NCBI RefSeq assembly: GCF_004138485.1
Contig: NZ_ML142848.1
Location: 1,028,640 to 1,092,639, forward strand
Source of the DNA: Peristeroidobacter soli
GTDB taxonomy: Bacteria > Pseudomonadota > Gammaproteobacteria > Steroidobacterales > Steroidobacteraceae
DNA: 64,000 nucleotides
Reading direction: 5' to 3'
Shown: positions 1 through 64,000 of the stretch, piece by piece
Layout: the number at the start of each line of letters is the position of its first letter
Position numbering within the stretch: the first letter of the stretch is position 1
Notes under the pieces: model-generated
What the model was told of the DNA's origin: nothing
Database searches by the model: none
What the model saw: the letters and a program-made list of their open reading frames with translations, nothing else
Program-made: the position numbers and the translations under genes

Positions 1-4
1 AGCA

Positions 5-2512
5 CTAACTGCCCGGCTGCGCCGGCGCGATCTCCTCGAACCACGCATCGATCCGCTCCACGAGGTCGCGAGCATTGGCCGGACTGCTGATGGCGTGCCC
101 CTCACCCCAATACCGGACGAAGCGAGCCCGCTTGCCCTGACGGTAGAGCGCACTGAAGAACTCCTCGCCCTGCTGAAGCGCCACGTAGTCCATGTCGCCC
201 TGGACGATCATGAGCGGCGTCTGCACACGGTCCACCGCGAAGTAAGGACTGTTGCGTAGGTAGCGATTCAAGTCCGCCCACGGCGGCGATCCCATGCCGG
301 TCTGTCCGCCCTCCGTCATCGCCATCTGGTTCGCGTACTCCGGCGCGTAGTCGGTGTAGCGGAACCTCGCATCGAACTGTCCGTACAAGCTGATGAGGTT
401 GGACAACCCCGCCAGCGATACACCGGCGGCGAAGCGCCTGGTCTGAGTCAGCAACCCGTAAGTGGAATAGCCGCCGAAGCTGGCGCCCATCACGAACAGG
501 CGTTGCGGGTCGGCGATGCCGAGCTCGACCGCCTTATCCACCGCCGGCAACACGCCGTTGGGCAGTTTCAGCATGGGATCCTCGACGGTGCCGAGCGGTT
601 TGAGCGGCATGCTCGGCAGCAGCACCGCATAACCACGCGCGGCCCAAATGTGCGCGCTGTACTGCGAGATCCAGCGACCGAACTTCAGACTCTCGGGCGG
701 CACTTCGGAGAACATCTGGCCGGCGTAGACCGATGTGATCATCGGATAGCGACGGCCAGGCACGTAGCCCACGGGCATGAGCACCCAACCGCGCAGCTTC
801 TCGCCATCCAGACTCGTGTACTCGATCGATCGCTGCTCGGGTTTGGCGATGTCGCGCAGCCAGCCATTCGCATCGATCAGCGTCGACGTCGCGCCGTTGC
901 GATCCACCAGCGACAGACGCAGGCCATCGCCAGGATTGGCTTGAAACACGGTGCGCCCGCTTGCCGGCGCGAAGCTGAGCAACTCCGCGCCGGCTTCCGG
1001 CGTGGCCAGCGCCGTTCGCTTGCCCGATGCCAGGTCGAGGTGCTCCAGCGTGAGTGCCGTACCTCGACGAATGCTCACGACCAGATCCCTGTAGACGGTT
1101 CCCGGCACCGCGTACTCGCGCTGGCCATCGTTGGTGGTTGCGGGCCAAACGATCTCTTCGATCTTGTCGCCAACGATTCGAGCCGGCGGCGCGTCCAACT
1201 GGATGCGCCACAACTCGCCCTCCACCAGGCCGACGAACGAGCGGCGCGACGTTTCAGGCCACAACTGCACCGGCACTCGGGTCATCGCGGACGTGAGATT
1301 GCGGCGCTTGCCATTCGAGCTCACCAGCCACCAGTCGCGGCGTGCATCGGCCGCCGGGGACCGGTCGTTTGCTCGCTCGACCCCACGAATGAGCAAAGAG
1401 CCCTGCGCCGTCCATTCGATTTGCGGCGGGATCCACCACGAACCCACGGTGCCCAGATATAGCGAACCCAGATCGACAACATCGAGCGTGCCTCGACGCG
1501 GGTCCGCGATGTACAACTGCTGCAGGCCATCGCGAACATTCTCGAAACCGAACATTGCGAGCCGATTGCCATCGGGCGACCAACGCAGCGAGCCGTACTC
1601 CAGATCTCGCGCAATCGACTCAGCGCTCAATACGCGACGACCCGCGCGATCGACGACATCGAGCGTATAAGTTCGATTCACATCCTGCTTGACCGGCTTG
1701 TCGATACGCGGTGGGGTGACTCCCACTTGCCTTGCGTAAGCGATGTAGTCGCCGCGCGGGGATGGCGATGGGGCGATGGAGGTTGCGTCCGCCAGGACCA
1801 AAGCTGCGCCGCTCACCTCGAAACGCACCAACTGACCTTGGGGTCGCTTGCTGATATCGATGGGAACGCCGCTCTCCAGCACGCTCGCCGAGGTCTGCTC
1901 GCCCAGTACGGTCCTGGCCCATTGCGTGGTCGCGATTCGCTGCGTCTTCTGCTCGACATCGAGGCCGATGGGCCGCTCGCCCGCGGGCAGCAACGGGCAG
2001 ATGAGATGAGTCGCATCCAGCCAGATCTGCGGCGCGCGGCGGACGCTCGAGTCGGAATTGACGCCGCGTTCGCTCAAGCGCTGCAGCGTTCCGGTCTGGC
2101 TGTCCCAGAGCCACAGCCAGATGTTGTCGCCCACTATCGGCCCGCGCGTGGACAGCATCGCAATGTAGCGACCGTCCGGCGACCAGGCCGGAGCGAACCA
2201 GCCAGAGCCGTCCCCGGCGCCTCGGGTGATGTTGATTGCCTCGGTCGCGCCCGGGCGTTTCAGCCACACGTCGCCGAGCTGGTTGTTATATAAAAAATCG
2301 ATCCTGAAGTTGCGCGAGGTTGCCCGTGGCCGGGTGCGAGTAAACGCAACGGTCTTGCCGTCCGGAGACACTGCCACCGGGCCGCCGTAGTAAGTGCCCG
2401 AGCCCTCGAGCTGAAATATATCGTCCACGGCCAGCCCGCGCTCGGCGGCTCGAACAATGCCGGATGCAGCGAGCACGGCCGCCAGGAGCAGCAACGATTT
2501 GCAGCGGATCAT
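5..2512 (-). CDS. S9 family prolyl-oligopeptidase-like serine peptidase, secreted
   Basis: About 835 aa. The N-terminus is a signal peptide (MIRCKSLLLLAAVLAASG...). A beta-propeller-like region follows with repeated SPDG motifs (SPDGKTVAF, SPDGRYIAM, SPDGNRLAM). The C-terminal alpha/beta hydrolase has the nucleophile motif GASFGGYS near residue 678, an Asp in GDMDYV near 775 and a His in GEGHAIS near 806, so the triad looks complete. The product should cleave peptides in the periplasm. An ATG at 2530 overlaps the receptor stop codon (ATGA), but the ATG at 2512 has a GGAG 9 nt upstream and gives a cleaner signal peptide. Either way it is co-transcribed behind the receptor gene, which suggests it processes what that receptor imports. 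Some S9 enzymes beside FecIR/receptor genes are lasso-peptide isopeptidases; that specificity is not shown here. Confidence 0.9.
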   Translation of the reverse strand: MIRCKSLLLLAAVLAASGIVRAAERGLAVDDIFQLEGSGTYYGGPVAVSPDGKTVAFTRTRPRATSRNFRIDFLYNNQLGDVWLKRPGATEAINITRGAGDGSGWFAPAWSPDGRYIAMLSTRGPIVGDNIWLWLWDSQTGTLQRLSERGVNSDSSVRRAPQIWLDATHLICPLLPAGERPIGLDVEQKTQRIATTQWARTVLGEQTSASVLESGVPIDISKRPQGQLVRFEVSGAALVLADATSIAPSPSPRGDYIAYARQVGVTPPRIDKPVKQDVNRTYTLDVVDRAGRRVLSAESIARDLEYGSLRWSPDGNRLAMFGFENVRDGLQQLYIADPRRGTLDVVDLGSLYLGTVGSWWIPPQIEWTAQGSLLIRGVERANDRSPAADARRDWWLVSSNGKRRNLTSAMTRVPVQLWPETSRRSFVGLVEGELWRIQLDAPPARIVGDKIEEIVWPATTNDGQREYAVPGTVYRDLVVSIRRGTALTLEHLDLASGKRTALATPEAGAELLSFAPASGRTVFQANPGDGLRLSLVDRNGATSTLIDANGWLRDIAKPEQRSIEYTSLDGEKLRGWVLMPVGYVPGRRYPMITSVYAGQMFSEVPPESLKFGRWISQYSAHIWAARGYAVLLPSMPLKPLGTVEDPMLKLPNGVLPAVDKAVELGIADPQRLFVMGASFGGYSTYGLLTQTRRFAAGVSLAGLSNLISLYGQFDARFRYTDYAPEYANQMAMTEGGQTGMGSPPWADLNRYLRNSPYFAVDRVQTPLMIVQGDMDYVALQQGEEFFSALYRQGKRARFVRYWGEGHAISSPANARDLVERIDAWFEEIAPAQPGS

Positions 2513-2526
2513 GGGTCGGTGCTCCG

Positions 2527-5082
2527 TCATTTGCCCGAGCCGCCAAACTGCTTGGCGATGTCCACGAAGAAATAACGGCCGATCGCGTTCGCATTGGTGC
2601 CGTCGAAGTCATAGCCATAGTAGTTGACGAAAGGCGGCGCCTCGTCGGTCAGGTTCTGCACGCCCACGCCGATGCGCAGCCCACTCAGCCAGCCGGCCCG
2701 CCGGTCGGTGACGTACTGCGTGGACAGATCGATGGTGGTCCACGAATCGATGGGCGCCTCGAATCCCGGCCGCGTGTCCCGATAGGAGTCCACGTAGTTC
2801 ACGAATACGGTGGCGCGCAGATTGCCGCGACTCCAGCCGATCGAGTTGCGAAGTTTCAGATCCACCGGCAGATGCAACTCGTTGAGTCCCTGTCGCAGCG
2901 GCGACTCTTCGGTCAGCTGTTCCTTTTTGCGGAACAGATACGTGCCGCCGAGCCGGATGTTGAAATTGCCCAGCGCGGTGACCAACGCATAGCCCAATTC
3001 GAAGTCGAGCCCGCTCTGCTCGACGCGGGCGACGTTCGCCAACTGGTTGTGGATGATGGCGCTGACATTCGCGGCCGGCTGCAACACCTGACCAGTGCTG
3101 ATCCGCAGACGCGGATCGTCGTAGTAGGACTGCACGACCGCATCGTCGGGGTCGCGCTCGATGAAGTCGCGATATCGTTCCTCGAGCAGGAACACGTCGT
3201 AGATCGAGCCGGCCACCGGCGTGGCGATCCGATGGTCGATCTGCAAATCGAAATAGGTGAGCGTGGCCGAAAATCCTGGCAGCGCTCGCGGCGTGAAATC
3301 CAATCCCGCGGTCCAGCTCTCGGCCTTTTCGGCACGCAGGTCGCTGTTGTTCCCGCTCAGCATGATGAGCGGCGACTGGCCAGTCGGCGAGCGCGGATCC
3401 GTGACCACGTAGTAATAAGGTGTCACTGGCACCGAGACTTCGCTGGTCTCGTACAGACTCGGCGCGCGCATCGAGGTGCCATACGTCGAACGCAGGTTCA
3501 GCCCTTGCGCCGGCGACCACAGCAGGCCCAGCTTCGGATTCGTGGTCGAACCGAAGTCGCTGTAGTGGTCATAGCGACCCGCCAGCGTCAGCTCGAGACG
3601 CTCCAGGCCCGTATGCCGATTCGCTTCGCCCACGAAAGGAACCAGCACCTCGGCGAATGCGGCGGACACGTCGCGGTCGCGTGCCCCGCCGGTGGGCGCG
3701 GACGTGCCGGTCGAATCGAATGTTTCGTGACGTAAATGCACGCCCGCGGCCAGCTTCACCTGCCCGCCCGGCAACGCGAAGATCGCGCCATCCGTTTTTG
3801 CGTCGAGCGCCTGCACCGTCGTGCTCATATCGACGAGCCCGAGGCGCACATTGTTACGAATGGTGGGTTGGCTGGTGGTACTGACGCTGTAGGACCCCGC
3901 CACTTCAGCCGCCCAATCATTCGGCAGTTGCATCAGCAATGCGCCGGTGCCGCCGTACTGTGTCACCTCCACCGGCAGGGCGATCAGGGTCAGGCCGGAG
4001 TGATACGACAGATCGCTGCTGCGTTGGGTGTACATGCCGTCGGCCACGAGCTGCACGCGGTCGGTGAGCGATTGAGTGAGCGACACGAGCCCACTGTGCC
4101 GGCGCATCTCCGGAACGAGCGCCATCTCCTGAACGCTGGCGTTGCGCGTGATCTCACGTTCCTTGGTGAGCAGCGAATCCCGGTCGGAATACTCATACGT
4201 CGCCAGCACGCCGCCGGAATTCCACTGTGTGCCGAACGTCTGCCCGAGCCGGCGCTCGGCGCTGCTGCCTTCGGTCACGTCGCCATAGCGAACCCGGGTC
4301 TCGGCGCCTTCATAGTCCCTTCGCAGCACGATATTGACGACACCGCCGACCGCATCGGCGCCGTAGATCGCCGAGGCGCCATCGGTCAGCACGTCGACCC
4401 GCTCGATGGCGGCCAGCGGAATCATCGACAGGTCCACCGAATCGCCGATGCCCGCCGCCGCCAGGCGACGGCCGTTCAACAACGTCAACGTGGAATCGCT
4501 GCCGATGCCACGCAGGTTGGCGCCGGAGGAGCGGCCGAAGTTGTAATTGGAGGCTTCATCGCCGACCGTGGCGCCCATGGTGAGCTCGGAAAAGCCGCCA
4601 CCGAAGTTCTGCGGCAGGCTTTGAATGAGCTGCTGTGTGCTGGAGAACCCGGAGTCTTCGATATCCTCGCGGCTGAAAACCAACAGGGGCGCGGCACCGG
4701 TGGCGCCGCGAATGTGCGAGCCGGTGACGACGATTTCCTGAATGGCGCCGGCGTCCGACGTCGTCACGGGCTTGCCGCGAATCGCCACCGTATTCGCGTC
4801 GATGACGTCGTAGTTGAGCTGGGTGCCCTTCAGCAATGTATCCAGCGCATCGCGTGCGACCCGCTCGCCATTCACACCGGGCGTCGAGCGCCCCTCCAGC
4901 ACATCGGCCGAGCCGGTCACCTGCACTCCGGATTGCTCCGAATAGCGCAGCAGTGCCGAAGACAACTCCTGCGGCTCGATGGCGAACTTGATCCTGGACG
5001 CCAGATCGGCGGCCGCCGGCACCGGGTGCAGGCTGGCCCCCAGACACAGCAGACCGATGGCGAGACCTGTTTTAATAGTCAT
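2527..5082 (-). CDS. TonB-dependent receptor with N-terminal STN signalling domain
   Basis: 851 aa outer-membrane transducer. After a signal peptide, residues about 30-110 form an STN (secretin/TonB N-terminus) domain (IEPQELSSALLRYSEQSG) of the FecA/FpvA type, which contacts a FecR partner in the periplasm. The plug begins near EIVVTGSHI and contains a typical NGRRLAAAG ... DVLTDGASAIYGADAVGGVVNI stretch; the rest is a 22-strand-type barrel. The last strand ends in VDIAKQF followed by five more residues, slightly longer than usual. A GGGGAG Shine-Dalgarno lies upstream of the ATG. It is divergent from the sigma factor and overlaps the S9 peptidase start. The STN domain plus neighbouring sigma/anti-sigma genes indicate substrate-induced self-expression. 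The ligand cannot be read from sequence; the peptidase partner suggests a peptide. Confidence 0.93.
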   Translation of the reverse strand: MTIKTGLAIGLLCLGASLHPVPAAADLASRIKFAIEPQELSSALLRYSEQSGVQVTGSADVLEGRSTPGVNGERVARDALDTLLKGTQLNYDVIDANTVAIRGKPVTTSDAGAIQEIVVTGSHIRGATGAAPLLVFSREDIEDSGFSSTQQLIQSLPQNFGGGFSELTMGATVGDEASNYNFGRSSGANLRGIGSDSTLTLLNGRRLAAAGIGDSVDLSMIPLAAIERVDVLTDGASAIYGADAVGGVVNIVLRRDYEGAETRVRYGDVTEGSSAERRLGQTFGTQWNSGGVLATYEYSDRDSLLTKEREITRNASVQEMALVPEMRRHSGLVSLTQSLTDRVQLVADGMYTQRSSDLSYHSGLTLIALPVEVTQYGGTGALLMQLPNDWAAEVAGSYSVSTTSQPTIRNNVRLGLVDMSTTVQALDAKTDGAIFALPGGQVKLAAGVHLRHETFDSTGTSAPTGGARDRDVSAAFAEVLVPFVGEANRHTGLERLELTLAGRYDHYSDFGSTTNPKLGLLWSPAQGLNLRSTYGTSMRAPSLYETSEVSVPVTPYYYVVTDPRSPTGQSPLIMLSGNNSDLRAEKAESWTAGLDFTPRALPGFSATLTYFDLQIDHRIATPVAGSIYDVFLLEERYRDFIERDPDDAVVQSYYDDPRLRISTGQVLQPAANVSAIIHNQLANVARVEQSGLDFELGYALVTALGNFNIRLGGTYLFRKKEQLTEESPLRQGLNELHLPVDLKLRNSIGWSRGNLRATVFVNYVDSYRDTRPGFEAPIDSWTTIDLSTQYVTDRRAGWLSGLRIGVGVQNLTDEAPPFVNYYGYDFDGTNANAIGRYFFVDIAKQFGGSGK

Positions 5083-5105
5083 GCAACTCCCCAGTGATAT
5101 TCCCG

Positions 5106-5145
5106 GGGACTAGACGAATGGCGCCGCCGATAGTGAACTGAAAAA
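5106..5145 (-). promoter_or_regulatory. ECF-type promoter for the receptor-peptidase operon
   Basis: Read on the minus strand this has GTTC, 18 nt, then CGTCTAG followed by CCCC. The downstream core CGCCATTCGTCTAG (5123-5110) is an exact inverted copy of the core at 5178-5191 ahead of the sigma gene, and GTTC is placed identically in both. CGTC-type -10 elements are typical of ECF sigma promoters. The predicted start near 5104 leaves about 22 nt of leader with a good Shine-Dalgarno. The assignment to the adjacent sigma factor is inferred. Confidence 0.6.
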
Positions 5146-5159
5146 CGATGCCGCAAAAG

Positions 5160-5195
5160 AGAGTTCCGGAATGCCCTCGCCATTCGTCTAGCCCC
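5160..5195 (+). promoter_or_regulatory. ECF-type promoter for the sigma factor/FecR operon
   Basis: GTTC at 5163-5166, 18 nt, then CGTCTAG at 5185-5191 followed by CCCCC. It mirrors the receptor promoter on the other strand, including the 14-nt core CGCCATTCGTCTAG. The predicted transcription start is about 5197, right at the ATG (5198), so the message may be leaderless or nearly so. Autoregulation by the encoded sigma factor is inferred. Confidence 0.6.
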
Positions 5196-5197
5196 CG

Positions 5198-5770
5198 ATG
5201 AACGACGGAAACTTCAGCTCCGACGAATCCGAGAGCGGACCGGGAGATGCGCCCGACGCGCGCTCCCAGCGCGTCGAGCGGCTGTTCCGGGAACACAACG
5301 AGGCGCTGATCCGCTTTCTCATGTCTCGCATGCGCTCCTACCACGAAGCGCGCGAAGTGGCGCAGGAAGCCTATGTCCGCCTGCTGAGCCTGGACGATAC
5401 CGGCGCGGTCAGTTATCTCCGCGCGTTTCTGTTCAAGACCGCCGCCAACATCGCCATCGACCGACAGCGGCGCGATCACTCTTATGGCCGCGTCGATGAA
5501 TTGCCGCTGTTCCAGGAATTGACTGAGCAACGCACTCCGGAGCGGCGGGTCGCGGGCGAGCAGACACTGGCACGCCTGCAGCGGCTCATCGCCGCGTTGC
5601 CGGCCAAATGCCGCGAAGCCTTCGTGCTTCATCAGTTTCACAACATGAGTCCAGCGCAGATCGCTCAGCAGATGCGCGTTTCCGAGCGCATGGTCCGCAA
5701 ATACATCGTCCGTGCCCTCGCCCACTGCCGGGCTGGCTTGGACTCGACTGGAGGATCAGGGAATGATTGA
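5198..5770 (+). CDS. ECF sigma factor, FecI family
   Basis: 190 aa. Sigma region 2 spans about residues 27-95 (VERLFREHNEALIRFLMSRM, EAREVAQEAYVRLL, and a region with ANIAIDRQRR). Region 4 spans about 125-180 (AALPAKCREAFVLHQFHNMS, then the helix-turn-helix AQIAQQMRVSERMVRKYI). This is the normal length for FecI-type sigma factors, which direct transcription of a cognate outer-membrane receptor. No Shine-Dalgarno precedes the ATG, which sits about 7 nt after the predicted -10 element. The stop overlaps the following fecR-like start by 8 nt, implying translational coupling. Confidence 0.93.
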   Translation: MNDGNFSSDESESGPGDAPDARSQRVERLFREHNEALIRFLMSRMRSYHEAREVAQEAYVRLLSLDDTGAVSYLRAFLFKTAANIAIDRQRRDHSYGRVDELPLFQELTEQRTPERRVAGEQTLARLQRLIAALPAKCREAFVLHQFHNMSPAQIAQQMRVSERMVRKYIVRALAHCRAGLDSTGGSGND

Positions 5771-6809
5771 GCAGACAGGCGCCGATCAGGATCGCGCGCA
5801 TCTGGCAGCAGCCGAGTGGCTGCTGAAGTTGCAGGATGCGGACGTGCCGGTCGAAGAAGTCATGGCCTGGCAGCGCTGGGTGCAGGCCGATCCAAAGAAT
5901 CTGGCGGCGTTCGAGCGCATGCAGGAGATGACTCTACAGTTGCGCGCTCTGCAAACACCGGCACGGGCCGGACGCCTCGAGATGGCGCTGGACAGTTACG
6001 ACGGCTCGGTACCGGTGTCGCAATGGCGTCCACGACGACACGTCATCTTCGCCGCGGCGGCCGCGCTGCTGATCAGCGTCGTTATCGCGTGGCAAGCAAC
6101 GACTCTGCAACGAGGTCCTGTCGATGTGCTGGCGACGGCCGTCGCCGAGAATCGCATCGTCACGCTCGCCGACGGTTCCACCGTCACCTTGGGCGGCAAG
6201 ACTCAACTCGAAGTTGCATTCGATCCCAACGAACGACTCGTGACGTTGTCGAACGGCGAAGCCTTGTTCCGCGTGGCCAGGGATGCCCAGCGTCCGTTCA
6301 AGGTCCGAGCCGGCGACGCGACGGTGATCGCGCTCGGCACCGAATTCAATGTTCGCCACGGCGAGCGGCAGATCGTGGTCTCGGTGCTCGAAGGCAAGGT
6401 ACGGGTCGAGCCGACGCCCGGCATCGTGCCGCTGGCGATACGCAGGCCCTTTCAGCCGGCATTGAAACCGGTACAGGTGACGGCCGGAGAACAATCGATC
6501 GCGACCGACGCGAGCATCGGCGATGCCGAGCGATTGACCGACCCGGCGTCTGTCGTCTCCTGGCAGAAGGGCCGGCTGGCATTCCGTCGTCAGCCGCTGC
6601 GCACGGTGCTCGAAGATGTGAATCGCTATACGCCCAAACCCATCGTGCCGGCGGACGACACGGTGGGCGCTTTGCGCATCACCGGCACCGTCGACGGCAA
6701 CAACGTCACTGGATGGCTGGCGAGCCTGGAAAACGTGTTTGAATTACAAGCGGTGGAGGATGCCGATCGCATCGTGCTGCGACGTTCGGAAACGCCGCGG
6801 CACCGATGA
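5763..6809 (+). CDS. FecR-family anti-sigma/sigma regulator
   Basis: 348 aa from the ATG overlapping the sigma stop codon. The order is typical: a cytoplasmic N-terminal DUF4880-like region (AAEWLLKLQDADVPVEEVMAWQ), one membrane helix at about residues 93-112 (VIFAAAAALLISVVIAW), a periplasmic FecR domain (VTLADGSTVTLGGKTQLEV ... FRVARDAQRPFKVRAGDA), and a C-terminal STN-like region (LAFRRQPLRTVLEDVNRYTP). It should transmit receptor occupancy to the sigma factor. The longer frame starting at 5712 would overlap the sigma gene deeply and is not preferred. It converges with the PilZ-like gene, with one base between the stops. Confidence 0.92.
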   Translation: MIEQTGADQDRAHLAAAEWLLKLQDADVPVEEVMAWQRWVQADPKNLAAFERMQEMTLQLRALQTPARAGRLEMALDSYDGSVPVSQWRPRRHVIFAAAAALLISVVIAWQATTLQRGPVDVLATAVAENRIVTLADGSTVTLGGKTQLEVAFDPNERLVTLSNGEALFRVARDAQRPFKVRAGDATVIALGTEFNVRHGERQIVVSVLEGKVRVEPTPGIVPLAIRRPFQPALKPVQVTAGEQSIATDASIGDAERLTDPASVVSWQKGRLAFRRQPLRTVLEDVNRYTPKPIVPADDTVGALRITGTVDGNNVTGWLASLENVFELQAVEDADRIVLRRSETPRHR

Positions 6810-6810
6810 G

Positions 6811-7377
6811 TCATTTCTTCGGCTGACGCACGCCGGCGACCTGACGCCGATGCTTGCGGAAAGCGAGCTTCTCCAGCAGATCGGAGATATTTTCGCCCGG
6901 CGGCACGAAGCGCACCTTGACCTTACCGTCAGGGCTTACCGAAGCGATCCGGCCGAACAGCCGCAACGGATCGGCGACGCAATCGCGCAAATAGACTTCG
7001 AGCACACCCTGATTGCCCAACGGCGGGAATGGCGAAGTGCCCTGGAACACACCGCCGAGCGCGTTGAAGCGCACCGCCGCCGGCTTGGGGCGCGGACGGC
7101 TGGCGATCAGCAGCGCGCCGACCATGTCCAGCAGCAGGTTCATTTTCATTTCCAGCCGCATGATGTCGGCGGCGTGAGGCGAATTGTCGTCCGGCTTCTC
7201 GATCTGACCGTGTTCGTCGAGCGCCGCGACCGCCTGCAATACGCGCAGGTTGCGGTCGGCGAAGCTGCCGACGACGGCCGGATCGAAAGGTTCGGGCAAT
7301 GGCCTCCAGGCCACCGGCAATACGTCTTCGTAGGCCAGCTCTTCGTACAGAATGACCGTGTCCAATCCTTCATACAT
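6811..7377 (-). CDS. PilZ-like domain protein of the flagellar cluster
   Basis: 188 aa from the ATG 5 nt after the FliT-like gene stop. The N-terminal half (residues 1-100) is an alpha-helical region with LEMKMNLLLDMVGALL. The C-terminal half resembles an atypical PilZ barrel (KPAAVRFNALGGVF, GVLEVYLRDCVADPLRLFGRIASV). The canonical RxxxR and D/NxSxxG c-di-GMP motifs are not visible, so it may not bind c-di-GMP. PilZ-type proteins after fliS occur in Xanthomonas-like flagellar loci, where they affect motility. The basic tail (AFRKHRRQVAGVRQPKK) is distinctive. The longer upstream frame runs through fliT and was rejected as the start. Confidence 0.7.
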   Translation of the reverse strand: MYEGLDTVILYEELAYEDVLPVAWRPLPEPFDPAVVGSFADRNLRVLQAVAALDEHGQIEKPDDNSPHAADIMRLEMKMNLLLDMVGALLIASRPRPKPAAVRFNALGGVFQGTSPFPPLGNQGVLEVYLRDCVADPLRLFGRIASVSPDGKVKVRFVPPGENISDLLEKLAFRKHRRQVAGVRQPKK

Positions 7378-7382
7378 AGCAG

Positions 7383-7721
7383 CTACCTGCTCTGTTTGAG
7401 CAGCTCCAACATGCTGTCCACCGCGGCCGAGTCTGGCGTGTCCACCACGCCGTTCGCAACCGTTCCCTGTGTCGTCGTATCGAAGTGAGGAAAGACATTC
7501 GCGGGGGCAATCTTTGCCACCGCCGCATCCGATTCCGCCATCGCCTGCTGGAGCGCGCCCAGCCACTGACGGTCCTGTGGCGACGCGGACGCCGACAGGT
7601 TGTTCAACAATTCACGGCGCTCCTGCACCGTCTTGGGCACGTCCTGCCACTGGCCGGTCATGGCCTGCTGGACGAGCTTGTGGGTGGCGGCCAGTACGCC
7701 GTCGGCAATGATCGAGCTCAT
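7383..7721 (-). CDS. fliT: FliT-like flagellar export chaperone/hypothetical protein
   Basis: 112 aa, short and helical (MSSIIADGVLAATHKLVQQA ... RRELLNNLSASASPQDRQWL). The ATG at 7721 overlaps the fliS stop by 4 nt (ATGA), so it is translationally coupled. Position and size match the fliT slot behind fliS, where the product is a chaperone of the filament cap FliD. Sequence similarity to FliT is weak by eye, so the symbol rests mainly on context. Confidence 0.6.
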   Translation of the reverse strand: MSSIIADGVLAATHKLVQQAMTGQWQDVPKTVQERRELLNNLSASASPQDRQWLGALQQAMAESDAAVAKIAPANVFPHFDTTTQGTVANGVVDTPDSAAVDSMLELLKQSR

Positions 7722-8128
7722 CGGCCACGACCCTCCGGAGCAATCGCCAGCCACGCACCGCGGATCTCATGCAGCAGCAGGCTCACTTCGTCGAGCATCT
7801 CCACCTTGTTTTCGGTGGTGGCGAGCAGCAGGCGGCGGCACATGTAATCGTACAGCTCGGCGAGGTTGGCGGCGATCTGTCCGCCATTGCGCAGATCGAG
7901 ACTGTTGCGCAGCTCGCCGATGATGGACATGGAACGATTGATCAGACGAGCCTTCTCGGACGTCTCGTTCCGCTGCATGCAACCACGCGCGGTCGAGATG
8001 CGCTCCAGGGCGCCGTCCAGCAACATCACGATCAGGCGATGCGGGTCCGAAGCCGCCACACCACCATGCGCAGCTGCGCTCTGATAGGCGGCGAGATTCG
8101 AAGACTTTGCGTAACCCAGCATGCTCAT
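7718..8128 (-). CDS. fliS: Flagellar secretion chaperone FliS
   Basis: 136 aa, four-helix-bundle type: GYAKSSNLAAYQ near the N-terminus, then ASDPHRLIVMLLDGALERI, a family hallmark. FliS binds the C-terminus of flagellin in the cytoplasm and prevents premature polymerisation before export. The gene has its own FliA-type promoter at 8151-8177 and a GGAG 5 nt before the ATG. It heads a fliS-fliT-PilZ operon. Confidence 0.95.
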   Translation of the reverse strand: MSMLGYAKSSNLAAYQSAAAHGGVAASDPHRLIVMLLDGALERISTARGCMQRNETSEKARLINRSMSIIGELRNSLDLRNGGQIAANLAELYDYMCRRLLLATTENKVEMLDEVSLLLHEIRGAWLAIAPEGRGR

Positions 8129-8150
8129 GCTCCATCAATCCTTGAAGGGG

Positions 8151-8177
8151 GTAACGGCGTCCGCGGGGGTTACTTGA
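8151..8177 (-). promoter_or_regulatory. FliA (sigma-28) promoter upstream of fliS
   Basis: On the minus strand TCAAGTAA, 11 nt, GCCGTTAC, compared with the sigma-28 consensus TAAAGTTT-N11-GCCGATAA. The -10 is identical to that of the flgM promoter in this window. The predicted start is about 16 nt before the fliS ATG. Confidence 0.75.
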
Positions 8178-8211
8178 GGCGTCCAAACCTCAGAGTTTCC
8201 ACGCGTCAACT

Positions 8212-9588
8212 TCAATTCGGCGACCAGCTCGGCAACGAATCGATCTGCTGCGACAGGTACGCCGACGTGGACGACAGACTCGACAGCAGGGTGTCGAGCC
8301 GGGTGAACTGTTTCAGATACGTCTGCTGCACTATCTGCATGCGCAGGTCGATGTCGTCCTTTTTCTTGGTCAACGCTTTCTGCTCGGCCTGCAGGGCCTT
8401 GTTGCGCGTATCGATGGCGGCGCCGTTGGCGAGACGATCGGTGATCTGGGAGTACAGCTTCGCGGCCACGCCGGTCTCGGCGTTGCCGAACAGACGCGCC
8501 ACGCCGTCGAAGTCGCTGGACAGTGCGGCATCCAGCTTGGTGTCGTCGATGGACAGCGTGCCGTCCTTCGCCGAAGAAGTGATGCCGATGGACGCGAGCG
8601 TCTGCACGGCCGCGCCGGCTTCGGCCACCGGACTCGACAAAGTGCGGCGGATCTCGGTGTCGACGCCGGTCAGAATCGAATCGCCGAGCATCGGACCGCC
8701 AGTCTGCGAGGCGGAGTCGTAGCCGCCGAGGCGGGTCATCATGCCGCGCAGAGTGTTGTACGCGGTGACGAACGACTTGATCTTGTCCTTCGCCGCGCTC
8801 TTGTCATAACCCACTTCGATACCGACCGTCGTGCCCGGCTCGGCCGAAGCCAGGTTCAAGGTCACGCCGTCGATCACACCGGTCAGGGTGTTGGTCTCGC
8901 TGGTCGTCGCATAGCCCGCCACATTCACCAGTGCGTCCTGTGCCGCACGCAGCTGGGTGTAGTTCGCCGTGTTGGTGGTGGTGTACTCGAGCGCCGACAG
9001 CGTGCCCGCCTGCGTCACTTGAATCGCGTTGGCGGCACCGGTCTTGGTCGACGTGAGCACCAGGTGCGCGCCGTCGGCTGCATTGATGATCGAGGCGCTG
9101 ACACCGGGATTGCTGGTGGACGAATTGATGGCGTTGCGAATGTCGGCGAGCGTGTTGGCCGGATCGGCGATGCCGACGCTGAAGCTGGTGGCACCGAGCG
9201 AAATCGTCAGCGTGCCGGAGCCGACCACCGTGGTGGCACCGCCGGCGAACGCCGTCGATGAAATCTGCTGCGAGCTCGCCAGTTGCTCGACTTCGATATC
9301 GTAGCGGCCCGGCGCGGCAGTGGCCGTGGCGGTGGCGGTCACGATGTCCGCATCGGTGCTGGTCGTGGAACGACCGCTGAACACGTTGGTGGTTTTCAGT
9401 CCGTTCAACGCGCCCTGAAACGTCGACAGCGCACCCAGCAAGGCGCTGGTCGCGGAGATCTGCAGCGTGTTCTTGGAAACAGCACGCGCCAGCTGATCGT
9501 CCAGCGGTTTGCGCTCGGCCGCGACCAGCTGGGACACCAGACTGTTCACGTCGATCGACGAGCCGCCCACCACGCCTGAAGTTGCCAT
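8212..9588 (-). CDS. fliD: Flagellar filament cap/hook-associated protein 2 FliD
   Basis: 458 aa. The N-terminal family signature is VVGGSSIDVNSLVSQLVAAE with RKPLDDQLARA; the C-terminal coiled coil (NKALQAEQKALTKKKDDI) is followed by QQTYLKQFTRLDTLLSSLSS. FliD forms the cap at the filament tip that folds exported flagellin. It lies 19 nt downstream of flaG in the filament operon; its chaperone candidate fliT is two genes further. Confidence 0.96.
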   Translation of the reverse strand: MATSGVVGGSSIDVNSLVSQLVAAERKPLDDQLARAVSKNTLQISATSALLGALSTFQGALNGLKTTNVFSGRSTTSTDADIVTATATATAAPGRYDIEVEQLASSQQISSTAFAGGATTVVGSGTLTISLGATSFSVGIADPANTLADIRNAINSSTSNPGVSASIINAADGAHLVLTSTKTGAANAIQVTQAGTLSALEYTTTNTANYTQLRAAQDALVNVAGYATTSETNTLTGVIDGVTLNLASAEPGTTVGIEVGYDKSAAKDKIKSFVTAYNTLRGMMTRLGGYDSASQTGGPMLGDSILTGVDTEIRRTLSSPVAEAGAAVQTLASIGITSSAKDGTLSIDDTKLDAALSSDFDGVARLFGNAETGVAAKLYSQITDRLANGAAIDTRNKALQAEQKALTKKKDDIDLRMQIVQQTYLKQFTRLDTLLSSLSSTSAYLSQQIDSLPSWSPN

Positions 9589-9607
9589 CGTCTGTTTCCT
9601 TGTTCCG

Positions 9608-9964
9608 TTACACGGTCTGATCGATCAGACCGGTGTGCGCCTTGCCGCCCAGGTTGTGCGCCAGGCGCATGATTTCTTCCGAGGGGATCTGCCGGATGGT
9701 CTCGCCAGTGTTCTTGTCCTTGACCGTGACCACCGTGCGACCGCTGTCCTCGTCGATCCGAAATTCCAGGTAACGATTCATGCTCTGCATGTATGTTTCC
9801 AGCTGCTGAGCCGCGCGCTTCACCTCTTCGGTGGAAGGCTCGGCCGGCTGGCGAACGGGCGTCGCTTCGGCAGCCGCGGTCGGCTGCGGAAATGACGGCG
9901 AGCGGGGAGATCTTGCGATCTCCCCGCCCGCTTCGACCTGACTTGCGTCAAGCCTGCTCATCAT
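9608..9964 (-). CDS. flaG: FlaG family flagellar protein
   Basis: 118 aa. The conserved half is residues 60-115: MQSMNRYLEFRIDEDSGRTV, VTVKDKNTGETIRQIPSEEI, MRLAH. This is the FlaG domain, found between fliC and fliD in many polarly flagellated bacteria and linked to filament length. The N-terminal 45 residues are low-complexity (SPRSPSFPQPTAAAEATP) and are encoded over a strong GC-rich hairpin. A later start cannot be excluded because the conserved domain begins well inside. Confidence 0.88.
   Translation of the reverse strand: MMSRLDASQVEAGGEIARSPRSPSFPQPTAAAEATPVRQPAEPSTEEVKRAAQQLETYMQSMNRYLEFRIDEDSGRTVVTVKDKNTGETIRQIPSEEIMRLAHNLGGKAHTGLIDQTV
9902..9927 (-). terminator. Strong stem-loop inside the 5' part of flaG, possible fliC attenuator/terminator
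   Basis: Perfect 11-bp stem (GCGGGGAGATC against GATCTCCCCGC) with a 4-nt loop, starting about 57 nt after the fliC stop codon and inside flaG codons 13-21. No long T tract follows on the minus strand, so efficiency is uncertain. Confidence 0.5.
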
Positions 9965-9983
9965 TCACTCCGTGGAGTGCTCA

Positions 9984-11408
9984 TTAGCCGCGGAGCAGCG
10001 AGAGCACGTTCTGCGGAGCCGAGTTCGCCTGCGCGACCATCGCCGTACCTGCCTGCTGCAGGATCTGCGACTTGGTCATGGCGGCCGTTTCAGACGCGAA
10101 GTCCGCGTCCTGAATTCGGCTGCGCGAAGCAGTCAAGTTCTCGGCAGTGGTCTGCAGCGAGGCAACGACCGACTGGAAGCGGTTCTGCGTGGCACCGAGC
10201 GAAGCGCGAGCGCCGCTGATCTGGCCGAGGGCGGCGTCGATCGAGGCCAGCGCGTTACGCGCATTGTCAGCAGTCGTCACGTCGATCGCGGAGATCGCAG
10301 TGCCGCTCGGGCCGACGCCGATGGCGGCGTTGCCCAGACCCGTGGTCGCCGTGCCACCGAAAGTGATCGCCGTGACGCTGCTCGGAGCGACATAGTCGAT
10401 ATCGAACGTCGCGGTGACCGCGGTGGTCAGGCCGCCGAGGCCCACGTCACCCAACGTCGAACCACCGGCAGCGGTGAAGTTCGTGATGGAGATGTTACGA
10501 CCGTCGGCCGCCGTCAAGCGCAGACCGGTGCCCGTATCCGTCGCCGTCACGCCCGTGGCGGCCGACTGTGCGTTGATCGCGGCGAGCGAGTTGGAAATGT
10601 TGCTGGCAGCGCTGGCCGAAGTGGCCACCGAAATGTTGATGCCGTTGAGGCTGAACGTCGTGGTGCCGGCACTGGCCGCAGCGGCGCCCGTCAGGGTACC
10701 GGAGGCAACCGTAGCGTCGGCATGCGCGGTCAAGCCGGTGATGCCCTGCGAGTTGATCGCGTTGACCAACGAGCGGGTGTCGGAGAACGTCGCGCCGCCG
10801 CCAATGTTGACCGCACCGCCGCCGGTGTCGACCGAGAACGTACCGGCGGCGGTAAACGTCTGGTTCTGACGTGTGACGCCGTTGAACGCACCGAGCGCCG
10901 CCGAGCGGGCATTGGTGATCGAAGAGACCGTGATCTGGTCGGTGGCGGTCGCGTTGGCGCCGACCTGGAAGGTCTGAGCCTGGAACGAGCCGTCCAGCAG
11001 CTTCACGCCGTTGAACGAAGAGGCCTGCGCAACGCGGTCGATTTCTTCCGCGAGCTGCTGCACTTCGGCGTTCAAGGCAGCGCGGTCGGAGGCGCTGTTG
11101 GACGCGTTGGCGGACTGCACCGCCAGTTCGCGCATACGCTGCAGGTTGTTGCCGATCTGCGAGAGGTCGCCTTCGGCCGTCTGCGCAAGGGAGATACCGT
11201 CGTTCGCGTTACGAGCAGCGACCGTGAGGCCGTTGATCTGCGAGGTCAGACGCTCAGAGATGGCGAGACCGGCGGCGTCGTCCTTCGCGCTGTTGATGCG
11301 CAGACCGGAAGACAGACGCTGCAGGGAGGTCGCCAAAGAATTGGCGGATGTCGACAGGTTACGCTGAGCGTTCAGCGACATCACGTTCGTGTTGATTACA
11401 AGTGCCAT
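9984..11408 (-). CDS. fliC: Flagellin
   Basis: 474 aa. The conserved D0/D1 N-terminus ([38 protein letters not shown]) and C-terminus ([36 protein letters not shown]) flank a variable Ala/Thr/Gly-rich central domain. This is the main filament subunit, exported by the flagellar type III system with FliS as chaperone. An AGGAG lies 9 nt before the ATG, with a 95-nt leader from a FliA promoter. Only one flagellin gene is present in the window. Confidence 0.97.
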
Positions 11409-11510
11409 GAAACAAACTCCTGGTGATTACGTTGCCGTAAGACCCCAAGTCTTCCGGCTTGCATCTCAGCACTGACGGCGTGATGTGCGCCGGACTGCTG
11501 TTCAAGTGCT

Positions 11511-11537
11511 GTATCGGTGCGACCACCTGGAACTTGA
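11511..11537 (-). promoter_or_regulatory. FliA (sigma-28) promoter of fliC
   Basis: Minus-strand TCAAGTTC, 11 nt, ACCGATAC, a close match to TAAAGTTT-N11-GCCGATAA. The predicted start near 11504 gives a leader of about 95 nt before fliC. The rest of 11409-11640 shows no gene. Confidence 0.8.
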
Positions 11538-11640
11538 GTGGGTGTTACCACATCGATGAAAAGTGAGCACTCGGTCACGGACAGCGGCTTAACAGTGGCG
11601 AGCAAAGGGTAAAAAGCCTACGCAGCAACGCTCTGACACA

Positions 11641-11671
11641 TGATCGAAAGCGGCCGAGGCCCTTTCGATCA
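11641..11671 (-). terminator. Stem-loop terminator after flgL
   Basis: TGATCGAAAG pairs with CTTTCGATCA (10 bp) around an inner GGCC-GA-GGCC stem, 7 nt beyond the flgL stop. It separates the long flg operon from fliC, which has its own promoter. There is no clear T tract. Confidence 0.6.
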
Positions 11672-11677
11672 GCGCTA

Positions 11678-12886
11678 TCAACTCAGATAGTTGAACAGCG
11701 ACAGATTGGAGATCTTGCTGTAGGACAGCTGCGCCGCCTGCAAGCCCACCAGTTGTTGATTCATTTTGGTGAGCGCCTGCGCATAGTCCAGATCGCGCAG
11801 ATCGGACAGCGCGCTGGCCGTATCGATATCCATCGATTCGCGCGAGGAATCCGCGGAATCGAGCCTCGCGAGCCGGGTGCCGACTTCAGCGCGCACGCCG
11901 AGGAAATGATCGCTCGCTTGATCCAGCTGTTGTAACGAACCGGAGAGCGTCGAGGTCAGTTTGGCGTTCGCGGCGGCGTTGCCCGCCGGCTGCCGCAGCA
12001 GATCGACGACGTTGCCGATCGTTTCGAAAACGCTTTCGCTGCGGCTGCGGTTCACGGTGAAGGTATCGCCCGTCGCGGGCGCGCCCGAGACAGTGACGTT
12101 CACGCCGTTGAATGTAATGGCGCTGCCGGCGGTGTAAGTGCCGGTCTGCACGACGTTCGCCGGCGTGGCACCGTCGGTGATCTGATAGGCGGTCGGCGAT
12201 GTGAAAGTGATGGTGTAGTCGTCCGGCACCCAGCTGGCCCGATCCACCACCGAGCCCACGTCGATCGACCCCGAGCCGGTGTTGCTCATGTTCACGGCGG
12301 TCGAGAACGTGCCGTTGCCTTCGGGAATGTTCATGAACACGTCGTAGCCGTTGTGACTGTCGGCCATGCGCTGCGTGCTGGAGATCTGCAGCTGCCGCGA
12401 GCCCTGATCGGCCACGTAGCTGATCGCCGAGCCCGAGCCGCCCGCGAACGGCTGCGTCCTGGTCGAATAGCCCGAGAACAGATATTCGCCGTTGCCGTCC
12501 TGACGATTGGCGATGTCCTGGATTTCGTCCAGACGTTGCGCCAGCTCGGTCGCGATGGACTTGCGATCGGTGTCGCTCAACGTGGCGGTGTTGCCCGCCG
12601 ACACCATCAGCTCGCGCACGCGGCCCATCGCGTTGCTCATATCGACGAACGCCTGCTCCTCGAGATTCAGACGATTCTTCGCCAGCGTGCTGTTCTTCGC
12701 GAACTGCTCCGACTCGGACTGCGAGCGCTGCAGTTCCTGGATGTGCACGTAGGCGATCGGATCGTCGGCCGGCGTGGTGACGCGCAAGCCGAGCGCCATC
12801 TGGTTCTGCAGCTTCGCGAGCCCCGACTGCTGCTCCAGCATCGCGCTGAGCGAGCCCATCGAAAAACCGAGAGTGGACATACGCAT
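11678..12886 (-). CDS. flgL: Flagellar hook-associated protein 3 FlgL
   Basis: 402 aa from the ATG at 12886 (MRMSTLGFSMGSLSAMLEQQ), preceded by GAGG at 9 nt; a TTG two codons upstream is possible. The flagellin-like N-terminal helix is followed by LRVTTPADDPIAYVHIQELQ. The C-terminus (LSDLRDLDYAQALTKMNQQL, LQAAQLSYSKISNLSLFNYL) is typical. FlgL forms the junction between FlgK and the filament. It is the last gene of the operon read from flgB. Confidence 0.95.
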   Translation of the reverse strand: MRMSTLGFSMGSLSAMLEQQSGLAKLQNQMALGLRVTTPADDPIAYVHIQELQRSQSESEQFAKNSTLAKNRLNLEEQAFVDMSNAMGRVRELMVSAGNTATLSDTDRKSIATELAQRLDEIQDIANRQDGNGEYLFSGYSTRTQPFAGGSGSAISYVADQGSRQLQISSTQRMADSHNGYDVFMNIPEGNGTFSTAVNMSNTGSGSIDVGSVVDRASWVPDDYTITFTSPTAYQITDGATPANVVQTGTYTAGSAITFNGVNVTVSGAPATGDTFTVNRSRSESVFETIGNVVDLLRQPAGNAAANAKLTSTLSGSLQQLDQASDHFLGVRAEVGTRLARLDSADSSRESMDIDTASALSDLRDLDYAQALTKMNQQLVGLQAAQLSYSKISNLSLFNYLS

Positions 12887-12963
12887 GTTCAAACCTCTTC
12901 TCGAGCAGCCGTCCCTGGAACGTTAGCCAGCCGTTACATCCGTGTACCGGCGTTCGCCCGGAC

Positions 12964-14856
12964 TCACCCGCGGGTCGCCTGGAGCACGGACTGGAAGCAG
13001 CTGTCCGCGACTCGAATCATTTGCGAGATGGCCATGTAGGCCTGCTGAAAGCGCAACAGGTTGGCGGCTTCTTCGTCGAGGTTCACGCCCGACACCGCCT
13101 GCATGGATTCGGTCGCTTCTTCGGCAACCACTTTTTGCGCGGCGGCCGTCACTTGCGCCGCATTGGTCTTGACGCCGATGTCGCCGACGAACTGACCGAT
13201 GCCCTGCGACAGCGAGGTGGTGCCGTTATTCATCACCGGCTCGTTCATGAGACCGGCGAGCAGCAACATGTTCCGGTTGTCGCCGGTGCCGGTGCTGTTA
13301 TCTCCGACAGTGAATGTATCGCCCGCTGCCGGCGTGCCGCTGACCTGCACGCGCCAGCCATTGGCGTCGATGTTCGAACCCGCCGTATAGGTGTACACGG
13401 TCGGATCGCCACTCACCGTATAGGTCGTGGCGCTGGTGAAAGTAATGGTCGCCGCCGTACGCAACGCTGGGTTGGTGGGATTCAACACCTCGCCCGCGGT
13501 GATCGTGGCGCTGCCCTGATTGCCGGTGCCGGCTTGAGCACGGATGGGAGCGGCCGCCGCGACCTCGGCCGGATCCGTGACCAGCACCTGCATCGAGCTG
13601 ACCGCGCCGGCGGTCGGCATGATCTTCAAGCTGTCGCCGACGCCCGCCGTGCCGCTCACCACGATCGACAAACCATCGGCCACGAACGGATCGCCCGCCG
13701 TGCCCGTACCGCTCATCGGCACGGTTGCGCCCGTAGCCGCGTTCCGCAAGCTCCAGCCACCGGCGGTATTGGTGAGAATGTAATCGGAGTTCGTCAGCGC
13801 GCCCGTGCTGGTGCGCGTGACGGTCGCACTGGAATTGCCCGTGTTGTTTGCATGCGGACGAACCACGACATCGCCGACGGCGAAGAAATCGCCGCCCATG
13901 TTGCCGTTGAGGTCCATGCCGGCGTTGTGCTGCTCGTTCATCACATCGGCCAGCGCGACGCTGATCTTGCCGATGGTGTTGCGCGCCGGATCGAGCATTT
14001 CAGTACGAAAACTGAGCAGGCCGCCCAACGTGCCGCCCGAGAGCGAGCTGGTGATATCGATGGTGCCGACGCTCGACTGCACGGCCAGGCGCTTGCGCGT
14101 CGGATCGTACGGATCGCTGGTGGCGACGACTTTGGCCGGATCGCTGCCGACCACCAGCGGCTGGCCGTTGCCGATGAACACGTTCATCTGATTGTCGTCG
14201 GTCTTCACGACGTTGACGTTCACGTGCGTCGACAGCTGGTCGATCAGACGATCGCGCTGATCCAGCAAGTCGTTCGGCGCCTGACCGCTTTGCGCATAAC
14301 CGCTGGCGATCTGTTTGTTGAGGTCCGCGATGCCCCTGGCAAGCGAGGTGATGGTATCGGCCTCAGTAGAGATCGACGCATTCACCTGGCTGTCCAGGCT
14401 CTTCAAGCTCGAGTCGTAGCTCTTCAAACGATCGACCAGGCTGCCCGCCTCGCTCAGCATCGTCTGGCGCGCGGCCGTGGAATTCGGCGCGTTGGCAACG
14501 GACTGCAAAGCGTTGACGAACTTCTGCATCGTGGCGCTCAAGCCCGTGGTCGAGTCACCGAACAGATTGCTGACGCGCGCGGCCTGGCTTGCATACGTAT
14601 TCGATTGGTTGTAAGCGCTCGACGCGCTACGCGCCTGGTCGGACAGGAAACTGTCGTAGGCGCGATTGACGGCGGCGACATCCGCGCCGCTGCCGACCCA
14701 GTTGCCGCCGAGGAACTGCGGCGTGCGGGTCTGGAAATCCGGCAACTGCCGGCTGTAGCCCGGGGTGTTGGCGTTGGTGATGTTGTGGCTGGTCACGTCC
14801 AGCGCCCGCTGGAACGCGAGCAGGCCGGAAATGCTGGTATTTAACAGGTCTGCCAT
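12964..14856 (-). CDS. flgK: Flagellar hook-associated protein 1 FlgK
   Basis: 630 aa. The N-terminus (LLNTSISGLLAFQRALDVTS, HNITNANTPGYSRQ) is the rod/hook family motif. The C-terminal domain contains GVNLDEEAANLLRFQQAYMA. The central region is expanded with Gly/Thr-rich beta repeats. FlgK is the first hook-filament junction protein. A frame of more than 600 codons on the opposite strand is a high-GC artefact. Confidence 0.96.
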   Translation of the reverse strand: MADLLNTSISGLLAFQRALDVTSHNITNANTPGYSRQLPDFQTRTPQFLGGNWVGSGADVAAVNRAYDSFLSDQARSASSAYNQSNTYASQAARVSNLFGDSTTGLSATMQKFVNALQSVANAPNSTAARQTMLSEAGSLVDRLKSYDSSLKSLDSQVNASISTEADTITSLARGIADLNKQIASGYAQSGQAPNDLLDQRDRLIDQLSTHVNVNVVKTDDNQMNVFIGNGQPLVVGSDPAKVVATSDPYDPTRKRLAVQSSVGTIDITSSLSGGTLGGLLSFRTEMLDPARNTIGKISVALADVMNEQHNAGMDLNGNMGGDFFAVGDVVVRPHANNTGNSSATVTRTSTGALTNSDYILTNTAGGWSLRNAATGATVPMSGTGTAGDPFVADGLSIVVSGTAGVGDSLKIMPTAGAVSSMQVLVTDPAEVAAAAPIRAQAGTGNQGSATITAGEVLNPTNPALRTAATITFTSATTYTVSGDPTVYTYTAGSNIDANGWRVQVSGTPAAGDTFTVGDNSTGTGDNRNMLLLAGLMNEPVMNNGTTSLSQGIGQFVGDIGVKTNAAQVTAAAQKVVAEEATESMQAVSGVNLDEEAANLLRFQQAYMAISQMIRVADSCFQSVLQATRG

Positions 14857-14891
14857 GACTTCACCGGAACAGCGGTTGCGGGCCCATCAGA

Positions 14892-15842
14892 TCAAAACCG
14901 ACGCAGTCCGCCGCTACCGCCGTTTGTCGGCGAGAGCGAGGCGAACTTTAGGGAGTTGCCTGAGGCGTTGTTAGTGAGCGCGCGGACTTCGTCGGCCACG
15001 GCGACGATCTTCTGCGCGTAGTTCGGATCGGTGGCATAACCACCGTCCTGCAACGCCGAGGCGAAGGTGGCCACATCACCACCCGCGCCTCGGGCGTTTT
15101 CATACCGAGGGTTGTTGCCGATCAGTTGGGCATAATCGTTGAAGCTGTCCGCTGCAGACGCGTATGCGCGGAAGCGCTCGACCTTGCGCACGGCAACGCC
15201 ATCTTCGAATTCCAGCGTCGTCACATTCGCGGTCGCGCCATCCCAGCTCGAGCCCGCTTTGATCCCAAACAAATTGAAACTGGAGCCGTCCGAGTGGTTC
15301 GGCACCGCGCGGCCCCAACCTGTTTCAAGCGCGGCCTGAGCGACCAGCGCACTCGGATCGACGCCGAGCGCCTCGCCTGCCTGCTGCGCATGCGGCCACA
15401 TCATCTTCACGAAATCTTCTTTCGACTGCGCCAGTGGCTGATGATCGGCCGCGGCGGAAACATTCTGCGTGGCCGACGGGAACTGCGCTTTGGATGCAGC
15501 TTCGTTCGCCGCAGCCGCGTCCATGCCTTTCACCATGCCCGACGTCGCCAGCTGGCGCACCAGCACGTCCGCAAGCCCCAGGCCCTTGCCCTTGGACAGC
15601 TCCATCGAAATCTGGTCGTCGAACATGTCCTGATAGAAATCGCCCTGCTGGCTGGAAAACATCGAGCCCTCGCTGAAGCTGCGATTCGCATCGCGCATGC
15701 TCTTCAGCATCATCTGGGTGAACAGGCTCTCGAACTGCTTGGCCGCCTGCTTGAGCGTCGCCACGTCCTGCGACTTGGTGGCGTCATTGCGCAACGACGC
15801 CAGGCCGGCGAAGTCGAAGGAAGCATTGATGGGCGCGGTCAT
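14892..15842 (-). CDS. flgJ: Flagellar rod assembly protein/muramidase FlgJ
   Basis: 316 aa with two domains. Residues about 20-110 are the rod-binding part (AAKQFESLFTQMMLKSMRDA, DMFDDQISMELSKGKGLGLA). Residues about 150-310 are a glucosaminidase domain (HAQQAGEALGVDPSALVAQA, ALETGWGRAVPN, FNLFGIKAG) with the catalytic Glu in ETGWG. It opens the peptidoglycan for the rod in the periplasm. It lies 13 nt after flgI and 35 nt before flgK. Confidence 0.95.
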   Translation of the reverse strand: MTAPINASFDFAGLASLRNDATKSQDVATLKQAAKQFESLFTQMMLKSMRDANRSFSEGSMFSSQQGDFYQDMFDDQISMELSKGKGLGLADVLVRQLATSGMVKGMDAAAANEAASKAQFPSATQNVSAAADHQPLAQSKEDFVKMMWPHAQQAGEALGVDPSALVAQAALETGWGRAVPNHSDGSSFNLFGIKAGSSWDGATANVTTLEFEDGVAVRKVERFRAYASAADSFNDYAQLIGNNPRYENARGAGGDVATFASALQDGGYATDPNYAQKIVAVADEVRALTNNASGNSLKFASLSPTNGGSGGLRRF

Positions 15843-15855
15843 TGGTGGCGCCCCT

Positions 15856-16983
15856 TTAGATGACGATCAGCTCGGCGCGCAGCGCGCCTGCTTCTTTCAG
15901 CGCTTCGAGAATGGCGACCAGATCGCCAGGCGCCGCGCCGACTTGATTCACGGCACGCACGATCTCATCGAGGTTGACGCCCGCGTTGAAAACAAACATG
16001 CGTGCCGCGCCTTGCTCGACTTTGATGTCGGAACGCGGCGTCACCACGGTCTCACCGTTGGACAGTGCGTTCGGCTGGCTCACATCGTTGCGCTCGGTGA
16101 TCGTCACCGACAGCGAGCCGTGAGCCACGGCCGCCGGCGTCACGCGCACCAGCGAGCCGATCACGACGGTGCCGGTGCGGGAATTCACGATCACACGCGC
16201 CGGCGCTTCACCCGGCTGAATTTCGATCGCTTCGAGCGTCGAGAGATAAGCAATGCGCTGGCTGGAGTCCGTCGGCGCCTGCACTCGCACCGAAACCGCA
16301 TCCATGGCGCGAGCCGTGTCTGGACCGAGCATCTTGTTGATGCCGTCGGTCAAGCGCGCAGCGGTCGTGAAGTCCGGCGTGTTGAGATTCAACGTGACAT
16401 ACGGCTCGCTCGCGAAGTTGCTCGCGACGGCGCGCTCGACTGAAGCACCGTTCGGGATGCGGCCGGAGCTGGGAACGTTGAGCGAAATACGCGAACCGTC
16501 CTTGCCCTGCACGCCGAAGCCGCTGACCACCAGGCTGCCCTGACCGATCGCGTACACCTCACCGTCGATACCGCGCAGCGGAGTCATCAACAGGCTGCCG
16601 CCGCGCAGGCTGGTCGCGTTGCCGATGGAGTCGACGGTGATATCGATCGTCTGACCGGGCTTGGAGAACGCCGGCAGATCGGCACGCACCGTCACGGCGG
16701 CAACGTTCTTCAGCTGCGGATTCACGTTCGCCGGGATGGTCACGCCGAACTTCGCCAGCATGTTACGAATGCTTTGAATGGTGAACGGCGCCTGGCTGGT
16801 CTGGTCGCCGGTGCCGTCGAGGCCCACCACCAGACCGTAGCCCACCAGCTGGTTGCCACGTACGCCCGCGACCGACGCCAGATCTTTGACGCGCTCGGCC
16901 CTGGCCTGCGTCGAGACGAACATCGCCGGCACGACAAACATCGCGGCCGTCGTCAACGCGGTCAGTACTTTTGTGAGCTTCAT
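15856..16983 (-). CDS. flgI: Flagellar P-ring protein FlgI
   Basis: 375 aa from [15 protein letters not shown], giving a proper signal peptide ending near VSTQARA. The mature start is [33 protein letters not shown], the family signature. The C-terminus ends [18 protein letters not shown]. It forms the periplasmic P-ring around the rod. An in-frame ATG at 17040 would overlap flgH and spoil the signal peptide, so 16983 was chosen. Confidence 0.95.
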
Positions 16984-17024
16984 CACGCTTGGTCCCGTAC
17001 CTTTCAATATCTGGGCGCCGTTGA

Positions 17025-17705
17025 TCAGAACGGCAACCAAGGGATATTGAAGAATCGTGCCAACAGGCCCGGCGTGTTCGCGTCATTGAGCGCGCCCTTG
17101 CCGCCGTAGCCGATCTGCGCGTCGGCAACCTTCAAGGATGAGATGGAGTTATCAGGATCGATGTCGATCGGGCGCACGATGCCCTGAATGCGCACGTACT
17201 CGCGGCCCTGGTTGATTGTGATCCATTTCTGACCTCTGACCAGAAGATTGCCGTTCGGCAGCCGCTGCGCCACCGTGACTGTGATGTCGCCCACAAGTCG
17301 GTTGCTCTGGCTGCTGTCGCCGGCGCCGTCGAACGACGATTTATTGTCGACCGACATGTTCAGCACCTCGGTGCCGTTGACGGTCACCGGCCGGCCGGCA
17401 ATGGTCGGCCCCGGCATCGCCACGTTGGTGGCCTTGCTGGTGGTGGTGCTCGAGGACTTGGTGGCGTTGGTGCTTTCGTTGAGCTTGATGGTCAGCGTAT
17501 CGCCCACGCGGCGCGCGACCGAGTTCTCGAACAGCGCAACGTCGTGACCCACCTGATAGATGGCGCCATTGCCGCTCTCCTGAGTCGGCGCCGGCTCGGG
17601 CCAGGTCGCGGAATAATCCGGTTCCTTCGGCGGGGTCACGCAGCCGCTGAGAGCAAATGCGGCCGCGACCACCACGAACAGGTTACGCACGGTGACGTTG
17701 ATCAT
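17025..17705 (-). CDS. flgH: Flagellar L-ring lipoprotein FlgH
   Basis: 226 aa. A lipoprotein signal peptide has lipobox LSGC with the modified Cys at residue 22. Conserved L-ring sequence: [32 protein letters not shown], and [20 protein letters not shown] near the C-terminus. It forms the outer-membrane L-ring. It lies 12 nt after flgG. Confidence 0.95.
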
Positions 17706-17717
17706 TGCTCAGTCGCT

Positions 17718-18503
17718 TCAAAGATTGTTGGTCAGATACTGGAGCATCTGATCGGTGGTCGAGATCGCCTTCGAGTTCATCTCGTAAGCGCGCTGGGTTT
17801 CGATCATGTTCACCAGCTCTTCCACCACGTTGACGTTGGAGGCTTCGAGCGCGCCCTGCTCGATGTAACCCAGGCCGTTCAAGCCCGGCGTGCCGGTCTG
17901 CGGCGTGCCGCTCGCGGCCGACTCGACCAGCAGGTTCTCGCCCTTGGGCTGCAGGCCCGCGGGATTGATGAAGTCCACCAGCTGCAGCGTGCCGATCTGC
18001 GTCGGCGCGGACTGACCCGACAGCTGCGCGGTGACCACACCATCCTTACCGATGGTGATGCTCTGTACTCCGTCGGGAATCGTGATGCCCGGCTGCACGC
18101 GATAGCCGGCGGACGTGACCAGCTCGCCTTGCGGATTGAGCTCGAAGTCGCCGTCGCGCGTGTAGCCCATCGTGCCATCGGGCAACAGCACCTGGAAAAA
18201 GCCGCGACCGTTCACAGCAACATCGAGGCTGTTGCCAGTGGTCTGCATGTTTCCTTGCGTGTACTGCTTCTCCGTCGCCACGACGCGGACACCCGTGCCG
18301 AGCGACAAGCCCGTCGGCGCAACCGTGTCCTGCGAGGTCGAGCCGCCGACCTGACGCACGTTCTGATACAGCAGGTCCTCGAACACAGCGCGGCCCTTCT
18401 TGAAGCCGGTCGTGCTGACGTTGGCGAGGTTATGAGAGGTCACGGACATGCGCGTCTGCTGCGCATCGAGTCCGGTTTTGGCGGCCCATAAAGCTGGATT
18501 CAT
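17718..18503 (-). CDS. flgG: Flagellar distal rod protein FlgG
   Basis: 261 aa, the normal FlgG length. The N-terminus has [20 protein letters not shown] and the C-terminus [39 protein letters not shown]. It forms the distal rod between the P/L rings and the hook. Confidence 0.96.
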
Positions 18504-18542
18504 GATGAGTACCTGAAGAAGTGACTGGTAACTGGTGGCGGA

Positions 18543-19286
18543 TTACATGCCGCCACGGAGCAGCTGTGCCGAAGTCGCCGCATTCTCTTCGGCGGTGCGC
18601 ATCGCTTTGACTTGCAGATCGAAACGACGCGCCAGCTCGATCATGTTGACCATGGCGTCCGCCGTGTTGACGTTGCTGGATTCGAGCGAGCCGGTCGCGA
18701 GTTTCACGTTCGCATCCGGCGGCACATCGACGCCGGTGGAGCTGCGAAACAAACCGTCCTCGCCGCGAACCATGTCCGCATCCGGCGGATTCACCAGCTT
18801 GATGCGGCCGATCATCGCGGTGGTTTCCGCGCCCTGGCCCAGCGGAATGACGGAGATGGTGCCGTCGGCACCGATAGTCAGCGACGTGTTCGGCGGCACG
18901 CTGATCGGACCGCCCTCACCCATCACCTGATGGCCCGCACCGGTCAGCAACATGCCGTTCGTATCGACGCGCAGGTCGCCGGCACGCGTATAAGCCTCAC
19001 GCCCATCCTTGCCCAGCACCGCGATCCAGCCCGCGCCGTTGACACCCACGTCCAGATCGCGGCCCGTCGACATCAACGAGCCCTGCGTCGGATCCCAACC
19101 CGTGGTCGAGTTGGTCGCATAGGCGCGCGAGGTATATCCCGTCCCGGCCACGTTGCGCGTTTGAAACGCACTCATGTCGGCGCGAAAACCGGTCGTGCTC
19201 GCGTTGGCGAGGTTGTGGTTGTTCGCGGTCTGGGCGCGCAAGGTCTCCTTGGCGCCCGACATCGAGACGTACAGAAAGCGGTCCAT
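18543..19286 (-). CDS. flgF: Flagellar proximal rod protein FlgF
   Basis: 247 aa: MDRFLYVSMSGAKETLRAQT, then NNHNLANASTTGFRADMSAF; the C-terminus has SLESSNVNTADAMVNMIELA. Rod subunit, 43 nt after flgE. Confidence 0.95.
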   Translation of the reverse strand: MDRFLYVSMSGAKETLRAQTANNHNLANASTTGFRADMSAFQTRNVAGTGYTSRAYATNSTTGWDPTQGSLMSTGRDLDVGVNGAGWIAVLGKDGREAYTRAGDLRVDTNGMLLTGAGHQVMGEGGPISVPPNTSLTIGADGTISVIPLGQGAETTAMIGRIKLVNPPDADMVRGEDGLFRSSTGVDVPPDANVKLATGSLESSNVNTADAMVNMIELARRFDLQVKAMRTAEENAATSAQLLRGGM

Positions 19287-19329
19287 TAGTTACTCGATCT
19301 CACTTGCGTGAGAGTTGGCGAATATTGAC

Positions 19330-20553
19330 CTAGCGAATATTGATGATGGTCTGCGTGATCTGGTCGGCCGTCGAAATCATCTGCGAGTTGGCCTGGAAAT
19401 TACGCTGCGCCGTGATCATGTTGACCAGCTGCGCGGTGATGTCGACGTTCGACGCTTCCAGCGCGCCCGACTGAATCAGACCGAAGCCCGAGTTGCCGGC
19501 CTGGCCGTTCAACGGCTGACCCGAACCAAACGTCTGCGCCCAGGTGGTGTCGCCGAGCTGCTGCAACCCCTGCGGGTTCTGGAAGTTCGCGATCGCGACC
19601 TGACCGAGCTGCGTCGACTGACCGTTGGTGAAGCGGGCCTGCACCACGCCGGTGGAATCGATGTCGATACCGATCAGGCGGCCGGTGGTGTAACCGTCCT
19701 GCGTGATCGAGGTCATCGTGAACGTATCGCCGTACTGGGTCGTGCGGCTCAGATCCATGGTGATGTTGAGCGGCGCCGCGCCCGTCGACAGACCCGCGGC
19801 CGCGTCATAGGTCGGCAACACGAACTGGCCGTTGGCCGGCGTCGTCAGATTGCCGTTCTGGTCATACACCAGATGCTGCGTGCCGGACGGGTTGCCGTCG
19901 ATGGTCATGTGCATGTCCCATTCGTTGGTCGCCGTCTTCACGTAGTACATGCTGGCCGTGTGCGCCGCGCCGAGCGAGTCGTACACAGTCATCGAACGCG
20001 CAGTGTTGTAGCTGGTTTCATCGGACGCGCTGAACGGCGTCGTGGTCGGCACCGTCGCCGCGGACGGCAGATTGAAAATCGTCTCGACTTCCGACGTGGC
20101 GGCCGGCGAGCTCTCGCTCGTCACCAGCCGCAGATCGGTCATGGTGCTGGTGTTGAAACTGCCGTTGGCTCCCGCCGGATACACCTGCAGGCGCTGAGCC
20201 TGGCTGTTCACGACATAGCCGTCGTTGTTGGGACGGAACGCGCCGGCACGGCTGTAAACCGTGGAGCCGCCGTCGCTCAGGATGAAAAAGCCCTGGCCGC
20301 TGAGCGCCAGGTCCATGCTGTTGTTGGTGGTATTGATGTTGCCCTGGGTGAACTGCTGCGCCACCGAGGCCACCTTCACGCCGTTACCGGTCGCGTTGCG
20401 GTTGACGCCGTACGGAGAGACAGCAAACAAATCTGCGAACTCGGCGCGCGACTGCTTGAAGCCGGTGGTCGAGGAGTTGGCGATGTTGTTGGCGGTGACG
20501 TTCAAGTCCTGCTGAGCCGCATTGAGACCGCTGAGCGCGATACCGAAAGACAT
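19330..20553 (-). CDS. flgE: Flagellar hook protein FlgE
   Basis: 407 aa: GIALSGLNAAQQDLNVTANN, IANSSTTGFKQSRAEF; the C-terminus has ALEASNVDITAQLVNMITAQ, RNFQANSQMISTADQITQTI. It polymerises into the hook. There is a 154-nt gap to flgD upstream in which no sigma-54 or FliA site was found. Confidence 0.96.
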   Translation of the reverse strand: MSFGIALSGLNAAQQDLNVTANNIANSSTTGFKQSRAEFADLFAVSPYGVNRNATGNGVKVASVAQQFTQGNINTTNNSMDLALSGQGFFILSDGGSTVYSRAGAFRPNNDGYVVNSQAQRLQVYPAGANGSFNTSTMTDLRLVTSESSPAATSEVETIFNLPSAATVPTTTPFSASDETSYNTARSMTVYDSLGAAHTASMYYVKTATNEWDMHMTIDGNPSGTQHLVYDQNGNLTTPANGQFVLPTYDAAAGLSTGAAPLNITMDLSRTTQYGDTFTMTSITQDGYTTGRLIGIDIDSTGVVQARFTNGQSTQLGQVAIANFQNPQGLQQLGDTTWAQTFGSGQPLNGQAGNSGFGLIQSGALEASNVDITAQLVNMITAQRNFQANSQMISTADQITQTIINIR

Positions 20554-20707
20554 TTGAGTGACTCCTAAGACGAAAAACTACCAACCGAAATTTCGACGAC
20601 CCTGAACTCGATGACACTACCGGTCGTAAGACCAACTCAATCGAGATGCTTGGCGAAGTGTCATGATTCGGCTGCGAGAAAGTGGCAAGCCCGTTAACTG
20701 AAATCTG

Positions 20708-21382
20708 TTACTGCACGCGACGCACGTCGGCCATCGAGATCGAGCCGAGCGTCGGAGTATTCAAAGAGAGATTGTTGCCGGAGGCGTCCAGGCTGACGCT
20801 GGACACGCGTCCCGCCATCAGCACCTCGAGCGATCCGCTCTGGCCGCGCACGTTGGCGACGGCTTCGATGTCGTACGTATCCGATTCGGCCTGGGTGCCG
20901 TCGCTGCGCAGGCCGTCCCAAGTAAAGTTCTGCGTACCTTCGGCGGTCTCGAGCTGAATCTCGCGCACTACGGTGCCGGCCGAGTCGGTGATGCGCAGTT
21001 GCAAGGATGTCGTCCCGGCCGGAACGTCGACCTGGCCGCTGACCGTGCCGCCCTGGGTATGTTCGAAGCTGTCGGCCGAGGCGAGGATGTCGCGGCCGAT
21101 CATGGTCGAGCCGTTCAATGTCTGGGTCGAACGCAGCGACGCCGCCAATGTTTCCAGCGAGGTCTGCATGCCCTGCACGCCCGACACCGTGCCGAACTGC
21201 GCGAGCTGCGAGATGAACTCGGTGCCTTCCAGCGGCTTCAACGGATCCTGATTCTTCAACTGCGCCGTCATCAGCGTCAGGAACGAATCGATGCCGAGCG
21301 TCTGATCCTTCTTCTGCTTGGCCTCGGCCTCGGCCTGCGCCTGCGCGGCCCAGTTCTGGATCGGATCGGTAGCAATAGCCAT
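20708..21382 (-). CDS. flgD: Flagellar hook assembly/capping protein FlgD
   Basis: 224 aa. The N-terminal domain has LGIDSFLTLMTAQLKNQDPL, KPLEGTEFISQLAQFGTVSG; the C-terminal FlgD Ig/tudor part includes SLQLRITDSAGTVVREIQLE and FTWDGLRSDG. It scaffolds hook polymerisation and is lost from the mature hook. Confidence 0.95.
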   Translation of the reverse strand: MAIATDPIQNWAAQAQAEAEAKQKKDQTLGIDSFLTLMTAQLKNQDPLKPLEGTEFISQLAQFGTVSGVQGMQTSLETLAASLRSTQTLNGSTMIGRDILASADSFEHTQGGTVSGQVDVPAGTTSLQLRITDSAGTVVREIQLETAEGTQNFTWDGLRSDGTQAESDTYDIEAVANVRGQSGSLEVLMAGRVSSVSLDASGNNLSLNTPTLGSISMADVRRVQ

Positions 21383-21409
21383 GTCATCAACTCCGGAGAT
21401 TTCTATCTA

Positions 21410-21823
21410 TTACGAGCCGAGCCGCAACGTGGCCAGCATCATTTCCTTGGCGGTATTCATCACTTCGACGTTGTTCTGGTAGGAACGCGACGCCGAGATC
21501 ATGTCGGTCATCTCTTCGACCGTGTTCACGTTGGGCGCGTACACATAACCATTGGTGTCGGCGAGCGGATTGCCCGGCTCGTAGCGGGCGCTCGGCGCTT
21601 CCGGATTCTCGAAGATGCCTTTGACCGCCACGCCGGAGGACGACGCGTCCTTGCCGAGGCCGTTCTTGATGGCTTCGAACAACGGATGCTTGGCCTTGTA
21701 GACCTGATTCGGATCGCCGCTGACGCTGTCGGCGTTGGCGAGGTTGCTGGCGGTGGTGTTGAGGCGCACCGACTGCGCGCTCATGCCGGAGCCGGCGATG
21801 TTGAAAATGTTGAAAGAGGACAT
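21410..21823 (-). CDS. flgC: Flagellar proximal rod protein FlgC
   Basis: 137 aa: FNIAGSGMSAQSVRLNTTAS, NLANADSVSGDPNQVYKAKH; the C-terminus is YVYAPNVNTVEEMTDMISAS, RSYQNNVEVMNTAKEMMLAT. Rod subunit, 13 nt after flgB. Confidence 0.96.
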   Translation of the reverse strand: MSSFNIFNIAGSGMSAQSVRLNTTASNLANADSVSGDPNQVYKAKHPLFEAIKNGLGKDASSSGVAVKGIFENPEAPSARYEPGNPLADTNGYVYAPNVNTVEEMTDMISASRSYQNNVEVMNTAKEMMLATLRLGS

Positions 21824-21836
21824 GTGTCGTTACCTC

Positions 21837-22244
21837 TTATTGACCCGTGATGGCGGTCATCAGGCCGCGGAACTTCGAGTTCAGGAACTGCAGGGTCGCC
21901 TGATAGCGAACCGTGTTCTCGGCGAACTGGGCCTGCTCCATCTGCGCATCGACGGTGTTGCCATCGAGCGAAGGCGCGAGCGGGTTGCGGTATTTCAGTT
22001 CAGGCGCCGGCGAGCCGTTGACCATCTTGGGCCCGATGTGCCCGGCATTCGTGGTCTGCAGATGCACCCCCGGCTGCGCGTTGCCGCCTGCCTGAGCCAG
22101 CGCTGCTTTGAAATCGATGTCACGAGCGCGATAGCCGGGCGTGTCGGCATTGGCGAGGTTCGCCGCCAGCAATTCGGTCCGCTGCGAGCGCAGCGTCAGC
22201 GCCTGCGCGTGCACTCCCAGATGTTTGTCGATTGCGCTCGTCAT
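21837..22244 (-). CDS. flgB: Flagellar proximal rod protein FlgB
   Basis: 135 aa from MTSAIDKHLGVHAQALTLRS, the usual FlgB length, with RTELLAANLANADTPGYRAR and FKAALAQA. First gene of the long minus-strand flg operon. A start at 22352 is excluded because the sigma-54 promoter at 22282-22297 lies downstream of it; the leader from that promoter is about 27 nt. Confidence 0.95.
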   Translation of the reverse strand: MTSAIDKHLGVHAQALTLRSQRTELLAANLANADTPGYRARDIDFKAALAQAGGNAQPGVHLQTTNAGHIGPKMVNGSPAPELKYRNPLAPSLDGNTVDAQMEQAQFAENTVRYQATLQFLNSKFRGLMTAITGQ

Positions 22245-22281
22245 GATTGCATCCGCCAGAAAACTGTCTGCGAAAGTAGTT

Positions 22282-22297
22282 AGCAAGGCGCGTGCCA
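22282..22297 (-). promoter_or_regulatory. Sigma-54 promoter of the flgBCDEFGHIJKL operon
   Basis: Minus-strand TGGCAC-GCGCC-TTGCT: an exact -24 GG and -12 GC pair with correct spacing (consensus TGGCAC-N5-TTGCW). The predicted start is near 22271. Activation by a FleQ/FlrC-type enhancer-binding protein is inferred from family knowledge; no such gene is in the window. Confidence 0.85.
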
Positions 22298-22498
22298 CCT
22301 TCTCTCGAGCCGCGTCATTCCTCGGCTCGCCGCTGCTCGCGAGCATTAGCAAACAAAAAAGTCGCGACGTGGATCACGCGACGGTGGCAACGATTTGCCG
22401 CCCCGGCAGAGCTGAGGACACTGACACGTCGGTAATTCGCGCCGCCGACGTTGCGTCAGCTCGCGTCGCTGAGCGGAGCGTCCGGTGGCTGGCGCCGC

Positions 22499-22639
22499 GC
22501 GAGGTGACGTCCCTCCTCCCGGCACCGTGCTCCCCTGCTGCCTTCGCTATCGCTCGTCCCGTTGGTCCCGTCCCTGGGCGCACTGCTACGAAAAAGTCCC
22601 TCTTTTTCGAAGCTGCCGGAAGGAGGGACGTCACCTCGC
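22499..22639. repeat. Nested inverted-repeat element between the flgB and flgA promoters
   Basis: 25-bp arms at 22499-22523 and 22615-22639 match at 24 of 25 positions in inverted orientation (core GAGGTGACGTCCCTCCT). Between them is a second hairpin, CGAAAAAG-TCCCT-CTTTTTCG, at 22589-22609. A degenerate direct copy of the right arm (18 of 22 positions) occurs at 22719-22740. No convincing gene lies in 22298-22936. It could be a small non-autonomous repeat or a structured RNA. Confidence 0.6.
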
Positions 22640-22936
22640 ACGACGCCTATAGGTCAGTAGTAATGGCAAGCGTCCGGAGGCGCATCGCTTCAATGCCCTA
22701 TTGGTAGTAGCTGCCGTACGGAGGAAGAGACGTCACCTTGACTCCTATGGATCAGCGGCAACCGCGCCACTCCGTCCTCTTGCCAAACCTCCGGGCGAAG
22801 CAAGCAGGTCGGCGGCCGACGGGCCGCTCGACCGTCTGGCCGGTCGGGGCGTGTGCATTTCGGCGTCCGGCTGATTTGTTGGCTGCGTCACAGTTCGTAC
22901 CATCAACCCGGCGCGTTCTGGGGCGCGCACGATTTG

Positions 22937-22952
22937 TGGCATTTCACTTGCT
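22937..22952 (+). promoter_or_regulatory. Sigma-54 promoter of flgA
   Basis: TGGCAT-TTCAC-TTGCT, one mismatch from TGGCAC-N5-TTGCW with the invariant GG/GC and spacing kept. The predicted start is near 22963, only about 8 nt before the first candidate flgA ATG. Confidence 0.75.
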
Positions 22953-22970
22953 TTGTTTCAGGCAGCGTCA

Positions 22971-23711
22971 ATGAGACGACTCTCGGCGGTTTCGATAGTG
23001 AGCAGCTTTCGTTCTTATATAGGTGCCTCGATGGGCGCCATTGCAGCTCTGGCCTTCGCGGCACACGCGAACGCCGCGGGCGTGCAGACCATCGATTCGA
23101 TTCGGGCAGCGGCTGAGCAGTTCGTACGGTCTTCCCTGCCGGAAAAATCCACCAAACATTTCGTCACCGCCGGCAACCTCGATCCGCGGCTGCGGCTCGA
23201 TGAATGCGCGTCCCCGCTGGAGGCCTTCTCGCAAGGCACAGCGATGAATACCGGTCGCATGACCATCGGCGTGCGCTGCCCGTCCGCGAACCCGTGGACG
23301 ATTTATGTGCCGGTCAGCGTCGAAGTCGAAGTTTCCGTGCTGGTGCTGAGAAGGCCGCTGTCCCGGCGCTCGCGGGTCGAGCTCGCCGATGTCGAGCCGC
23401 AGGTCCGTCGCCTGCCCGGGCTGGCGTCAGTCTTCATCAACGACGTGGGCAGCCTGCAGGGCCATCGCCTGAAGCGGTCGCTGCCCGTCGGCACTGCGCT
23501 GACGGTCGAGATGCTCCAGCCGGACGTGCTGGTTCGTCGGGGTCAACAGGTCACGTTGATTGCCGCTAACAGCAGTGTGCAGATTCGCGCCCAGGGCCAG
23601 GCGCTCACCGAGGGCGCCGTCGACGAGCGCGTGCGGGTCCAGAATGTGAGCTCGCTCAAGGTTGTGGAAGGTGTAGTGGAAAGTGATGGAGTTGTCAGGG
23701 TCGGGCTGTGA
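22971..23711 (+). CDS. flgA: Flagellar P-ring assembly chaperone FlgA
   Basis: 246 aa from ATG 22971 (MRRLSAVSIVSSF...), with a signal peptide ending near AAHANA. The SAF-type C-terminal half contains RRPLSRRSRVELADVEPQVR, VGTALTVEMLQPDVLVRRGQ and VTLIAANSSVQIRAQGQALT. It assists FlgI polymerisation in the periplasm. Alternative starts are GTG 22998 (after GGCGG) and ATG 23031; the closeness of the promoter makes the GTG start plausible. Divergent from flgB, as is common in this group. Confidence 0.9.
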   Translation: MRRLSAVSIVSSFRSYIGASMGAIAALAFAAHANAAGVQTIDSIRAAAEQFVRSSLPEKSTKHFVTAGNLDPRLRLDECASPLEAFSQGTAMNTGRMTIGVRCPSANPWTIYVPVSVEVEVSVLVLRRPLSRRSRVELADVEPQVRRLPGLASVFINDVGSLQGHRLKRSLPVGTALTVEMLQPDVLVRRGQQVTLIAANSSVQIRAQGQALTEGAVDERVRVQNVSSLKVVEGVVESDGVVRVGL

Positions 23712-23966
23712 AAAACCGCGCGAAACCGCGGCGGCTTTCTGACACTGGGGTTTTCCCTGCGTCGCGAAACGGCGCCAGATTTGTCAGAAGCTGGCCGAGT
23801 GTGCCGCGAGTCCCAGAAACTCCCGGTGAAAACGAGTTTTGTGTCGCTGCTGACGGGTTACAGGAGTGTGCCGAGCCGAGTTGATTTGACCTATTGTCAC
23901 GCCGGGTTTTCGCGCACTTGAGTGAATCCCCTAAGGCACCTCTGAGGCCGTGACCGATGAGGGTGC

Positions 23967-23993
23967 TAAAGTTCTCAGAATTGCGGCCGTTAC
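23967..23993 (+). promoter_or_regulatory. FliA (sigma-28) promoter of flgM
   Basis: TAAAGTTC, 11 nt, GCCGTTAC, nearly the sigma-28 consensus. The predicted start near 24001 gives a leader of about 45 nt. The remainder of the 334-nt gap 23712-24045 shows no gene. Transcription of the anti-sigma-28 gene by FliA is the classic feedback loop. Confidence 0.82.
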
Positions 23994-24045
23994 CCTCTTC
24001 GAGCGGTGCGACGTTGTTGTCGAAAGCCGCAACCGGAGAAAGGAC

Positions 24046-24360
24046 GTGACTACCAAAATCACTGGCTATCAGAACACCCCCGTACAGGTGGGCACCGATA
24101 AGTCGGTGTCGCGCGTGAAGGATGGTGCTGCGAGCTCCGCCGAAGTGGCGAGCAAGCCGGCCAACCCCGTGCAGATCACTGACCAGGCCCGCCAGCTGGC
24201 GGCGCTGGAGCAGACAGTGAACAGCGTCCCGGTGGTGAACGAGGCGAAAGTCGCGCGCATCCGCCAGGCGATCGAAGACGGTAGTTACCAGGTGGTGCCG
24301 GAGCGCATCGCCGACAAGCTGCTCCGCATGGATCGCGATTTAGGCGCAGTGCAGAGCTGA
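24046..24360 (+). CDS. flgM: Anti-sigma-28 factor FlgM
   Basis: 104 aa from the GTG at 24046, preceded by GGAGAAAGG. The conserved C-terminal FliA-binding part is [36 protein letters not shown]. FlgM holds FliA inactive until the hook is complete and is then exported. The upstream ATG at 23950 is excluded because the FliA promoter lies inside that extension. Confidence 0.93.
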
Positions 24361-24397
24361 AGCGGAGTGTTTCAGATATAGACGAGGAGTGAGATTC

Positions 24398-24883
24398 GTG
24401 GATCCGGTTGTCTGTCGCGATACGCTCGACAAGTTGATCGCCGAAGAATCGAGCACGCTGGACCAGCTGCATCAGCTGCTCGAGCGTGAGCATGAATTTC
24501 TGGTCGCCAACGACGTGGACGCGCTGGAGCGCGCCGGTCATGCGCGTCAGAACTGCATCGGTACGCTGATGCGTATCGAAGACGACCGCAAGGCATTGTG
24601 TCGGGCACTGAACGTGCCGACCGACAATCACGGTCTCGATCGCGTCCTGGCGTGGTGCGATCCCACCAAACAATTGCGTCGTCGCTGGAAAGAACTCGGC
24701 GAACGCGCCGACCGCTGCCGGACTGCCAATGATCGCAACGGCGCCCTGGTCACTGCGCGCATGAGTCGCGTGCAAGGCTTGTTGGACATCGTCACGGGTC
24801 GCGCCGGTCAGCCCAAGACTTACGGCCGCCAGGGCGCTTTCCAGAATCAGCCGCGCACCGGCCGCGTCATCGTCTCTGTCTGA
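24398..24883 (+). CDS. flgN: Flagellar FlgK/FlgL chaperone FlgN
   Basis: 161 aa from GTG 24398, with GAGGAG 8 nt upstream (an in-frame GTG at 24389 sits on that site). Helical: LDKLIAEESSTLDQLHQLLE, REHEFLVANDVDALERAG. FlgN escorts the hook-associated proteins FlgK and FlgL. Directly behind flgM, the standard arrangement. Confidence 0.85.
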   Translation: MDPVVCRDTLDKLIAEESSTLDQLHQLLEREHEFLVANDVDALERAGHARQNCIGTLMRIEDDRKALCRALNVPTDNHGLDRVLAWCDPTKQLRRRWKELGERADRCRTANDRNGALVTARMSRVQGLLDIVTGRAGQPKTYGRQGAFQNQPRTGRVIVSV

Positions 24884-24890
24884 TCCTGAA

Positions 24891-24919
24891 ATCACCGGCC
24901 GCGCCCGCGGCCAGGTGAT
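24891..24919. terminator. Bidirectional terminator between flgN and a convergent small gene
   Basis: ATCACC + GGCCGCG pairs with CGCGGCC + GGTGAT around a CC loop, with one bulged A, followed by GTTTCCTC on the plus strand. It sits between two convergent stop codons. Confidence 0.65.
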
Positions 24920-24925
24920 GTTTCC

Positions 24926-25228
24926 TCATCCGTTCAGTTGATTCAGGTCGACGGCTCTCTCGGGAGCCGGCGGCCTGTCGCTATTTGCAACGACGTCGCC
25001 GAGCCGCAGCAGGATGCTCGCGGTGAGCTTACTGCCCTCCTCTTTCACCATGCGCGAGACCGCCAGGTTCAACAGCGCATTGGCGATGTATTCCCGCTGC
25101 GCCATCGGCACGTCGCGCAGCGAGCTCTGAATCCGATGCATCACCGATTGCAGCTGCGCCACTTCCACGCCGCGATCGTCATCGGTCATTACACGAGTCA
25201 AACAACGGCGGGACACGACTGCGTTCAT
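24926..25228 (-). CDS. Small hypothetical protein
   Basis: 100 aa from MNAVVSRRCLTRV, preceded by CGGAG at a normal distance; an internal Met (25189) lacks a Shine-Dalgarno. Mostly helical (VEVAQLQSVMHRIQSSLRDV, REYIANALLNLAVSRMVKEE) with an acidic/proline tail. No family recognised. It is 17 nt behind the small membrane-protein gene at 25246 and converges on flgN. Confidence 0.65.
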   Translation of the reverse strand: MNAVVSRRCLTRVMTDDDRGVEVAQLQSVMHRIQSSLRDVPMAQREYIANALLNLAVSRMVKEEGSKLTASILLRLGDVVANSDRPPAPERAVDLNQLNG

Positions 25229-25245
25229 CACTAGGCTCCGTTGAC

Positions 25246-25440
25246 TCAGGACACGAAATGCAGCGCCTCGACCCAGGCTCGCACACCGACAATCGCGGCG
25301 AGCACGGCGCTGACCAGAGAAGGGAAAGCAGGCAGAGGCACGCGCAACCAGCGTTGACGCGGCGAGGCGGAATAAACGAGCGCGGCGGCCAGCATCCAGG
25401 TGGCGAGCGCAAAGATCAGCATCCAAACATCCGTTGGCAC
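25246..25440 (-). CDS. Small two-helix membrane protein
   Basis: 64 aa with two hydrophobic segments (MLIFALATWMLAAALVYSAS and SLVSAVLAAIVGVRAWVEAL) split by a basic loop (PRQRWLR). GAGG lies 7 nt before the ATG, and the frame runs cleanly into the next gene at 24926-25228, so the pair is probably an operon. No family recognised with certainty. Confidence 0.6.
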   Translation of the reverse strand: MPTDVWMLIFALATWMLAAALVYSASPRQRWLRVPLPAFPSLVSAVLAAIVGVRAWVEALHFVS

Positions 25441-25593
25441 AGCGACCTCGACTACGCCGATGTTTGTTTATTCGGCGGCGCGATGTGAAGGAGCTGGCTG
25501 CGCCGCTCTCGGGGGAGGAGGCAACGGCGCTGGCGGGCGAGATCGCATCGCCCTTCGGGCTCGCGATCGATTCATTTCAGGAACAAGCTCACC

Positions 25594-25611
25594 TGAGTCC
25601 CGAAGGACTCA
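25594..25611. repeat. Short hairpin downstream of hemP
   Basis: TGAGTCC-CGAA-GGACTCA, a 7-bp stem with a stable GNRA-like loop, in a gene-free stretch (25441-25674). Possible secondary terminator; nothing else is visible there. Confidence 0.35.
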
Positions 25612-25650
25612 CGTGACCGGGCGATCCAGCACTGAGTCCCGCGGAACCCG

Positions 25651-25678
25651 GTGACCGATCGCTTCAGCGAGCGGTCAC
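25651..25678 (-). terminator. Stem-loop at the 3' end of hemP
   Basis: GTGACCG-A-TCGCT-TC-AGCGA-G-CGGTCAC: a 12-bp interrupted stem that includes the hemP stop codon. It lacks a T tract, so it may stabilise the message rather than terminate. Confidence 0.5.
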
Positions 25679-25875
25679 TTCGTGAGAATCAACTTGTTAC
25701 TGTGAGTCACACGCAGACGGTAATAACCGCCGCTGTGCTCGATCAGGATTTCCCGCGCCTTGCCGAAGAGCTCTTCGGAACGCAGTAAAGGAATCGCCGG
25801 CAAACGAGCAAGCTCGGTGGCCGGCGATCGAACCTCCGCTGGGCGGAGAGGGGTTTTGGATTGTGTGTGCAGCAT
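25675..25875 (-). CDS. hemP: Hemin uptake protein HemP
   Basis: 66 aa. The C-terminal half is the HemP signature: SEELFGKAREILIEHSGGYY then RLRVTHSNKLILTK. HemP proteins are small, iron-regulated and needed for full haem uptake in several proteobacteria, probably acting on expression of the haem receptor. Here no haem receptor is adjacent. A Fur box lies 11 nt upstream of the only ATG and no Shine-Dalgarno is visible. The N-terminal 30 residues are unconserved and Pro/Ala-rich. Confidence 0.9.
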   Translation of the reverse strand: MLHTQSKTPLRPAEVRSPATELARLPAIPLLRSEELFGKAREILIEHSGGYYRLRVTHSNKLILTK

Positions 25876-25885
25876 GGATGCAAAT

Positions 25886-25904
25886 GATAATGACTCTCAT
25901 TAAT
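25886..25904 (-). promoter_or_regulatory. Fur box upstream of hemP
   Basis: GATAATGACTCTCATTAAT matches the 19-bp Fur consensus at 14 positions, including GATAATGA and TCATTA. On the minus strand a TTGCAC -35 (25911-25906), a 16-nt spacer and a TATCAT -10 run through this site, so Fur binding would block the polymerase. Confidence 0.8.
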
Positions 25905-25967
25905 AGTGCAAGCGTCTATTGGACTTTTTTTGATCCGTGCCGTTTTGTACCTATGCCAGCGGCTGGC

Positions 25968-27113
25968 TCAAGGCAACGCGCCCATGTCTTTCAAGGCGTT
26001 ACGTATGACAGCCAGATTTTGTGAGCTGGCCGTCTCGCCCTTCTCCGCCACCTCGTCCGCCTGCGCGAACAGCGGATGGAACAGGCCGAGCTTGTCGACC
26101 GGCCCCTTCAAGGTGACCTCGCCCTGCTTCACGAAAATCTGCGACCACTCATCGCGCACCTGATCCCAGAACTGTTTGGTGCGCTCGTAATAAACATCGG
26201 CCTGCGCGAAGTCGGCGTCACGAATTCGCTCGTAACGAGCGACACCATATTCGCGCGCGACATACGGCTGCGACGGATCGATCGCACGCGCCGACGTGAG
26301 CACCGTCTTCAAATTGTTTTCTTCTTGAATCCATCCCGTCGGCGAGATGGTGTGACGATTGGTGCCGACCAGCACCTGATAGTCGTCGCGCACGCTCCAT
26401 TCGCGTCGGGGCAGCGGCCGCCAGGTCTCTGCGCTCAACCAGGAAGAGAAACTGCCTGAATGTTCCCAACGCCCGACGCTCGCGTAACGCGGCGACTCGT
26501 CGACTTGATAAACCGTCTGCAACCAGACGCCTTTGGCATCGGCGGCACTGAGCTTGCGACGTTGCCAACGATCGCGACCGCGGTACTCGACGATATTCGC
26601 GGGCTGGTATTGCCAGTCCTGACGCCAATGTTTGGTGACCATGGGCTCGCTGATCGAGCCGTCCTTCTGCACGATGCGCATCTCCAGGATGTGCACCAGG
26701 CTGATGTTCTTGCCGTCGTCGCTGTCGACGTAAACCTTTTCCGTGCCCCACGATTGATAAGGCGCGTTCGGTTTTTCCAGCGTTTTGAAAGGCACGACTT
26801 CGAGGAAGTCGAAAGTGACTCGATAGGTCCCGGCCATGGCGAGAATGGCGCGACGGTCGCGCTCCAGATCGGTCAAGCCGGCCGCGCGCAAATCTTTCCA
26901 TGCTTTGGAGGGCTCGAGATCGAGCGTGACTGGCGCGCCTTTCGTCGTGCCACCTCGCGGAGCTGGCACGCCCGCTTCCAAAGGCCACGAGAATGTATAG
27001 CGCGCTGGCGCCGACGCTTGCTGTGGTTTGCCCGAGTACTCGTCGGCGCCCGACGCCGCACTAACGAACAGCGTCGCCGCGATGGCGGCGACCCAACCTT
27101 CCACTCTGATCAT
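25968..27113 (-). CDS. DUF6607 family exported protein
   Basis: 381 aa with a signal peptide (MIRVEGWVAAIAATLFVSAA). Highly conserved family blocks: RGGTTKGAPV, RRAILAMAGTYRVTFDFLE, PYQSWGTEKVYV, KHWRQDWQYQPANIVEYRGR, SETWRPLPRREWSVRDDYQV, GTNRHTISPTGWIQEENN. These match the DUF6607 family, often found beside hemP in gammaproteobacteria. Function is unknown, probably periplasmic or envelope. AGGAG lies upstream of the ATG. It reads toward hemP with a 92-nt gap, but hemP has its own promoter. Confidence 0.82.
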   Translation of the reverse strand: MIRVEGWVAAIAATLFVSAASGADEYSGKPQQASAPARYTFSWPLEAGVPAPRGGTTKGAPVTLDLEPSKAWKDLRAAGLTDLERDRRAILAMAGTYRVTFDFLEVVPFKTLEKPNAPYQSWGTEKVYVDSDDGKNISLVHILEMRIVQKDGSISEPMVTKHWRQDWQYQPANIVEYRGRDRWQRRKLSAADAKGVWLQTVYQVDESPRYASVGRWEHSGSFSSWLSAETWRPLPRREWSVRDDYQVLVGTNRHTISPTGWIQEENNLKTVLTSARAIDPSQPYVAREYGVARYERIRDADFAQADVYYERTKQFWDQVRDEWSQIFVKQGEVTLKGPVDKLGLFHPLFAQADEVAEKGETASSQNLAVIRNALKDMGALP

Positions 27114-27200
27114 GACCGACTCCTGAACGCACTAGCTTGGATCCGACGTGGTCCTGGCGGTCCCGTCAGTGTAAGCGAGCGGCGTTCCAGAGTTGGAGCG

Positions 27201-28586
27201 TCAGCACTCCGGCAGGTTGACGGCGAGACCGCCCAGCGAGGTTTCCTTGTAGGAATCCTGCATATCGGCCCCGGTCCGCCGCATGGTCTCGATCACCTTG
27301 TCCAGTGTGACGTGGTGCGAACCGTCGCCCATGAGCGCGAGGCGTGACGCGTCCACCGCCTTCACTGCGCCGGTGGCATTGCGCTCGATACAAGGAATCT
27401 GCACCAGACCGCCGATGGGATCGCACGTCAGACCGAGGTTGTGCTCCATACCGATCTCGGCCGCATTCTCGATCTGCTGGTTGGTACCGCCTTGCGCTGC
27501 CGCGAGGCCAGCAGCGGCAATGGAACACGCGACGCCGATCTCGCCCTGACAGCCCACTTCCGCAGCGGAGATACTGGCGTTCAGCTTGTACAGCGAACCG
27601 ATCGCGCCGGCCGTCAGCAAAAATGTATGACGCCCTTCGCGCGTACCATTACAGAAACGATCGTAATAACGCAGTACAGATGGCACGACCCCGGCCGCAC
27701 CGTTCGTCGGCGCAGTGACCACTTTGCCACCCGCCGCGTTCTCTTCATTGACCGCGAGCGCCCACACGTTGATCCAGTCCATCGCGATGAGGCCGTCCGA
27801 GCTCTGCGCCTGTTCGCGCTTTTCCAGCATGCCGCGCAACTTGGCTGCGCGACGCTTCACATTCAAACCGCCCGGCAATATGCCTTCCTGCCGCAGACCG
27901 CGATCGATGCAGGAATTCATGGCCTCGGCGATGCGGTCCAGCCGGGCGAGCACTTCCTCGCGAGTCTGGGTCGCGCATTCATTGCGCATCATCACTTCGG
28001 CGATCGTCAGACCATTGCGCTCAGCGACCTCCAGCAACTCCGCCGCGTCGGAGAACGGCAGCGGAACGGTGGTTGCGGCCATCGCCGTCGCAGGCGCCTT
28101 GGCTTCTTCGTCGCTGACGACGAAGCCACCGCCGACGGAATAGAAAGTCGCCTCGCGCAACAGCTCGCCGCCGGCATCGCGCGCGAACAGCGTCAACGCG
28201 TTCGGGTGATACGGCAGGCTTTCTTTGTATTTCCAGTGGATGTCGCGCTCGATGCGGAAGTCGATCTCATGACTCCCCGCCAGCTTCAGCTTGCCGTGCT
28301 GACGAACGTCTTCGATGAGCCCGGCCGCCGCATCGGGATCGACTTGCGCAGGCAACCAACCCGCGAGGCCGGTCGTGACAGCGGTATCAGTGGCGTGGCC
28401 CTTACCCGTCAGCGCCAGTGAACCATAAAGATTCACGGTGACCTGGGCGACTCGCGCCAGAATTCCCTGCTCATCCAGCGACTTCGCGAACCGGCAGGCA
28501 GCGGTCATCGGCCCCATGGTGTGGGAGCTCGACGGCCCGATGCCGATTTTGAACATGTCGAAGACACTGACGGTCGCTGCGCTCAA
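27201..28586 (-). CDS. sdaA: L-serine ammonia-lyase, iron-sulfur type
   Basis: 461 aa from a TTG start (SAATVSVFDMFKIGIGPSSS), matching the family length; the in-frame ATG at 28661 would add an unconserved 25 residues. N-terminal beta domain with IGIGPSSSHTMGPM. The catalytic alpha domain has the conserved Cys residues expected to bind a 4Fe-4S cluster (IGVACSIAAAG, LGLTCDPIGGLVQIPCIERN). It deaminates L-serine to pyruvate and ammonia in the cytoplasm. Oxygen-labile in known members. Confidence 0.92.
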   Translation of the reverse strand: MSAATVSVFDMFKIGIGPSSSHTMGPMTAACRFAKSLDEQGILARVAQVTVNLYGSLALTGKGHATDTAVTTGLAGWLPAQVDPDAAAGLIEDVRQHGKLKLAGSHEIDFRIERDIHWKYKESLPYHPNALTLFARDAGGELLREATFYSVGGGFVVSDEEAKAPATAMAATTVPLPFSDAAELLEVAERNGLTIAEVMMRNECATQTREEVLARLDRIAEAMNSCIDRGLRQEGILPGGLNVKRRAAKLRGMLEKREQAQSSDGLIAMDWINVWALAVNEENAAGGKVVTAPTNGAAGVVPSVLRYYDRFCNGTREGRHTFLLTAGAIGSLYKLNASISAAEVGCQGEIGVACSIAAAGLAAAQGGTNQQIENAAEIGMEHNLGLTCDPIGGLVQIPCIERNATGAVKAVDASRLALMGDGSHHVTLDKVIETMRRTGADMQDSYKETSLGGLAVNLPEC

Positions 28587-28712
28587 GAGACACTCTCGTT
28601 CAACGGTAAAACCCGCGAATAGTAAACGTACGGCCTGCACGGGGGTGTTGCCGGCGGACACATTAATTGATTCTTCGGGGCAATTTCGAAATTTTCAGCA
28701 AAGGACTTGCCA

Positions 28713-28729
28713 ATGAGAATTATTCTCAT
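28713..28729 (+). promoter_or_regulatory. Fur box of the PepSY/DUF2271/DUF4198/flavoreductase operon
   Basis: ATGAGAATTATTCTCAT, a perfect palindrome around a central T containing the 7-1-7 Fur form TGAGAAT-T-ATTCTCA. It lies 76 nt before the first gene, between divergently transcribed sdaA and the operon. Confidence 0.85.
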
Positions 28730-28804
28730 ACACTGCCAACCTATCCTCCTCTCATTCAGTGTCGCGCGCGTCTGTGATTTCACCGGATCTTGCAGTGGTT
28801 GCTC

Positions 28805-29458
28805 ATGGCTGAAGCCCTCCGTGCCTCCTCCGCCCGAGCGCAAAAGGCCCGCGCGTTCTGGCTGAAGCACCTTCATCAGTGGCACTGGATGAGCGCGGCG
28901 ATGTGCCTGGTCGCGATGCTGCTGTTCAGTGTCACCGGCTTCACGCTCAACCACGCTTCGTGGATTGGGGCGAAGCCCAAGGTCACGACCCAGACGGCGG
29001 CCCTGCCGGCACCGTTGCGCGAGCAATTGAAGAAGACGCGGGAGTCTAGTGGCGATGACAAGGCCGCGCTCCCGACCGAAGTAGCGGATTGGCTCGACCA
29101 GACATTGACGGTGCGAGTCGAGGACCGCGAGACCGAATGGTCGGACGATGAAATCTATGTGTCGCTGCCGCGCCCCGGCGGCGATGCCTGGCTGACGGTG
29201 AATCTGGAGGACGGCGAAGTCACGCACGAGCTCACCGATCGCGGTTGGCTGTCGTACTTCAACGATCTGCACAAGGGACGCAATGCCGGCGCCGCGTGGA
29301 GCCTGTTCATCGACGTGTTCGCCTTCGCGGTGCTGGTGTTCGCAATCACCGGACTGCTGCTGTTGAAGATGCATGCGGGCAATCGTCCCGGCACCTGGCC
29401 GATGGTGGCGCTGGGACTGGTGCTGCCGCTGCTGCTGGCGATTTTGTTTATTCATTGA
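28805..29458 (+). CDS. PepSY-associated transmembrane protein
   Basis: 217 aa. An N-terminal helix (WMSAAMCLVAMLLFSVTGFT) ends in LNHASW, a periplasmic PepSY-like part contains VSLPRPGGDAWLTVNLEDGE and LTDRGWLSYFNDLHKGRNAG, then come two C-terminal helices (SLFIDVFAFAVLVFAITGLL and MVALGLVLPLLLAILF). Such proteins accompany siderophore receptors and are thought to act in inner-membrane ferric reduction or transfer. First gene of the Fur-controlled operon; the TTG at 28790 is an alternative start. Confidence 0.85.
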   Translation: MAEALRASSARAQKARAFWLKHLHQWHWMSAAMCLVAMLLFSVTGFTLNHASWIGAKPKVTTQTAALPAPLREQLKKTRESSGDDKAALPTEVADWLDQTLTVRVEDRETEWSDDEIYVSLPRPGGDAWLTVNLEDGEVTHELTDRGWLSYFNDLHKGRNAGAAWSLFIDVFAFAVLVFAITGLLLLKMHAGNRPGTWPMVALGLVLPLLLAILFIH

Positions 29459-29461
29459 ACG

Positions 29462-29995
29462 ATGGGAATGGACATGAGAACAATCACCAAGCTGGCCAGC
29501 GCCATGCTGCTGATCGGATCGAGCTGCGCGGCGTTCGGGACCGAGTTGAATCTCAAGCTGACGATTCCGCGTCCGGACGTCGCCGAATATCACCGCCCAT
29601 ACCTCGCGGTGTGGGTGGAGAATCAGGATCAAAGCGCCGCCGCGCAGCTCGCCGTCTGGTATCAGACCGACACTAAAAAAGAAGACGGCACGCAGTGGCT
29701 GAAGGATCTGCGTCAATGGTGGCGTCGTGGCGGCCGTGAGATCCAGATGCCGGTCGACGGCGTTACCGGCGCAACCCGCCCCGCCGGTGAATACACGCTG
29801 AGTTTCAAGAACACGGACAAGCAACTCGCGACGCTCGCGCCCGGCAAATACAACGTCGTGGTCGAAGCCGTGCGCGAAGTCGGCGGACGCGAGCTGCTGC
29901 GCGTGCCGTTCGAATGGCCCGGCACTCGGAAACAAACGGCGACGGCTCAGGGCAAGTCCGAGCTCGGCGCCATCACGCTCAACATCACTCCATAA
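29462..29995 (+). CDS. DUF2271 family exported protein
   Basis: 177 aa; the likely start may be the second or third Met ([20 protein letters not shown]), giving a signal peptide. Conserved [59 protein letters not shown] and [20 protein letters not shown]. The family belongs to iron-responsive PepSY/DUF4198 operons; its biochemical role is unknown. It starts 3 nt after the PepSY gene. Confidence 0.88.
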
Positions 29996-30014
29996 CTCCT
30001 TCGCGAGGAAAACC

Positions 30015-30821
30015 ATGAGAACCGCACTTCGCGCCATTGCCGCCACCGCCGCCCTGCTCGCTCCGTTCGCGAGTCATGCGCACAAGATGTGGCTGCTGCC
30101 CTCCGCTACCGTGTCGACTGTCGATCAATGGATCACCGTCGACGCGGCGGTCTCGAACGATCTGTTCTATTTCAATCATGTGCCGCTGCGCCTGGATTCG
30201 CTGGCAATCACCGCGCCCGATGGCTCGAAAGTCAACGCGGAGAATCCGTTCACCGGCAAATATCGCAGCGTGTTCGACGTGCAGCTCAAGCAGAACGGCA
30301 CGTACAAGGTCGCGCTCGTCAACAACGGCTTGTTCGCGAGCTACGAAGAGAACGGTCAGCGCAAACGCTGGCGCGGTAACGCGGAGAAGTTCGCGAAAGA
30401 AGTCCCCGCCGATGCCAAGAACCTGGAAGTGAGCGAGTCGGTCGGCCGAGTCGAGACCTTCGTCACCGCCGGCAAGCCGACCGAAGGCGCACTGAAGTCT
30501 GCCAACGTCGGTCTCGAACTGGTGCCGCTGACTCATCCGAACGACCTGTACGCGGGTGAAGCGTCGAAGTTTCGTTTCTTGATCGACGGCCAACCCGCCG
30601 CCAATCTCGAGGTGGTCGTGCAGGCCGGCGGCACCCGCTATCGCAACGACCAGGAAGAACAGAAGCTCAAGACTGACGCCAAAGGCGAGCTGGCCGTGAA
30701 CTGGCCGACGCCCGGCATGTACTGGCTCGAAACCGGCTCGGAAGATCAGAAGACATCGCTCAAGCAGGCCAAGCAGCGCCGGTTGAGCTACGTCGCGACG
30801 TTCGAAGTATTGCCGCAGTAA
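30015..30821 (+). CDS. DUF4198 domain exported protein
   Basis: 268 aa. A signal peptide ends near [11 protein letters not shown]. The DUF4198 region is beta-rich ([31 protein letters not shown]), with a C-terminal Ig-like part ([31 protein letters not shown]). The family is seen with nickel/cobalt or iron transport genes; here context points to iron. A His next to the signal cleavage site (AHK) could bind metal, which is inference. Confidence 0.88.
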
Positions 30822-30827
30822 GGCGGA

Positions 30828-32195
30828 ATGTCCGGGATTCTCGACGGCCTCAGCGACGCACGACTGTATTCAGCGTGCGTCGTTGTCGTTTTGTATCTCA
30901 CCACCTGCGCGTATTTTCTCTGGCCGCGACGCCGGCCCGCCCTGGTCGCCACTGGCGGCGATCCCACGCTGATCGCGTTCGCCAGCCAGACGGGATTCGC
31001 CGCCGAACTGGCGAATCGAACCGCACAATCGCTGCAAGCCGCCGGCGCGCCCGTGATGCTCGCGTCGTTACAGCAGATCGACAATCGGATCCTGAAGCAA
31101 ACCAGGCACGCGCTATTCGTCGTCAGCACGACCGGCGAAGGCGACGCACCGGATCCCGCCGCCGGATTCGTTCGAGATGTGCTGGATGGCGCCGTGCCGC
31201 TCAAGGAGCTGAGCTATGGCGTGCTCGCACTGGGCGATCGCGAGTACGACAACTACTGCGCGTTCGGACATCGCCTCGACCAGTGGCTGAGGCATCAAGG
31301 CGCGACCGCCTTGTTCGATGTGATCGAAGTCGACAATGGCGACGAAGGCGCGCTCCGCCATTGGCAGCATCAGCTCAGTGTGATGAGCAACAGCCCCGAC
31401 CTGCCTGATTGGGAAGCTCCGCGCTACGATCGCTGGCGCCTCACCGCGCGCCATCACATCAATCCCGGCAGTGCGGGTGACGCCTGTTTTCACATCGAAC
31501 TGCGTCCGCAGACCACAGACGTCAAATGGCAGGCGGGCGACATCGCCGAGATCGATCCGCGCAATTCAACCTGGGACGACAAGCGCGAGCCGCTGCCTCA
31601 CCGCGAATATTCCATTGCGTCGTTGCCCACCGACGGCGCGATTCATTTGCTCGTACGGCAGATGCGCCGCCCGGATGGCGAGCCCGGCCTGGGTAGCGGC
31701 TGGCTGACGGCTGGCGCGAGAGTTGGAGATGACATTGCTGTCCGCGTGCGCCCCAATCCCAATTTTCACGCGCCTCAAAGCAATGTACCCCTGATCCTCA
31801 TCGGCAACGGCACCGGTATCGCGGGCCTGCGAGCATTGCTGAAGGCTCGTATCACCGAAGGTCGCCACCGCAACTGGCTCATCTTTGGCGAGCGCAACCT
31901 CGCGCACGACAGGTTCTACGGCGAGGAGATCGAGCGGTGGCGCGCCAGCGGACAATTGGAACGCGTCGACCAAGTGTTCTCGCGCGATCAGGCAGAGCGG
32001 CGCTACGTCCAACACGGCGTAGTCGAGTGCGGCGACGAATTGAAACGTTGGGTCAGCGACGGCGCGGCGATTTACGTGTGCGGCAGCTTGCAAGGCATGG
32101 CGCCGGCGGTCGACGCCGCACTCTCGGAAGTGCTCGGCGCCGACCTGCTCGAAGAACTGGCGATCACGGGCCGCTACCGGCGCGACGTCTACTAA
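30828..32195 (+). CDS. Membrane-anchored flavoreductase (sulfite-reductase flavoprotein-like)
   Basis: 455 aa. One N-terminal helix (YSACVVVVLYLTTCAYFLW), a flavodoxin domain (LIAFASQTGFAAELANRTAQ, VVSTTGEGDAPDPA, LALGDREYDNYCAFG), then an FAD-binding region with the RxYS-like motif REYSIAS and an NAD(P)H domain (LILIGNGTGIAGLRALLKAR, YVCGSLQGMA). This is the CysJ/cytochrome P450-reductase architecture attached to the membrane. In a Fur-regulated operon it most plausibly supplies electrons for ferric-siderophore reduction via the PepSY partner; direct sulfite reduction is unlikely. It overlaps the convergent DUF4870-like gene by 4 nt. Confidence 0.87.
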   Translation: MSGILDGLSDARLYSACVVVVLYLTTCAYFLWPRRRPALVATGGDPTLIAFASQTGFAAELANRTAQSLQAAGAPVMLASLQQIDNRILKQTRHALFVVSTTGEGDAPDPAAGFVRDVLDGAVPLKELSYGVLALGDREYDNYCAFGHRLDQWLRHQGATALFDVIEVDNGDEGALRHWQHQLSVMSNSPDLPDWEAPRYDRWRLTARHHINPGSAGDACFHIELRPQTTDVKWQAGDIAEIDPRNSTWDDKREPLPHREYSIASLPTDGAIHLLVRQMRRPDGEPGLGSGWLTAGARVGDDIAVRVRPNPNFHAPQSNVPLILIGNGTGIAGLRALLKARITEGRHRNWLIFGERNLAHDRFYGEEIERWRASGQLERVDQVFSRDQAERRYVQHGVVECGDELKRWVSDGAAIYVCGSLQGMAPAVDAALSEVLGADLLEELAITGRYRRDVY

Positions 32196-32542
32196 AGCCC
32201 CCAGCCGCGATGATTCGGATACGGCGCGCGCTCGCCGGCGTATCTCAGGCCTTTCACGCAGCGGATGATCCACCAGATCGCCAGCGCGATCAGGATCGGC
32301 ACGCCGATCAACACCCAGGTCAGCACCACACCGATCGCGCCGACCACCAGGCCGAACCAGAACGTGCGGATCTGCAGCTCGTAGTGCGTGCGCAGCCACT
32401 CCGGCGCGTCGTCCTTATAGACGTAAGCCATGATCACGCCGATCAGCGCCGTGACGCCTGAAATCAATGCCAGCAAATAGAGCACGTAGATGACGTTGAC
32501 CATCGACGTATTCGCCGAACTGTCGCTAACGCTCTGATTCAC
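32192..32542 (-). CDS. DUF4870-like small membrane protein
   Basis: 116 aa with three hydrophobic helices (VIYVLYLLALISGVTALIGV, FWFGLVVGAIGVVLTWVLIG, PILIALAIWWIIRCVKGL) and the motif YVYKDDAPEWLRTHYELQIR, as in DUF4870 membrane proteins. GGGAG lies 8 nt before the ATG. Function unknown. Confidence 0.8.
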   Translation of the reverse strand: MNQSVSDSSANTSMVNVIYVLYLLALISGVTALIGVIMAYVYKDDAPEWLRTHYELQIRTFWFGLVVGAIGVVLTWVLIGVPILIALAIWWIIRCVKGLRYAGERAPYPNHRGWGL

Positions 32543-32746
32543 GGTGGACTCCCAAGCCTCACGCTAATATGAAAATTGTGCGACCGGTCACGCTCCCGCT
32601 CAACCGCATTCACCGGCAAATAGCCGCGACTGGCCCGGATTGCTGCCGGCGGGGAATCAATTACATGCCATTCGCCACGATGATGCCACGCGCACGACGG
32701 CGTAGTCTGCACTCACAGTTTGAAGCGAAAGGCGAGGAGATAGTCC

Positions 32747-32938
32747 ATGCTCGATTTCGAAGACGACAAGGTGGTGCACATGCCGACCGGTGTGCAGACG
32801 ACTTCGCCGGAAGCGGCAAAGACGCTGGAACAGGCGTGGCAGCGCCGTCGCGCCGAGCTTGCCGATTGGGCGCCGTCCGCCGGCTGGCTCACCGATCGTC
32901 GTGACGTGCGACATCTCGGCCGCGTCGGCGCCCGCTGA
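32747..32938 (+). CDS. Small hypothetical protein
   Basis: 63 aa (MLDFEDDKVVHMPTGVQTTS ... WQRRRAELADWAPSAGWLTD). GAGGAG at 32734-32739, 7 nt before the ATG, makes translation credible. No family recognised. It ends 10 nt before the convergent MoeB-rhodanese stop. Confidence 0.5.
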   Translation: MLDFEDDKVVHMPTGVQTTSPEAAKTLEQAWQRRRAELADWAPSAGWLTDRRDVRHLGRVGAR

Positions 32939-32948
32939 GAATCCAACC

Positions 32949-34076
32949 TCAACCGACCGGCGCGACCACGAACGATGGATCGAGCTCTTTAGCCCAGGCC
33001 AGTAAGCCCCCTTCCAAATCAGCCACATTTGTCATCCCGGCGCGCGTGGCGACGGCCGACGCGGTCAAGCTACGCCCGCCGCTGCGACAAATGAAAACGA
33101 CCAGCTGATCGCGAGGAATTTCGGCAAGCCGCCGCTCGACTTCGCCAACGGGAATGCTCACCGCTCCCGGCAAATGCGAAGCGCGGAATTCGTTCGGTGA
33201 TCGCACATCGACGATGGCGACTTTCCCCAACAGCTCTCGCAACTCCAGCGGCGACAGGCGCCGCGTCACCTCGGCACTGCAGGCCTCAGCCAGATCCGCT
33301 GGCTCATGAATCGTCGGATGATCGCCGCAGACCGCGCAGTCCGGGCGCCGCGTGAATCGAAACTCGCCGAAGCGCATCGCCAACGCATCGTAGGTCAACA
33401 GCCGGCCGAGCAACGGCTCACCGACGCCGACGATCACCTTGATCGCTTCGGTCGCCTGAATCGTGCCCATCACCCCCGGCAACACACCGAGCACACCTGC
33501 CTCAGCGCAGTTCGGCACGAGACCATCGGCCGGCGGCTCGGGAAACAAACATCGATAGCAAGGTGCCTGGCCCGGTATATACGTCATGGCCTGCCCTTCG
33601 AACCGGTGGATGGCGGCGGAGACCAGCGGCTTGCGCAGAATCACGCACGCATCGTTGGAAAGATAACGTGTGTTGAACCGATCCGTGCCATCGAGCACCA
33701 CGTCGTACTTACTGAAGATCTCGCGCACATTCGCGGCACGCAGCTCAACAGTGTGCGACACCAGCTCGATCTCAGGATTGAGCGCGAGCAAACGTTCCTT
33801 CGCGACCTCCGCTTTCGGCCTGCCGACGCTCTGCGTGTCGTACAGCACCTGTCGCTGCAGATTCGAGACATCCACCCGGTCGTTGTCGATCACACCGATC
33901 GTGCCCACGCCCGACGCCGCCAGATACAACGCCGCTGGCGAACCCAGGCCACCGGCGCCGACCAGCAGCACTTTCGCGGCCTTGAGTTTTTCCTGGCCTG
34001 GAATACCGATCTCGCGCAGCGCCAGGTGGCGGCTGTAACGCGCGAGATCCGCTGGAGATAACGAAGGAGTCGACAT
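32949..34076 (-). CDS. moeB: MoeB/ThiF-type adenylyltransferase fused to rhodanese
   Basis: 375 aa. The E1-like domain (residues 1-250) has YSRHLALREIGIPGQEKL, ATP loop VLLVGAGGLGSPAALYLAAS, and CxxC pairs (APCYRCLFP and DCAVCGDH) for zinc. The C-terminal rhodanese (about 265-370) has the active Cys loop VFICRSGGRS. Such fusions (MoeBR/MoeZ) adenylate and thiolate the C-terminus of sulfur-carrier proteins such as MoaD or ThiS. No carrier gene is adjacent, so the pathway (molybdopterin, thiamine or other) is open. Confidence 0.9.
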   Translation of the reverse strand: MSTPSLSPADLARYSRHLALREIGIPGQEKLKAAKVLLVGAGGLGSPAALYLAASGVGTIGVIDNDRVDVSNLQRQVLYDTQSVGRPKAEVAKERLLALNPEIELVSHTVELRAANVREIFSKYDVVLDGTDRFNTRYLSNDACVILRKPLVSAAIHRFEGQAMTYIPGQAPCYRCLFPEPPADGLVPNCAEAGVLGVLPGVMGTIQATEAIKVIVGVGEPLLGRLLTYDALAMRFGEFRFTRRPDCAVCGDHPTIHEPADLAEACSAEVTRRLSPLELRELLGKVAIVDVRSPNEFRASHLPGAVSIPVGEVERRLAEIPRDQLVVFICRSGGRSLTASAVATRAGMTNVADLEGGLLAWAKELDPSFVVAPVG

Positions 34077-34363
34077 CGCTCGACCATCACACTTGCCACC
34101 AGCCCTGTCAACCGCGAACCTGAACCGTTGCTAAATGCAGAAAGCGGCGTGTCATGGATTGCGCGCTTGATGCACCGACAGGCAGCTCTTTCGGCCGGCC
34201 TGTTGAAGCTCACCGACAGCGCGCTCGATAATTCTCGCGCAGCGGGCTGACCCATTAAGCCCGGCACCAGCACGAACGGACGCTGACTGACACGGACCGG
34301 AGCAGCCCAGATGGCTTTTCTCGTTGTATCCTCGATGCAGCAATACGGTGCCGGAGATCACCG

Positions 34364-35251
34364 ATGAGTGCCAGCAACCCCCTGGTCGCAGCGACGTCAG
34401 CACCGCCGCGCGCCCACCGAACCGTCAACGCGAACATCAATAACTTCTCCGCCGGCCTGACCCGCATCGATCCCAGGCCCTACGCGATCGTGTGCATGCA
34501 TATCGGCCCGTCGGTGGAAGTGACCTGCGACCGCGGCGGCAAACTGCGTCACGGCCGGGAAGTCGCGGGCGATCTGGATATCATTCCGGCGCACACGCCG
34601 GCCGCATGGGAAACCAAACAAAGCGGCACCACGCTGGTCATGCGCGTGCCCGATGAACTGCTCCGCAATGTCGCGATCGAGCTCGACATGGATCCCTCCA
34701 ACATCGAGATCGCCGACCGCTTCCAGTTGCGCGATCCGTTCATCGAACACATCGGCTGGGCCATCAAGGCCGATCTCGAATCGGGCGGCGCGGGCGGACG
34801 TTTGTTTCGTGAAAGTCTCGGCACCGCACTCGCCGCGCGGCTGCTTCAACGTCACAACCGCCGTTCGCTGCCGATGCGCGATCCGAAGGGCGGCTTGAGC
34901 GCGTGGAAACTCAAGCTGGTGATCTCGCACATCGAGGACAACCTGGAAAGCGAGCTGTCGCTGGCGGAAATCGCCAAGGTCGCCGGTGTCAGCGTGTCGC
35001 ATCTGAAGACGCTATTCCGGCGCTCGACCGGCACGCCGGTGCATCAATACATTCTGCGCCGGCGTGTGGAGCGGGCGAAGTTGCTGCTACAGGATGAGTC
35101 GCTGTCGATCGCGCAGATCGCGTTCGCCACCGGCTTTGCACATCAGAGCCATCTGGCCCGTCACATGCGCAAGATTCTGGGCGTCACGCCGGCAGCGGCG
35201 CGGCGCGATCTGGCGCGTCCGCATATGGCGGAGCAGGCGGCGAACGTCTGA
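34364..35251 (+). CDS. AraC-family transcriptional regulator
   Basis: 295 aa. N-terminal sensing region with HGREVAGDLDIIPAHTPAAW; C-terminal AraC DNA-binding domain with two helix-turn-helix units (SLAEIAKVAGVSVSHLKTLF and SIAQIAFATGFAHQSHLARH). GGAG precedes the ATG. It is tail-to-tail with the acyl-CoA synthetase (stops adjoin), so the target is not evident from orientation. Confidence 0.9.
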   Translation: MSASNPLVAATSAPPRAHRTVNANINNFSAGLTRIDPRPYAIVCMHIGPSVEVTCDRGGKLRHGREVAGDLDIIPAHTPAAWETKQSGTTLVMRVPDELLRNVAIELDMDPSNIEIADRFQLRDPFIEHIGWAIKADLESGGAGGRLFRESLGTALAARLLQRHNRRSLPMRDPKGGLSAWKLKLVISHIEDNLESELSLAEIAKVAGVSVSHLKTLFRRSTGTPVHQYILRRRVERAKLLLQDESLSIAQIAFATGFAHQSHLARHMRKILGVTPAAARRDLARPHMAEQAANV

Positions 35252-36937
35252 TCAAGCGGTCACGTCTACGCGCAGCTGCAGCTCGGCGATCATCTGCTCG
35301 CGCATGATGAACTTCTGAATCTTGCCCGTGACCGTCATCGGGAACTGCTCGACGAACCGAACGTGCGTCGGTACTTTGAAATGCGCGATCTGATCGCGAC
35401 AGAACAGCCGGATCGCATCGGCATCGCACGGTTCAACGCCTTTGAGCTTGATCCAGGCGCACACCACTTCGCCATACCGCTGATCCGGAATGCCGAACAC
35501 CTGCACGTCTTGAATCTGCGGATGGCGGTACAGGAACTCTTCCACCTCACGCGGTGAAATGTTCTCGCCGCCACGAATGATCAGATCCTTCACGCGACCG
35601 GCGATGTTGCAATAACCCTGGGCATCGATCACCGCCAGATCGCCCGTGTGCATCCAGCCTTGTTCGTCGACGGCCTGACGCGTCTTCTCGGCGTCATCCC
35701 AATAGCCGGTCATCACGCTGTAGCCGCGAGTCAGCAACTCGCCGCGCTCGCCTCGCGGCACCACTCGGCCATCGATATCGACGATCTTCACTTCCAGATG
35801 CGGATGAATCCTGCCGACCGTGGACACGCGACGCTCGATGGAATCGTCATTGCGGCTTTGGAAACTCACCGGGCTGGTCTCCGTCATGCCGTAAGCGATG
35901 GTGACCTCGCGCATGTGCATGTCAGCGATGACGCGCTTCATCACTTCGACCGGGCACGGCGCGCCCGCCATGACGCCGGTGCGCAGCGAACTCAAGTCAT
36001 ACTGCTGAAATTGTGGATGATCCAGCTCGGCGATAAACATCGTCGGTACGCCATAGAGGCCCGTGCATTTCTCGGCCGCGACCGCTTCCAACACAGCGCC
36101 GGGATCGAACGCCTCGGACGGAAAGATCATCGCCGCACCGTGCGTCACGCAACCAAGCACGCCCATCACCATGCCAAAGCAGTGATATAGCGGCACGGGA
36201 ATGCACAGGCTGTCCTCGTGCGAGAACGCCATGTGACTCGCGACGAAGTAGCCGTTGTTGACGATGTTGTGATGAGACAGCGTCGCGCCCTTGGGCAGGC
36301 CTGTCGTGCCACTCGTGAACTGAATATTGATGGGATCTTCCGGCTGCAACAGCGAACGCAGCTCGTTCAATCGTTCGCGTTCAACGTCGGTGCCCAAGGT
36401 TTCGACCACGCGGAACGGCATGAAGCCCGGCACACGCGCATCGTCGGTGAGAATCACGGTACGTAACGTCGGCAGCCGCGCGGACTGAAGATCACCGACC
36501 GCGCTCGTCGCCAGCTCCGGCGCGAGTTGCCGAAGCATGCCGACGTAGTCGCTGCTCTTGAAGTTGGGCGCGAGTATCAACGCCCGGCAGCCGACTTTGT
36601 TGAGCGCGAACTCCAGCTCCGAGATGCGATAAGCGGGATTGACGTTGACCAGAATCAAGCCGGCCTTGGCCGTCGCGAATTGGGTGAGCACCCATTCATA
36701 CCGGTTCGGCGACCAGATGCCGACCCGATCGCCCGGCTGCAGGCCCAGACCGAGCAAGCCGGCGGCGAAGCGTTCCGCCGCTTCGTTCAGTTCGCGATAG
36801 GTCCAGCGGATGTTCTGATGACGGACGATCAGCGCCGGCCGCTCGCCCCAGCGACGCGCCGCGTCCTCGAGCGCCATGCCGACGGTTTTGTAGAGCAGCG
36901 GCACCGACCCGGTGCCACAAACGTAGCTCAGCTCCAT
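35252..36937 (-). CDS. AMP-dependent acyl-CoA synthetase/ligase
   Basis: 561 aa from [15 protein letters not shown] (GGGGGA upstream); the ATG at 36967 adds an unconserved extension. AMP-binding signature [20 protein letters not shown], then [30 protein letters not shown] and catalytic Lys region VTGKIQKF. Similar to medium-chain/ACSF2-type fatty acyl-CoA synthetases: a carboxylate, ATP and CoA give an acyl-CoA. The exact chain length cannot be told. Confidence 0.9.
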
Positions 36938-36982
36938 GGATCCCCCAGCGAGCTCGCGGCCCGCCAATCTACATATCTGATT

Positions 36983-37486
36983 TCACGAGGCAGTCGAGAC
37001 GAAGCGTGCGTGCTCTCGATCTTTACGAACCTCATCGCCACGGAATACCTGACCGCTCATGGCCACGTACACCCCCGGGGGTAAGGTCTGCACCGCTGCG
37101 AAAGCCATCCCCAGGTTGAACATCGCATCGCTTTCCGCGAAACGGGCCGGCGACAGCGCGCCGGTGAAGACGATGGTCTTGCCGGCGATGGCTTTGAGCA
37201 CCTGGGCCGAGTCGGTCATGGTGTCGGTGCCGTGCGTGATGACGACCCGATCGGTGTCGAGCGCCGCGACCGTCTCGTACAGCGCCCGGCGATCCTGGTC
37301 GGTCAGGTCCAGGCTGTCCTTGCGAAACATCTCGACCACGCGGAACGGGCGCGTGACATTGGCCACGTCCAGCATCTTCTTGACCATGGGCTCGCCGATC
37401 TTGTACGCGCTGAGGGCGTCGAAGTAGGCCTTGTCGATGGTGCCGCCCGTGGTTATGACCACGATGGGTGCGATGACTTTTTGCAT
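36983..37486 (-). CDS. Short asparaginase-domain protein
   Basis: 167 aa from MQKVIAPIVVITTGGTIDKA. It contains the N-terminal asparaginase catalytic motifs (TTGGTID and THGTDTMTDSA) but lacks the C-terminal domain of full asparaginases (about 330 aa). A recognised compact family in proteobacteria rather than an obvious truncation, since the frame is intact and ends normally. Substrate unproven. It converges with nothing and lies 45 nt before the synthetase start. Confidence 0.82.
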   Translation of the reverse strand: MQKVIAPIVVITTGGTIDKAYFDALSAYKIGEPMVKKMLDVANVTRPFRVVEMFRKDSLDLTDQDRRALYETVAALDTDRVVITHGTDTMTDSAQVLKAIAGKTIVFTGALSPARFAESDAMFNLGMAFAAVQTLPPGVYVAMSGQVFRGDEVRKDREHARFVSTAS

Positions 37487-37595
37487 CCGGGCAAGATACC
37501 AGCCTGGCGGGTGGACCATAAAGACCCCCATGAACCCGCTTCACGAGTCCATGCGTTACAGTCGCCCCGCGTTTCAGGTCTTACAGGAGACGGCG

Positions 37596-38627
37596 ATGGA
37601 ATTCAGGCAATTGGGCGCATCGGGTTTCAGGGTCCCGGTGTTCAGCCTCGGCACCGGCACGTTCGGCGGCAAAGGTGAGTTCTTCAAGAGCTGGGGAGAG
37701 AACGACGCCCGGGAGGCGACCCGGCTGGTCGACATCTGCCTGGACGCCGGCATCAACATGTTCGACTCCGCCGATATCTACTCGGGGGGTGCCGCAGAAG
37801 AGATCCTGGGCGCGGCCATCAAGGGCCGGCGCGATCAGGTCATCATTTCCACTAAGGCCACCTTCCGCCACGGCAAGGGCCCGAACGACGTGGGCTCCTC
37901 GCGCTTCAACCTGGTGCGCGCGGTCGACAAGGCGCTGAGCCGTCTGGGAACCGACTACATCGACATCTTCCAACTGCACGGCTACGACGCGCTCACTCCG
38001 GTCGAAGAGACGCTGCAAACCCTCGACGACCTGGTGCGCGCGGGCAAGCTTCGTTACACCGGCGTCTCGAACTTCTCCGGCTGGCACTTGATGAAGTCGC
38101 TGGCCGCCTCGGATCGCCATGGCTGGAACCGCCACGTCGTGCACCAGGCGTATTACTCGCTGATCGGCCGCGATTACGAATGGGAGCTGATGCCGCTCGG
38201 TGTGGAGCAGAAAGTCAGCGCCATCGTCTGGAGTCCACTGGGTTGGGGCCGGCTGACCGGCAAGATCCGGCGCGGTCAGGGGCTGCCCGAAACTTCGCGC
38301 CTGCGCTCGCAATTGAGCATCGACAAAGGACCGCCGGTCGCGGACGAGTATCTTTACAAGGTCGTGGACGCGCTCGACGAAGTGGCGAAGGAAACCGGCA
38401 AGACGGTGCCGCAGATCGCTCTGAACTGGCTGTTACAGCGACCGACCGTTGCGAACGTCATCGTCGGCGCCCGCAACGAGGAGCAGCTGAAACAGAACCT
38501 CGGCGCGCTGGGTTGGAATCTCACGGCCGAGCAGGTGAAGAAACTGGATGAGGCCAGCGCGACGCCGCTGGCCTATCCGTACTGGCATCAGCGCGACTTC
38601 AAGGAACGCAATCCGCCGCCAGTCTGA
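37596..38627 (+). CDS. Aldo/keto reductase
   Basis: 343 aa from ATG 37596 with AGGAGA upstream. TIM-barrel with family motifs: FRVPVFSLGTGTFGG, DAGINMFDSADIYSGGAAEE, the KATFRHG stretch, LGTDYIDIFQLHGYD and NVIVGARNEEQLKQNLGALG. The catalytic Asp-Tyr pair is visible in FDSADIY; the Lys and His partners are expected in the following strands (STKATF, QLHGYD). NADPH-dependent reduction of aldehydes or ketones; natural substrate unknown. Confidence 0.92.
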   Translation: MEFRQLGASGFRVPVFSLGTGTFGGKGEFFKSWGENDAREATRLVDICLDAGINMFDSADIYSGGAAEEILGAAIKGRRDQVIISTKATFRHGKGPNDVGSSRFNLVRAVDKALSRLGTDYIDIFQLHGYDALTPVEETLQTLDDLVRAGKLRYTGVSNFSGWHLMKSLAASDRHGWNRHVVHQAYYSLIGRDYEWELMPLGVEQKVSAIVWSPLGWGRLTGKIRRGQGLPETSRLRSQLSIDKGPPVADEYLYKVVDALDEVAKETGKTVPQIALNWLLQRPTVANVIVGARNEEQLKQNLGALGWNLTAEQVKKLDEASATPLAYPYWHQRDFKERNPPPV

Positions 38628-38637
38628 TGGGCCCTGA

Positions 38638-38666
38638 CGACGGGCACGCTCAACGCGTGCTCGTCG
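38638..38666. terminator. Stem-loop between convergent aldo/keto reductase and D-aminoacylase-like genes
   Basis: CGACG-G-GCACGC pairs with GCGTGC-T-CGTCG around a 5-nt loop, followed on the plus strand by CCGCCGTCTTTT. It overlaps the last codons of the minus-strand gene. Confidence 0.55.
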
Positions 38667-40356
38667 CCGCCGTCTTTTGATAGCCAGGTCCACGCACGAC
38701 CTGGCCGGGCTTCGCGCCGGTGTGCTCGCCGTCGCGAAGCACCTGCACGCCATTCACGAAGACGTGTTGCACGCCGGTCGCGTACTGATGCGGCTTCTCG
38801 AAGGTCGCGTGATCCTGGATGGTCTTCGGATCGAACACCACGATGTCGGCGAAGCATTCCTTCTTCAGACAACCGCGATGGGTCAGCTTGAACGTCTCGG
38901 CCGGCAGGCTGGTGAGACGACGGATCGCATCCTGCAGCGTCGTCACTTTCTCATCGCGAACATACTTGCCGAGGAAGCGGGCGAACGTGCCGTAGGTACG
39001 CGGATGCGGATTGCTGAGCAGGAACGGGCCTTCCGGCGCCGAAGCTTCCGCATCCGAATCGATGTTCACCCAAGGCTGCGACAGGCCGAGCTTCACATTC
39101 TCTTCCGACATCAGGAAGTAAGCGGTGCCGACGCGCGTGTGATCTTCGATGACCAGATCGATCGCCGCATCTTCCGGCGACACGCCCCGCATCCTGGCGA
39201 CTTCGGCCAGCGTTTTGCCGGTGAGCGGCTTGAGCTTGTCCGTCTTGAAACCGATCAACAGCACGCGACTGGCATCGCCCGCCCCTTGCAGCAGGCTTTC
39301 GAAGTCGGCGTTCGGATCGCGCATTTCCTTGAGCACACGCGCGCGGATCTCAGGCTTCTTCAAGCGCGCGACCCAATCATCGATACCGCCTTCCTGTACC
39401 CACGTCGGCATGGCCGCATCGAGGCCAGTGGCGCCCGCCGTGTAGGCATACATATCGGCGGTGATCTTCTGACCGGACTTGCGAGCGGCTTCGATCTTGT
39501 CGATGGCCTGCTGCATCTTCGGCCAGTTCTTCTTGCCCGCGGCCTTCAAGTGATAGACCTGCGCCGGCACCTTGGCTTGCTTCGAGATCAGCAACAGCTC
39601 GTCCAGCGCTTCGAGGAACCGGTCGCCTTCGCTGCGCATGTGTGAAATGTAAGCGCCGCCAAATTCACCAGCCGCCTTGGTGATCGCGATCAGCTCGTCG
39701 GTCTTCGCATAGTTGCCGGGCGCGTAGATCAATGAGCTGCCGACGCCGAGCGCGCCTTCGCGCATCGCCTGACGAACCAGATCCTGCATCCGCTTCAGCT
39801 CTTCCGGCGTGGGCGCGCGGTTGGCGAAACCGATTTCGTGCTGCCGAACCGTGGCCGCGCCGACGAACGAAGCGATGTTCGGCGAAATGCCCTTCTTCAC
39901 CAGGAAGTCCAGATATTCGCCGAGCGTGGTCCAGCTGATGTCGTAGCGGATATCGCCCTGGGTCTTGAGCATCTCGTCGCGAATCGTGGCGTTGACCGGC
40001 CCCATCGAGGTGCCTTCGCCAAAGATCTCCAGGGTCACGCCCTGCTTGATGTCGCTCATGCCGCGACCGTCGTAAATCAACGATTCGGTGGCCCAGGACA
40101 GCGTATTGATGAAGCCCGGCGCCACCGCCAGCCCCTTGGCATCGACAGTCTGCTTGCCCTGGTAATCGGCGAGCTTGCCGACCGCGACGACACGGCCATT
40201 GCGTACCGCCACCGAACCTTGGACGGGATTGCCGCCGCTGCCGTCGTAAATCACGCCGTTGTTGATCAGCAGGTCGACTTGTTCGGCCGCCGAGGCCGCG
40301 GTCGTCAGGCCGAGGCATAGGACGATCTTCGCGATGACGAGAGGCTTGAGACGCAC
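38650..40356 (-). CDS. D-aminoacylase-like amidohydrolase, exported
   Basis: 568 aa with a signal peptide ending near TTAASAA. Amidohydrolase start VDLLINNGVIYDGSGGNPVQ and terminal CFADIVVFDPKTIQDHATFE with HVFVNGVQVLRDGEHTGAKP are as in N-acyl-D-amino-acid deacylases. The usual PGFIDxHxH metal motif is replaced: here it reads APGFINTLSWATESL, and the usual GNCG Cys region is EIFGEGTSMGPV. Later metal ligands (YISHMRSEGD) are present. It probably belongs to a subfamily with altered metal binding; activity on D-amino acids should not be assumed. Confidence 0.82.
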   Translation of the reverse strand: MRLKPLVIAKIVLCLGLTTAASAAEQVDLLINNGVIYDGSGGNPVQGSVAVRNGRVVAVGKLADYQGKQTVDAKGLAVAPGFINTLSWATESLIYDGRGMSDIKQGVTLEIFGEGTSMGPVNATIRDEMLKTQGDIRYDISWTTLGEYLDFLVKKGISPNIASFVGAATVRQHEIGFANRAPTPEELKRMQDLVRQAMREGALGVGSSLIYAPGNYAKTDELIAITKAAGEFGGAYISHMRSEGDRFLEALDELLLISKQAKVPAQVYHLKAAGKKNWPKMQQAIDKIEAARKSGQKITADMYAYTAGATGLDAAMPTWVQEGGIDDWVARLKKPEIRARVLKEMRDPNADFESLLQGAGDASRVLLIGFKTDKLKPLTGKTLAEVARMRGVSPEDAAIDLVIEDHTRVGTAYFLMSEENVKLGLSQPWVNIDSDAEASAPEGPFLLSNPHPRTYGTFARFLGKYVRDEKVTTLQDAIRRLTSLPAETFKLTHRGCLKKECFADIVVFDPKTIQDHATFEKPHQYATGVQHVFVNGVQVLRDGEHTGAKPGQVVRGPGYQKTAATSTR

Positions 40357-40492
40357 GATGGCTCCAAACGATGACGAATGGGGGAAGCGACCCTAGCGCA
40401 GATCCGCGCTTGTCGCACAGAGATTCACAACCTGAGCTACAAGGAAGACCATCCCGGGGCCCGCTTCCTGCAAGACCGCCGCGACCACAGGC

Positions 40493-42463
40493 TCAGCTTT
40501 CGAAGACCCTCTCCAGCACGCCGGCCAGTTCCTCCACGGTATCGGGCTTGAGCACGAGTTCGCGGACGCCAACCTGCTTGGCGATCACGCGATCCTCGGC
40601 GCGCACGTAGCCGGAGGTGACGACGACGGGCAGGTCGGCACGAACTTCTCGAATGGCCTGCGCGACGTGGAAGCCCGACATGCCCGGCATGGACAGGTCG
40701 GTGACGATTACGTCGAAGGCGGCCGGCTGTTCACGCAAGGCTTGCAAAGCCTGCTCGGCGTCGGTGAAGCCGGTGACTTGATAGCCGGACTTCTGAAGCA
40801 TGCGAATCATCAGATAGACGAGCGCGTCCTCGTCGTCGATATACATCACACGCCGGCCGCGCCCTTGCGCTGGCGGGGTGGCGACCACTGGCTGGGTCGG
40901 CGACGGGGCCGCATCGACGGCTGGAAAATACAGTCTGAATGTCGCACCTCGTCCGGGCTCGCTGGTTGCAAGCACCGATCCTTCATGGCTGCGCATGATG
41001 CCGTCGACCACGCTGAGCCCAAGCCCCGTGCCGCGCCCCACCGGCTTCGTCGTGAAGAACGGATCGAACACGCGATCGAGCGTGGCCTTGTCCATGCCAC
41101 TGCCCGTATCGGTCACGGACAACCGCACATAGCGACCGGCTTTCAATTCCGGCGTCAAAGTCCCGCCTTGCGCGACATGCACCTCGTCGAGCGCCACGCT
41201 GATACATCCGGCCGCGCCGTCGCCGATGGCATGTGCCGAGTTGGTCACCAGATTGATCATGATCTGATGAATCTGGGTCGCATCGGCCCGCACCGACGGC
41301 AACGCTGCGGCGAAATGGGTGTTGATCTCGATCATCGCCGGCAGCGTCGCACGCAACAGCTTGATTGCATCCTCCACCGCGGGCTGCAGCTGAAGCACTT
41401 CGCGACGACAATCGTTCTGCCGGCTGAAGGTCAGAATGCGATTGACCAGATCGGTGGCCCGCGCAGTGGCCTTCGCGATCTCGGCCAGGTTGTTTTGAAT
41501 CGGATGCTCGGGCGCCAGCTCCAGCTTCGCCAGACGCGTGTTGCCGGCCACCGCCAGCAGAATATTGTTGAAGTCATGAGCGATACCGCCGGCGAGCGTG
41601 CCCAGCGCTTCGATCTTCTGCGCGTGATGCAAGGCATCTTCGGCGTTCCTGCGCGCCGTGACATCGATCGTCGCGCCGATCATCCGCGTGGCGACGCCCT
41701 GCTCGTCCCGCTCGATCTGCCCGTTGACGTCGACCCATTGCGAGACGCCGTCGGGACGGAGCAAACGAAACTCCAGCGAGATCTCGCGCGCATTGCCCTT
41801 GATATGTTCTTCCATGGAGCGGCCAACCCACTCCCGATCTTCCGGATGCAACAGCGCCGTTGCCGTGGCGATAGGCAATATTCCGTGATGACGACGCTGC
41901 CCCCAAAGTTTGTACATCGCGCTGTCCCACCACACGGTGCGCTTGTGCAGGTCCCAAACCCAGGTGCCGATGCGCCCCGCTCTCACCGCCGCCCGCAATC
42001 GTTCCTCACTGTGTCGATTGCGAACGTGCGACACATGACCGCTACGGTGATGCCCGGTTCGCGGCCTGACGGCAATCAGCGTGCATCGCGCATCGCCGGC
42101 CTCGACCGGCAGTTGGATGAAGCGCAACGGGAAGGTGCTGCCATCGAGACGATGTCCGGTGGCGCGTCGACGGGTCGCGAGCGACTCACCGCGATCCAGG
42201 GGGCGCCATGCTGGAATCAACTCATCGATCGCGAACTGAGTCAGATCGCGCTGCTCGTAGCCAAACAATCTGGCGGCGGCACGGTTGCCCGCGGTGATGT
42301 GTCCATACTCGTCGATCAATACCGCCGCCGCCGGCCAATGCGCCAGCGTCAGTCGCACGATCGTCGAGCCCAATCCCTCTTCCCCAGTCTGGTCGTCACC
42401 GTCCCTGTGTGGCGACTGTTGCCGCGGCTGGCCACCACGGCGATTCGCCCGAACGGATTTCAC
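40493..42463 (-). CDS. PAS-domain hybrid histidine kinase with receiver domain
   Basis: 656 aa, no membrane segment. A PAS domain (about 45-130; NRAAARLFGYEQRDLTQFAI) and a second PAS/PAC (about 160-285; SLEFRLLRPDGVSQWVDVNG). The kinase has H-box LGTLAGGIAHDFNNILLAVA with the phospho-His, N-box MINLVTNSAHAIGDG and G-box DTGSGMDKATLDRVFDPFFT, GTGLGLSVV. The C-terminal receiver has VMYIDDEDAL and the phospho-Asp in VIVTDLSMPGMSG. Cytoplasmic sensor; no dedicated output gene is adjacent. Confidence 0.92.
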   Translation of the reverse strand: MKSVRANRRGGQPRQQSPHRDGDDQTGEEGLGSTIVRLTLAHWPAAAVLIDEYGHITAGNRAAARLFGYEQRDLTQFAIDELIPAWRPLDRGESLATRRRATGHRLDGSTFPLRFIQLPVEAGDARCTLIAVRPRTGHHRSGHVSHVRNRHSEERLRAAVRAGRIGTWVWDLHKRTVWWDSAMYKLWGQRRHHGILPIATATALLHPEDREWVGRSMEEHIKGNAREISLEFRLLRPDGVSQWVDVNGQIERDEQGVATRMIGATIDVTARRNAEDALHHAQKIEALGTLAGGIAHDFNNILLAVAGNTRLAKLELAPEHPIQNNLAEIAKATARATDLVNRILTFSRQNDCRREVLQLQPAVEDAIKLLRATLPAMIEINTHFAAALPSVRADATQIHQIMINLVTNSAHAIGDGAAGCISVALDEVHVAQGGTLTPELKAGRYVRLSVTDTGSGMDKATLDRVFDPFFTTKPVGRGTGLGLSVVDGIMRSHEGSVLATSEPGRGATFRLYFPAVDAAPSPTQPVVATPPAQGRGRRVMYIDDEDALVYLMIRMLQKSGYQVTGFTDAEQALQALREQPAAFDVIVTDLSMPGMSGFHVAQAIREVRADLPVVVTSGYVRAEDRVIAKQVGVRELVLKPDTVEELAGVLERVFES

Positions 42464-42510
42464 AGGTCACCTCTGCGGGCCTGATCGATTAATTATTCCT
42501 GAAACATCGA

Positions 42511-42540
42511 AGCCCCACCCGACTGCTGTCGGATGGGGCT
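42511..42540 (-). terminator. Terminator downstream of the thioredoxin gene
   Basis: AGCCCCA-C-CCGAC pairs with GTCGG-A-TGGGGCT around TGCT, 70 nt past the thioredoxin stop and before the histidine kinase gene. A GC-rich stem without a long T run. Confidence 0.65.
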
Positions 42541-42610
42541 ATCTGTTTCTACTACGCTACGCAACAGCGCGCACGTAGGAATTACCGTCGGACGTTATTG
42601 CCTGTCCGTC

Positions 42611-42943
42611 TCAGGACAATTTCGCATCGATCAGCGCTGTCAGATCCGCCTTGCGCGGCAGACCGACTTTCTGACCGACCACTTCGCCACCCTTGAACAG
42701 CAGGACCGTCGGCACGCCACGGACACCGAAGCGATACGCCGTCTGATTGTTGGCATCGACGTCGATGGTCTTCACTGTCAGACGACCGTCATAATCGCGC
42801 GCGATGTCTTCGATCATCGGCTTCATCGCCTTGCACGGACCGCACCAGTCCGCTTCGAACTTCAGCAGCACCGGACCCGCGGCGGACAGCACCTGCTCGT
42901 TGAAGCTGGCGTCCGTTACCGCGACAAACTTCCCATCGCTCAT
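42611..42943 (-). CDS. trxA: Thioredoxin
   Basis: 110 aa from MSDGKFVAVTDASFNEQVLS, with GGAGAGG upstream. Active site EADWCGPCKAM and the cis-Pro loop VRGVPTVLLFKGG are complete. Cytoplasmic dithiol-disulfide reductase. A long in-frame extension upstream (to 43507) has no thioredoxin homology and runs antisense to the deacetylase gene. Confidence 0.94.
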   Translation of the reverse strand: MSDGKFVAVTDASFNEQVLSAAGPVLLKFEADWCGPCKAMKPMIEDIARDYDGRLTVKTIDVDANNQTAYRFGVRGVPTVLLFKGGEVVGQKVGLPRKADLTALIDAKLS

Positions 42944-42982
42944 GAACCTCTCCTTCTCGGAGTGTGACCTTGGTGAGCCAAC

Positions 42983-43930
42983 ATGCGCCCGAGGGCAGTC
43001 ACGGGCAATCGCCATTGGCAATCCCATCAATCGACAACTTCGATGGCGCTTGCCATCATGGGCTTCCTTCACCACCGAGTTGCGCCGTTGAGCCTGTGTC
43101 GTGCCGATAAGTTCCTGCTGGCCAGTGCGGCTGTAACCCTCGGCTCCGCCACGGTTTTCGGCCCCGGTGCGCTGGGCCTGGGAATGCCGCTGAGCGCCTA
43201 TGCGCTGCTGGTGGCGGACGGCATCTTCCGCCCTGCCTCCTCGCTGCTGTACCCGACGCTGGTCCGGGGCCGAACCGACCGGCCGCGAGTGGCACTCACT
43301 TTCGATGACGGGCCCGATCCAGAGGTCACCCCCGCCGTGCTGGATTTGCTCGCGAAGTACCACGCCCGCGCGACGTTCTTCGTCATTGGCCGTTATCTGG
43401 ACAAACATCGGGCGTTGGGCGAGCGCATGCATCGTGAAGGCCACGAGATCGGCAATCACTCCTGGCATCACTCGCCGTTTCAGAATTTCTATCCGGCCTC
43501 CGGGCACGGCGTCGAAATCGATCGTTGCTCACAGCTGATCCAGGCGGTGACGCAATCGAAACGCGAGCCGTTGTATCGGCCGCCGGTCGGCTTGAAGAGT
43601 CCCGGGATGTCACGCGCGGCTCACAAGCGCAAGCTCGAGGTCGTAGCGTGGTCCATCCATTCGAGAGACACCATGGCGCGCGATCCTCACGCGGTCGCGA
43701 ACGGCGTGGTGAATCGCGCCCGACCAGGAGATATCGTGCTACTGCATGACGGGCACGATCGCGAGAACCATCATCGCCCGCTGATTCTCGAAGCGCTGCC
43801 ATTGTTGTTGGAAGGGCTGCGCCAGCGCGGGCTCGAATCGGTGACGGTCAGCGAGCTGTCGAACGAAACTCAGCCGGCGACACCCGCTCCCAACGGCGCC
43901 AGACTCGCCGCAGATGATGCGCGGAGCTGA
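42983..43930 (+). CDS. NodB-type polysaccharide deacetylase
   Basis: 315 aa. N-terminal hydrophobic segments (LLASAAVTLGSATVFGPGAL and GLGMPLSAYALLVADG) suggest a membrane anchor. Deacetylase motifs are all present: VALTFDDGPDPEVTP, EGHEIGNHSWHH, YRPPVGLKSPGM, VVAWSIHSRDT, DIVLLHDGH. It removes acetyl groups from a glycan such as peptidoglycan or an exopolysaccharide. Starts at 43043 or 43058 are also possible. Its 3' end overlaps the convergent GlxA-type regulator by 83 nt. Confidence 0.87.
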   Translation: MRPRAVTGNRHWQSHQSTTSMALAIMGFLHHRVAPLSLCRADKFLLASAAVTLGSATVFGPGALGLGMPLSAYALLVADGIFRPASSLLYPTLVRGRTDRPRVALTFDDGPDPEVTPAVLDLLAKYHARATFFVIGRYLDKHRALGERMHREGHEIGNHSWHHSPFQNFYPASGHGVEIDRCSQLIQAVTQSKREPLYRPPVGLKSPGMSRAAHKRKLEVVAWSIHSRDTMARDPHAVANGVVNRARPGDIVLLHDGHDRENHHRPLILEALPLLLEGLRQRGLESVTVSELSNETQPATPAPNGARLAADDARS

Positions 43931-44804
43931 AGCCGCTGCGCTCGGCGACCCGCTCCAACGCTAAATCACTATTCGCGACCATTTCTCGCGCCACCGCCAC
44001 GCGAAGGCGCTGCACGTAATCGAGCGGCGAGCATCCTGCGTGCTCCGCGAACAGCCGGCCGAGATTTCGAGCGCTCATACAAGCAATCGCAGCCAGCTTT
44101 GAAGAGGACCAGTCCGCGGCGGGATTGCGAGCAATCGCATCCTGGACTTTGTGAACCGCGGGATGAATGTGATTTCGGTGCATGACCCACGCCGAGAGCT
44201 GCGGGTCGGCGGTGGTCCGCCTCATGTAAACGACGAGATCGCGTGCCACAGCCACGGCAATCTTGTGACCCAATTGCTGACCGATCATGTGCAGCACGAG
44301 GTCGATGCCTGACGTCACGCCGGCACTCGTCATGACATGACCGTCCTCGACGAAGATCCGATTGCCGTGCACCGTCGCACTCGGCTCGATCCTGGCGAGC
44401 TCACTGACCAGATCGTGGTGTGTCGTGCACTCACGCCCGCGCAACAGCCCGGCGTTCGCAGCCACCAGGCTGCCCGAGCAAACACACATCAATGTCACCG
44501 TTTCATTGCGAGCGATGACCTGCAGCCACCGGGTCAGTTGCTTGAACGGTTCCGATTCCAGATCGAACGCGGCCGTCGTGACCCCCGCGACGACGACAAT
44601 CGCATGGTCCGGCACGGTGGCCGGCAACGGCTGCAGCTCGCAAAGCTGCAGCCCGATGCAGGAACGCAATGAGGAACTGCTGCCAACGAACTGAAGATCG
44701 TAGCTGCCGGGCACGAGCTTGGTGGCCAACCGAAACGCTTCGGCCGCACCGGCCACGTCGAGCAGCACGACCTCAGGCAACAGCGCGAACAGCACCGTCC
44801 TCAT
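43848..44804 (-). CDS. GlxA-family regulator (DJ-1/PfpI-AraC)
   Basis: 318 aa. The N-terminal DJ-1/PfpI-like domain contains VTLMCVCSGSLVAANAGLLR with the nucleophile-elbow Cys; the C-terminal AraC domain has SSKLAAIACMSARNLGRLFA, EHAGCSPLDYVQRLRVA and ALERVAERSGFSSAHHLRRV. It lies 10 nt after the cysteine-hydrolase gene on the same strand, so it probably regulates that enzyme. The last 83 nt overlap the deacetylase gene antisense. Confidence 0.9.
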   Translation of the reverse strand: MRTVLFALLPEVVLLDVAGAAEAFRLATKLVPGSYDLQFVGSSSSLRSCIGLQLCELQPLPATVPDHAIVVVAGVTTAAFDLESEPFKQLTRWLQVIARNETVTLMCVCSGSLVAANAGLLRGRECTTHHDLVSELARIEPSATVHGNRIFVEDGHVMTSAGVTSGIDLVLHMIGQQLGHKIAVAVARDLVVYMRRTTADPQLSAWVMHRNHIHPAVHKVQDAIARNPAADWSSSKLAAIACMSARNLGRLFAEHAGCSPLDYVQRLRVAVAREMVANSDLALERVAERSGFSSAHHLRRVWRRWERVSPAEFRSTAR

Positions 44805-44814
44805 GCGTTGGTCC

Positions 44815-45372
44815 TCAGATCACTACGGCTTCCGAGTGCTGAACCTGGGCAAACCGGCCTTGCAGTACCAGCTCCGTGCGGTCGCGAATCTCGGCCGGCG
44901 TATACGTGCGGCCCGATCCAGACACCATGGGAAAAGTCAGCGTGGCATCCATGGCGTACGTGACACTATAGCCGAGATCCGACGCATGACGCGTGGTCGT
45001 CTCACAGCACTGCTCGGTGCGGATGCCCGTTACGATCAGCCGGTCGACGCCATGAGTGCGTAGCCAGTAGTCGAGACTCTTGCCGTTCTTAGTGGTCGCG
45101 AACATGGCCGAATGCACGGCCTTGGTGAACACTTCGGTGGGCCGGACCTCCAGCTGCGGCAATGTCTTGATCAGCCCGGACTCCTGCGAAAATGGATTTT
45201 CCGCGCCTTCCTCATCGACATGGAATACCTGCAGCACCGGCAGTCCCGCCTTGTGGGCACGGTTCACCAGCTGCTGCAGACTCTGGACGAACTCAGGCAG
45301 CTCGGCGTCGTTCCAATACGGACGGCGGGTAAACGACTGCTGCACATCGATGACGAGCAACGCGGACTTCAT
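44815..45372 (-). CDS. Isochorismatase-like cysteine hydrolase
   Basis: 185 aa from MKSALLVIDVQQSFTRRP, with GGAGGAG upstream. Catalytic Asp in LLVIDVQQSF, Lys in EVFTKAVHSA, Cys in GIRTEQCCETTTRHASDLGY. The family hydrolyses amides such as nicotinamide or N-carbamoyl compounds; the substrate is unknown here. Paired with the GlxA-type regulator. Confidence 0.9.
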   Translation of the reverse strand: MKSALLVIDVQQSFTRRPYWNDAELPEFVQSLQQLVNRAHKAGLPVLQVFHVDEEGAENPFSQESGLIKTLPQLEVRPTEVFTKAVHSAMFATTKNGKSLDYWLRTHGVDRLIVTGIRTEQCCETTTRHASDLGYSVTYAMDATLTFPMVSGSGRTYTPAEIRDRTELVLQGRFAQVQHSEAVVI

Positions 45373-45483
45373 GACCACTCCTCCAGGACAACGTGAGCGC
45401 ATGGTGCGCGCCACGTGGTCCGGGGACGAGAGCCGCCGTCGACAGGCAGCGGTCAAAAACGGCCAGCAGGCCCTGGCTGCCGA

Positions 45484-46725
45484 TCATGACCGGTAGGCTT
45501 CGCGCCCCACGCCCTGAATGGGAATGCCCTGCGATTTCAGTACTTCGTGCTGAAGCGCGTACATGGCCGCGGCCGCCTCGTCGATGGCTTTCACGAACGC
45601 CAGCGAGCCTTGCAGGATGGGCGCAAGCCGGGCCTTGTCCTGAATGCGAGCGGGCGGATATTCGTGCTCGACGACCAGATAGGTCTTGGCCGGATCGATC
45701 GACAGCAGCTCACGCGCGGCGAGCTGATGATCGAGCCAATCGACACTGCGGTTCTGCAGATACGCGAGCGGATCATGACGTGCCGTGCCCGGCAGCTCGT
45801 GCTCGCACAGCACCGTTTGTTTCTTCCACGCATTGCCTTGATCGGCCGGATTGGGCGATGGCTTGCCGTCGATCCAATCGCCCCGCTGCAGGGTCTGTCC
45901 GCCGTAACCCCAAGCAGCGACGCCGCGCGAATCCACGACCTGACCTTTGACGTGAAATCCGCCGATGAGAAACGCGTAACCCGAATCCTTGAGATATTGA
46001 AACAGCGAGCGCGTGTCCTGCCCCATCAGAATCGCATGCGATGGATCGTAGTGAATGCGGAACTGATCGCCGACGCCATGCCGCTCACAAATCCGATGTA
46101 ACGCAATCCACGGGCCGGGCGCGTAGGCGATGTTGTTGTGCCAGCGATCGAGCACATTCCAACCGGGCATGGGACATTGCTCGACCCGATAGGTCAGGCC
46201 GCGCGCCTTCGCTTCCTTGAGCAATGGAATGAACGCCTCTTCGAACATGATGAGGTTCTGATCCATTTCCAGCTGCGGATTGCGACCGACGAAACCGCAC
46301 ACCGCGTCCGTGCCCAACAGCACGGCAGCATCGAACACGCGCAACATGAAGTCATATTTCTTGCGACGTGCCGCGGGGTCGGCCACCAGCATGTTGTCGA
46401 AGTAACCGAGATCGGACAGGCCGACGCCGGTTTCCTTCATGGCCGCCAGCACGCGAGCCGCCCGTTGTTTGTTGAAGGGCTGACGCAGATCCAGCGTGTT
46501 CGCCACGGGGTCGAGCATGGCCTCGGCCGGCACATCGCTTTCGGTGGGATGCAACGCCGACGACAGCTGAATGTTCGGCGAGCCGATGTCGCGAGCAAAT
46601 TGCAGCCACTCTTCGATGGCCAGATCCGGATCGGCATCCCGCCGCTCCCGAGGCGTCAACTCCTGCAACGCCGCAGTCAGGATGCTGAGCTTCATGGGCT
46701 TGGGGGCAAAGGCTGTGGTGCTCAT
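45484..46725 (-). CDS. Sugar phosphate isomerase/epimerase-like TIM barrel protein
   Basis: 413 aa: [20 protein letters not shown] then [47 protein letters not shown]. These contain the Glu, His-Asp-Pro-Ser-His and late Glu ([10 protein letters not shown]) expected of xylose-isomerase-like metal sites. Cytoplasmic carbohydrate metabolism; substrate unknown. No carbohydrate operon surrounds it. Confidence 0.85.
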
Positions 46726-46805
46726 GCCCCCGAGTGTGGCAGATCCTGTAACCGTTTACAGCGGCCTGCGGGGCCTGCGGCCGGCAGTGTCCCGGAGGTT
46801 GGATA

Positions 46806-46978
46806 GCCAGAGGCGGTGGTGTCAGCCGGAGGCGATGGGAGTAGCCGAAGGCAGCGAGCACCGGCCGAAGGCAGTGGCGTCAGCCGAAGGCAGTGGACGC
46901 TGGCCGAAGGCCGTGGCGTCAGCCGAAGGCCGTAGCGCTAGTCGAAGGCGATGGGGCTAGCCGAAGGCGGCCTGGTAT
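46806..46978. repeat. Degenerate 19-bp tandem repeat (minisatellite)
   Basis: About nine units of 19-20 bp with core GCCGAAGGC followed by RTGGCGTCA-like sequence (for example GCCGAAGGCAGTGGCGTCA). Older copies at the left end read GCCAGAGGC and GCCGGAGGC, while the right end enters the last codons of the ArsC-like gene. Units abut without unique spacers, so it is not a CRISPR. Confidence 0.8.
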
Positions 46979-47304
46979 TCCGGGGGCTTGAACCCGATCA
47001 ACAGCTTGGCCCCCTTCTCCAACACCGGCCGCTTGATCATCGACGGCTGCGCCAGCATCAACGCAATGGCCTTGCGCTCGTTCAAATCGGCCTTGTCCGC
47101 GTCAGGCAATTTACGAAACGTGGTGCCGGCCCGATTCAGCACGGTCTCCCACCCCGCCTTCTTACACCACGCTTCCAGATGCTCGCGGTCGATGCCCGAA
47201 ACCTTGTAGTCATGAAACTGGTACTTCACCCCGTGCTCATCGAGCCAGGCGCGCGCTTTTTTCATGGTGTCGCAGGCTTTGATGCCATAGATCGTCGTTG
47301 TCAT
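46957..47304 (-). CDS. ArsC/Spx-family (YffB-like) protein
   Basis: 115 aa: MTTTIYGIKACDTMKKARAW, DEHGVKYQFHDYKVSGIDRE, NRAGTTFRKLPDADK, PSMIKRPVLEKGAKLLIGFK. Thioredoxin-fold ArsC family, with the single Cys in GIKACDTMKKA and no CxxC. YffB-like members are glutathione-linked reductases of uncertain substrate, not classic arsenate reductases. The ATG immediately follows the stop codon of a TonB-receptor remnant (TGAATG), and the last codons run into the tandem repeat. Confidence 0.87.
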   Translation of the reverse strand: MTTTIYGIKACDTMKKARAWLDEHGVKYQFHDYKVSGIDREHLEAWCKKAGWETVLNRAGTTFRKLPDADKADLNERKAIALMLAQPSMIKRPVLEKGAKLLIGFKPPEYQAAFG

Positions 47305-47370
47305 TCAGAAATTGTACTTCACACCGAAGCGCACGGTACGCGGCTCCTCCTGCTCGCCATGAATCAGGGC
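47305..47370 (-). pseudogene. 3'-terminal remnant of a TonB-dependent receptor gene
   Basis: The minus-strand frame ending at the TGA 47307-47305 reads HGEQEEPRTVRFGVKYNF, a typical last beta-strand of a TonB receptor (PRTxxxxxxYxF ending in Phe). It has no start and merges upstream into the DUF885 3' end in another frame. It probably marks a deletion that removed the receptor and joined DUF885 to the ArsC-like gene. Confidence 0.6.
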
Positions 47371-49163
47371 GCTAGCGCCGACCGCCCGGGCGTGCGCGAC
47401 GACGACTTCTCAGCGATCCAGGCCTGCACGCGCTTGCTCACGACATCCAACGGCAGCGCTCCGCTGAGGAGCAGCTTGTCGTGAAACTCGCGCACATTGA
47501 AGTTCTCCCCGAGCGCCTCCTCCGCATCACGACGCAGACCTCGCAGGCGCAGCTCACCGATCTTGTACGCCAGCGCCTGGCCCGGCCAGGAGATGTAACG
47601 CTCGAGCTCCGTCTGGATGTTGTGAGGCGCGAGCGCCGAGTTCTCGGTGAAGCAGCGACGCGCCTGCTCAATATCCCACCCCAGCCAGTGAATGCCGGTG
47701 TCGGCCACCAGGCGGCAGGCTCGCCACATTTCGTAGGAGTAGCGACCGAAACGCTCGTACGGATCGCGATAGATCCCCATCTCCTCGCCCAGGAACTCCG
47801 AATACAGCCCCCACCCCTCGACGAACGCCGTCGGGCTGGTATTGCGACGGAAGTACGGGATGCCGCTCAGCTCCTGAGACAGAGCGATCTGCAGATGATG
47901 GCCCGGCACCGCCTCGTGCACGGTCAGCGCCGGCAGCTCATACAGCGGCCGCTGATCCAGATGCGAGGTGTTGACCATGTACCCGCCCGCCTGCCCCTGC
48001 TGCATGCTGCCGACCCAATAGCGACCGGTCGTATAACCGTCCGCGATATCCGCCGGCACCGGCCGCACGCCATAGGGCAATCGCGGCAGCGTGCCGAACA
48101 GACGCGGCAACTGATCGTCGGAGCGCTTGGCGATCTCGCTCGCCTTCTCCATCAGCTCTTCCGGTGTCTTGGCATAGAAGCGCGGATCGGTGCGAAGCAT
48201 TTTCAGAAAGTCCGCGAAGCTGCCCTTGAAGCCGGTCTCCGCGATGGTCTGCTCCATCAGCCCACGAATGCGGGCAACTTCCGACTGACCCAGTTGATGA
48301 ATCTCATCCGGCGTCATCTGCGTGGTGGTCTCACGCCGCACGAAGAATTTGTAGGAGCTCTCGCCGTTCGGAACCGTTCGCCACGCAAGCTTCGGCCGCG
48401 CGGCGCGCAGATAGTCCTTCTCCATGAAATCGGCAAATTTCTTCTGCGCCGGCAGGATGCGATCGCGCACGATCGCGAGCGCCTTGGTGCGATATTCCTG
48501 TTGAGCCGCGGCCGGGATGCTCGACGGCATGCGCGCGAACGGCAATAACAGCGAGCTCTCTTCCGGCTTGGTGTTCGCCACCTTGCGAGCCACTTCGAGC
48601 ACGCGATCGGCCACGATACGCGGCTGCGTGTATTTGGTCTTGATGCCTCGCTGCAGATTGGCGAGGTTCTGCTCGTAGTACGCCGGCGTCGCTTCGAGTC
48701 GAGCGAGCCATGCATCCGCGTCGTCACGCGAACCGATCGTGGTCGTGCGCGCCAGATAGTCGAGCAATGTATGAAAGCCGCTGTCGTTCTCGAACGGGAT
48801 GCGCGGCAGATCGAGTGTGAGTTGTTCCGAATGAAGCACGACGACGCCAGTGAGCAACTGATGATTCAACGCCGCGTCTTCGGACAAGCCCGAGGTGTCG
48901 ATCGCCGCGAGCCGCTCCCCGATGCTCTTCAGCTGCTTCGCATTCGCCGCTTGTGTCTCAGGCCGCACATCGGGAAGCCGTCGCAATGCCCCTCGATCTC
49001 CTTCCTGCCCCGCGCTCACCGGATCGTCCTTCCGGATCAACTGCTCGTACTCCTCGATCAGTGCGCTCAAGCTCGACTCGGGCGTCTGCGCACTCACCAC
49101 AGAGCACGACAGCAGCAGAGCCAGACAGCTCAGCAAGGACGCGGGACGGAACATGAAACCCAT
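47364..49163 (-). CDS. DUF885 family metallo-peptidase-like protein, exported
   Basis: 599 aa from MGFMFRPASLLSCLALLLSC (GGAGAGGG upstream), with a signal peptide ending near VVSAQ. DUF885 region throughout, with a probable zinc motif LTVHEAVPGHHLQIALSQEL and SPTAFVEGWGLYSEFLGEEM downstream supplying Glu. Family members are suspected peptidases of the envelope. The final codons overlap a receptor remnant read in another frame. The ATG at 49331 adds an unlikely leader. Confidence 0.88.
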   Translation of the reverse strand: MGFMFRPASLLSCLALLLSCSVVSAQTPESSLSALIEEYEQLIRKDDPVSAGQEGDRGALRRLPDVRPETQAANAKQLKSIGERLAAIDTSGLSEDAALNHQLLTGVVVLHSEQLTLDLPRIPFENDSGFHTLLDYLARTTTIGSRDDADAWLARLEATPAYYEQNLANLQRGIKTKYTQPRIVADRVLEVARKVANTKPEESSLLLPFARMPSSIPAAAQQEYRTKALAIVRDRILPAQKKFADFMEKDYLRAARPKLAWRTVPNGESSYKFFVRRETTTQMTPDEIHQLGQSEVARIRGLMEQTIAETGFKGSFADFLKMLRTDPRFYAKTPEELMEKASEIAKRSDDQLPRLFGTLPRLPYGVRPVPADIADGYTTGRYWVGSMQQGQAGGYMVNTSHLDQRPLYELPALTVHEAVPGHHLQIALSQELSGIPYFRRNTSPTAFVEGWGLYSEFLGEEMGIYRDPYERFGRYSYEMWRACRLVADTGIHWLGWDIEQARRCFTENSALAPHNIQTELERYISWPGQALAYKIGELRLRGLRRDAEEALGENFNVREFHDKLLLSGALPLDVVSKRVQAWIAEKSSSRTPGRSALAP

Positions 49164-49245
49164 GAGGCCCTCTCCATAGGATTTGGAAGACGGCATCTTG
49201 GGCCGCCGGCTCATGAAATTAAAGAGCCGCGGCGGCGAGAGACAG

Positions 49246-50328
49246 TTAGCGAGGCGCGGCCAGCTCGGTGGAGCCCAGACCACCGCGGAGCACGCTGGCA
49301 TTGAAGCCGCGTTCCGCAAGAATGTAGGCACAAGCCGAGCTGCGACGGCCGGTGTCGCAGCAAACGATGTAATGACGATTGCGATCCAGCGCTTTCATTT
49401 TCAGGCGCAGCGAATGCAACGGAATGTTGATCGCGCCTTCGGCCCGGTAGTGCTCGAACTCCGACGGCAGGCGCACATCGATCCACTGCCCTTCTTCCCT
49501 GGCGACGATGCGCTTGGCGCTCTCATAGTCGACCCAGTCGAGCAGCGGCTCGTGCAGCAGCTTGCGGAAATCGTCCTTGGCCAGCCGCATCAGCACGCCA
49601 TCGGTCACCATGGTCACGGTGGCGTTGCGCTTCACGTCGGAGATCAGCGCTTCTTCACCGAAGGTATCGCCCATCTTGAGCTCGGCGAGCCGCACGCCAT
49701 CCTTGTTGAGCGGCGTCTCGCGCGCGACCTGGCAGATGCCTTTGACGACCACATAGAAATAATCGCCGATATCGCCCTGTTTGATGACCACCTCGCCGGC
49801 GCGGCAATCGATCCGCTGCAGGCGCATGAACACGGCCTGGATGTTGGCCGGCGGAATCTTGTGAAACGCCTTGGTCTGCAACAGCGCGGTCATCCAGTCG
49901 TCCGGACCGGGCGCGTTCTCGTCCAGGCCGTTCAACTCCAGCACCTTGTAGGCACCGGTCTGGTCGAGCGTGACCGCGACGTCCAGGAATTCGCTGTCGA
50001 TCTGGAAATATTCGATCCGGTCGGAAGTGACCACCGCCGAATAGGGCCGCGGCAGCTGATGCGCCAGCGGGCTCTTGGATTTGGGCGTGCCGCTCCTCAC
50101 CGAGCCGACGATCTCACCCTCGGCGAGCAGGTCGATCGAGCCGCTGATCAGATAGAAGGTCTGCTTTTCCTCGTCGCCTTCGGTGAACAGCAGCCGACCC
50201 TTGGGCGCCTGGCGCCGGGTCATCTTCCGGGCGAACACAGCCACGCTTTCGGGCTTCATGCCGTCGAACGGCGCGAAACTCCGCAGCAGGGCCAGCTCTT
50301 TGGGACTCCCGGATACTTCCATGGCCAA
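49246..50328 (-). CDS. Double cyclic-nucleotide-binding domain protein fused to rhodanese
   Basis: 360 aa. The first cNMP-like domain is at about 15-120 (APKGRLLFTEGDEEKQTFYL) and the second at about 150-260 (AGEVVIKQGDIGDYFYVVVK, MGDTFGEEALIS). A C-terminal rhodanese (about 265-355) has the active-site loop YIVCCDTGRRSSACAYILAE. No HTH of the Crp type is visible, so it is not a standard transcription factor. The order suggests nucleotide-controlled sulfur transfer or a scaffold; this is inference. Confidence 0.85.
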   Translation of the reverse strand: MAMEVSGSPKELALLRSFAPFDGMKPESVAVFARKMTRRQAPKGRLLFTEGDEEKQTFYLISGSIDLLAEGEIVGSVRSGTPKSKSPLAHQLPRPYSAVVTSDRIEYFQIDSEFLDVAVTLDQTGAYKVLELNGLDENAPGPDDWMTALLQTKAFHKIPPANIQAVFMRLQRIDCRAGEVVIKQGDIGDYFYVVVKGICQVARETPLNKDGVRLAELKMGDTFGEEALISDVKRNATVTMVTDGVLMRLAKDDFRKLLHEPLLDWVDYESAKRIVAREEGQWIDVRLPSEFEHYRAEGAINIPLHSLRLKMKALDRNRHYIVCCDTGRRSSACAYILAERGFNASVLRGGLGSTELAAPR

Positions 50329-50451
50329 GATCTTGTTATTTGACCTGACCGAGTATTAGGCAGCCGCCTTAGGTAATCCGCGATGTATCTCACAACTGAG
50401 CGGGGCATGCCGTCCGGACAGCGCCCGAACGTCAACATTCTGTCGGTGCTG

Positions 50452-51168
50452 CTACATTCGCTGATACCAGGCCGCGGGTAAGCCCCGTAGCAACCACGCC
50501 ATCAGCCGCCAGCGCCGGGTCACATAGGCGTGCCGCTTCCGGCCACGGATGGCAGCCAATATCTGTTCCGCCGCCTTCTCGGCCGGAGCCACCCAGAACA
50601 GCCCCGGCCCCTGCGCCATGGCGGTCGCCACGAAACCGGGCTGGATATCGGTCACCGTGATCGGCAGGCCGTTGCGATGGCAGCGCTGCCGGATGCCTTC
50701 GAGATAATTGGAAACAAACGCTTTGGACGCGTTGTATGCCGGCGCGGCCCGACCGCCACGCAGGGCCGCTATCGATGAGATGCCGACCAGATGTCCCGAG
50801 CCCCGCTGTTCGAGCGCGTGAATGGCTGCGTTCACCATGGCGGTGAAGCCGAGGACATTCACTTCGATGGTGCTTCGTTCTTGCGACCACTCCAGAGTCG
50901 GATTGATATACCCCACGCCGGAGCTGACTACATACAGCTCTACATCGCCCACCTCGGCAGCGAGCTCACGCAGCGCCGACATGGCGTGTTCAGGCTGGGC
51001 AATATCGATCACTTTGGTGAACGCGGCGTCGGGCAGGCTGGAGCGAATGCTCTCGAGCAGATCGCCACGACGCGCGGCGAGGCCGACTCGATAACCCTGG
51101 CTGGACAGACGCCGCGCCAGCGCGGCCCCGATGCCCGAGCTGGCTCCGATCACGATGGCACCCGGCAT
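50452..51168 (-). CDS. Short-chain dehydrogenase/reductase
   Basis: 238 aa from MPGAIVIGASSGIGAALARR, with AGGAG upstream. NAD(P) motif GASSGIG, catalytic SSIAALRGGRAAPAYNASKA with Ser, Tyr and Lys in the usual spacing (YNASK). The C-terminal extension is basic and hydrophobic (RWRLMAWLLRGLPAAW), perhaps membrane-associating. Substrate unknown. Confidence 0.9.
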   Translation of the reverse strand: MPGAIVIGASSGIGAALARRLSSQGYRVGLAARRGDLLESIRSSLPDAAFTKVIDIAQPEHAMSALRELAAEVGDVELYVVSSGVGYINPTLEWSQERSTIEVNVLGFTAMVNAAIHALEQRGSGHLVGISSIAALRGGRAAPAYNASKAFVSNYLEGIRQRCHRNGLPITVTDIQPGFVATAMAQGPGLFWVAPAEKAAEQILAAIRGRKRHAYVTRRWRLMAWLLRGLPAAWYQRM

Positions 51169-51303
51169 GAGACTCCTTTTGAACTTAATTACTTGTTTTT
51201 CCGGGCTGCCCGGACGTCCAGGCAACGTATCGAAGCTGTTCACCTTGAGTTCACCCCAGGGAACGGATCATGCTCACAACCGTTCTAAACGGGGGTGGGC
51301 AAC

Positions 51304-53646
51304 ATGATTTCGGGTAACGCCAACCGCCGACTCACGGATCGATCAAGCGGCCAACTCACAGGTGGCAGCAAGGTGACGAATTCCCTGACACAGTGGCTGA
51401 CGGGACTCGCGAGCAGCGCGGTCTTGCTCGTCGCTTTCGGCGGCGTCGCGCGAGCCCAGGAGCCCGTGGTCGAGCCGGAACCCGTTGTCGAATCTTCCGA
51501 CGATGGGGCGCCCGTTGTCGAACCTGTGGTCGAGCCACAATCCGCCACTGAGTCTTCCAGCCGCGGCACCGCCGTGACCGACCCGCCGAGTCGTGTCGCC
51601 CGCCTCGGCTATGTCGATGGTGAAGTCACCGTCGCGCCGGCCGGCACCGAAGAATGGGCCGAGGCCGCGCTCAACCGTCCGTTGACCAGCGGCGATCGAC
51701 TGTGGGTCGAAGACAAAGGTCGCGCCGAGCTGCAGATCGGCTCCGCGGCGGTGTATCTCGATGGTGACACCGGCTTCGGTTTCATCGAGCTGGACGACAA
51801 CGTGCTGCAAGCGAGCCTCACTGAAGGTGCCGCCACCATTCGCGTGCGCCGTCTCGCCCAAGGCGAAACCATTCAAGTCGAGACGCCGCACTCCACGGTG
51901 TATTTGAATCGCGTCGGCGAATATCACATCGAAGTCGACAAGGCGGCCGATCGCACCATCGTCAAGACCCGCACCGGTGAGGCCGAAGTTAGAGGCGGCA
52001 ACAAGGAATTCACGGTGCGCGCCAATGAACGCGGCGTGTTCACTGGCTTGGAAACGCTCACCGGTCAGATCGAGCCGCTCGGTCCGCGCACCGCATTCGA
52101 GAACTGGGCGAACGATCGCGACGGTCGCAACGAGCGCTCGAAGTCGGCGCAGTATGTTTCTCGCGACGTGGTCGGTTACGAAGACCTCGACGACAACGGC
52201 ACCTGGATCAGCGAGCCCGAGTACGGCTACGTGTGGCGACCGACCTATGTTGTGAGCGGCTGGGCGCCGTACCGCTACGGTCGCTGGGTGTATGTGTCGC
52301 CGTGGGGCTATTCGTGGGTCGATGACGCTCGCTGGGGCTACGCGCCGTTTCACTATGGCCGCTGGGCCTACATTCGCAGCAGCTGGTGCTGGGTCCCCGG
52401 CCCGCGTCACATTCGCCCCGTGTATGCGCCGGCACTGGTCGGCTGGGTCGGCGGCCCGGGTGTGGGCATCTCCGTCTCGTTCAGTAACGTCGGGTGGTAT
52501 CCGCTGGGACCTCGCGATATTTACTATCCGGGCTACCGGCACACGCCGCGGTACATCCGCTACGTGAATGTTTCCAACACGGTTGTGGTCAACAACAACT
52601 ATTTCTACGGCGGCCGGCGCGCTCCGCCGCCGCACTTCGACTATCACCGTTATCCGGGCGCCGTGACTTCAGTATCGCGCGATTACTTCGTCGGCGGCCG
52701 ACGCATCGGCGATCACTGGGTGCGGCCAAGCGACCACGACATGCGCAGCTGGCACGGCGTGCGTGAACCACCCGCCATCGCGCCATATCGCGAAAGCGTG
52801 CTCGGTGGACAGGTCCGTCAGCCGCCACGCGATGCCAATCGGTTCAACATGGGCCGCGGTGACTACTACGCCGGTCGCGTGCCTTTCCATCGCGAACGCA
52901 GTGCCATCGAATCGAACGGCGGCCGACCGGTCGGCCGCTCCGAGCTGCTGGACCGCCAGGACGGCAATCCGAAACGTGGCGGCGATTTCCGTGCGATCCG
53001 CCCGGGCAGCGGCCCCGATATCAAGCGCACCGAGCGTGACCAGGCGCTGGGCATCAACGGCAACAATCGCCCTCGCGAACTGAATAACGACTCGGTGCGC
53101 GAGTGGCAAACGCGTCGTGACCGCGAGGATCGCAACGACAACTCGTCGTCTCGCCCCGGCAATAACTTCTCCACGCCTTCGCCTCGCGCCACCGAGCGCA
53201 CTCGCGACGATGTTCGCGATCGAGTGAGAAGCATGCCGGCGGAAGAGTCGTCGAACATCCGTCGCAACGATCACATGCAACGCGTGCCAAGCAACGGCTA
53301 TCAGCAGAACGGCAACGGCTTCTATCGCCCCAACGACAGCGTCCAGGACCGGTTCCGCGATCGCGAGCAATCTCGCAGTTCCGGCAGCTCGGGCGGCACC
53401 CGCGTCGAGCCGCGCCAGTACAGCCAGCCTCAGCCTCGCGTTGAGCCTCGCCAATACAGCCCGCCACAACCTCGCAGCGAACCGCGCAACTACTCTCCTC
53501 CGCCAAGCCAACCGCGGCAGCAGGAGCAGCCTCGCGCCCAGCCGCAGCCCTCACGTCCGTCCCCGTCAAATAGCAACAACGGCGGTGGTGGCGGCGGCGG
53601 AAAAGGCGGTGGCAATCGGCCGTGGAATACGCCGAAGGAACGCTGA
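51304..53646 (+). CDS. DUF6600/FecR-domain secreted protein with repetitive basic C-terminus
   Basis: 780 aa from ATG 51304. Signal peptide (LASSAVLLVAFGGVARAQ), an acidic Pro/Val/Glu linker, a FecR-like beta domain (about 95-245; LGYVDGEVTVAPAGTEEWAE, LYVD-type repeats), then the DUF6600 aromatic region (TWISEPEYGYVWRPTYVVSG, YRYGRWVYVSPWGYSWVDDA). The C-terminal 300 residues are Arg/Asn/Gln/Pro-rich and low complexity, with three 12-residue repeats (RVEPRQYSQPQP-like) and a Gly/Lys tail. Likely periplasmic or surface protein of unknown role. Confidence 0.85.
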   Translation: MISGNANRRLTDRSSGQLTGGSKVTNSLTQWLTGLASSAVLLVAFGGVARAQEPVVEPEPVVESSDDGAPVVEPVVEPQSATESSSRGTAVTDPPSRVARLGYVDGEVTVAPAGTEEWAEAALNRPLTSGDRLWVEDKGRAELQIGSAAVYLDGDTGFGFIELDDNVLQASLTEGAATIRVRRLAQGETIQVETPHSTVYLNRVGEYHIEVDKAADRTIVKTRTGEAEVRGGNKEFTVRANERGVFTGLETLTGQIEPLGPRTAFENWANDRDGRNERSKSAQYVSRDVVGYEDLDDNGTWISEPEYGYVWRPTYVVSGWAPYRYGRWVYVSPWGYSWVDDARWGYAPFHYGRWAYIRSSWCWVPGPRHIRPVYAPALVGWVGGPGVGISVSFSNVGWYPLGPRDIYYPGYRHTPRYIRYVNVSNTVVVNNNYFYGGRRAPPPHFDYHRYPGAVTSVSRDYFVGGRRIGDHWVRPSDHDMRSWHGVREPPAIAPYRESVLGGQVRQPPRDANRFNMGRGDYYAGRVPFHRERSAIESNGGRPVGRSELLDRQDGNPKRGGDFRAIRPGSGPDIKRTERDQALGINGNNRPRELNNDSVREWQTRRDREDRNDNSSSRPGNNFSTPSPRATERTRDDVRDRVRSMPAEESSNIRRNDHMQRVPSNGYQQNGNGFYRPNDSVQDRFRDREQSRSSGSSGGTRVEPRQYSQPQPRVEPRQYSPPQPRSEPRNYSPPPSQPRQQEQPRAQPQPSRPSPSNSNNGGGGGGGKGGGNRPWNTPKER
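53401..53508 (+). repeat. Three in-frame 36-bp repeats in the DUF6600 gene
   Basis: Three consecutive units encode RVEPRQYSQPQP, RVEPRQYSPPQP and RSEPRNYSPPPS. They lie in the disordered C-terminus and could vary in copy number between strains. Confidence 0.75.
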
Positions 53647-53660
53647 GGAATCAGCGTTCC
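53637..53660 (+). terminator. Perfect stem-loop over the DUF6600 stop codon
   Basis: GGAACGCTGA-GGAA-TCAGCGTTCC, a 10-bp perfect stem; the TGA stop lies in the left arm. No T tract follows. It separates this gene from the next operon. Confidence 0.6.
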
Positions 53661-53693
53661 GCTCGTTCGCAAGGCTCGTGTTGCGACAATATT

Positions 53694-53707
53694 CGTAACA
53701 CGTTACG
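53694..53707. promoter_or_regulatory. Inverted-repeat operator ahead of the candidate toxin-antitoxin pair
   Basis: CGTAAC-AC-GTTACG, 9 nt before the ATG at 53716, placed over the probable -10 of a promoter whose -35 would be TTGCGA (53681-53686). The arrangement fits autorepression by the first gene product, which is inference. Confidence 0.5.
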
Positions 53708-53715
53708 CTAATTAA

Positions 53716-54177
53716 ATGGCGAAGAAACGCGCTCGGGGCCGTCCGTCGACAGGATCAGCGATGTCCGCTGCCGAGCGGATGCGTCGTCTGCGCGAACGAA
53801 AAAAAGCCGCCGGACTGAGACCCGTCGTCGCCTGGGTTGCCGCGGAATCCGCTGCGCCGGCGACCTACTCGTCACATCGCCTGCTGGAGGCTCGCAGCCT
53901 CGCGATGCATGCGGTCATTGCTCGAAAGATCGAGCGCGATCCGAAGCTGTTGCAAGTTGCCCGAGGCAACGTCGAACGCTGGAGCGCCCAGCGAAATGAC
54001 CAGCGACCAGCATGGCTGGACGAATGGCGCGAACTTTTGAATCAGCCGTGGGCGAACATCGCGGCGCTCATCACCGAGCCCAGCGAGAACGGCGCGCGGC
54101 TGCGCCAGTCTTCCCCCTTCGCTGGGATACTCACCAACCAGGAACGATGGCGCATCCATGAAGCGTTCCGAGCTTGA
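53716..54177 (+). CDS. Hypothetical basic protein, candidate antitoxin/regulator
   Basis: 153 aa. A strongly basic N-terminus (MAKKRARGRPSTGSAMSAAE, RMRRLRERKKAAGLRPV) resembles DNA-binding segments of small antitoxins. The rest is helical (ARSLAMHAVIARKIERDPKL, LLNQPWANIAALITEPS) and ends SSPFAGILTNQERWRIHEAF. Some of its C-terminal half recalls antitoxins paired with nucleotidyltransferases. It overlaps the next gene by 20 nt, so translation is coupled. No firm family call. Confidence 0.7.
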   Translation: MAKKRARGRPSTGSAMSAAERMRRLRERKKAAGLRPVVAWVAAESAAPATYSSHRLLEARSLAMHAVIARKIERDPKLLQVARGNVERWSAQRNDQRPAWLDEWRELLNQPWANIAALITEPSENGARLRQSSPFAGILTNQERWRIHEAFRA

Positions 54178-54694
54178 GCACATCATCCGGGCGGCGGGTT
54201 CGATCGCCAACGACTCGGAAATCGTCGTCATCGGAAGTCAGTCGATCCTCGGACAGTTTCCCAACGCTCCTGCGTCTCTGCTGGTCTCAGCCGAAGCCGA
54301 TGTGTTCCCGATGCACCATCCACAGCTGTCGGATCTGATCGACGGCAGTATCGGCGAGGGTTCACCCTTCCACGAAATGTATGGTTACTACGCCCAGGGC
54401 GTCGACGATAAAACCGCGACGCTGCCCGGTGGCTGGCGCGAGCGACTGATACGAATCAACAATCCGAATACGGTGGGCGTGACGGGCCTGTGTCTCGAGG
54501 TTCACGACTTGGCGATTTCGAAGTATGTCGCCGGAAGGGAAAAGGACCGGGAGTTCACCAAGGAACTCGCGCACCATGGGATGACTCAGCGCGCGACCTT
54601 ACTCGCTCGGGAGCGCGACACCGACCTGCCCGCCGAGCTGAGGAAGATAGTGAAGGCTCGAATCGACAGAGATTTCAAAGAACCCACGAAATGA
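54158..54694 (+). CDS. DUF6036-type nucleotidyltransferase, candidate toxin
   Basis: 178 aa. An N-terminal MNT-fold motif: VVIGSQS followed after the helix by SAEADVFP, providing the GS and acidic metal-binding residues. The middle has LCLEVHDLAISKYVAGREKD, typical of DUF6036/AbiEii-like nucleotidyltransferases. Such proteins with an upstream small partner form toxin-antitoxin or defence units; this role is inferred from the pairing, overlap and operator. Confidence 0.75.
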   Translation: MKRSELEHIIRAAGSIANDSEIVVIGSQSILGQFPNAPASLLVSAEADVFPMHHPQLSDLIDGSIGEGSPFHEMYGYYAQGVDDKTATLPGGWRERLIRINNPNTVGVTGLCLEVHDLAISKYVAGREKDREFTKELAHHGMTQRATLLARERDTDLPAELRKIVKARIDRDFKEPTK

Positions 54695-54695
54695 C

Positions 54696-54722
54696 ATGGG
54701 CCGAAGCGAGACTTCGGCCCAT
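54696..54722. terminator. Bidirectional terminator between the nucleotidyltransferase gene and tex
   Basis: ATGGGCCGAAG-CGAGA-CTTCGGCCCAT, a perfect 11-bp stem between convergent genes, immediately after the plus-strand stop codon. Confidence 0.75.
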
Positions 54723-54738
54723 GCGTGTGAGAGAGTTC

Positions 54739-57111
54739 TTATTTGCGTTTCAGGGCCGCGGCGAACGCATCGGCCATCGCGCCGGCACCCACCGACTCTT
54801 CGCGACGCGGCTGCTGCTGTTGACGCGGCGGCGGGCGTGAGTCGCGGTCGCGGCGGAAGTCGCCGGACGAGTTGTCACGCACGCGCTGAGCGGACTCGTC
54901 GAGGCGCATGGTGAGGGCGATGCGTTTGCGCTGCTGGTCGACTTCCAGCACTTTGACTTTCACCACGTCGCCGGCCTTCACCACTTCGCGCGGGTCCTTG
55001 ACGAACTTGTTCGACATCATGGAGATGTGCACCAGGCCGTCCTGATGGACGCCGATGTCGACGAACGCGCCGAACGCGGTGACGTTGGTGACGACGCCTT
55101 CCAGGATCATGCCCTGGGTCAGATCCTTCAGCTCTTCCACGCCGTCCTTGAACGTCGCGGTCTTGAACTCGGGGCGCGGGTCGCGGCCCGGTTTCTCGAG
55201 CTCCTTGAGGATGTCCTTCACCGTCGGCAAGCCGAACTTCTCATCGGTGAACCGGGCCGGATCGACTTTCTTCAGCGTGGCGCCGTCACCCAGCACTTCC
55301 TTCACGGGTTTCTTCAAGTCCGCGATGATGCGCTCGACCACCGGATACGCTTCCGGATGCACCGCCGACATATCGAGCGGATTGTCGCCATTCATCACGC
55401 GCAAGAAGCCGGCGGCCTGCTCGTATGTCTTGTCACCGAGACGCGGCACCTTCTTCAAGCCGGCGCGATTCGCGAACACGCCGTGCTCGTCGCGATAACG
55501 CACGATGTTTTCGGCGAGCGTCGAGGACAAACCGGAGATGCGCGCCAGCAAAGCGGCGGACGCGGTATTCACATCGACGCCGACGGCGTTCACGCAATCC
55601 TCGACGACAGCGTCGAGGCTCTTGGCGAGCTTGGTCTGACTCACGTCGTGCTGATACTGACCGACGCCGATGGACTTCGGATCGATCTTCACCAGCTCGG
55701 CCAGCGGGTCCTGCAGACGGCGCGCGATGGAAACAGCGCCACGCAAGCTCACGTCCAGATCAGGGAATTCCTTGGCCGCAAGTGCGGAGGCTGAGTACAC
55801 CGAAGCGCCCGCTTCCGACACGACGATCTTCGTGAGCTTCAGATCCGGATGCAGTTTGATCAACTCGCCGGCGAGCTTATCGGTCTCGCGCGAGGCGGTG
55901 CCGTTGCCGATGCTGACCAGATCGACGTTGTGCTTCTTGGCCAGCAACGCCAAGTGAGCAATCGTGCGATCCCACTCGTTACGCGGCACGTGCGGATAAA
56001 CCGTTGCGGTCTCTAGCAACTTGCCGGTGTGATCGACGATGGCGACTTTCACGCCCGTGCGCAGGCCCGGGTCGAGGCCCATGGTGGCGCGCGGACCGGC
56101 CGGAGCAGCGAGCAACAGATCGTGCAGGTTGTGCGCGAAGACGCGAATCGCCTCTTCTTCCGAACGCTCACGCAACGCCGTCAGCAGTTCAGCTTCCAGC
56201 TGCCACGCGAGCTTGACCTGCCAGGTCCAGCGAACCGTCTGCAGCAGCCAGGCATCGGCGGGCTTCTTATGATCGGCGATGTTGAAACGAGCCGAGATCT
56301 TCAGCTCGCACGCATTGAACGGCGCCGGCCCCGTCGCGGGCGGCGGCTGCATGTCTTCAGGCAGCTTCAGGGTGACCTTGAGCAGCTCTTCCTTGCGGCC
56401 GCGGAACAGCGCCAGCGCGCGATGCGACGGCACGGTCTTGATCGTCTCGCTGTACGCGAAGTAGTCGCGAAACTTGGCGGCCGGCTCTTCCTTGCCTTCG
56501 GCAACGGTTGACACAACGACACCGTTGTCCTGCAGGTGGGTACGCAGGTTGTTCAGCAACTCGGCGTCTTCGGCGAATTGCTCGATCAGAATGGTACGCG
56601 CGCCTTCGAGCGCCCCCTTTACGTCCGCGACGCCCGGGTTGTCGTCGCCCTCGGCGTTCTTGAACGCAGGCTTCAGATACTTCGCGGCCTCGGTCTCGGG
56701 CACCAGCGAGTGATCGGCAAGCAGTGCCGCAGCCAGCACATCGAGCCCGGCCTCGCGCGCGATCTGCGCCTTGGTACGACGCTTGGGCTTGTACGGCAGG
56801 TACAAGTCCTCCAGGCGCTGCTTGGTGTCGGCCGCCTCGATGCTGGCACGCAGGGCAGGTGTCAGCTTTTTCTGTTCATCGATGCTCGCGATGATGGCCG
56901 CGCGGCGCTCTTCCAGCTCGCGCAGGTAGCCCAGCCGCTCCTCCAGAGTACGCAACTGCGTATCGTCCAGGCCCCCGGTCGCTTCTTTGCGATAGCGCGC
57001 GATGAACGGCACCGTCGCGCCTTCATCCAGCAGCGCCACGGCGGCGACGACCTGCTCTGGTTTGGCCGACAATTCGGCGGCAATGCGGGATTGAATCGAC
57101 GGCAGCGGCAT
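54739..57111 (-). CDS. tex: Tex family RNA-binding transcription accessory protein
   Basis: 790 aa. Tex N-terminal helical region ([40 protein letters not shown]), a YqgF/RNase H-like domain ([20 protein letters not shown]), helix-hairpin-helix ([20 protein letters not shown]), and a C-terminal S1 domain ([29 protein letters not shown]). Basic Arg/Gln-rich tail. Tex binds RNA and affects transcription and stress responses. Monocistronic. Confidence 0.96.
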
Positions 57112-57272
57112 CAGGTCCGGTCCACAGAGCGAAAACGAAGGCGCGCACTATGAAGAACGAGCCCCGCCGCCACAAGGCTTGAGATTCCGACGGGACTGGT
57201 CTAAGCAAATTCCGCCATGCCCCGCCTGAATGGACACATGCAGCCGGGTTCCGGCTTCGGGTTCAACAACGA

Positions 57273-57297
57273 GGGCGGGAGCATCACGCTCCCGCCC
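57273..57297 (-). terminator. Terminator after the second TonB-dependent receptor
   Basis: GGGCGGGAGC-ATCAC-GCTCCCGCCC, a perfect 10-bp stem 9 nt past the receptor stop. Confidence 0.75.
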
Positions 57298-57305
57298 TGT
57301 CTGCG

Positions 57306-59747
57306 TCAGAACTTCTGCCCGAACTTCACGCCAATCGTGCGCGGCTGATTGGTGACGATGTAGGGCTTGGTGCACATCTCCTCACGACACTGCGCAAAGC
57401 GCGTGATGTCGGCACGCTTGTCGAACGCGTTGTTCAGAAACACCTGGGCCGTCCACGACTCCTTGCCGAACCCGAAGCTGAAATCGGCCAGACCGTACGC
57501 GCGGTTCTTGCCGAGGATCCCTTCGTCGAACGTCGTGAGAGCCGCGCGGCTCTCGGACTGATAGACGAATGCGGCTTGCGCGAAGGCGTCGAACGAGCCC
57601 ATCTCGAAACGATAGCGGCCGGTGAGATTCGCCTTGTAGTCGGGCACGACCGGCAGCGTCGTCCCGTCGCTCGCGCCGCGCAGCACGTCGGGACCGCCAT
57701 AAGGGTCCGGCGCGAAACACTGATTCAGCGGCAACGGCTGCCCCGCTGCGTCGAGCAATTCGCAGAAGTCGCCACGCAATTTGGCGTCGAGCACCGACAG
57801 ACCGCCCGAGATCAAGAAACTCTCGGTGGCCGCGAACTCCACATCCGTCTCGATACCTTTGATGCGCGCGCCGCCGGCGTTGGTGATATTGGTGAGACCG
57901 TTCAGGCCGGTGAACGAGAACTGGAAATCGTCCCAATCGAGCATGAACAGCGCGCCGTTGAAGCGCAGCCGGTTGTCCATCCAGGTCGTCTTCCAGCCCA
58001 CTTCGTAGTTCTTCAGATAGTCGGCGTCGTACGGCGGGAACGTGCCGCGACGATTGACGCCACCGGGCCGGAAGCCCTTGGAGTACGTCACGTACACCAT
58101 GCGTTCGTCATCGAACTTGTAAGTGAGATTGACCTTCGGCGTGATGCCATCGTCCTTGACGGACTTGTCGAGGTTCTTACAGGGCGCTGTGCTGACCGCG
58201 TGATAGGGGACCCAGCCGGAGCGATCCCCGACGTCATCGCCAAGCAGGCCGCTGCAAAGCGCCTCGCCGTTGGTACCGCTGCTGCTGTAGCCCTCGCCGT
58301 AACCGAAGAAGCCCGCCAGCGAGTTTTCGGCTTTGAACCAGCGCGCACCGCCGGTCAGCGTCAGCTTCTCGGTGATGTCGAAACTGAGCTCGCCGAACAC
58401 CGCGTAGTCGCGATCCACCCGCTTCTGTTCCGTCAGCCAGATCGTGTCGGGCCAGTCGGTCACTTCGTAGACCGGGGTCAGGTTGTCGATCTTGTAGCGC
58501 TGCTCGATCAGGTGCTGCTGGCGCTGATAGAACAAGCCACCGACGAAACGCACCCGCTTGTCGCCAGGCGTCGACAGACGGAATTCATGGCTTTGACGCT
58601 TGTAACGATCCTTGCCCTGGATGTACTGCGTCGGCTCGATGGTGTCGCCCGCATCGTTGTACACGGTATAGCCGTACGAGATGTCGTAGAACAACGAGTA
58701 ATCCGAGTAGTCCTGCTCGGTGTCCACATTGCGCTTGAGATAAGAGCCTGCGTACACCACGTCGAGATTGGCGATCTTGCCTTCGACCGTGAGCGCAGCT
58801 TGCGTCCAGCGATCGTCGGAAGTTTCCGGCCGATAACGCGCCACCTTGAGATCGCCCAGACTCGGATCGTAAGCAAACGCGCCGTTCGCTTCCTGCTGCT
58901 GATGCATCAACGTGGGCGTGATGGTCCAGCTGTCATTCAGATCCACACGCAGGGCGGCACGCGCGCCGTAAGTCTCCACATCGTTGTAATCTTTCTTGGC
59001 GCGGTCGGCGTTGTTGATGGTGATGTCGGCGGTGGGATAGAAACGATCCCGCGCGACATTGCTGATATAGCCCGCGTCGCGCTTGCCCCAACCGACCAGT
59101 CGGATCGCGGCATTTTCGCTCACCGGCAGATTGGCGAAGCCCTCGGCGACATAGCCGGCCTCGCCATCGAGCATGTTGCCTTCGATGTCGTAGCCCGCCA
59201 CGAACTTCGATGGATCCGGTTTGTTGGTGATGATACGAATCGTGCCCGCTTGCGAGCTGGCGCCGTAGAGCGTGCCCTGCGGCCCGGCGAGCGCCTCGAC
59301 CCGTTCGATGTCATAAACGTGCACGTCGAGCGCGCCCTGAATCGTGGTGATGGGCTGCTCGTCGAGATAGATACCCACCGAGGGCATCGAGCCCGAGTGG
59401 TTGCCGTTGTCGCCGCTGCTGACGCCGCGGAAGAACACTCGCGAGAAGCCGGGGCCCAGCGAGGTGTAGGACAGGCTGGGCAGAAACTTCGCGTAATCGG
59501 CGAAATCGGTGACGTGCAACTCTTCGAGCTTGGCGGTGCCGAGCGCGGTGATACTGACCGGCACCTCCTGCAGATTCTCCTGCCGTTTCTGAGCGGTGAC
59601 GATCACCTGTTCGAGCACCGCGCCTTCGTTGGCCTGTTGCGCCGACGCCTGCGACAGCGTGACGGACAACGCGGCAGCCAATGGAACCGACATCGATCTT
59701 CGGCGACCTTGCCGAGGTTTGTGAGCATGCAAGCGACGATCAACCAT
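57306..59747 (-). CDS. TonB-dependent receptor (no STN domain)
   Basis: 813 aa. An Arg-rich n-region precedes a signal peptide ending near LSQASAQ. TonB-box/plug start EQVIVTAQKRQENLQEVPVS, conserved plug VEALAGPQGTLYGASSQAGT, barrel, and a classic C-terminus PRTIGVKFGQKF ending in Phe. Typical of the large xenobiotic/carbohydrate/lipid-type receptors abundant in Sphingomonas- and Steroidobacter-like bacteria. Its start overlaps the sulfotransferase stop by 8 nt. Ligand unknown. Confidence 0.93.
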   Translation of the reverse strand: MVDRRLHAHKPRQGRRRSMSVPLAAALSVTLSQASAQQANEGAVLEQVIVTAQKRQENLQEVPVSITALGTAKLEELHVTDFADYAKFLPSLSYTSLGPGFSRVFFRGVSSGDNGNHSGSMPSVGIYLDEQPITTIQGALDVHVYDIERVEALAGPQGTLYGASSQAGTIRIITNKPDPSKFVAGYDIEGNMLDGEAGYVAEGFANLPVSENAAIRLVGWGKRDAGYISNVARDRFYPTADITINNADRAKKDYNDVETYGARAALRVDLNDSWTITPTLMHQQQEANGAFAYDPSLGDLKVARYRPETSDDRWTQAALTVEGKIANLDVVYAGSYLKRNVDTEQDYSDYSLFYDISYGYTVYNDAGDTIEPTQYIQGKDRYKRQSHEFRLSTPGDKRVRFVGGLFYQRQQHLIEQRYKIDNLTPVYEVTDWPDTIWLTEQKRVDRDYAVFGELSFDITEKLTLTGGARWFKAENSLAGFFGYGEGYSSSGTNGEALCSGLLGDDVGDRSGWVPYHAVSTAPCKNLDKSVKDDGITPKVNLTYKFDDERMVYVTYSKGFRPGGVNRRGTFPPYDADYLKNYEVGWKTTWMDNRLRFNGALFMLDWDDFQFSFTGLNGLTNITNAGGARIKGIETDVEFAATESFLISGGLSVLDAKLRGDFCELLDAAGQPLPLNQCFAPDPYGGPDVLRGASDGTTLPVVPDYKANLTGRYRFEMGSFDAFAQAAFVYQSESRAALTTFDEGILGKNRAYGLADFSFGFGKESWTAQVFLNNAFDKRADITRFAQCREEMCTKPYIVTNQPRTIGVKFGQKF

Positions 59748-61674
59748 CTTGCTCTCCCCATGTTGTAGGAACCGCGGGATACGACTCGAGCACCGGCCCG
59801 AGCGCCCGCTTCAAAGGATCCAGCCAGGATTCATAGTGTTGCCAGTGATCGACACCGTCGCGATAGATGGGACGGCGCACCTGCTCCGAGCTCGCCGTGC
59901 GTACCGCGCGATCGTTCTCATAGAAACGCAGACAACGCTCATCGAACGGCAGACCGCAGTAGTCGAGCAGCCGTCGCACTTCATTCTCGGTGTCATCGAC
60001 CAGGGTCTCGTAAATCACCCGATGCACGCGCCCCGGCAACACCGCGTCGAAATGCGCCATCAGCTCGACATAGTCGCGGTAATAGCGACCGATGTCTTCG
60101 AGCCCATAAGTGAAATGCTGGCCGCGCGCGAAATGCTGCTTGAAGCCGGAGAAGCAGCAGCCCAACGGATGACGCCGCGCGTCGATGATCCTGGCCCGCG
60201 GCAGGATGAGCTGAATCAAACCGATGTGCGCGAAGTTGTTCGGCATCTTGTCGATGAAAAACGGCGCGTCGGTCTTGCGCTGGATGCGAGTATTCGCGAT
60301 GTATTCATCGCCGAGCTCGCGCAGCTGATCGGCGGAAAGCTCAGCCAGCACTTCGGGGTACTTCGACGCCTCGGTTCGCGCTCGACGGCCTCCCAGCGAG
60401 CGCGACAGGTCGATGATGTCGGGCAATTCCATCGTGCCTTCGACCAGCGGATGACTGGACAGGATCTGCTCCAGCAACGTCGAGCCCGCGCGCGGCAAGC
60501 CGACGATGAAGATGGGATCCGGCGCGGCCGAACCCCAGCCGTCGCGTGCGGCGAAGAACCCGGGCGTGAACAACTGTTTCGAACGCTGCGTCTTCTCCGA
60601 AGTCTCGTCGGCGTCGTACTGGACCATCTCCCGCCGCAGCCGATTGCCCTGCTCATAGTGCTCGAACGACTTCGGGTAATCGTGCGCGTCCTCGAATGCC
60701 TTGCCGAGCGAGAAATGAAAGTGGAAGCGATCCTCGTCGCCGAGCTCGTTTCGTTGCAGTTGCTCCTGCATGCCCGCGACCTCCCGATCGCTGAAACGAA
60801 ATGTTTTCAGATTCGCCAGACTCCAGTACGCCTCGCCGAGCTGAGGCGACAGCTCGATGGCGCGGCGATACGTCGTTACGCATTCGCCCTGCCGACCTGC
60901 CGTCTTCAGCGCGTGGCCATAGCTCATCCAGACCTTTGCGTTACTTGGATACTCCTTGACCACACCGGCATAGATCTTCAGCGCGCGATCGTAATCTCCG
61001 ACCCGGCCCAATACGGCGGCCAGCAGATTACGAAATCCAGGATTGCGCGGGTCGGCGGCGAGCAAGCGGTCGAGCTGCTGCAGCGATTGGGCCAGCTTGT
61101 TCTGTCGCTGCAGAACGAACGCGTAGTTGTGACGCGCGCCGAGAAAACTGGGCGCCAGCTCGAGGCACCGTTCGAGCAGGACTTCAGCGTCCGCATAGCG
61201 CCCGAGCCGTGCGGCCACTTCGGCGAACATGCGAATCGCCGCGACATCGGTGGGATGCTGCTTCAAATGCTCACGAAGCAACGCTTCGGCGACCGCTATG
61301 CGGTTCTCCGCAAGCGCGACGCCCGCTTCGAGCAAGCGGGGATCGCGTGTCGAGAATCGAATGTGCTGAGCGTACGCGTGGTCGGCGCCTGCGGCGTCGC
61401 CGGCGGCGGTGAGATGGTCGGCCAGCGTTCGCCACGCGTCGGGCAAATCAGGCTGCAACTCGACCGCCCGGCGCAAGGCCGCGATCGCCTCGTCGCCCTG
61501 GCCATTGGCGCTGTGTGCAAGGCCCAACAGAAACTGTGCCAGCGGTTGTCGGGGAATGACCTTTAAAATCTCCCGCGCCTGCTCGGCGGCCGCAGACGGG
61601 TCATGATCCAGCAAATGCCGGGTATGCGAGAGGGCGATCTCCAGGGTTCCTACTGGTTCTGGTGTTGCGCTCAT
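59740..61674 (-). CDS. TPR-sulfotransferase fusion protein
   Basis: 644 aa, no signal peptide. Residues about 20-330 contain TPR units (AQFLLGLAHSANGQGDEAIA, ALRRAVELQPDLPDAWRTLA, KVWMSYGHALKTAGRQGECV). Residues about 385-640 are a sulfotransferase with the 5'-phosphosulfate loop FIVGLPRAGSTLLEQILSSH and later LPRARIIDARRHPLGCCFSG. It should transfer sulfate from PAPS to an unknown acceptor in the cytoplasm. First gene of an operon with the receptor at 57306. Confidence 0.93.
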   Translation of the reverse strand: MSATPEPVGTLEIALSHTRHLLDHDPSAAAEQAREILKVIPRQPLAQFLLGLAHSANGQGDEAIAALRRAVELQPDLPDAWRTLADHLTAAGDAAGADHAYAQHIRFSTRDPRLLEAGVALAENRIAVAEALLREHLKQHPTDVAAIRMFAEVAARLGRYADAEVLLERCLELAPSFLGARHNYAFVLQRQNKLAQSLQQLDRLLAADPRNPGFRNLLAAVLGRVGDYDRALKIYAGVVKEYPSNAKVWMSYGHALKTAGRQGECVTTYRRAIELSPQLGEAYWSLANLKTFRFSDREVAGMQEQLQRNELGDEDRFHFHFSLGKAFEDAHDYPKSFEHYEQGNRLRREMVQYDADETSEKTQRSKQLFTPGFFAARDGWGSAAPDPIFIVGLPRAGSTLLEQILSSHPLVEGTMELPDIIDLSRSLGGRRARTEASKYPEVLAELSADQLRELGDEYIANTRIQRKTDAPFFIDKMPNNFAHIGLIQLILPRARIIDARRHPLGCCFSGFKQHFARGQHFTYGLEDIGRYYRDYVELMAHFDAVLPGRVHRVIYETLVDDTENEVRRLLDYCGLPFDERCLRFYENDRAVRTASSEQVRRPIYRDGVDHWQHYESWLDPLKRALGPVLESYPAVPTTWGEQDG

Positions 61675-61761
61675 TCGTCAGCTGGCCAGTGACAACGCAA
61701 TGTCCCCGCTGTGATCATAACGCCGCTGACACCTGTTACTGCAAATGCATTGAGACTCTTC

Positions 61762-62292
61762 ATGTCCGCGACCCCATTCAGCTTCCGACTCGAATGCATC
61801 AAAAGTCCCGTTGGCGACATGCTGGTGGTGGCGGATGAGCAGGAGCGCTTGCGCGCGCTGGGCTGGGTCGATCTGGAAGCTCGGCTGCAACGGACGCTCG
61901 CGGTGCTGTACGGTGACGTGAAACTCCAGACTCAGCCGGTGGCGCCCGCGATCACAGAAGCCTTGCTCGGCTATCTCGAAGGCAAGTTGGATGCCATCGA
62001 TTCGATTTCCGTGGAAACCGGCGGCACGGCCTTTCAGCGCTCGGTGTGGCAAGGTCTGCGCAGCATTCCGGTCGGCACCACGATGAGCTATGGCGACTTC
62101 GCCGCGCGCATCGGTCGCCCTAAAGCCGTGCGCGCCGTCGGTCATGCGAACGGCTCCAATCCCATCTGCATCGTCGTGCCGTGCCATCGTTTGATCGGCG
62201 CCGACGGCTCGCTCACCGGTTACGGCGGCGGCCTGCCCCGCAAACGCTGGTTGTTGAATCACGAAGCAGCAGCGCAAGGCAGGCTGATCTGA
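61762..62292 (+). CDS. ogt: Methylated-DNA-[protein]-cysteine S-methyltransferase
   Basis: 176 aa from MSATPFSFRLECIKSPVGDM. The active-site region is ICIVVPCHRLIGADGSLTGY with the acceptor Cys in PCHR, preceded by the helix-turn-helix MSYGDFAARIGRPKAVRAVG and Asn hinge. It repairs O6-alkylguanine by suicide transfer. Upstream in-frame ATGs (61711) add an unconserved segment. Confidence 0.94.
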   Translation: MSATPFSFRLECIKSPVGDMLVVADEQERLRALGWVDLEARLQRTLAVLYGDVKLQTQPVAPAITEALLGYLEGKLDAIDSISVETGGTAFQRSVWQGLRSIPVGTTMSYGDFAARIGRPKAVRAVGHANGSNPICIVVPCHRLIGADGSLTGYGGGLPRKRWLLNHEAAAQGRLI

Positions 62293-62337
62293 TAGATTTT
62301 TGCGCTTCGATTTTTCGCCGCACGGATATCACAACTA

Positions 62338-63825
62338 ATGCAGCAGCACGCTCATGCGCGCGGCGCCTCGCGTCGCCCGGTCATGATTCCTTTGCTGGGG
62401 TTCTTGCTGAGTGCCTGCGCGACCGCGCCGCAGTCGCAGACACCGACGCCACAAGCAACCCCCGCTCCATCGACACCCGCACCGTATACATCGACGTATC
62501 AAGCGCCGGCATCCGGGCCGACACTGATTCGCGGTGCAACTGTGCTGACCGGCACAGGCACGCGCATCGACAACGGCGACGTGCTGATCGTCGACGGCAA
62601 GATCTCGGCGGTCGGTACACAACTGACCGCGCCCGCCGGCGCCAGGGTCATTGCAGCGAACGGTCGCTGGGTCACGCCCGGCTTGATCGACGTGCATTCA
62701 CACCTCGGTGTGTATCCCAGCCCCAGCGTCGACGCGCACAGCGACGGCAACGAAATGGTCGACCCGGTGACCGCGCAAGCGTGGGCCGAACACGCCATCT
62801 GGCCACAGGATCCCGGTTTCGAAACTGCGCTCCAGGGCGGCATCACCACCCTGCAGATCCTCCCGGGCTCGGGCAATCTCATCGGCGGTCGCGGTGTCAC
62901 TGTGAAGAACGTGCATACCACGACTTATCAGGCCATGAAATTTCCCAACGCTCCGCAAGGCTTGAAGATGGCCTGCGGCGAGAACCCCAAGGGCTTCTAT
63001 GGCGGCAAGGGTCAGGCGCCGATGACCCGCATGGGCAATGTCGCCGGCTATCGCCAGGCATTCGCCGATGCGCAGGCCTATCGTGAGGAGTGGAACAAAT
63101 ATCGCCGCGAGCTGGCCGAGTACCAAAAGAAACAAAAGGGCGAAAAAAAGCCGGACGACAAGCCGCCCTCACCGCCCAAGCGCGACCTGAAGTCGGAAAC
63201 GCTGGTCGGCGCCATGAATGGCGAGATCCTGGTGCACATCCACTGCTACCGCTCCGACGAGATGGCCATCATGATCGACCTGGCCAGGGAGTTCGGCTTC
63301 AAGATCGCCGCGTTCCACCACGCCGTCGAGGCCTACAAGATCGCCGACGTGCTCGCCAGCAACAATATCTGCGGCGCCGAGTGGGCCGACTGGTGGGGCT
63401 TCAAGATGGAAGCCTTCGATGGCGTGCTGGAAAACATCGCGCTCACCGACATGCCCAAGAATGCCTGCGCGATCGTCCACTCCGATTCGGCCGAGGGTAT
63501 ACAACGACTCAACCAGGAGGCCGCGAAGGCCATGACCTATGGCAACCGCATGGGCCTCGCCATCTCGCGCGAGCATGCGATCACGTGGCTCACGTCGAAC
63601 GCCGCGAAGGCGCTCGGCATCGACAAAGTCACCGGCACGCTCGAGGCCGGCAAGATGGGTGATGTGGTGATCTGGAACAGCGATCCCTTCAGCGTGTACG
63701 CGCTCGCCGAGCAGGTGTTCATCGATGGCACGCTGGCCTACGACCGCGCCAACCCGGCGACCCAACCCGCCTCGGATTTCCTGCTCGGCCAGTTTGAGAC
63801 CGCTGTGAAAGGGAGCGCACAATAA
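62338..63825 (+). CDS. Amidohydrolase, lipoprotein
   Basis: 495 aa. Lipoprotein signal with lipobox LSAC (Cys 27), then a Pro/Thr linker. Amidohydrolase features: VLIVDGKISAVGTQL, TPGLIDVHSHLGVYP with the HxH metal pair, HIHCYRSDEM, ICGAEWADWWGFKM and terminal GKMGDVVIWNSDPFSVYALA. A Lys-rich insert (YQKKQKGEKKPDDKPPSPPK) loops from the barrel. Secreted hydrolase, probably a peptidase- or imidazolonepropionase-like enzyme; substrate unknown. It overlaps the next homologous gene by one base (TAATG). Confidence 0.88.
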   Translation: MQQHAHARGASRRPVMIPLLGFLLSACATAPQSQTPTPQATPAPSTPAPYTSTYQAPASGPTLIRGATVLTGTGTRIDNGDVLIVDGKISAVGTQLTAPAGARVIAANGRWVTPGLIDVHSHLGVYPSPSVDAHSDGNEMVDPVTAQAWAEHAIWPQDPGFETALQGGITTLQILPGSGNLIGGRGVTVKNVHTTTYQAMKFPNAPQGLKMACGENPKGFYGGKGQAPMTRMGNVAGYRQAFADAQAYREEWNKYRRELAEYQKKQKGEKKPDDKPPSPPKRDLKSETLVGAMNGEILVHIHCYRSDEMAIMIDLAREFGFKIAAFHHAVEAYKIADVLASNNICGAEWADWWGFKMEAFDGVLENIALTDMPKNACAIVHSDSAEGIQRLNQEAAKAMTYGNRMGLAISREHAITWLTSNAAKALGIDKVTGTLEAGKMGDVVIWNSDPFSVYALAEQVFIDGTLAYDRANPATQPASDFLLGQFETAVKGSAQ

Positions 63826-64000
63826 TGAAAGCTCTGATCGCCTCCGTGCTGGCGCTGAGCGCCAGCAGCGCCGCCCTCGCGCAGGATGTTTTGATTCGTG
63901 GCGCGACGGTCTATACGTCCACCGCCAAAGGCACGCTCACCAACACTGACGTGCTGATTCGCGACGGCAAGATCCACTCCATCGGCAGCGGCCTGTCCTC
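63825..64000 (+). CDS. Amidohydrolase, exported (partial, runs off the window)
   Basis: The first 58 codons read MKALIASVLALSASSAALAQ, a signal peptide, then DVLIRGATVYTSTAKGTLTN, TDVLIRDGKIHSIGSGLS, the N-terminal beta-sandwich of an amidohydrolase. The start codon shares its A with the TAA of the preceding amidohydrolase. The two are likely a co-translated pair; the 3' part is beyond position 64000. Confidence 0.85.
   Translation, partial: MKALIASVLALSASSAALAQDVLIRGATVYTSTAKGTLTNTDVLIRDGKIHSIGSGLS

Follow-up and report, generated by a model that had tools for sequence, protein, structure and literature searches.

Paired copies of a probable ECF promoter, private and putatively autoregulatory, at a FecI/FecR/TonB receptor locus of Peristeroidobacter soli

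The closest described counterparts of the locus analyzed here are the E. coli FecI/FecR/FecA system and the HasI and HemI systems, with which it shares an ECF sigma factor, a FecR-type regulator and a TonB receptor whose gene is activated, here by prediction, by the sigma factor. In the available portions of the respective reports, fecIR and hasI are described as not autoregulated (PMC9249621), and so is hemI, a result connected there with a receptor defect (PMC12772443). ECF sigma factors in general are usually autoregulated, with the FecI-like ones excepted, and ~55% of the ECFs are predicted to be autoregulated, as far as the accessible text of the survey goes (PMC8103513); the FecI-like groups ECF05-10, being held non-autoregulating, were excluded from promoter mining according to the available part of another study (PMC3817407). 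A search of the accessible literature combining Steroidobacter, sigma factor and TonB found no papers. The 2021 reclassification of the ECF sigma factors reportedly may assign FecI-like groups with predicted autoregulation.

The focal genes lie at the left end of the window, i.e. the whole 64,000-nt stretch of DNA that was analyzed. On the minus strand, a TonB-dependent receptor gene with an N-terminal STN-like signalling domain (2527-5082, 851 aa) is followed by a gene for an S9 (prolyl oligopeptidase) family peptidase (5-2530, 841 aa), the frame of which overlaps the end of the receptor gene. On the plus strand, the gene of a FecI-type ECF sigma factor (5198-5770, 190 aa) is overlapped by that of a FecR-type anti-sigma factor or regulator (5712-6809, 365 aa). 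The sigma factor has sigma-70 regions 2 and 4 only, the domain content of an ECF, with PF04542 and PF08281 above the cut-off and TIGR02937 at 78.8 bits against a cut-off of 42.9, and the adjoining regulator matches the FecR domain PF04773 at 80.2 bits against 24. The plug and the barrel of the receptor are above the cut-off; the STN domain, at 24.4 bits, is under the Pfam cut-off of 28.4, and the sigma factor reaches 78.9 bits against the 260 required by the FecI (ferric citrate) equivalog NF041727. Because both of these matches fall short, the label ‘FecI-type’ rests on the gene context and on FecR, and no role in ferric citrate uptake is claimed for the focal system. A lasso-peptide isopeptidase locus, which likewise combines a receptor, an S9 peptidase and FecI/FecR, was considered and rejected (Atxe2-family model NF033523, 84.8 bits against 400). 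Beyond the FecR gene lies a convergent flagellar block (6811-12892, minus strand) with Pfam matches to a PilZ-like protein, FliS, FliD and flagellin, in which the 404-aa frame at 11678-12892 is flagellin-like as judged from sequence only.

Compared with E. coli FecI/FecR/FecA, the signalling domain of the focal receptor is only weakly matched. Unlike fecIR, hasI and hemI, reported in the available texts as not autoregulated, the focal sigma gene bears a predicted copy of the promoter of its receptor. With the classical autoregulated ECFs, the locus shares a putative bipartite promoter of its own 5' of the sigma gene, the letters of which follow domains 2 and 4 in those ECFs as described in the accessible parts of two studies (PMC3817407, PMC8103513); it differs from them in having a FecR-type regulator and, as its predicted second target, a TonB receptor gene. 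Another point of comparison, and a precedent that runs counter to the view of such systems as non-autoregulated, is LIC_12757/LIC_12756 of Leptospira interrogans, an ECF sigma factor with a FecR-like regulator for which positive autoregulation has been reported and which also has CGT in the -10 element (PMC12155086); it stands alone, as opposed to a family of paralogues with predicted private promoter pairs, and the available portion of the source assigns no TonB receptor to it.

The DNA between the receptor and sigma genes contains a 14-nt core, CTAGACGAATGGCG, at 5110-5123 (plus strand), that recurs inverted at 5178-5191 (minus strand). The cores are parts of two 20-nt arms, 5104-5123 and 5178-5197, that are complementary at 19 positions (95%, one mismatch) with 54 nt between them. 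Both strands read GTTC-N18-CGTCTAG, with GTTC-N18-CGTCTA at 5138-5111 (minus strand) and 5163-5190 (plus strand), and each copy has a C run on its 3' side (GCCCCCG and GTCCCCG). The core, its inverted recurrence, the GTTC-N18-CGTCTAG pattern and the C run had been pointed out in the sequence-only reading, and all of them, coordinates included, are exact. The longest exact inverted repeat, 14 nt, exceeds the maximum of 10 in 1500 dinucleotide shuffles of 5083-5197, and the bipartite mirror score of the region is 19 compared with a maximum of 17 in 100 shuffles. The bare pattern GTTC-N16-20-CGTCTA on its own is weak evidence: it has 2 matches in the window, and at least two are also found in 6 of 100 shuffles. 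Across the 9.37-Mb genome, the mismatch-free 14-mer is present only in the two focal places. A copy with one mismatch (CTGGACGAATGGCG) is located at 54016-54029 of the window.

A motif closely matching this arrangement was recovered blindly upstream of related sigma factors. Sigma factors were collected from 80 loci that encode relatives and from the neighborhoods of this genome's 104 FecR matches. The 93 that resemble the focal sigma factor most closely, with scores of ≥105 bits, include 14 encoded in this genome; expectation maximization (EM) was applied to 92 of them, the upstream region of the remaining one being too short. On the sigma-side strand of these regions, EM converged on a 36-nt motif of the approximate form AT/GT-T-N-C-C-R-A-W-T, ~13 variable bases and CGTCTWA, with a log-likelihood of 765 versus 218–233 for three shuffled sets (run with fewer restarts) and 229 and 243 for two sets run with equal effort. 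The motif places the focal site at 5162-5197 (plus strand; -35 AGTTCC with GTTC at 5163-5166, N18, -10 CGTCTA at 5185-5190; 19.4 bits), which is the site proposed in the sequence-only reading. The predicted receptor-side promoter at 5104-5139 (minus strand; GTTC at 5138-5135, N18, -10 CGTCTA at 5116-5111) scores 15.5 bits with a matrix trained on the sigma-side strand only. Sites of at least 10 bits were found in 70 of the 92 regions (69 of them distinct), and the other 22 are without a good site. A fixed distance combined with a variable spacer sequence is the appearance expected of an ECF promoter, and the promoter motif of its relatives stands directly upstream of the focal sigma gene, as in autoregulated ECFs.

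The sole candidate start of the sigma gene, the ATG at 5198, lies 7 nt 3' of CGTCTA, so that the sigma mRNA is probably leaderless. An in-frame ATG 6–8 nt past the -10 element is present in 11 of the 69 related sigma loci (an out-of-frame one in 2), and a subset of the related sigma mRNAs may be leaderless as well. The ATG of the receptor gene is preceded by CTGGGGAG, and the receptor has a leader with GGGGAG.

The related loci also contain two copies, mirror images where the genes diverge and direct repeats where they are in tandem. In this search, the second site was sought with the EM matrix, on the opposite strand if the receptor gene is divergent and in the gap between fecR and the receptor gene if it is in tandem. 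A sigma site of ≥10 bits is accompanied by a recognized receptor in 53 loci; the receptor-side site also reaches 10 bits in 34 of them, and none does so in the other 19; at the 7-bit threshold, 10 of the 11 divergent loci have a receptor-side site. In 17 more sigma-site loci, the profile recognizes no receptor; the opposite strand of nine of them carries a mirror site scoring 7 bits or more, which in L098 agrees at 10/10 and 11/12 positions.

The two copies at a locus resemble each other more than they resemble the copies at other loci. For this comparison, the 39 pairs whose receptor-side site reaches 7 bits were reduced to 38 by removing one near-duplicate; the set still includes a few close relatives. 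Identity in the -35 block is 7.63 of 10 within loci versus 4.80 between loci, and in the five bases 5' of CGT, 2.63 versus 1.62 (0 of 20,000 permutations in both cases). For the spacer, the values are 3.00 versus 2.51 of 8 (223 of 20,000), with no excess in the divergent loci alone (3.00 versus 3.00). When the receptor filter is lifted (53 loci), the -35 excess persists (6.75 versus 4.53; 0 of 20,000) along with a small spacer excess (2.92 versus 2.42; 40 of 20,000), and if only the nine pairs of this genome are considered, the -35 block gives 7.11 versus 5.40 (2 of 20,000). The within-locus excess peaks inside the -35 element, at its positions 1, 2, 3 and 6, and increases again just before CGT. 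In 19 loci, the distance between the CGT cores ranges from 51 to 93 nt, so that there is no conservation of the mirror geometry as such. Helical phasing between the copies shows a nominal trend only (p 0.017–0.26 over six periods, 19 loci) and is not claimed; mirror scoring of 26 divergent intergenic regions against shuffles, which has little power, yielded 5 regions at p ≤0.02. Given the direct repeats in tandem loci and the varying core distance, the proposal that the symmetry is a functional device is not supported. Symmetry and spacing look incidental, and the rule suggested by these sequences is that each sigma factor would have a promoter of its own, twice.

Two-copy matching holds in aggregate across 71 sigma/receptor loci of this genome. 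A profile search returned 103 sigma hits, of which 98 have a FecR gene directly downstream and one merely duplicates another in truncated form (L195/L196). The 104 FecR-domain matches amount to a large set of parallel surface-signalling systems in one genome. Sigma-upstream and receptor-upstream DNA were compared without a matrix in the 71 loci (55 tandem and 16 divergent), the other 32 of the 103 hits having no receptor that the profile could place. In the tandem loci, the best bipartite score is 14.60 within versus 13.46 between loci (z 10.1; 0 of 20,000), with a non-significant spacer identity (1100 of 20,000); in the divergent loci, with non-overlapping sites, the scores are 14.75 and 13.67 (1 of 20,000). 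The 60 loci outside the focal group agree (z 10.6; 0 of 20,000), with self-matching palindromes possible in the divergent part of this set, and so do the 46 tandem loci outside the group alone (z 9.2; 0 of 20,000). Individually, 21 of the 55 tandem loci reach p <0.05; the estimated pi0 is 0.58, which implies that ~40% of the tandem loci (about 42%) have a pair detectable under the fixed scoring. The own sigma region is the single best match for only 13 of the 55 tandem receptor regions.

Five of the six negative controls for this comparison (the fecI/fecR junction, the inside of fecR, the inside of the receptor gene, DNA 400 bp further up and the inside of the sigma gene) are flat. The sixth, with the receptor side reversed, is significant (z 4.5; 0 of 20,000; 7 loci at p <0.01), and therefore, in some loci, the copy near the sigma gene faces away from it. 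An away-pointing copy beside the sigma gene is found in seven tandem loci: L229, L245, L171, L162, L198, L188 and L210. In L229 (sigma gene at C5:428398), the inverted copy heads a divergent S9 peptidase gene. In L198, L171, L245 and L210, the Pfam-supported neighbor is co-directional with the sigma gene (S9 peptidase, MFS transporter, amidohydrolase and FAD oxidase), and inspection of the genes next to L162 and L188 revealed no convincing divergent gene. In this minority of loci, the sigma-near copy would not drive the sigma gene, and in L198, L171, L245 and L210, the neighbors do not seem to account for it. The two-copy rule is thus apparently wider than autoregulation.

Region 4.2 of a sigma factor reads the -35 element and region 2 reads the -10 element. 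For 64 sigmas, none of which are ≥80% alike, columns of the protein alignment were compared with promoter positions by corrected mutual information. Among the top 10 pairs that involve the -35 element, 7 are in region 4.2, compared with 2.2 expected, and the spacer contributes 0 of 10. The region-wide tests are stricter and give marginal or weaker results: the association of region 4.2 with the -35 element is equaled by 8 of 140 circular shifts, and that of region 2 with the extended -10 element by 22 of 140. The -35 variants tend to covary with region 4.2, sigma relatedness being not fully removed from this comparison. At residue 88, in region 2, Asp is paired with the C of CGTC (60 of 60 cases) and Asn is paired with T (4 of 4). 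The four sigmas with Asn in place of Asp (L134, L123, L197 and L240) have TGTC in place of CGTC in the -10 element. Residue 88 is a candidate single-residue specificity switch; other residues, F30 for example, track the same C/T change in the same four sigmas, so that shared descent may contribute.

The letters of the focal motif do not carry over to other loci. The sequence-only reading had suggested that the motif could be used to find other members of the regulon, and this use is not supported: a genome scan with GTTC-N16-20-CGTCTA gives 36 matches versus 152 for the reversed control, i.e. no enrichment, and CGCCATTCGTCTAG with up to two mismatches gives 66 versus 134. The longer pattern GTTC-N14-CATTCGTCTA with up to two mismatches has 36 matches versus 12 for the reversed control. 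At no more than one mismatch, it has five matches, namely, the focal pair and three more (L251–L253), near-perfect ones that sit within open frames; the remaining 31 have two mismatches. No true orthologue was found for comparison: of the 60 genomes searched, the other 59 gave no match to the intergenic DNA, and their nearest sigma factor is 64% identical. Judging by these searches, the predicted focal motif is private; the two-copy rule generalizes and the letters do not.

The best explanation of the two arms, to which we assign a probability of about 85%, is that a single private ECF promoter is present here twice, once for the receptor-peptidase operon and once for the sigma-fecR operon, and that the product of the sigma gene at 5198-5770 would recognize both copies. 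The proposal in the sequence-only reading that they are ECF-type promoters of the adjacent sigma factor, one per operon, gains support from the de novo motif, from the two-copy relatives and from the tendency of the -35 element to covary with region 4.2. A ligand on the TonB receptor would send a signal through FecR that makes the sigma factor active, and RNA polymerase with this sigma factor would start leftward at ~5104, into the receptor-peptidase operon, and rightward at ~5197, into the sigma-fecR operon, the second start implying positive autoregulation. Recognition by the focal sigma factor, the transcription starts, the feedback and the insulation from paralogues are what we infer from the sequences. 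The fixed ratio between the two operons that had been deduced from the symmetry is not implied, since the -35 flanks are unequal (19.4 versus 15.5 bits); moreover, the sigma side looks leaderless and the receptor side has its GGGGAG leader. More widely, the receptor-side copy is directed toward the receptor gene, whether divergent or in tandem, and pairs that match in the -35 and extended -10 elements are common among related FecI/FecR/TonB loci and can be detected in a considerable share of the ~100 paralogues, with promoter letters that differ by locus and tend to follow the DNA-binding residues of the sigma factor.

A long, near-perfect inverted repeat between divergent genes is also a common form of operator, and the arms could be read as the binding site of a dimeric regulator, which might repress or activate, instead of a pair of sigma promoters. 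The six tandem loci that have an inverted copy beside the sigma gene and no recognized divergent gene would be easier to explain in this way. However, tandem relatives carry direct repeats, each copy has a -35/-10 architecture with constant spacing and a variable spacer sequence, the distance between copies is not fixed, and the -35 letters tend to vary with region 4.2 of the sigma factor, all of which makes an operator very unlikely. An RNA hairpin, an attenuator or a chance inverted repeat has practically negligible probability: the arms could pair in a read-through transcript, but this would leave a 54-nt loop, no terminator-like site was found at the focal region, tandem relatives have direct repeats, and the shuffles fall short of the length of the repeat.

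A different possibility is that only the receptor-side copy works, the sigma-side copy being weak or a relic, and that sigma-fecR is transcribed from a promoter of the Fur/sigma-70 type as in E. coli fec. The absence of autoregulation reported for fecIR, hasI and hemI in the available texts fits this scenario, as do the seven loci of this genome with an away-pointing copy. Nevertheless, it appears unlikely for the focal locus, where the sigma-side copy outscores the receptor-side one, a simple consensus scan of 5000-5260 found no sigma-70-type site, and the motif itself was learned from the sigma-side strand alone.

What appears to be new, on the evidence of these sequence comparisons, is the existence of FecI/FecR/TonB loci that are probably autoregulated through private two-copy promoters, many of them in this one genome. 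The broadest form of this view, that the genome holds ~100 FecI/FecR-type switches, that the majority are autoregulated by way of a private two-copy promoter, and that sigma factors and promoter pairs have co-diverged to the point of mutual insulation, would make the set a natural orthogonal library; we advance it tentatively, at a little less than even odds. Such a library would resemble the orthogonal ECF sets of Rhodius et al. (2013) in comprising many sigma/promoter pairs with little crosstalk; as the accessible part of that report describes them, the pairs came from many genomes and were tested in E. coli (PMC3817407), whereas here they are predicted ones from the paralogues of one genome. 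If the reading is true, each such locus contains its promoter twice, next to the sigma factor that presumably recognizes it, and the way in which ~100 paralogues are insulated from each other would become testable; the generalization that FecI-like sigmas do not autoregulate fails for this group, the promoters left out of promoter mining on that ground would be readable directly through the two-copy rule, and dozens of separate self-reinforcing switches may operate in parallel in this bacterium.
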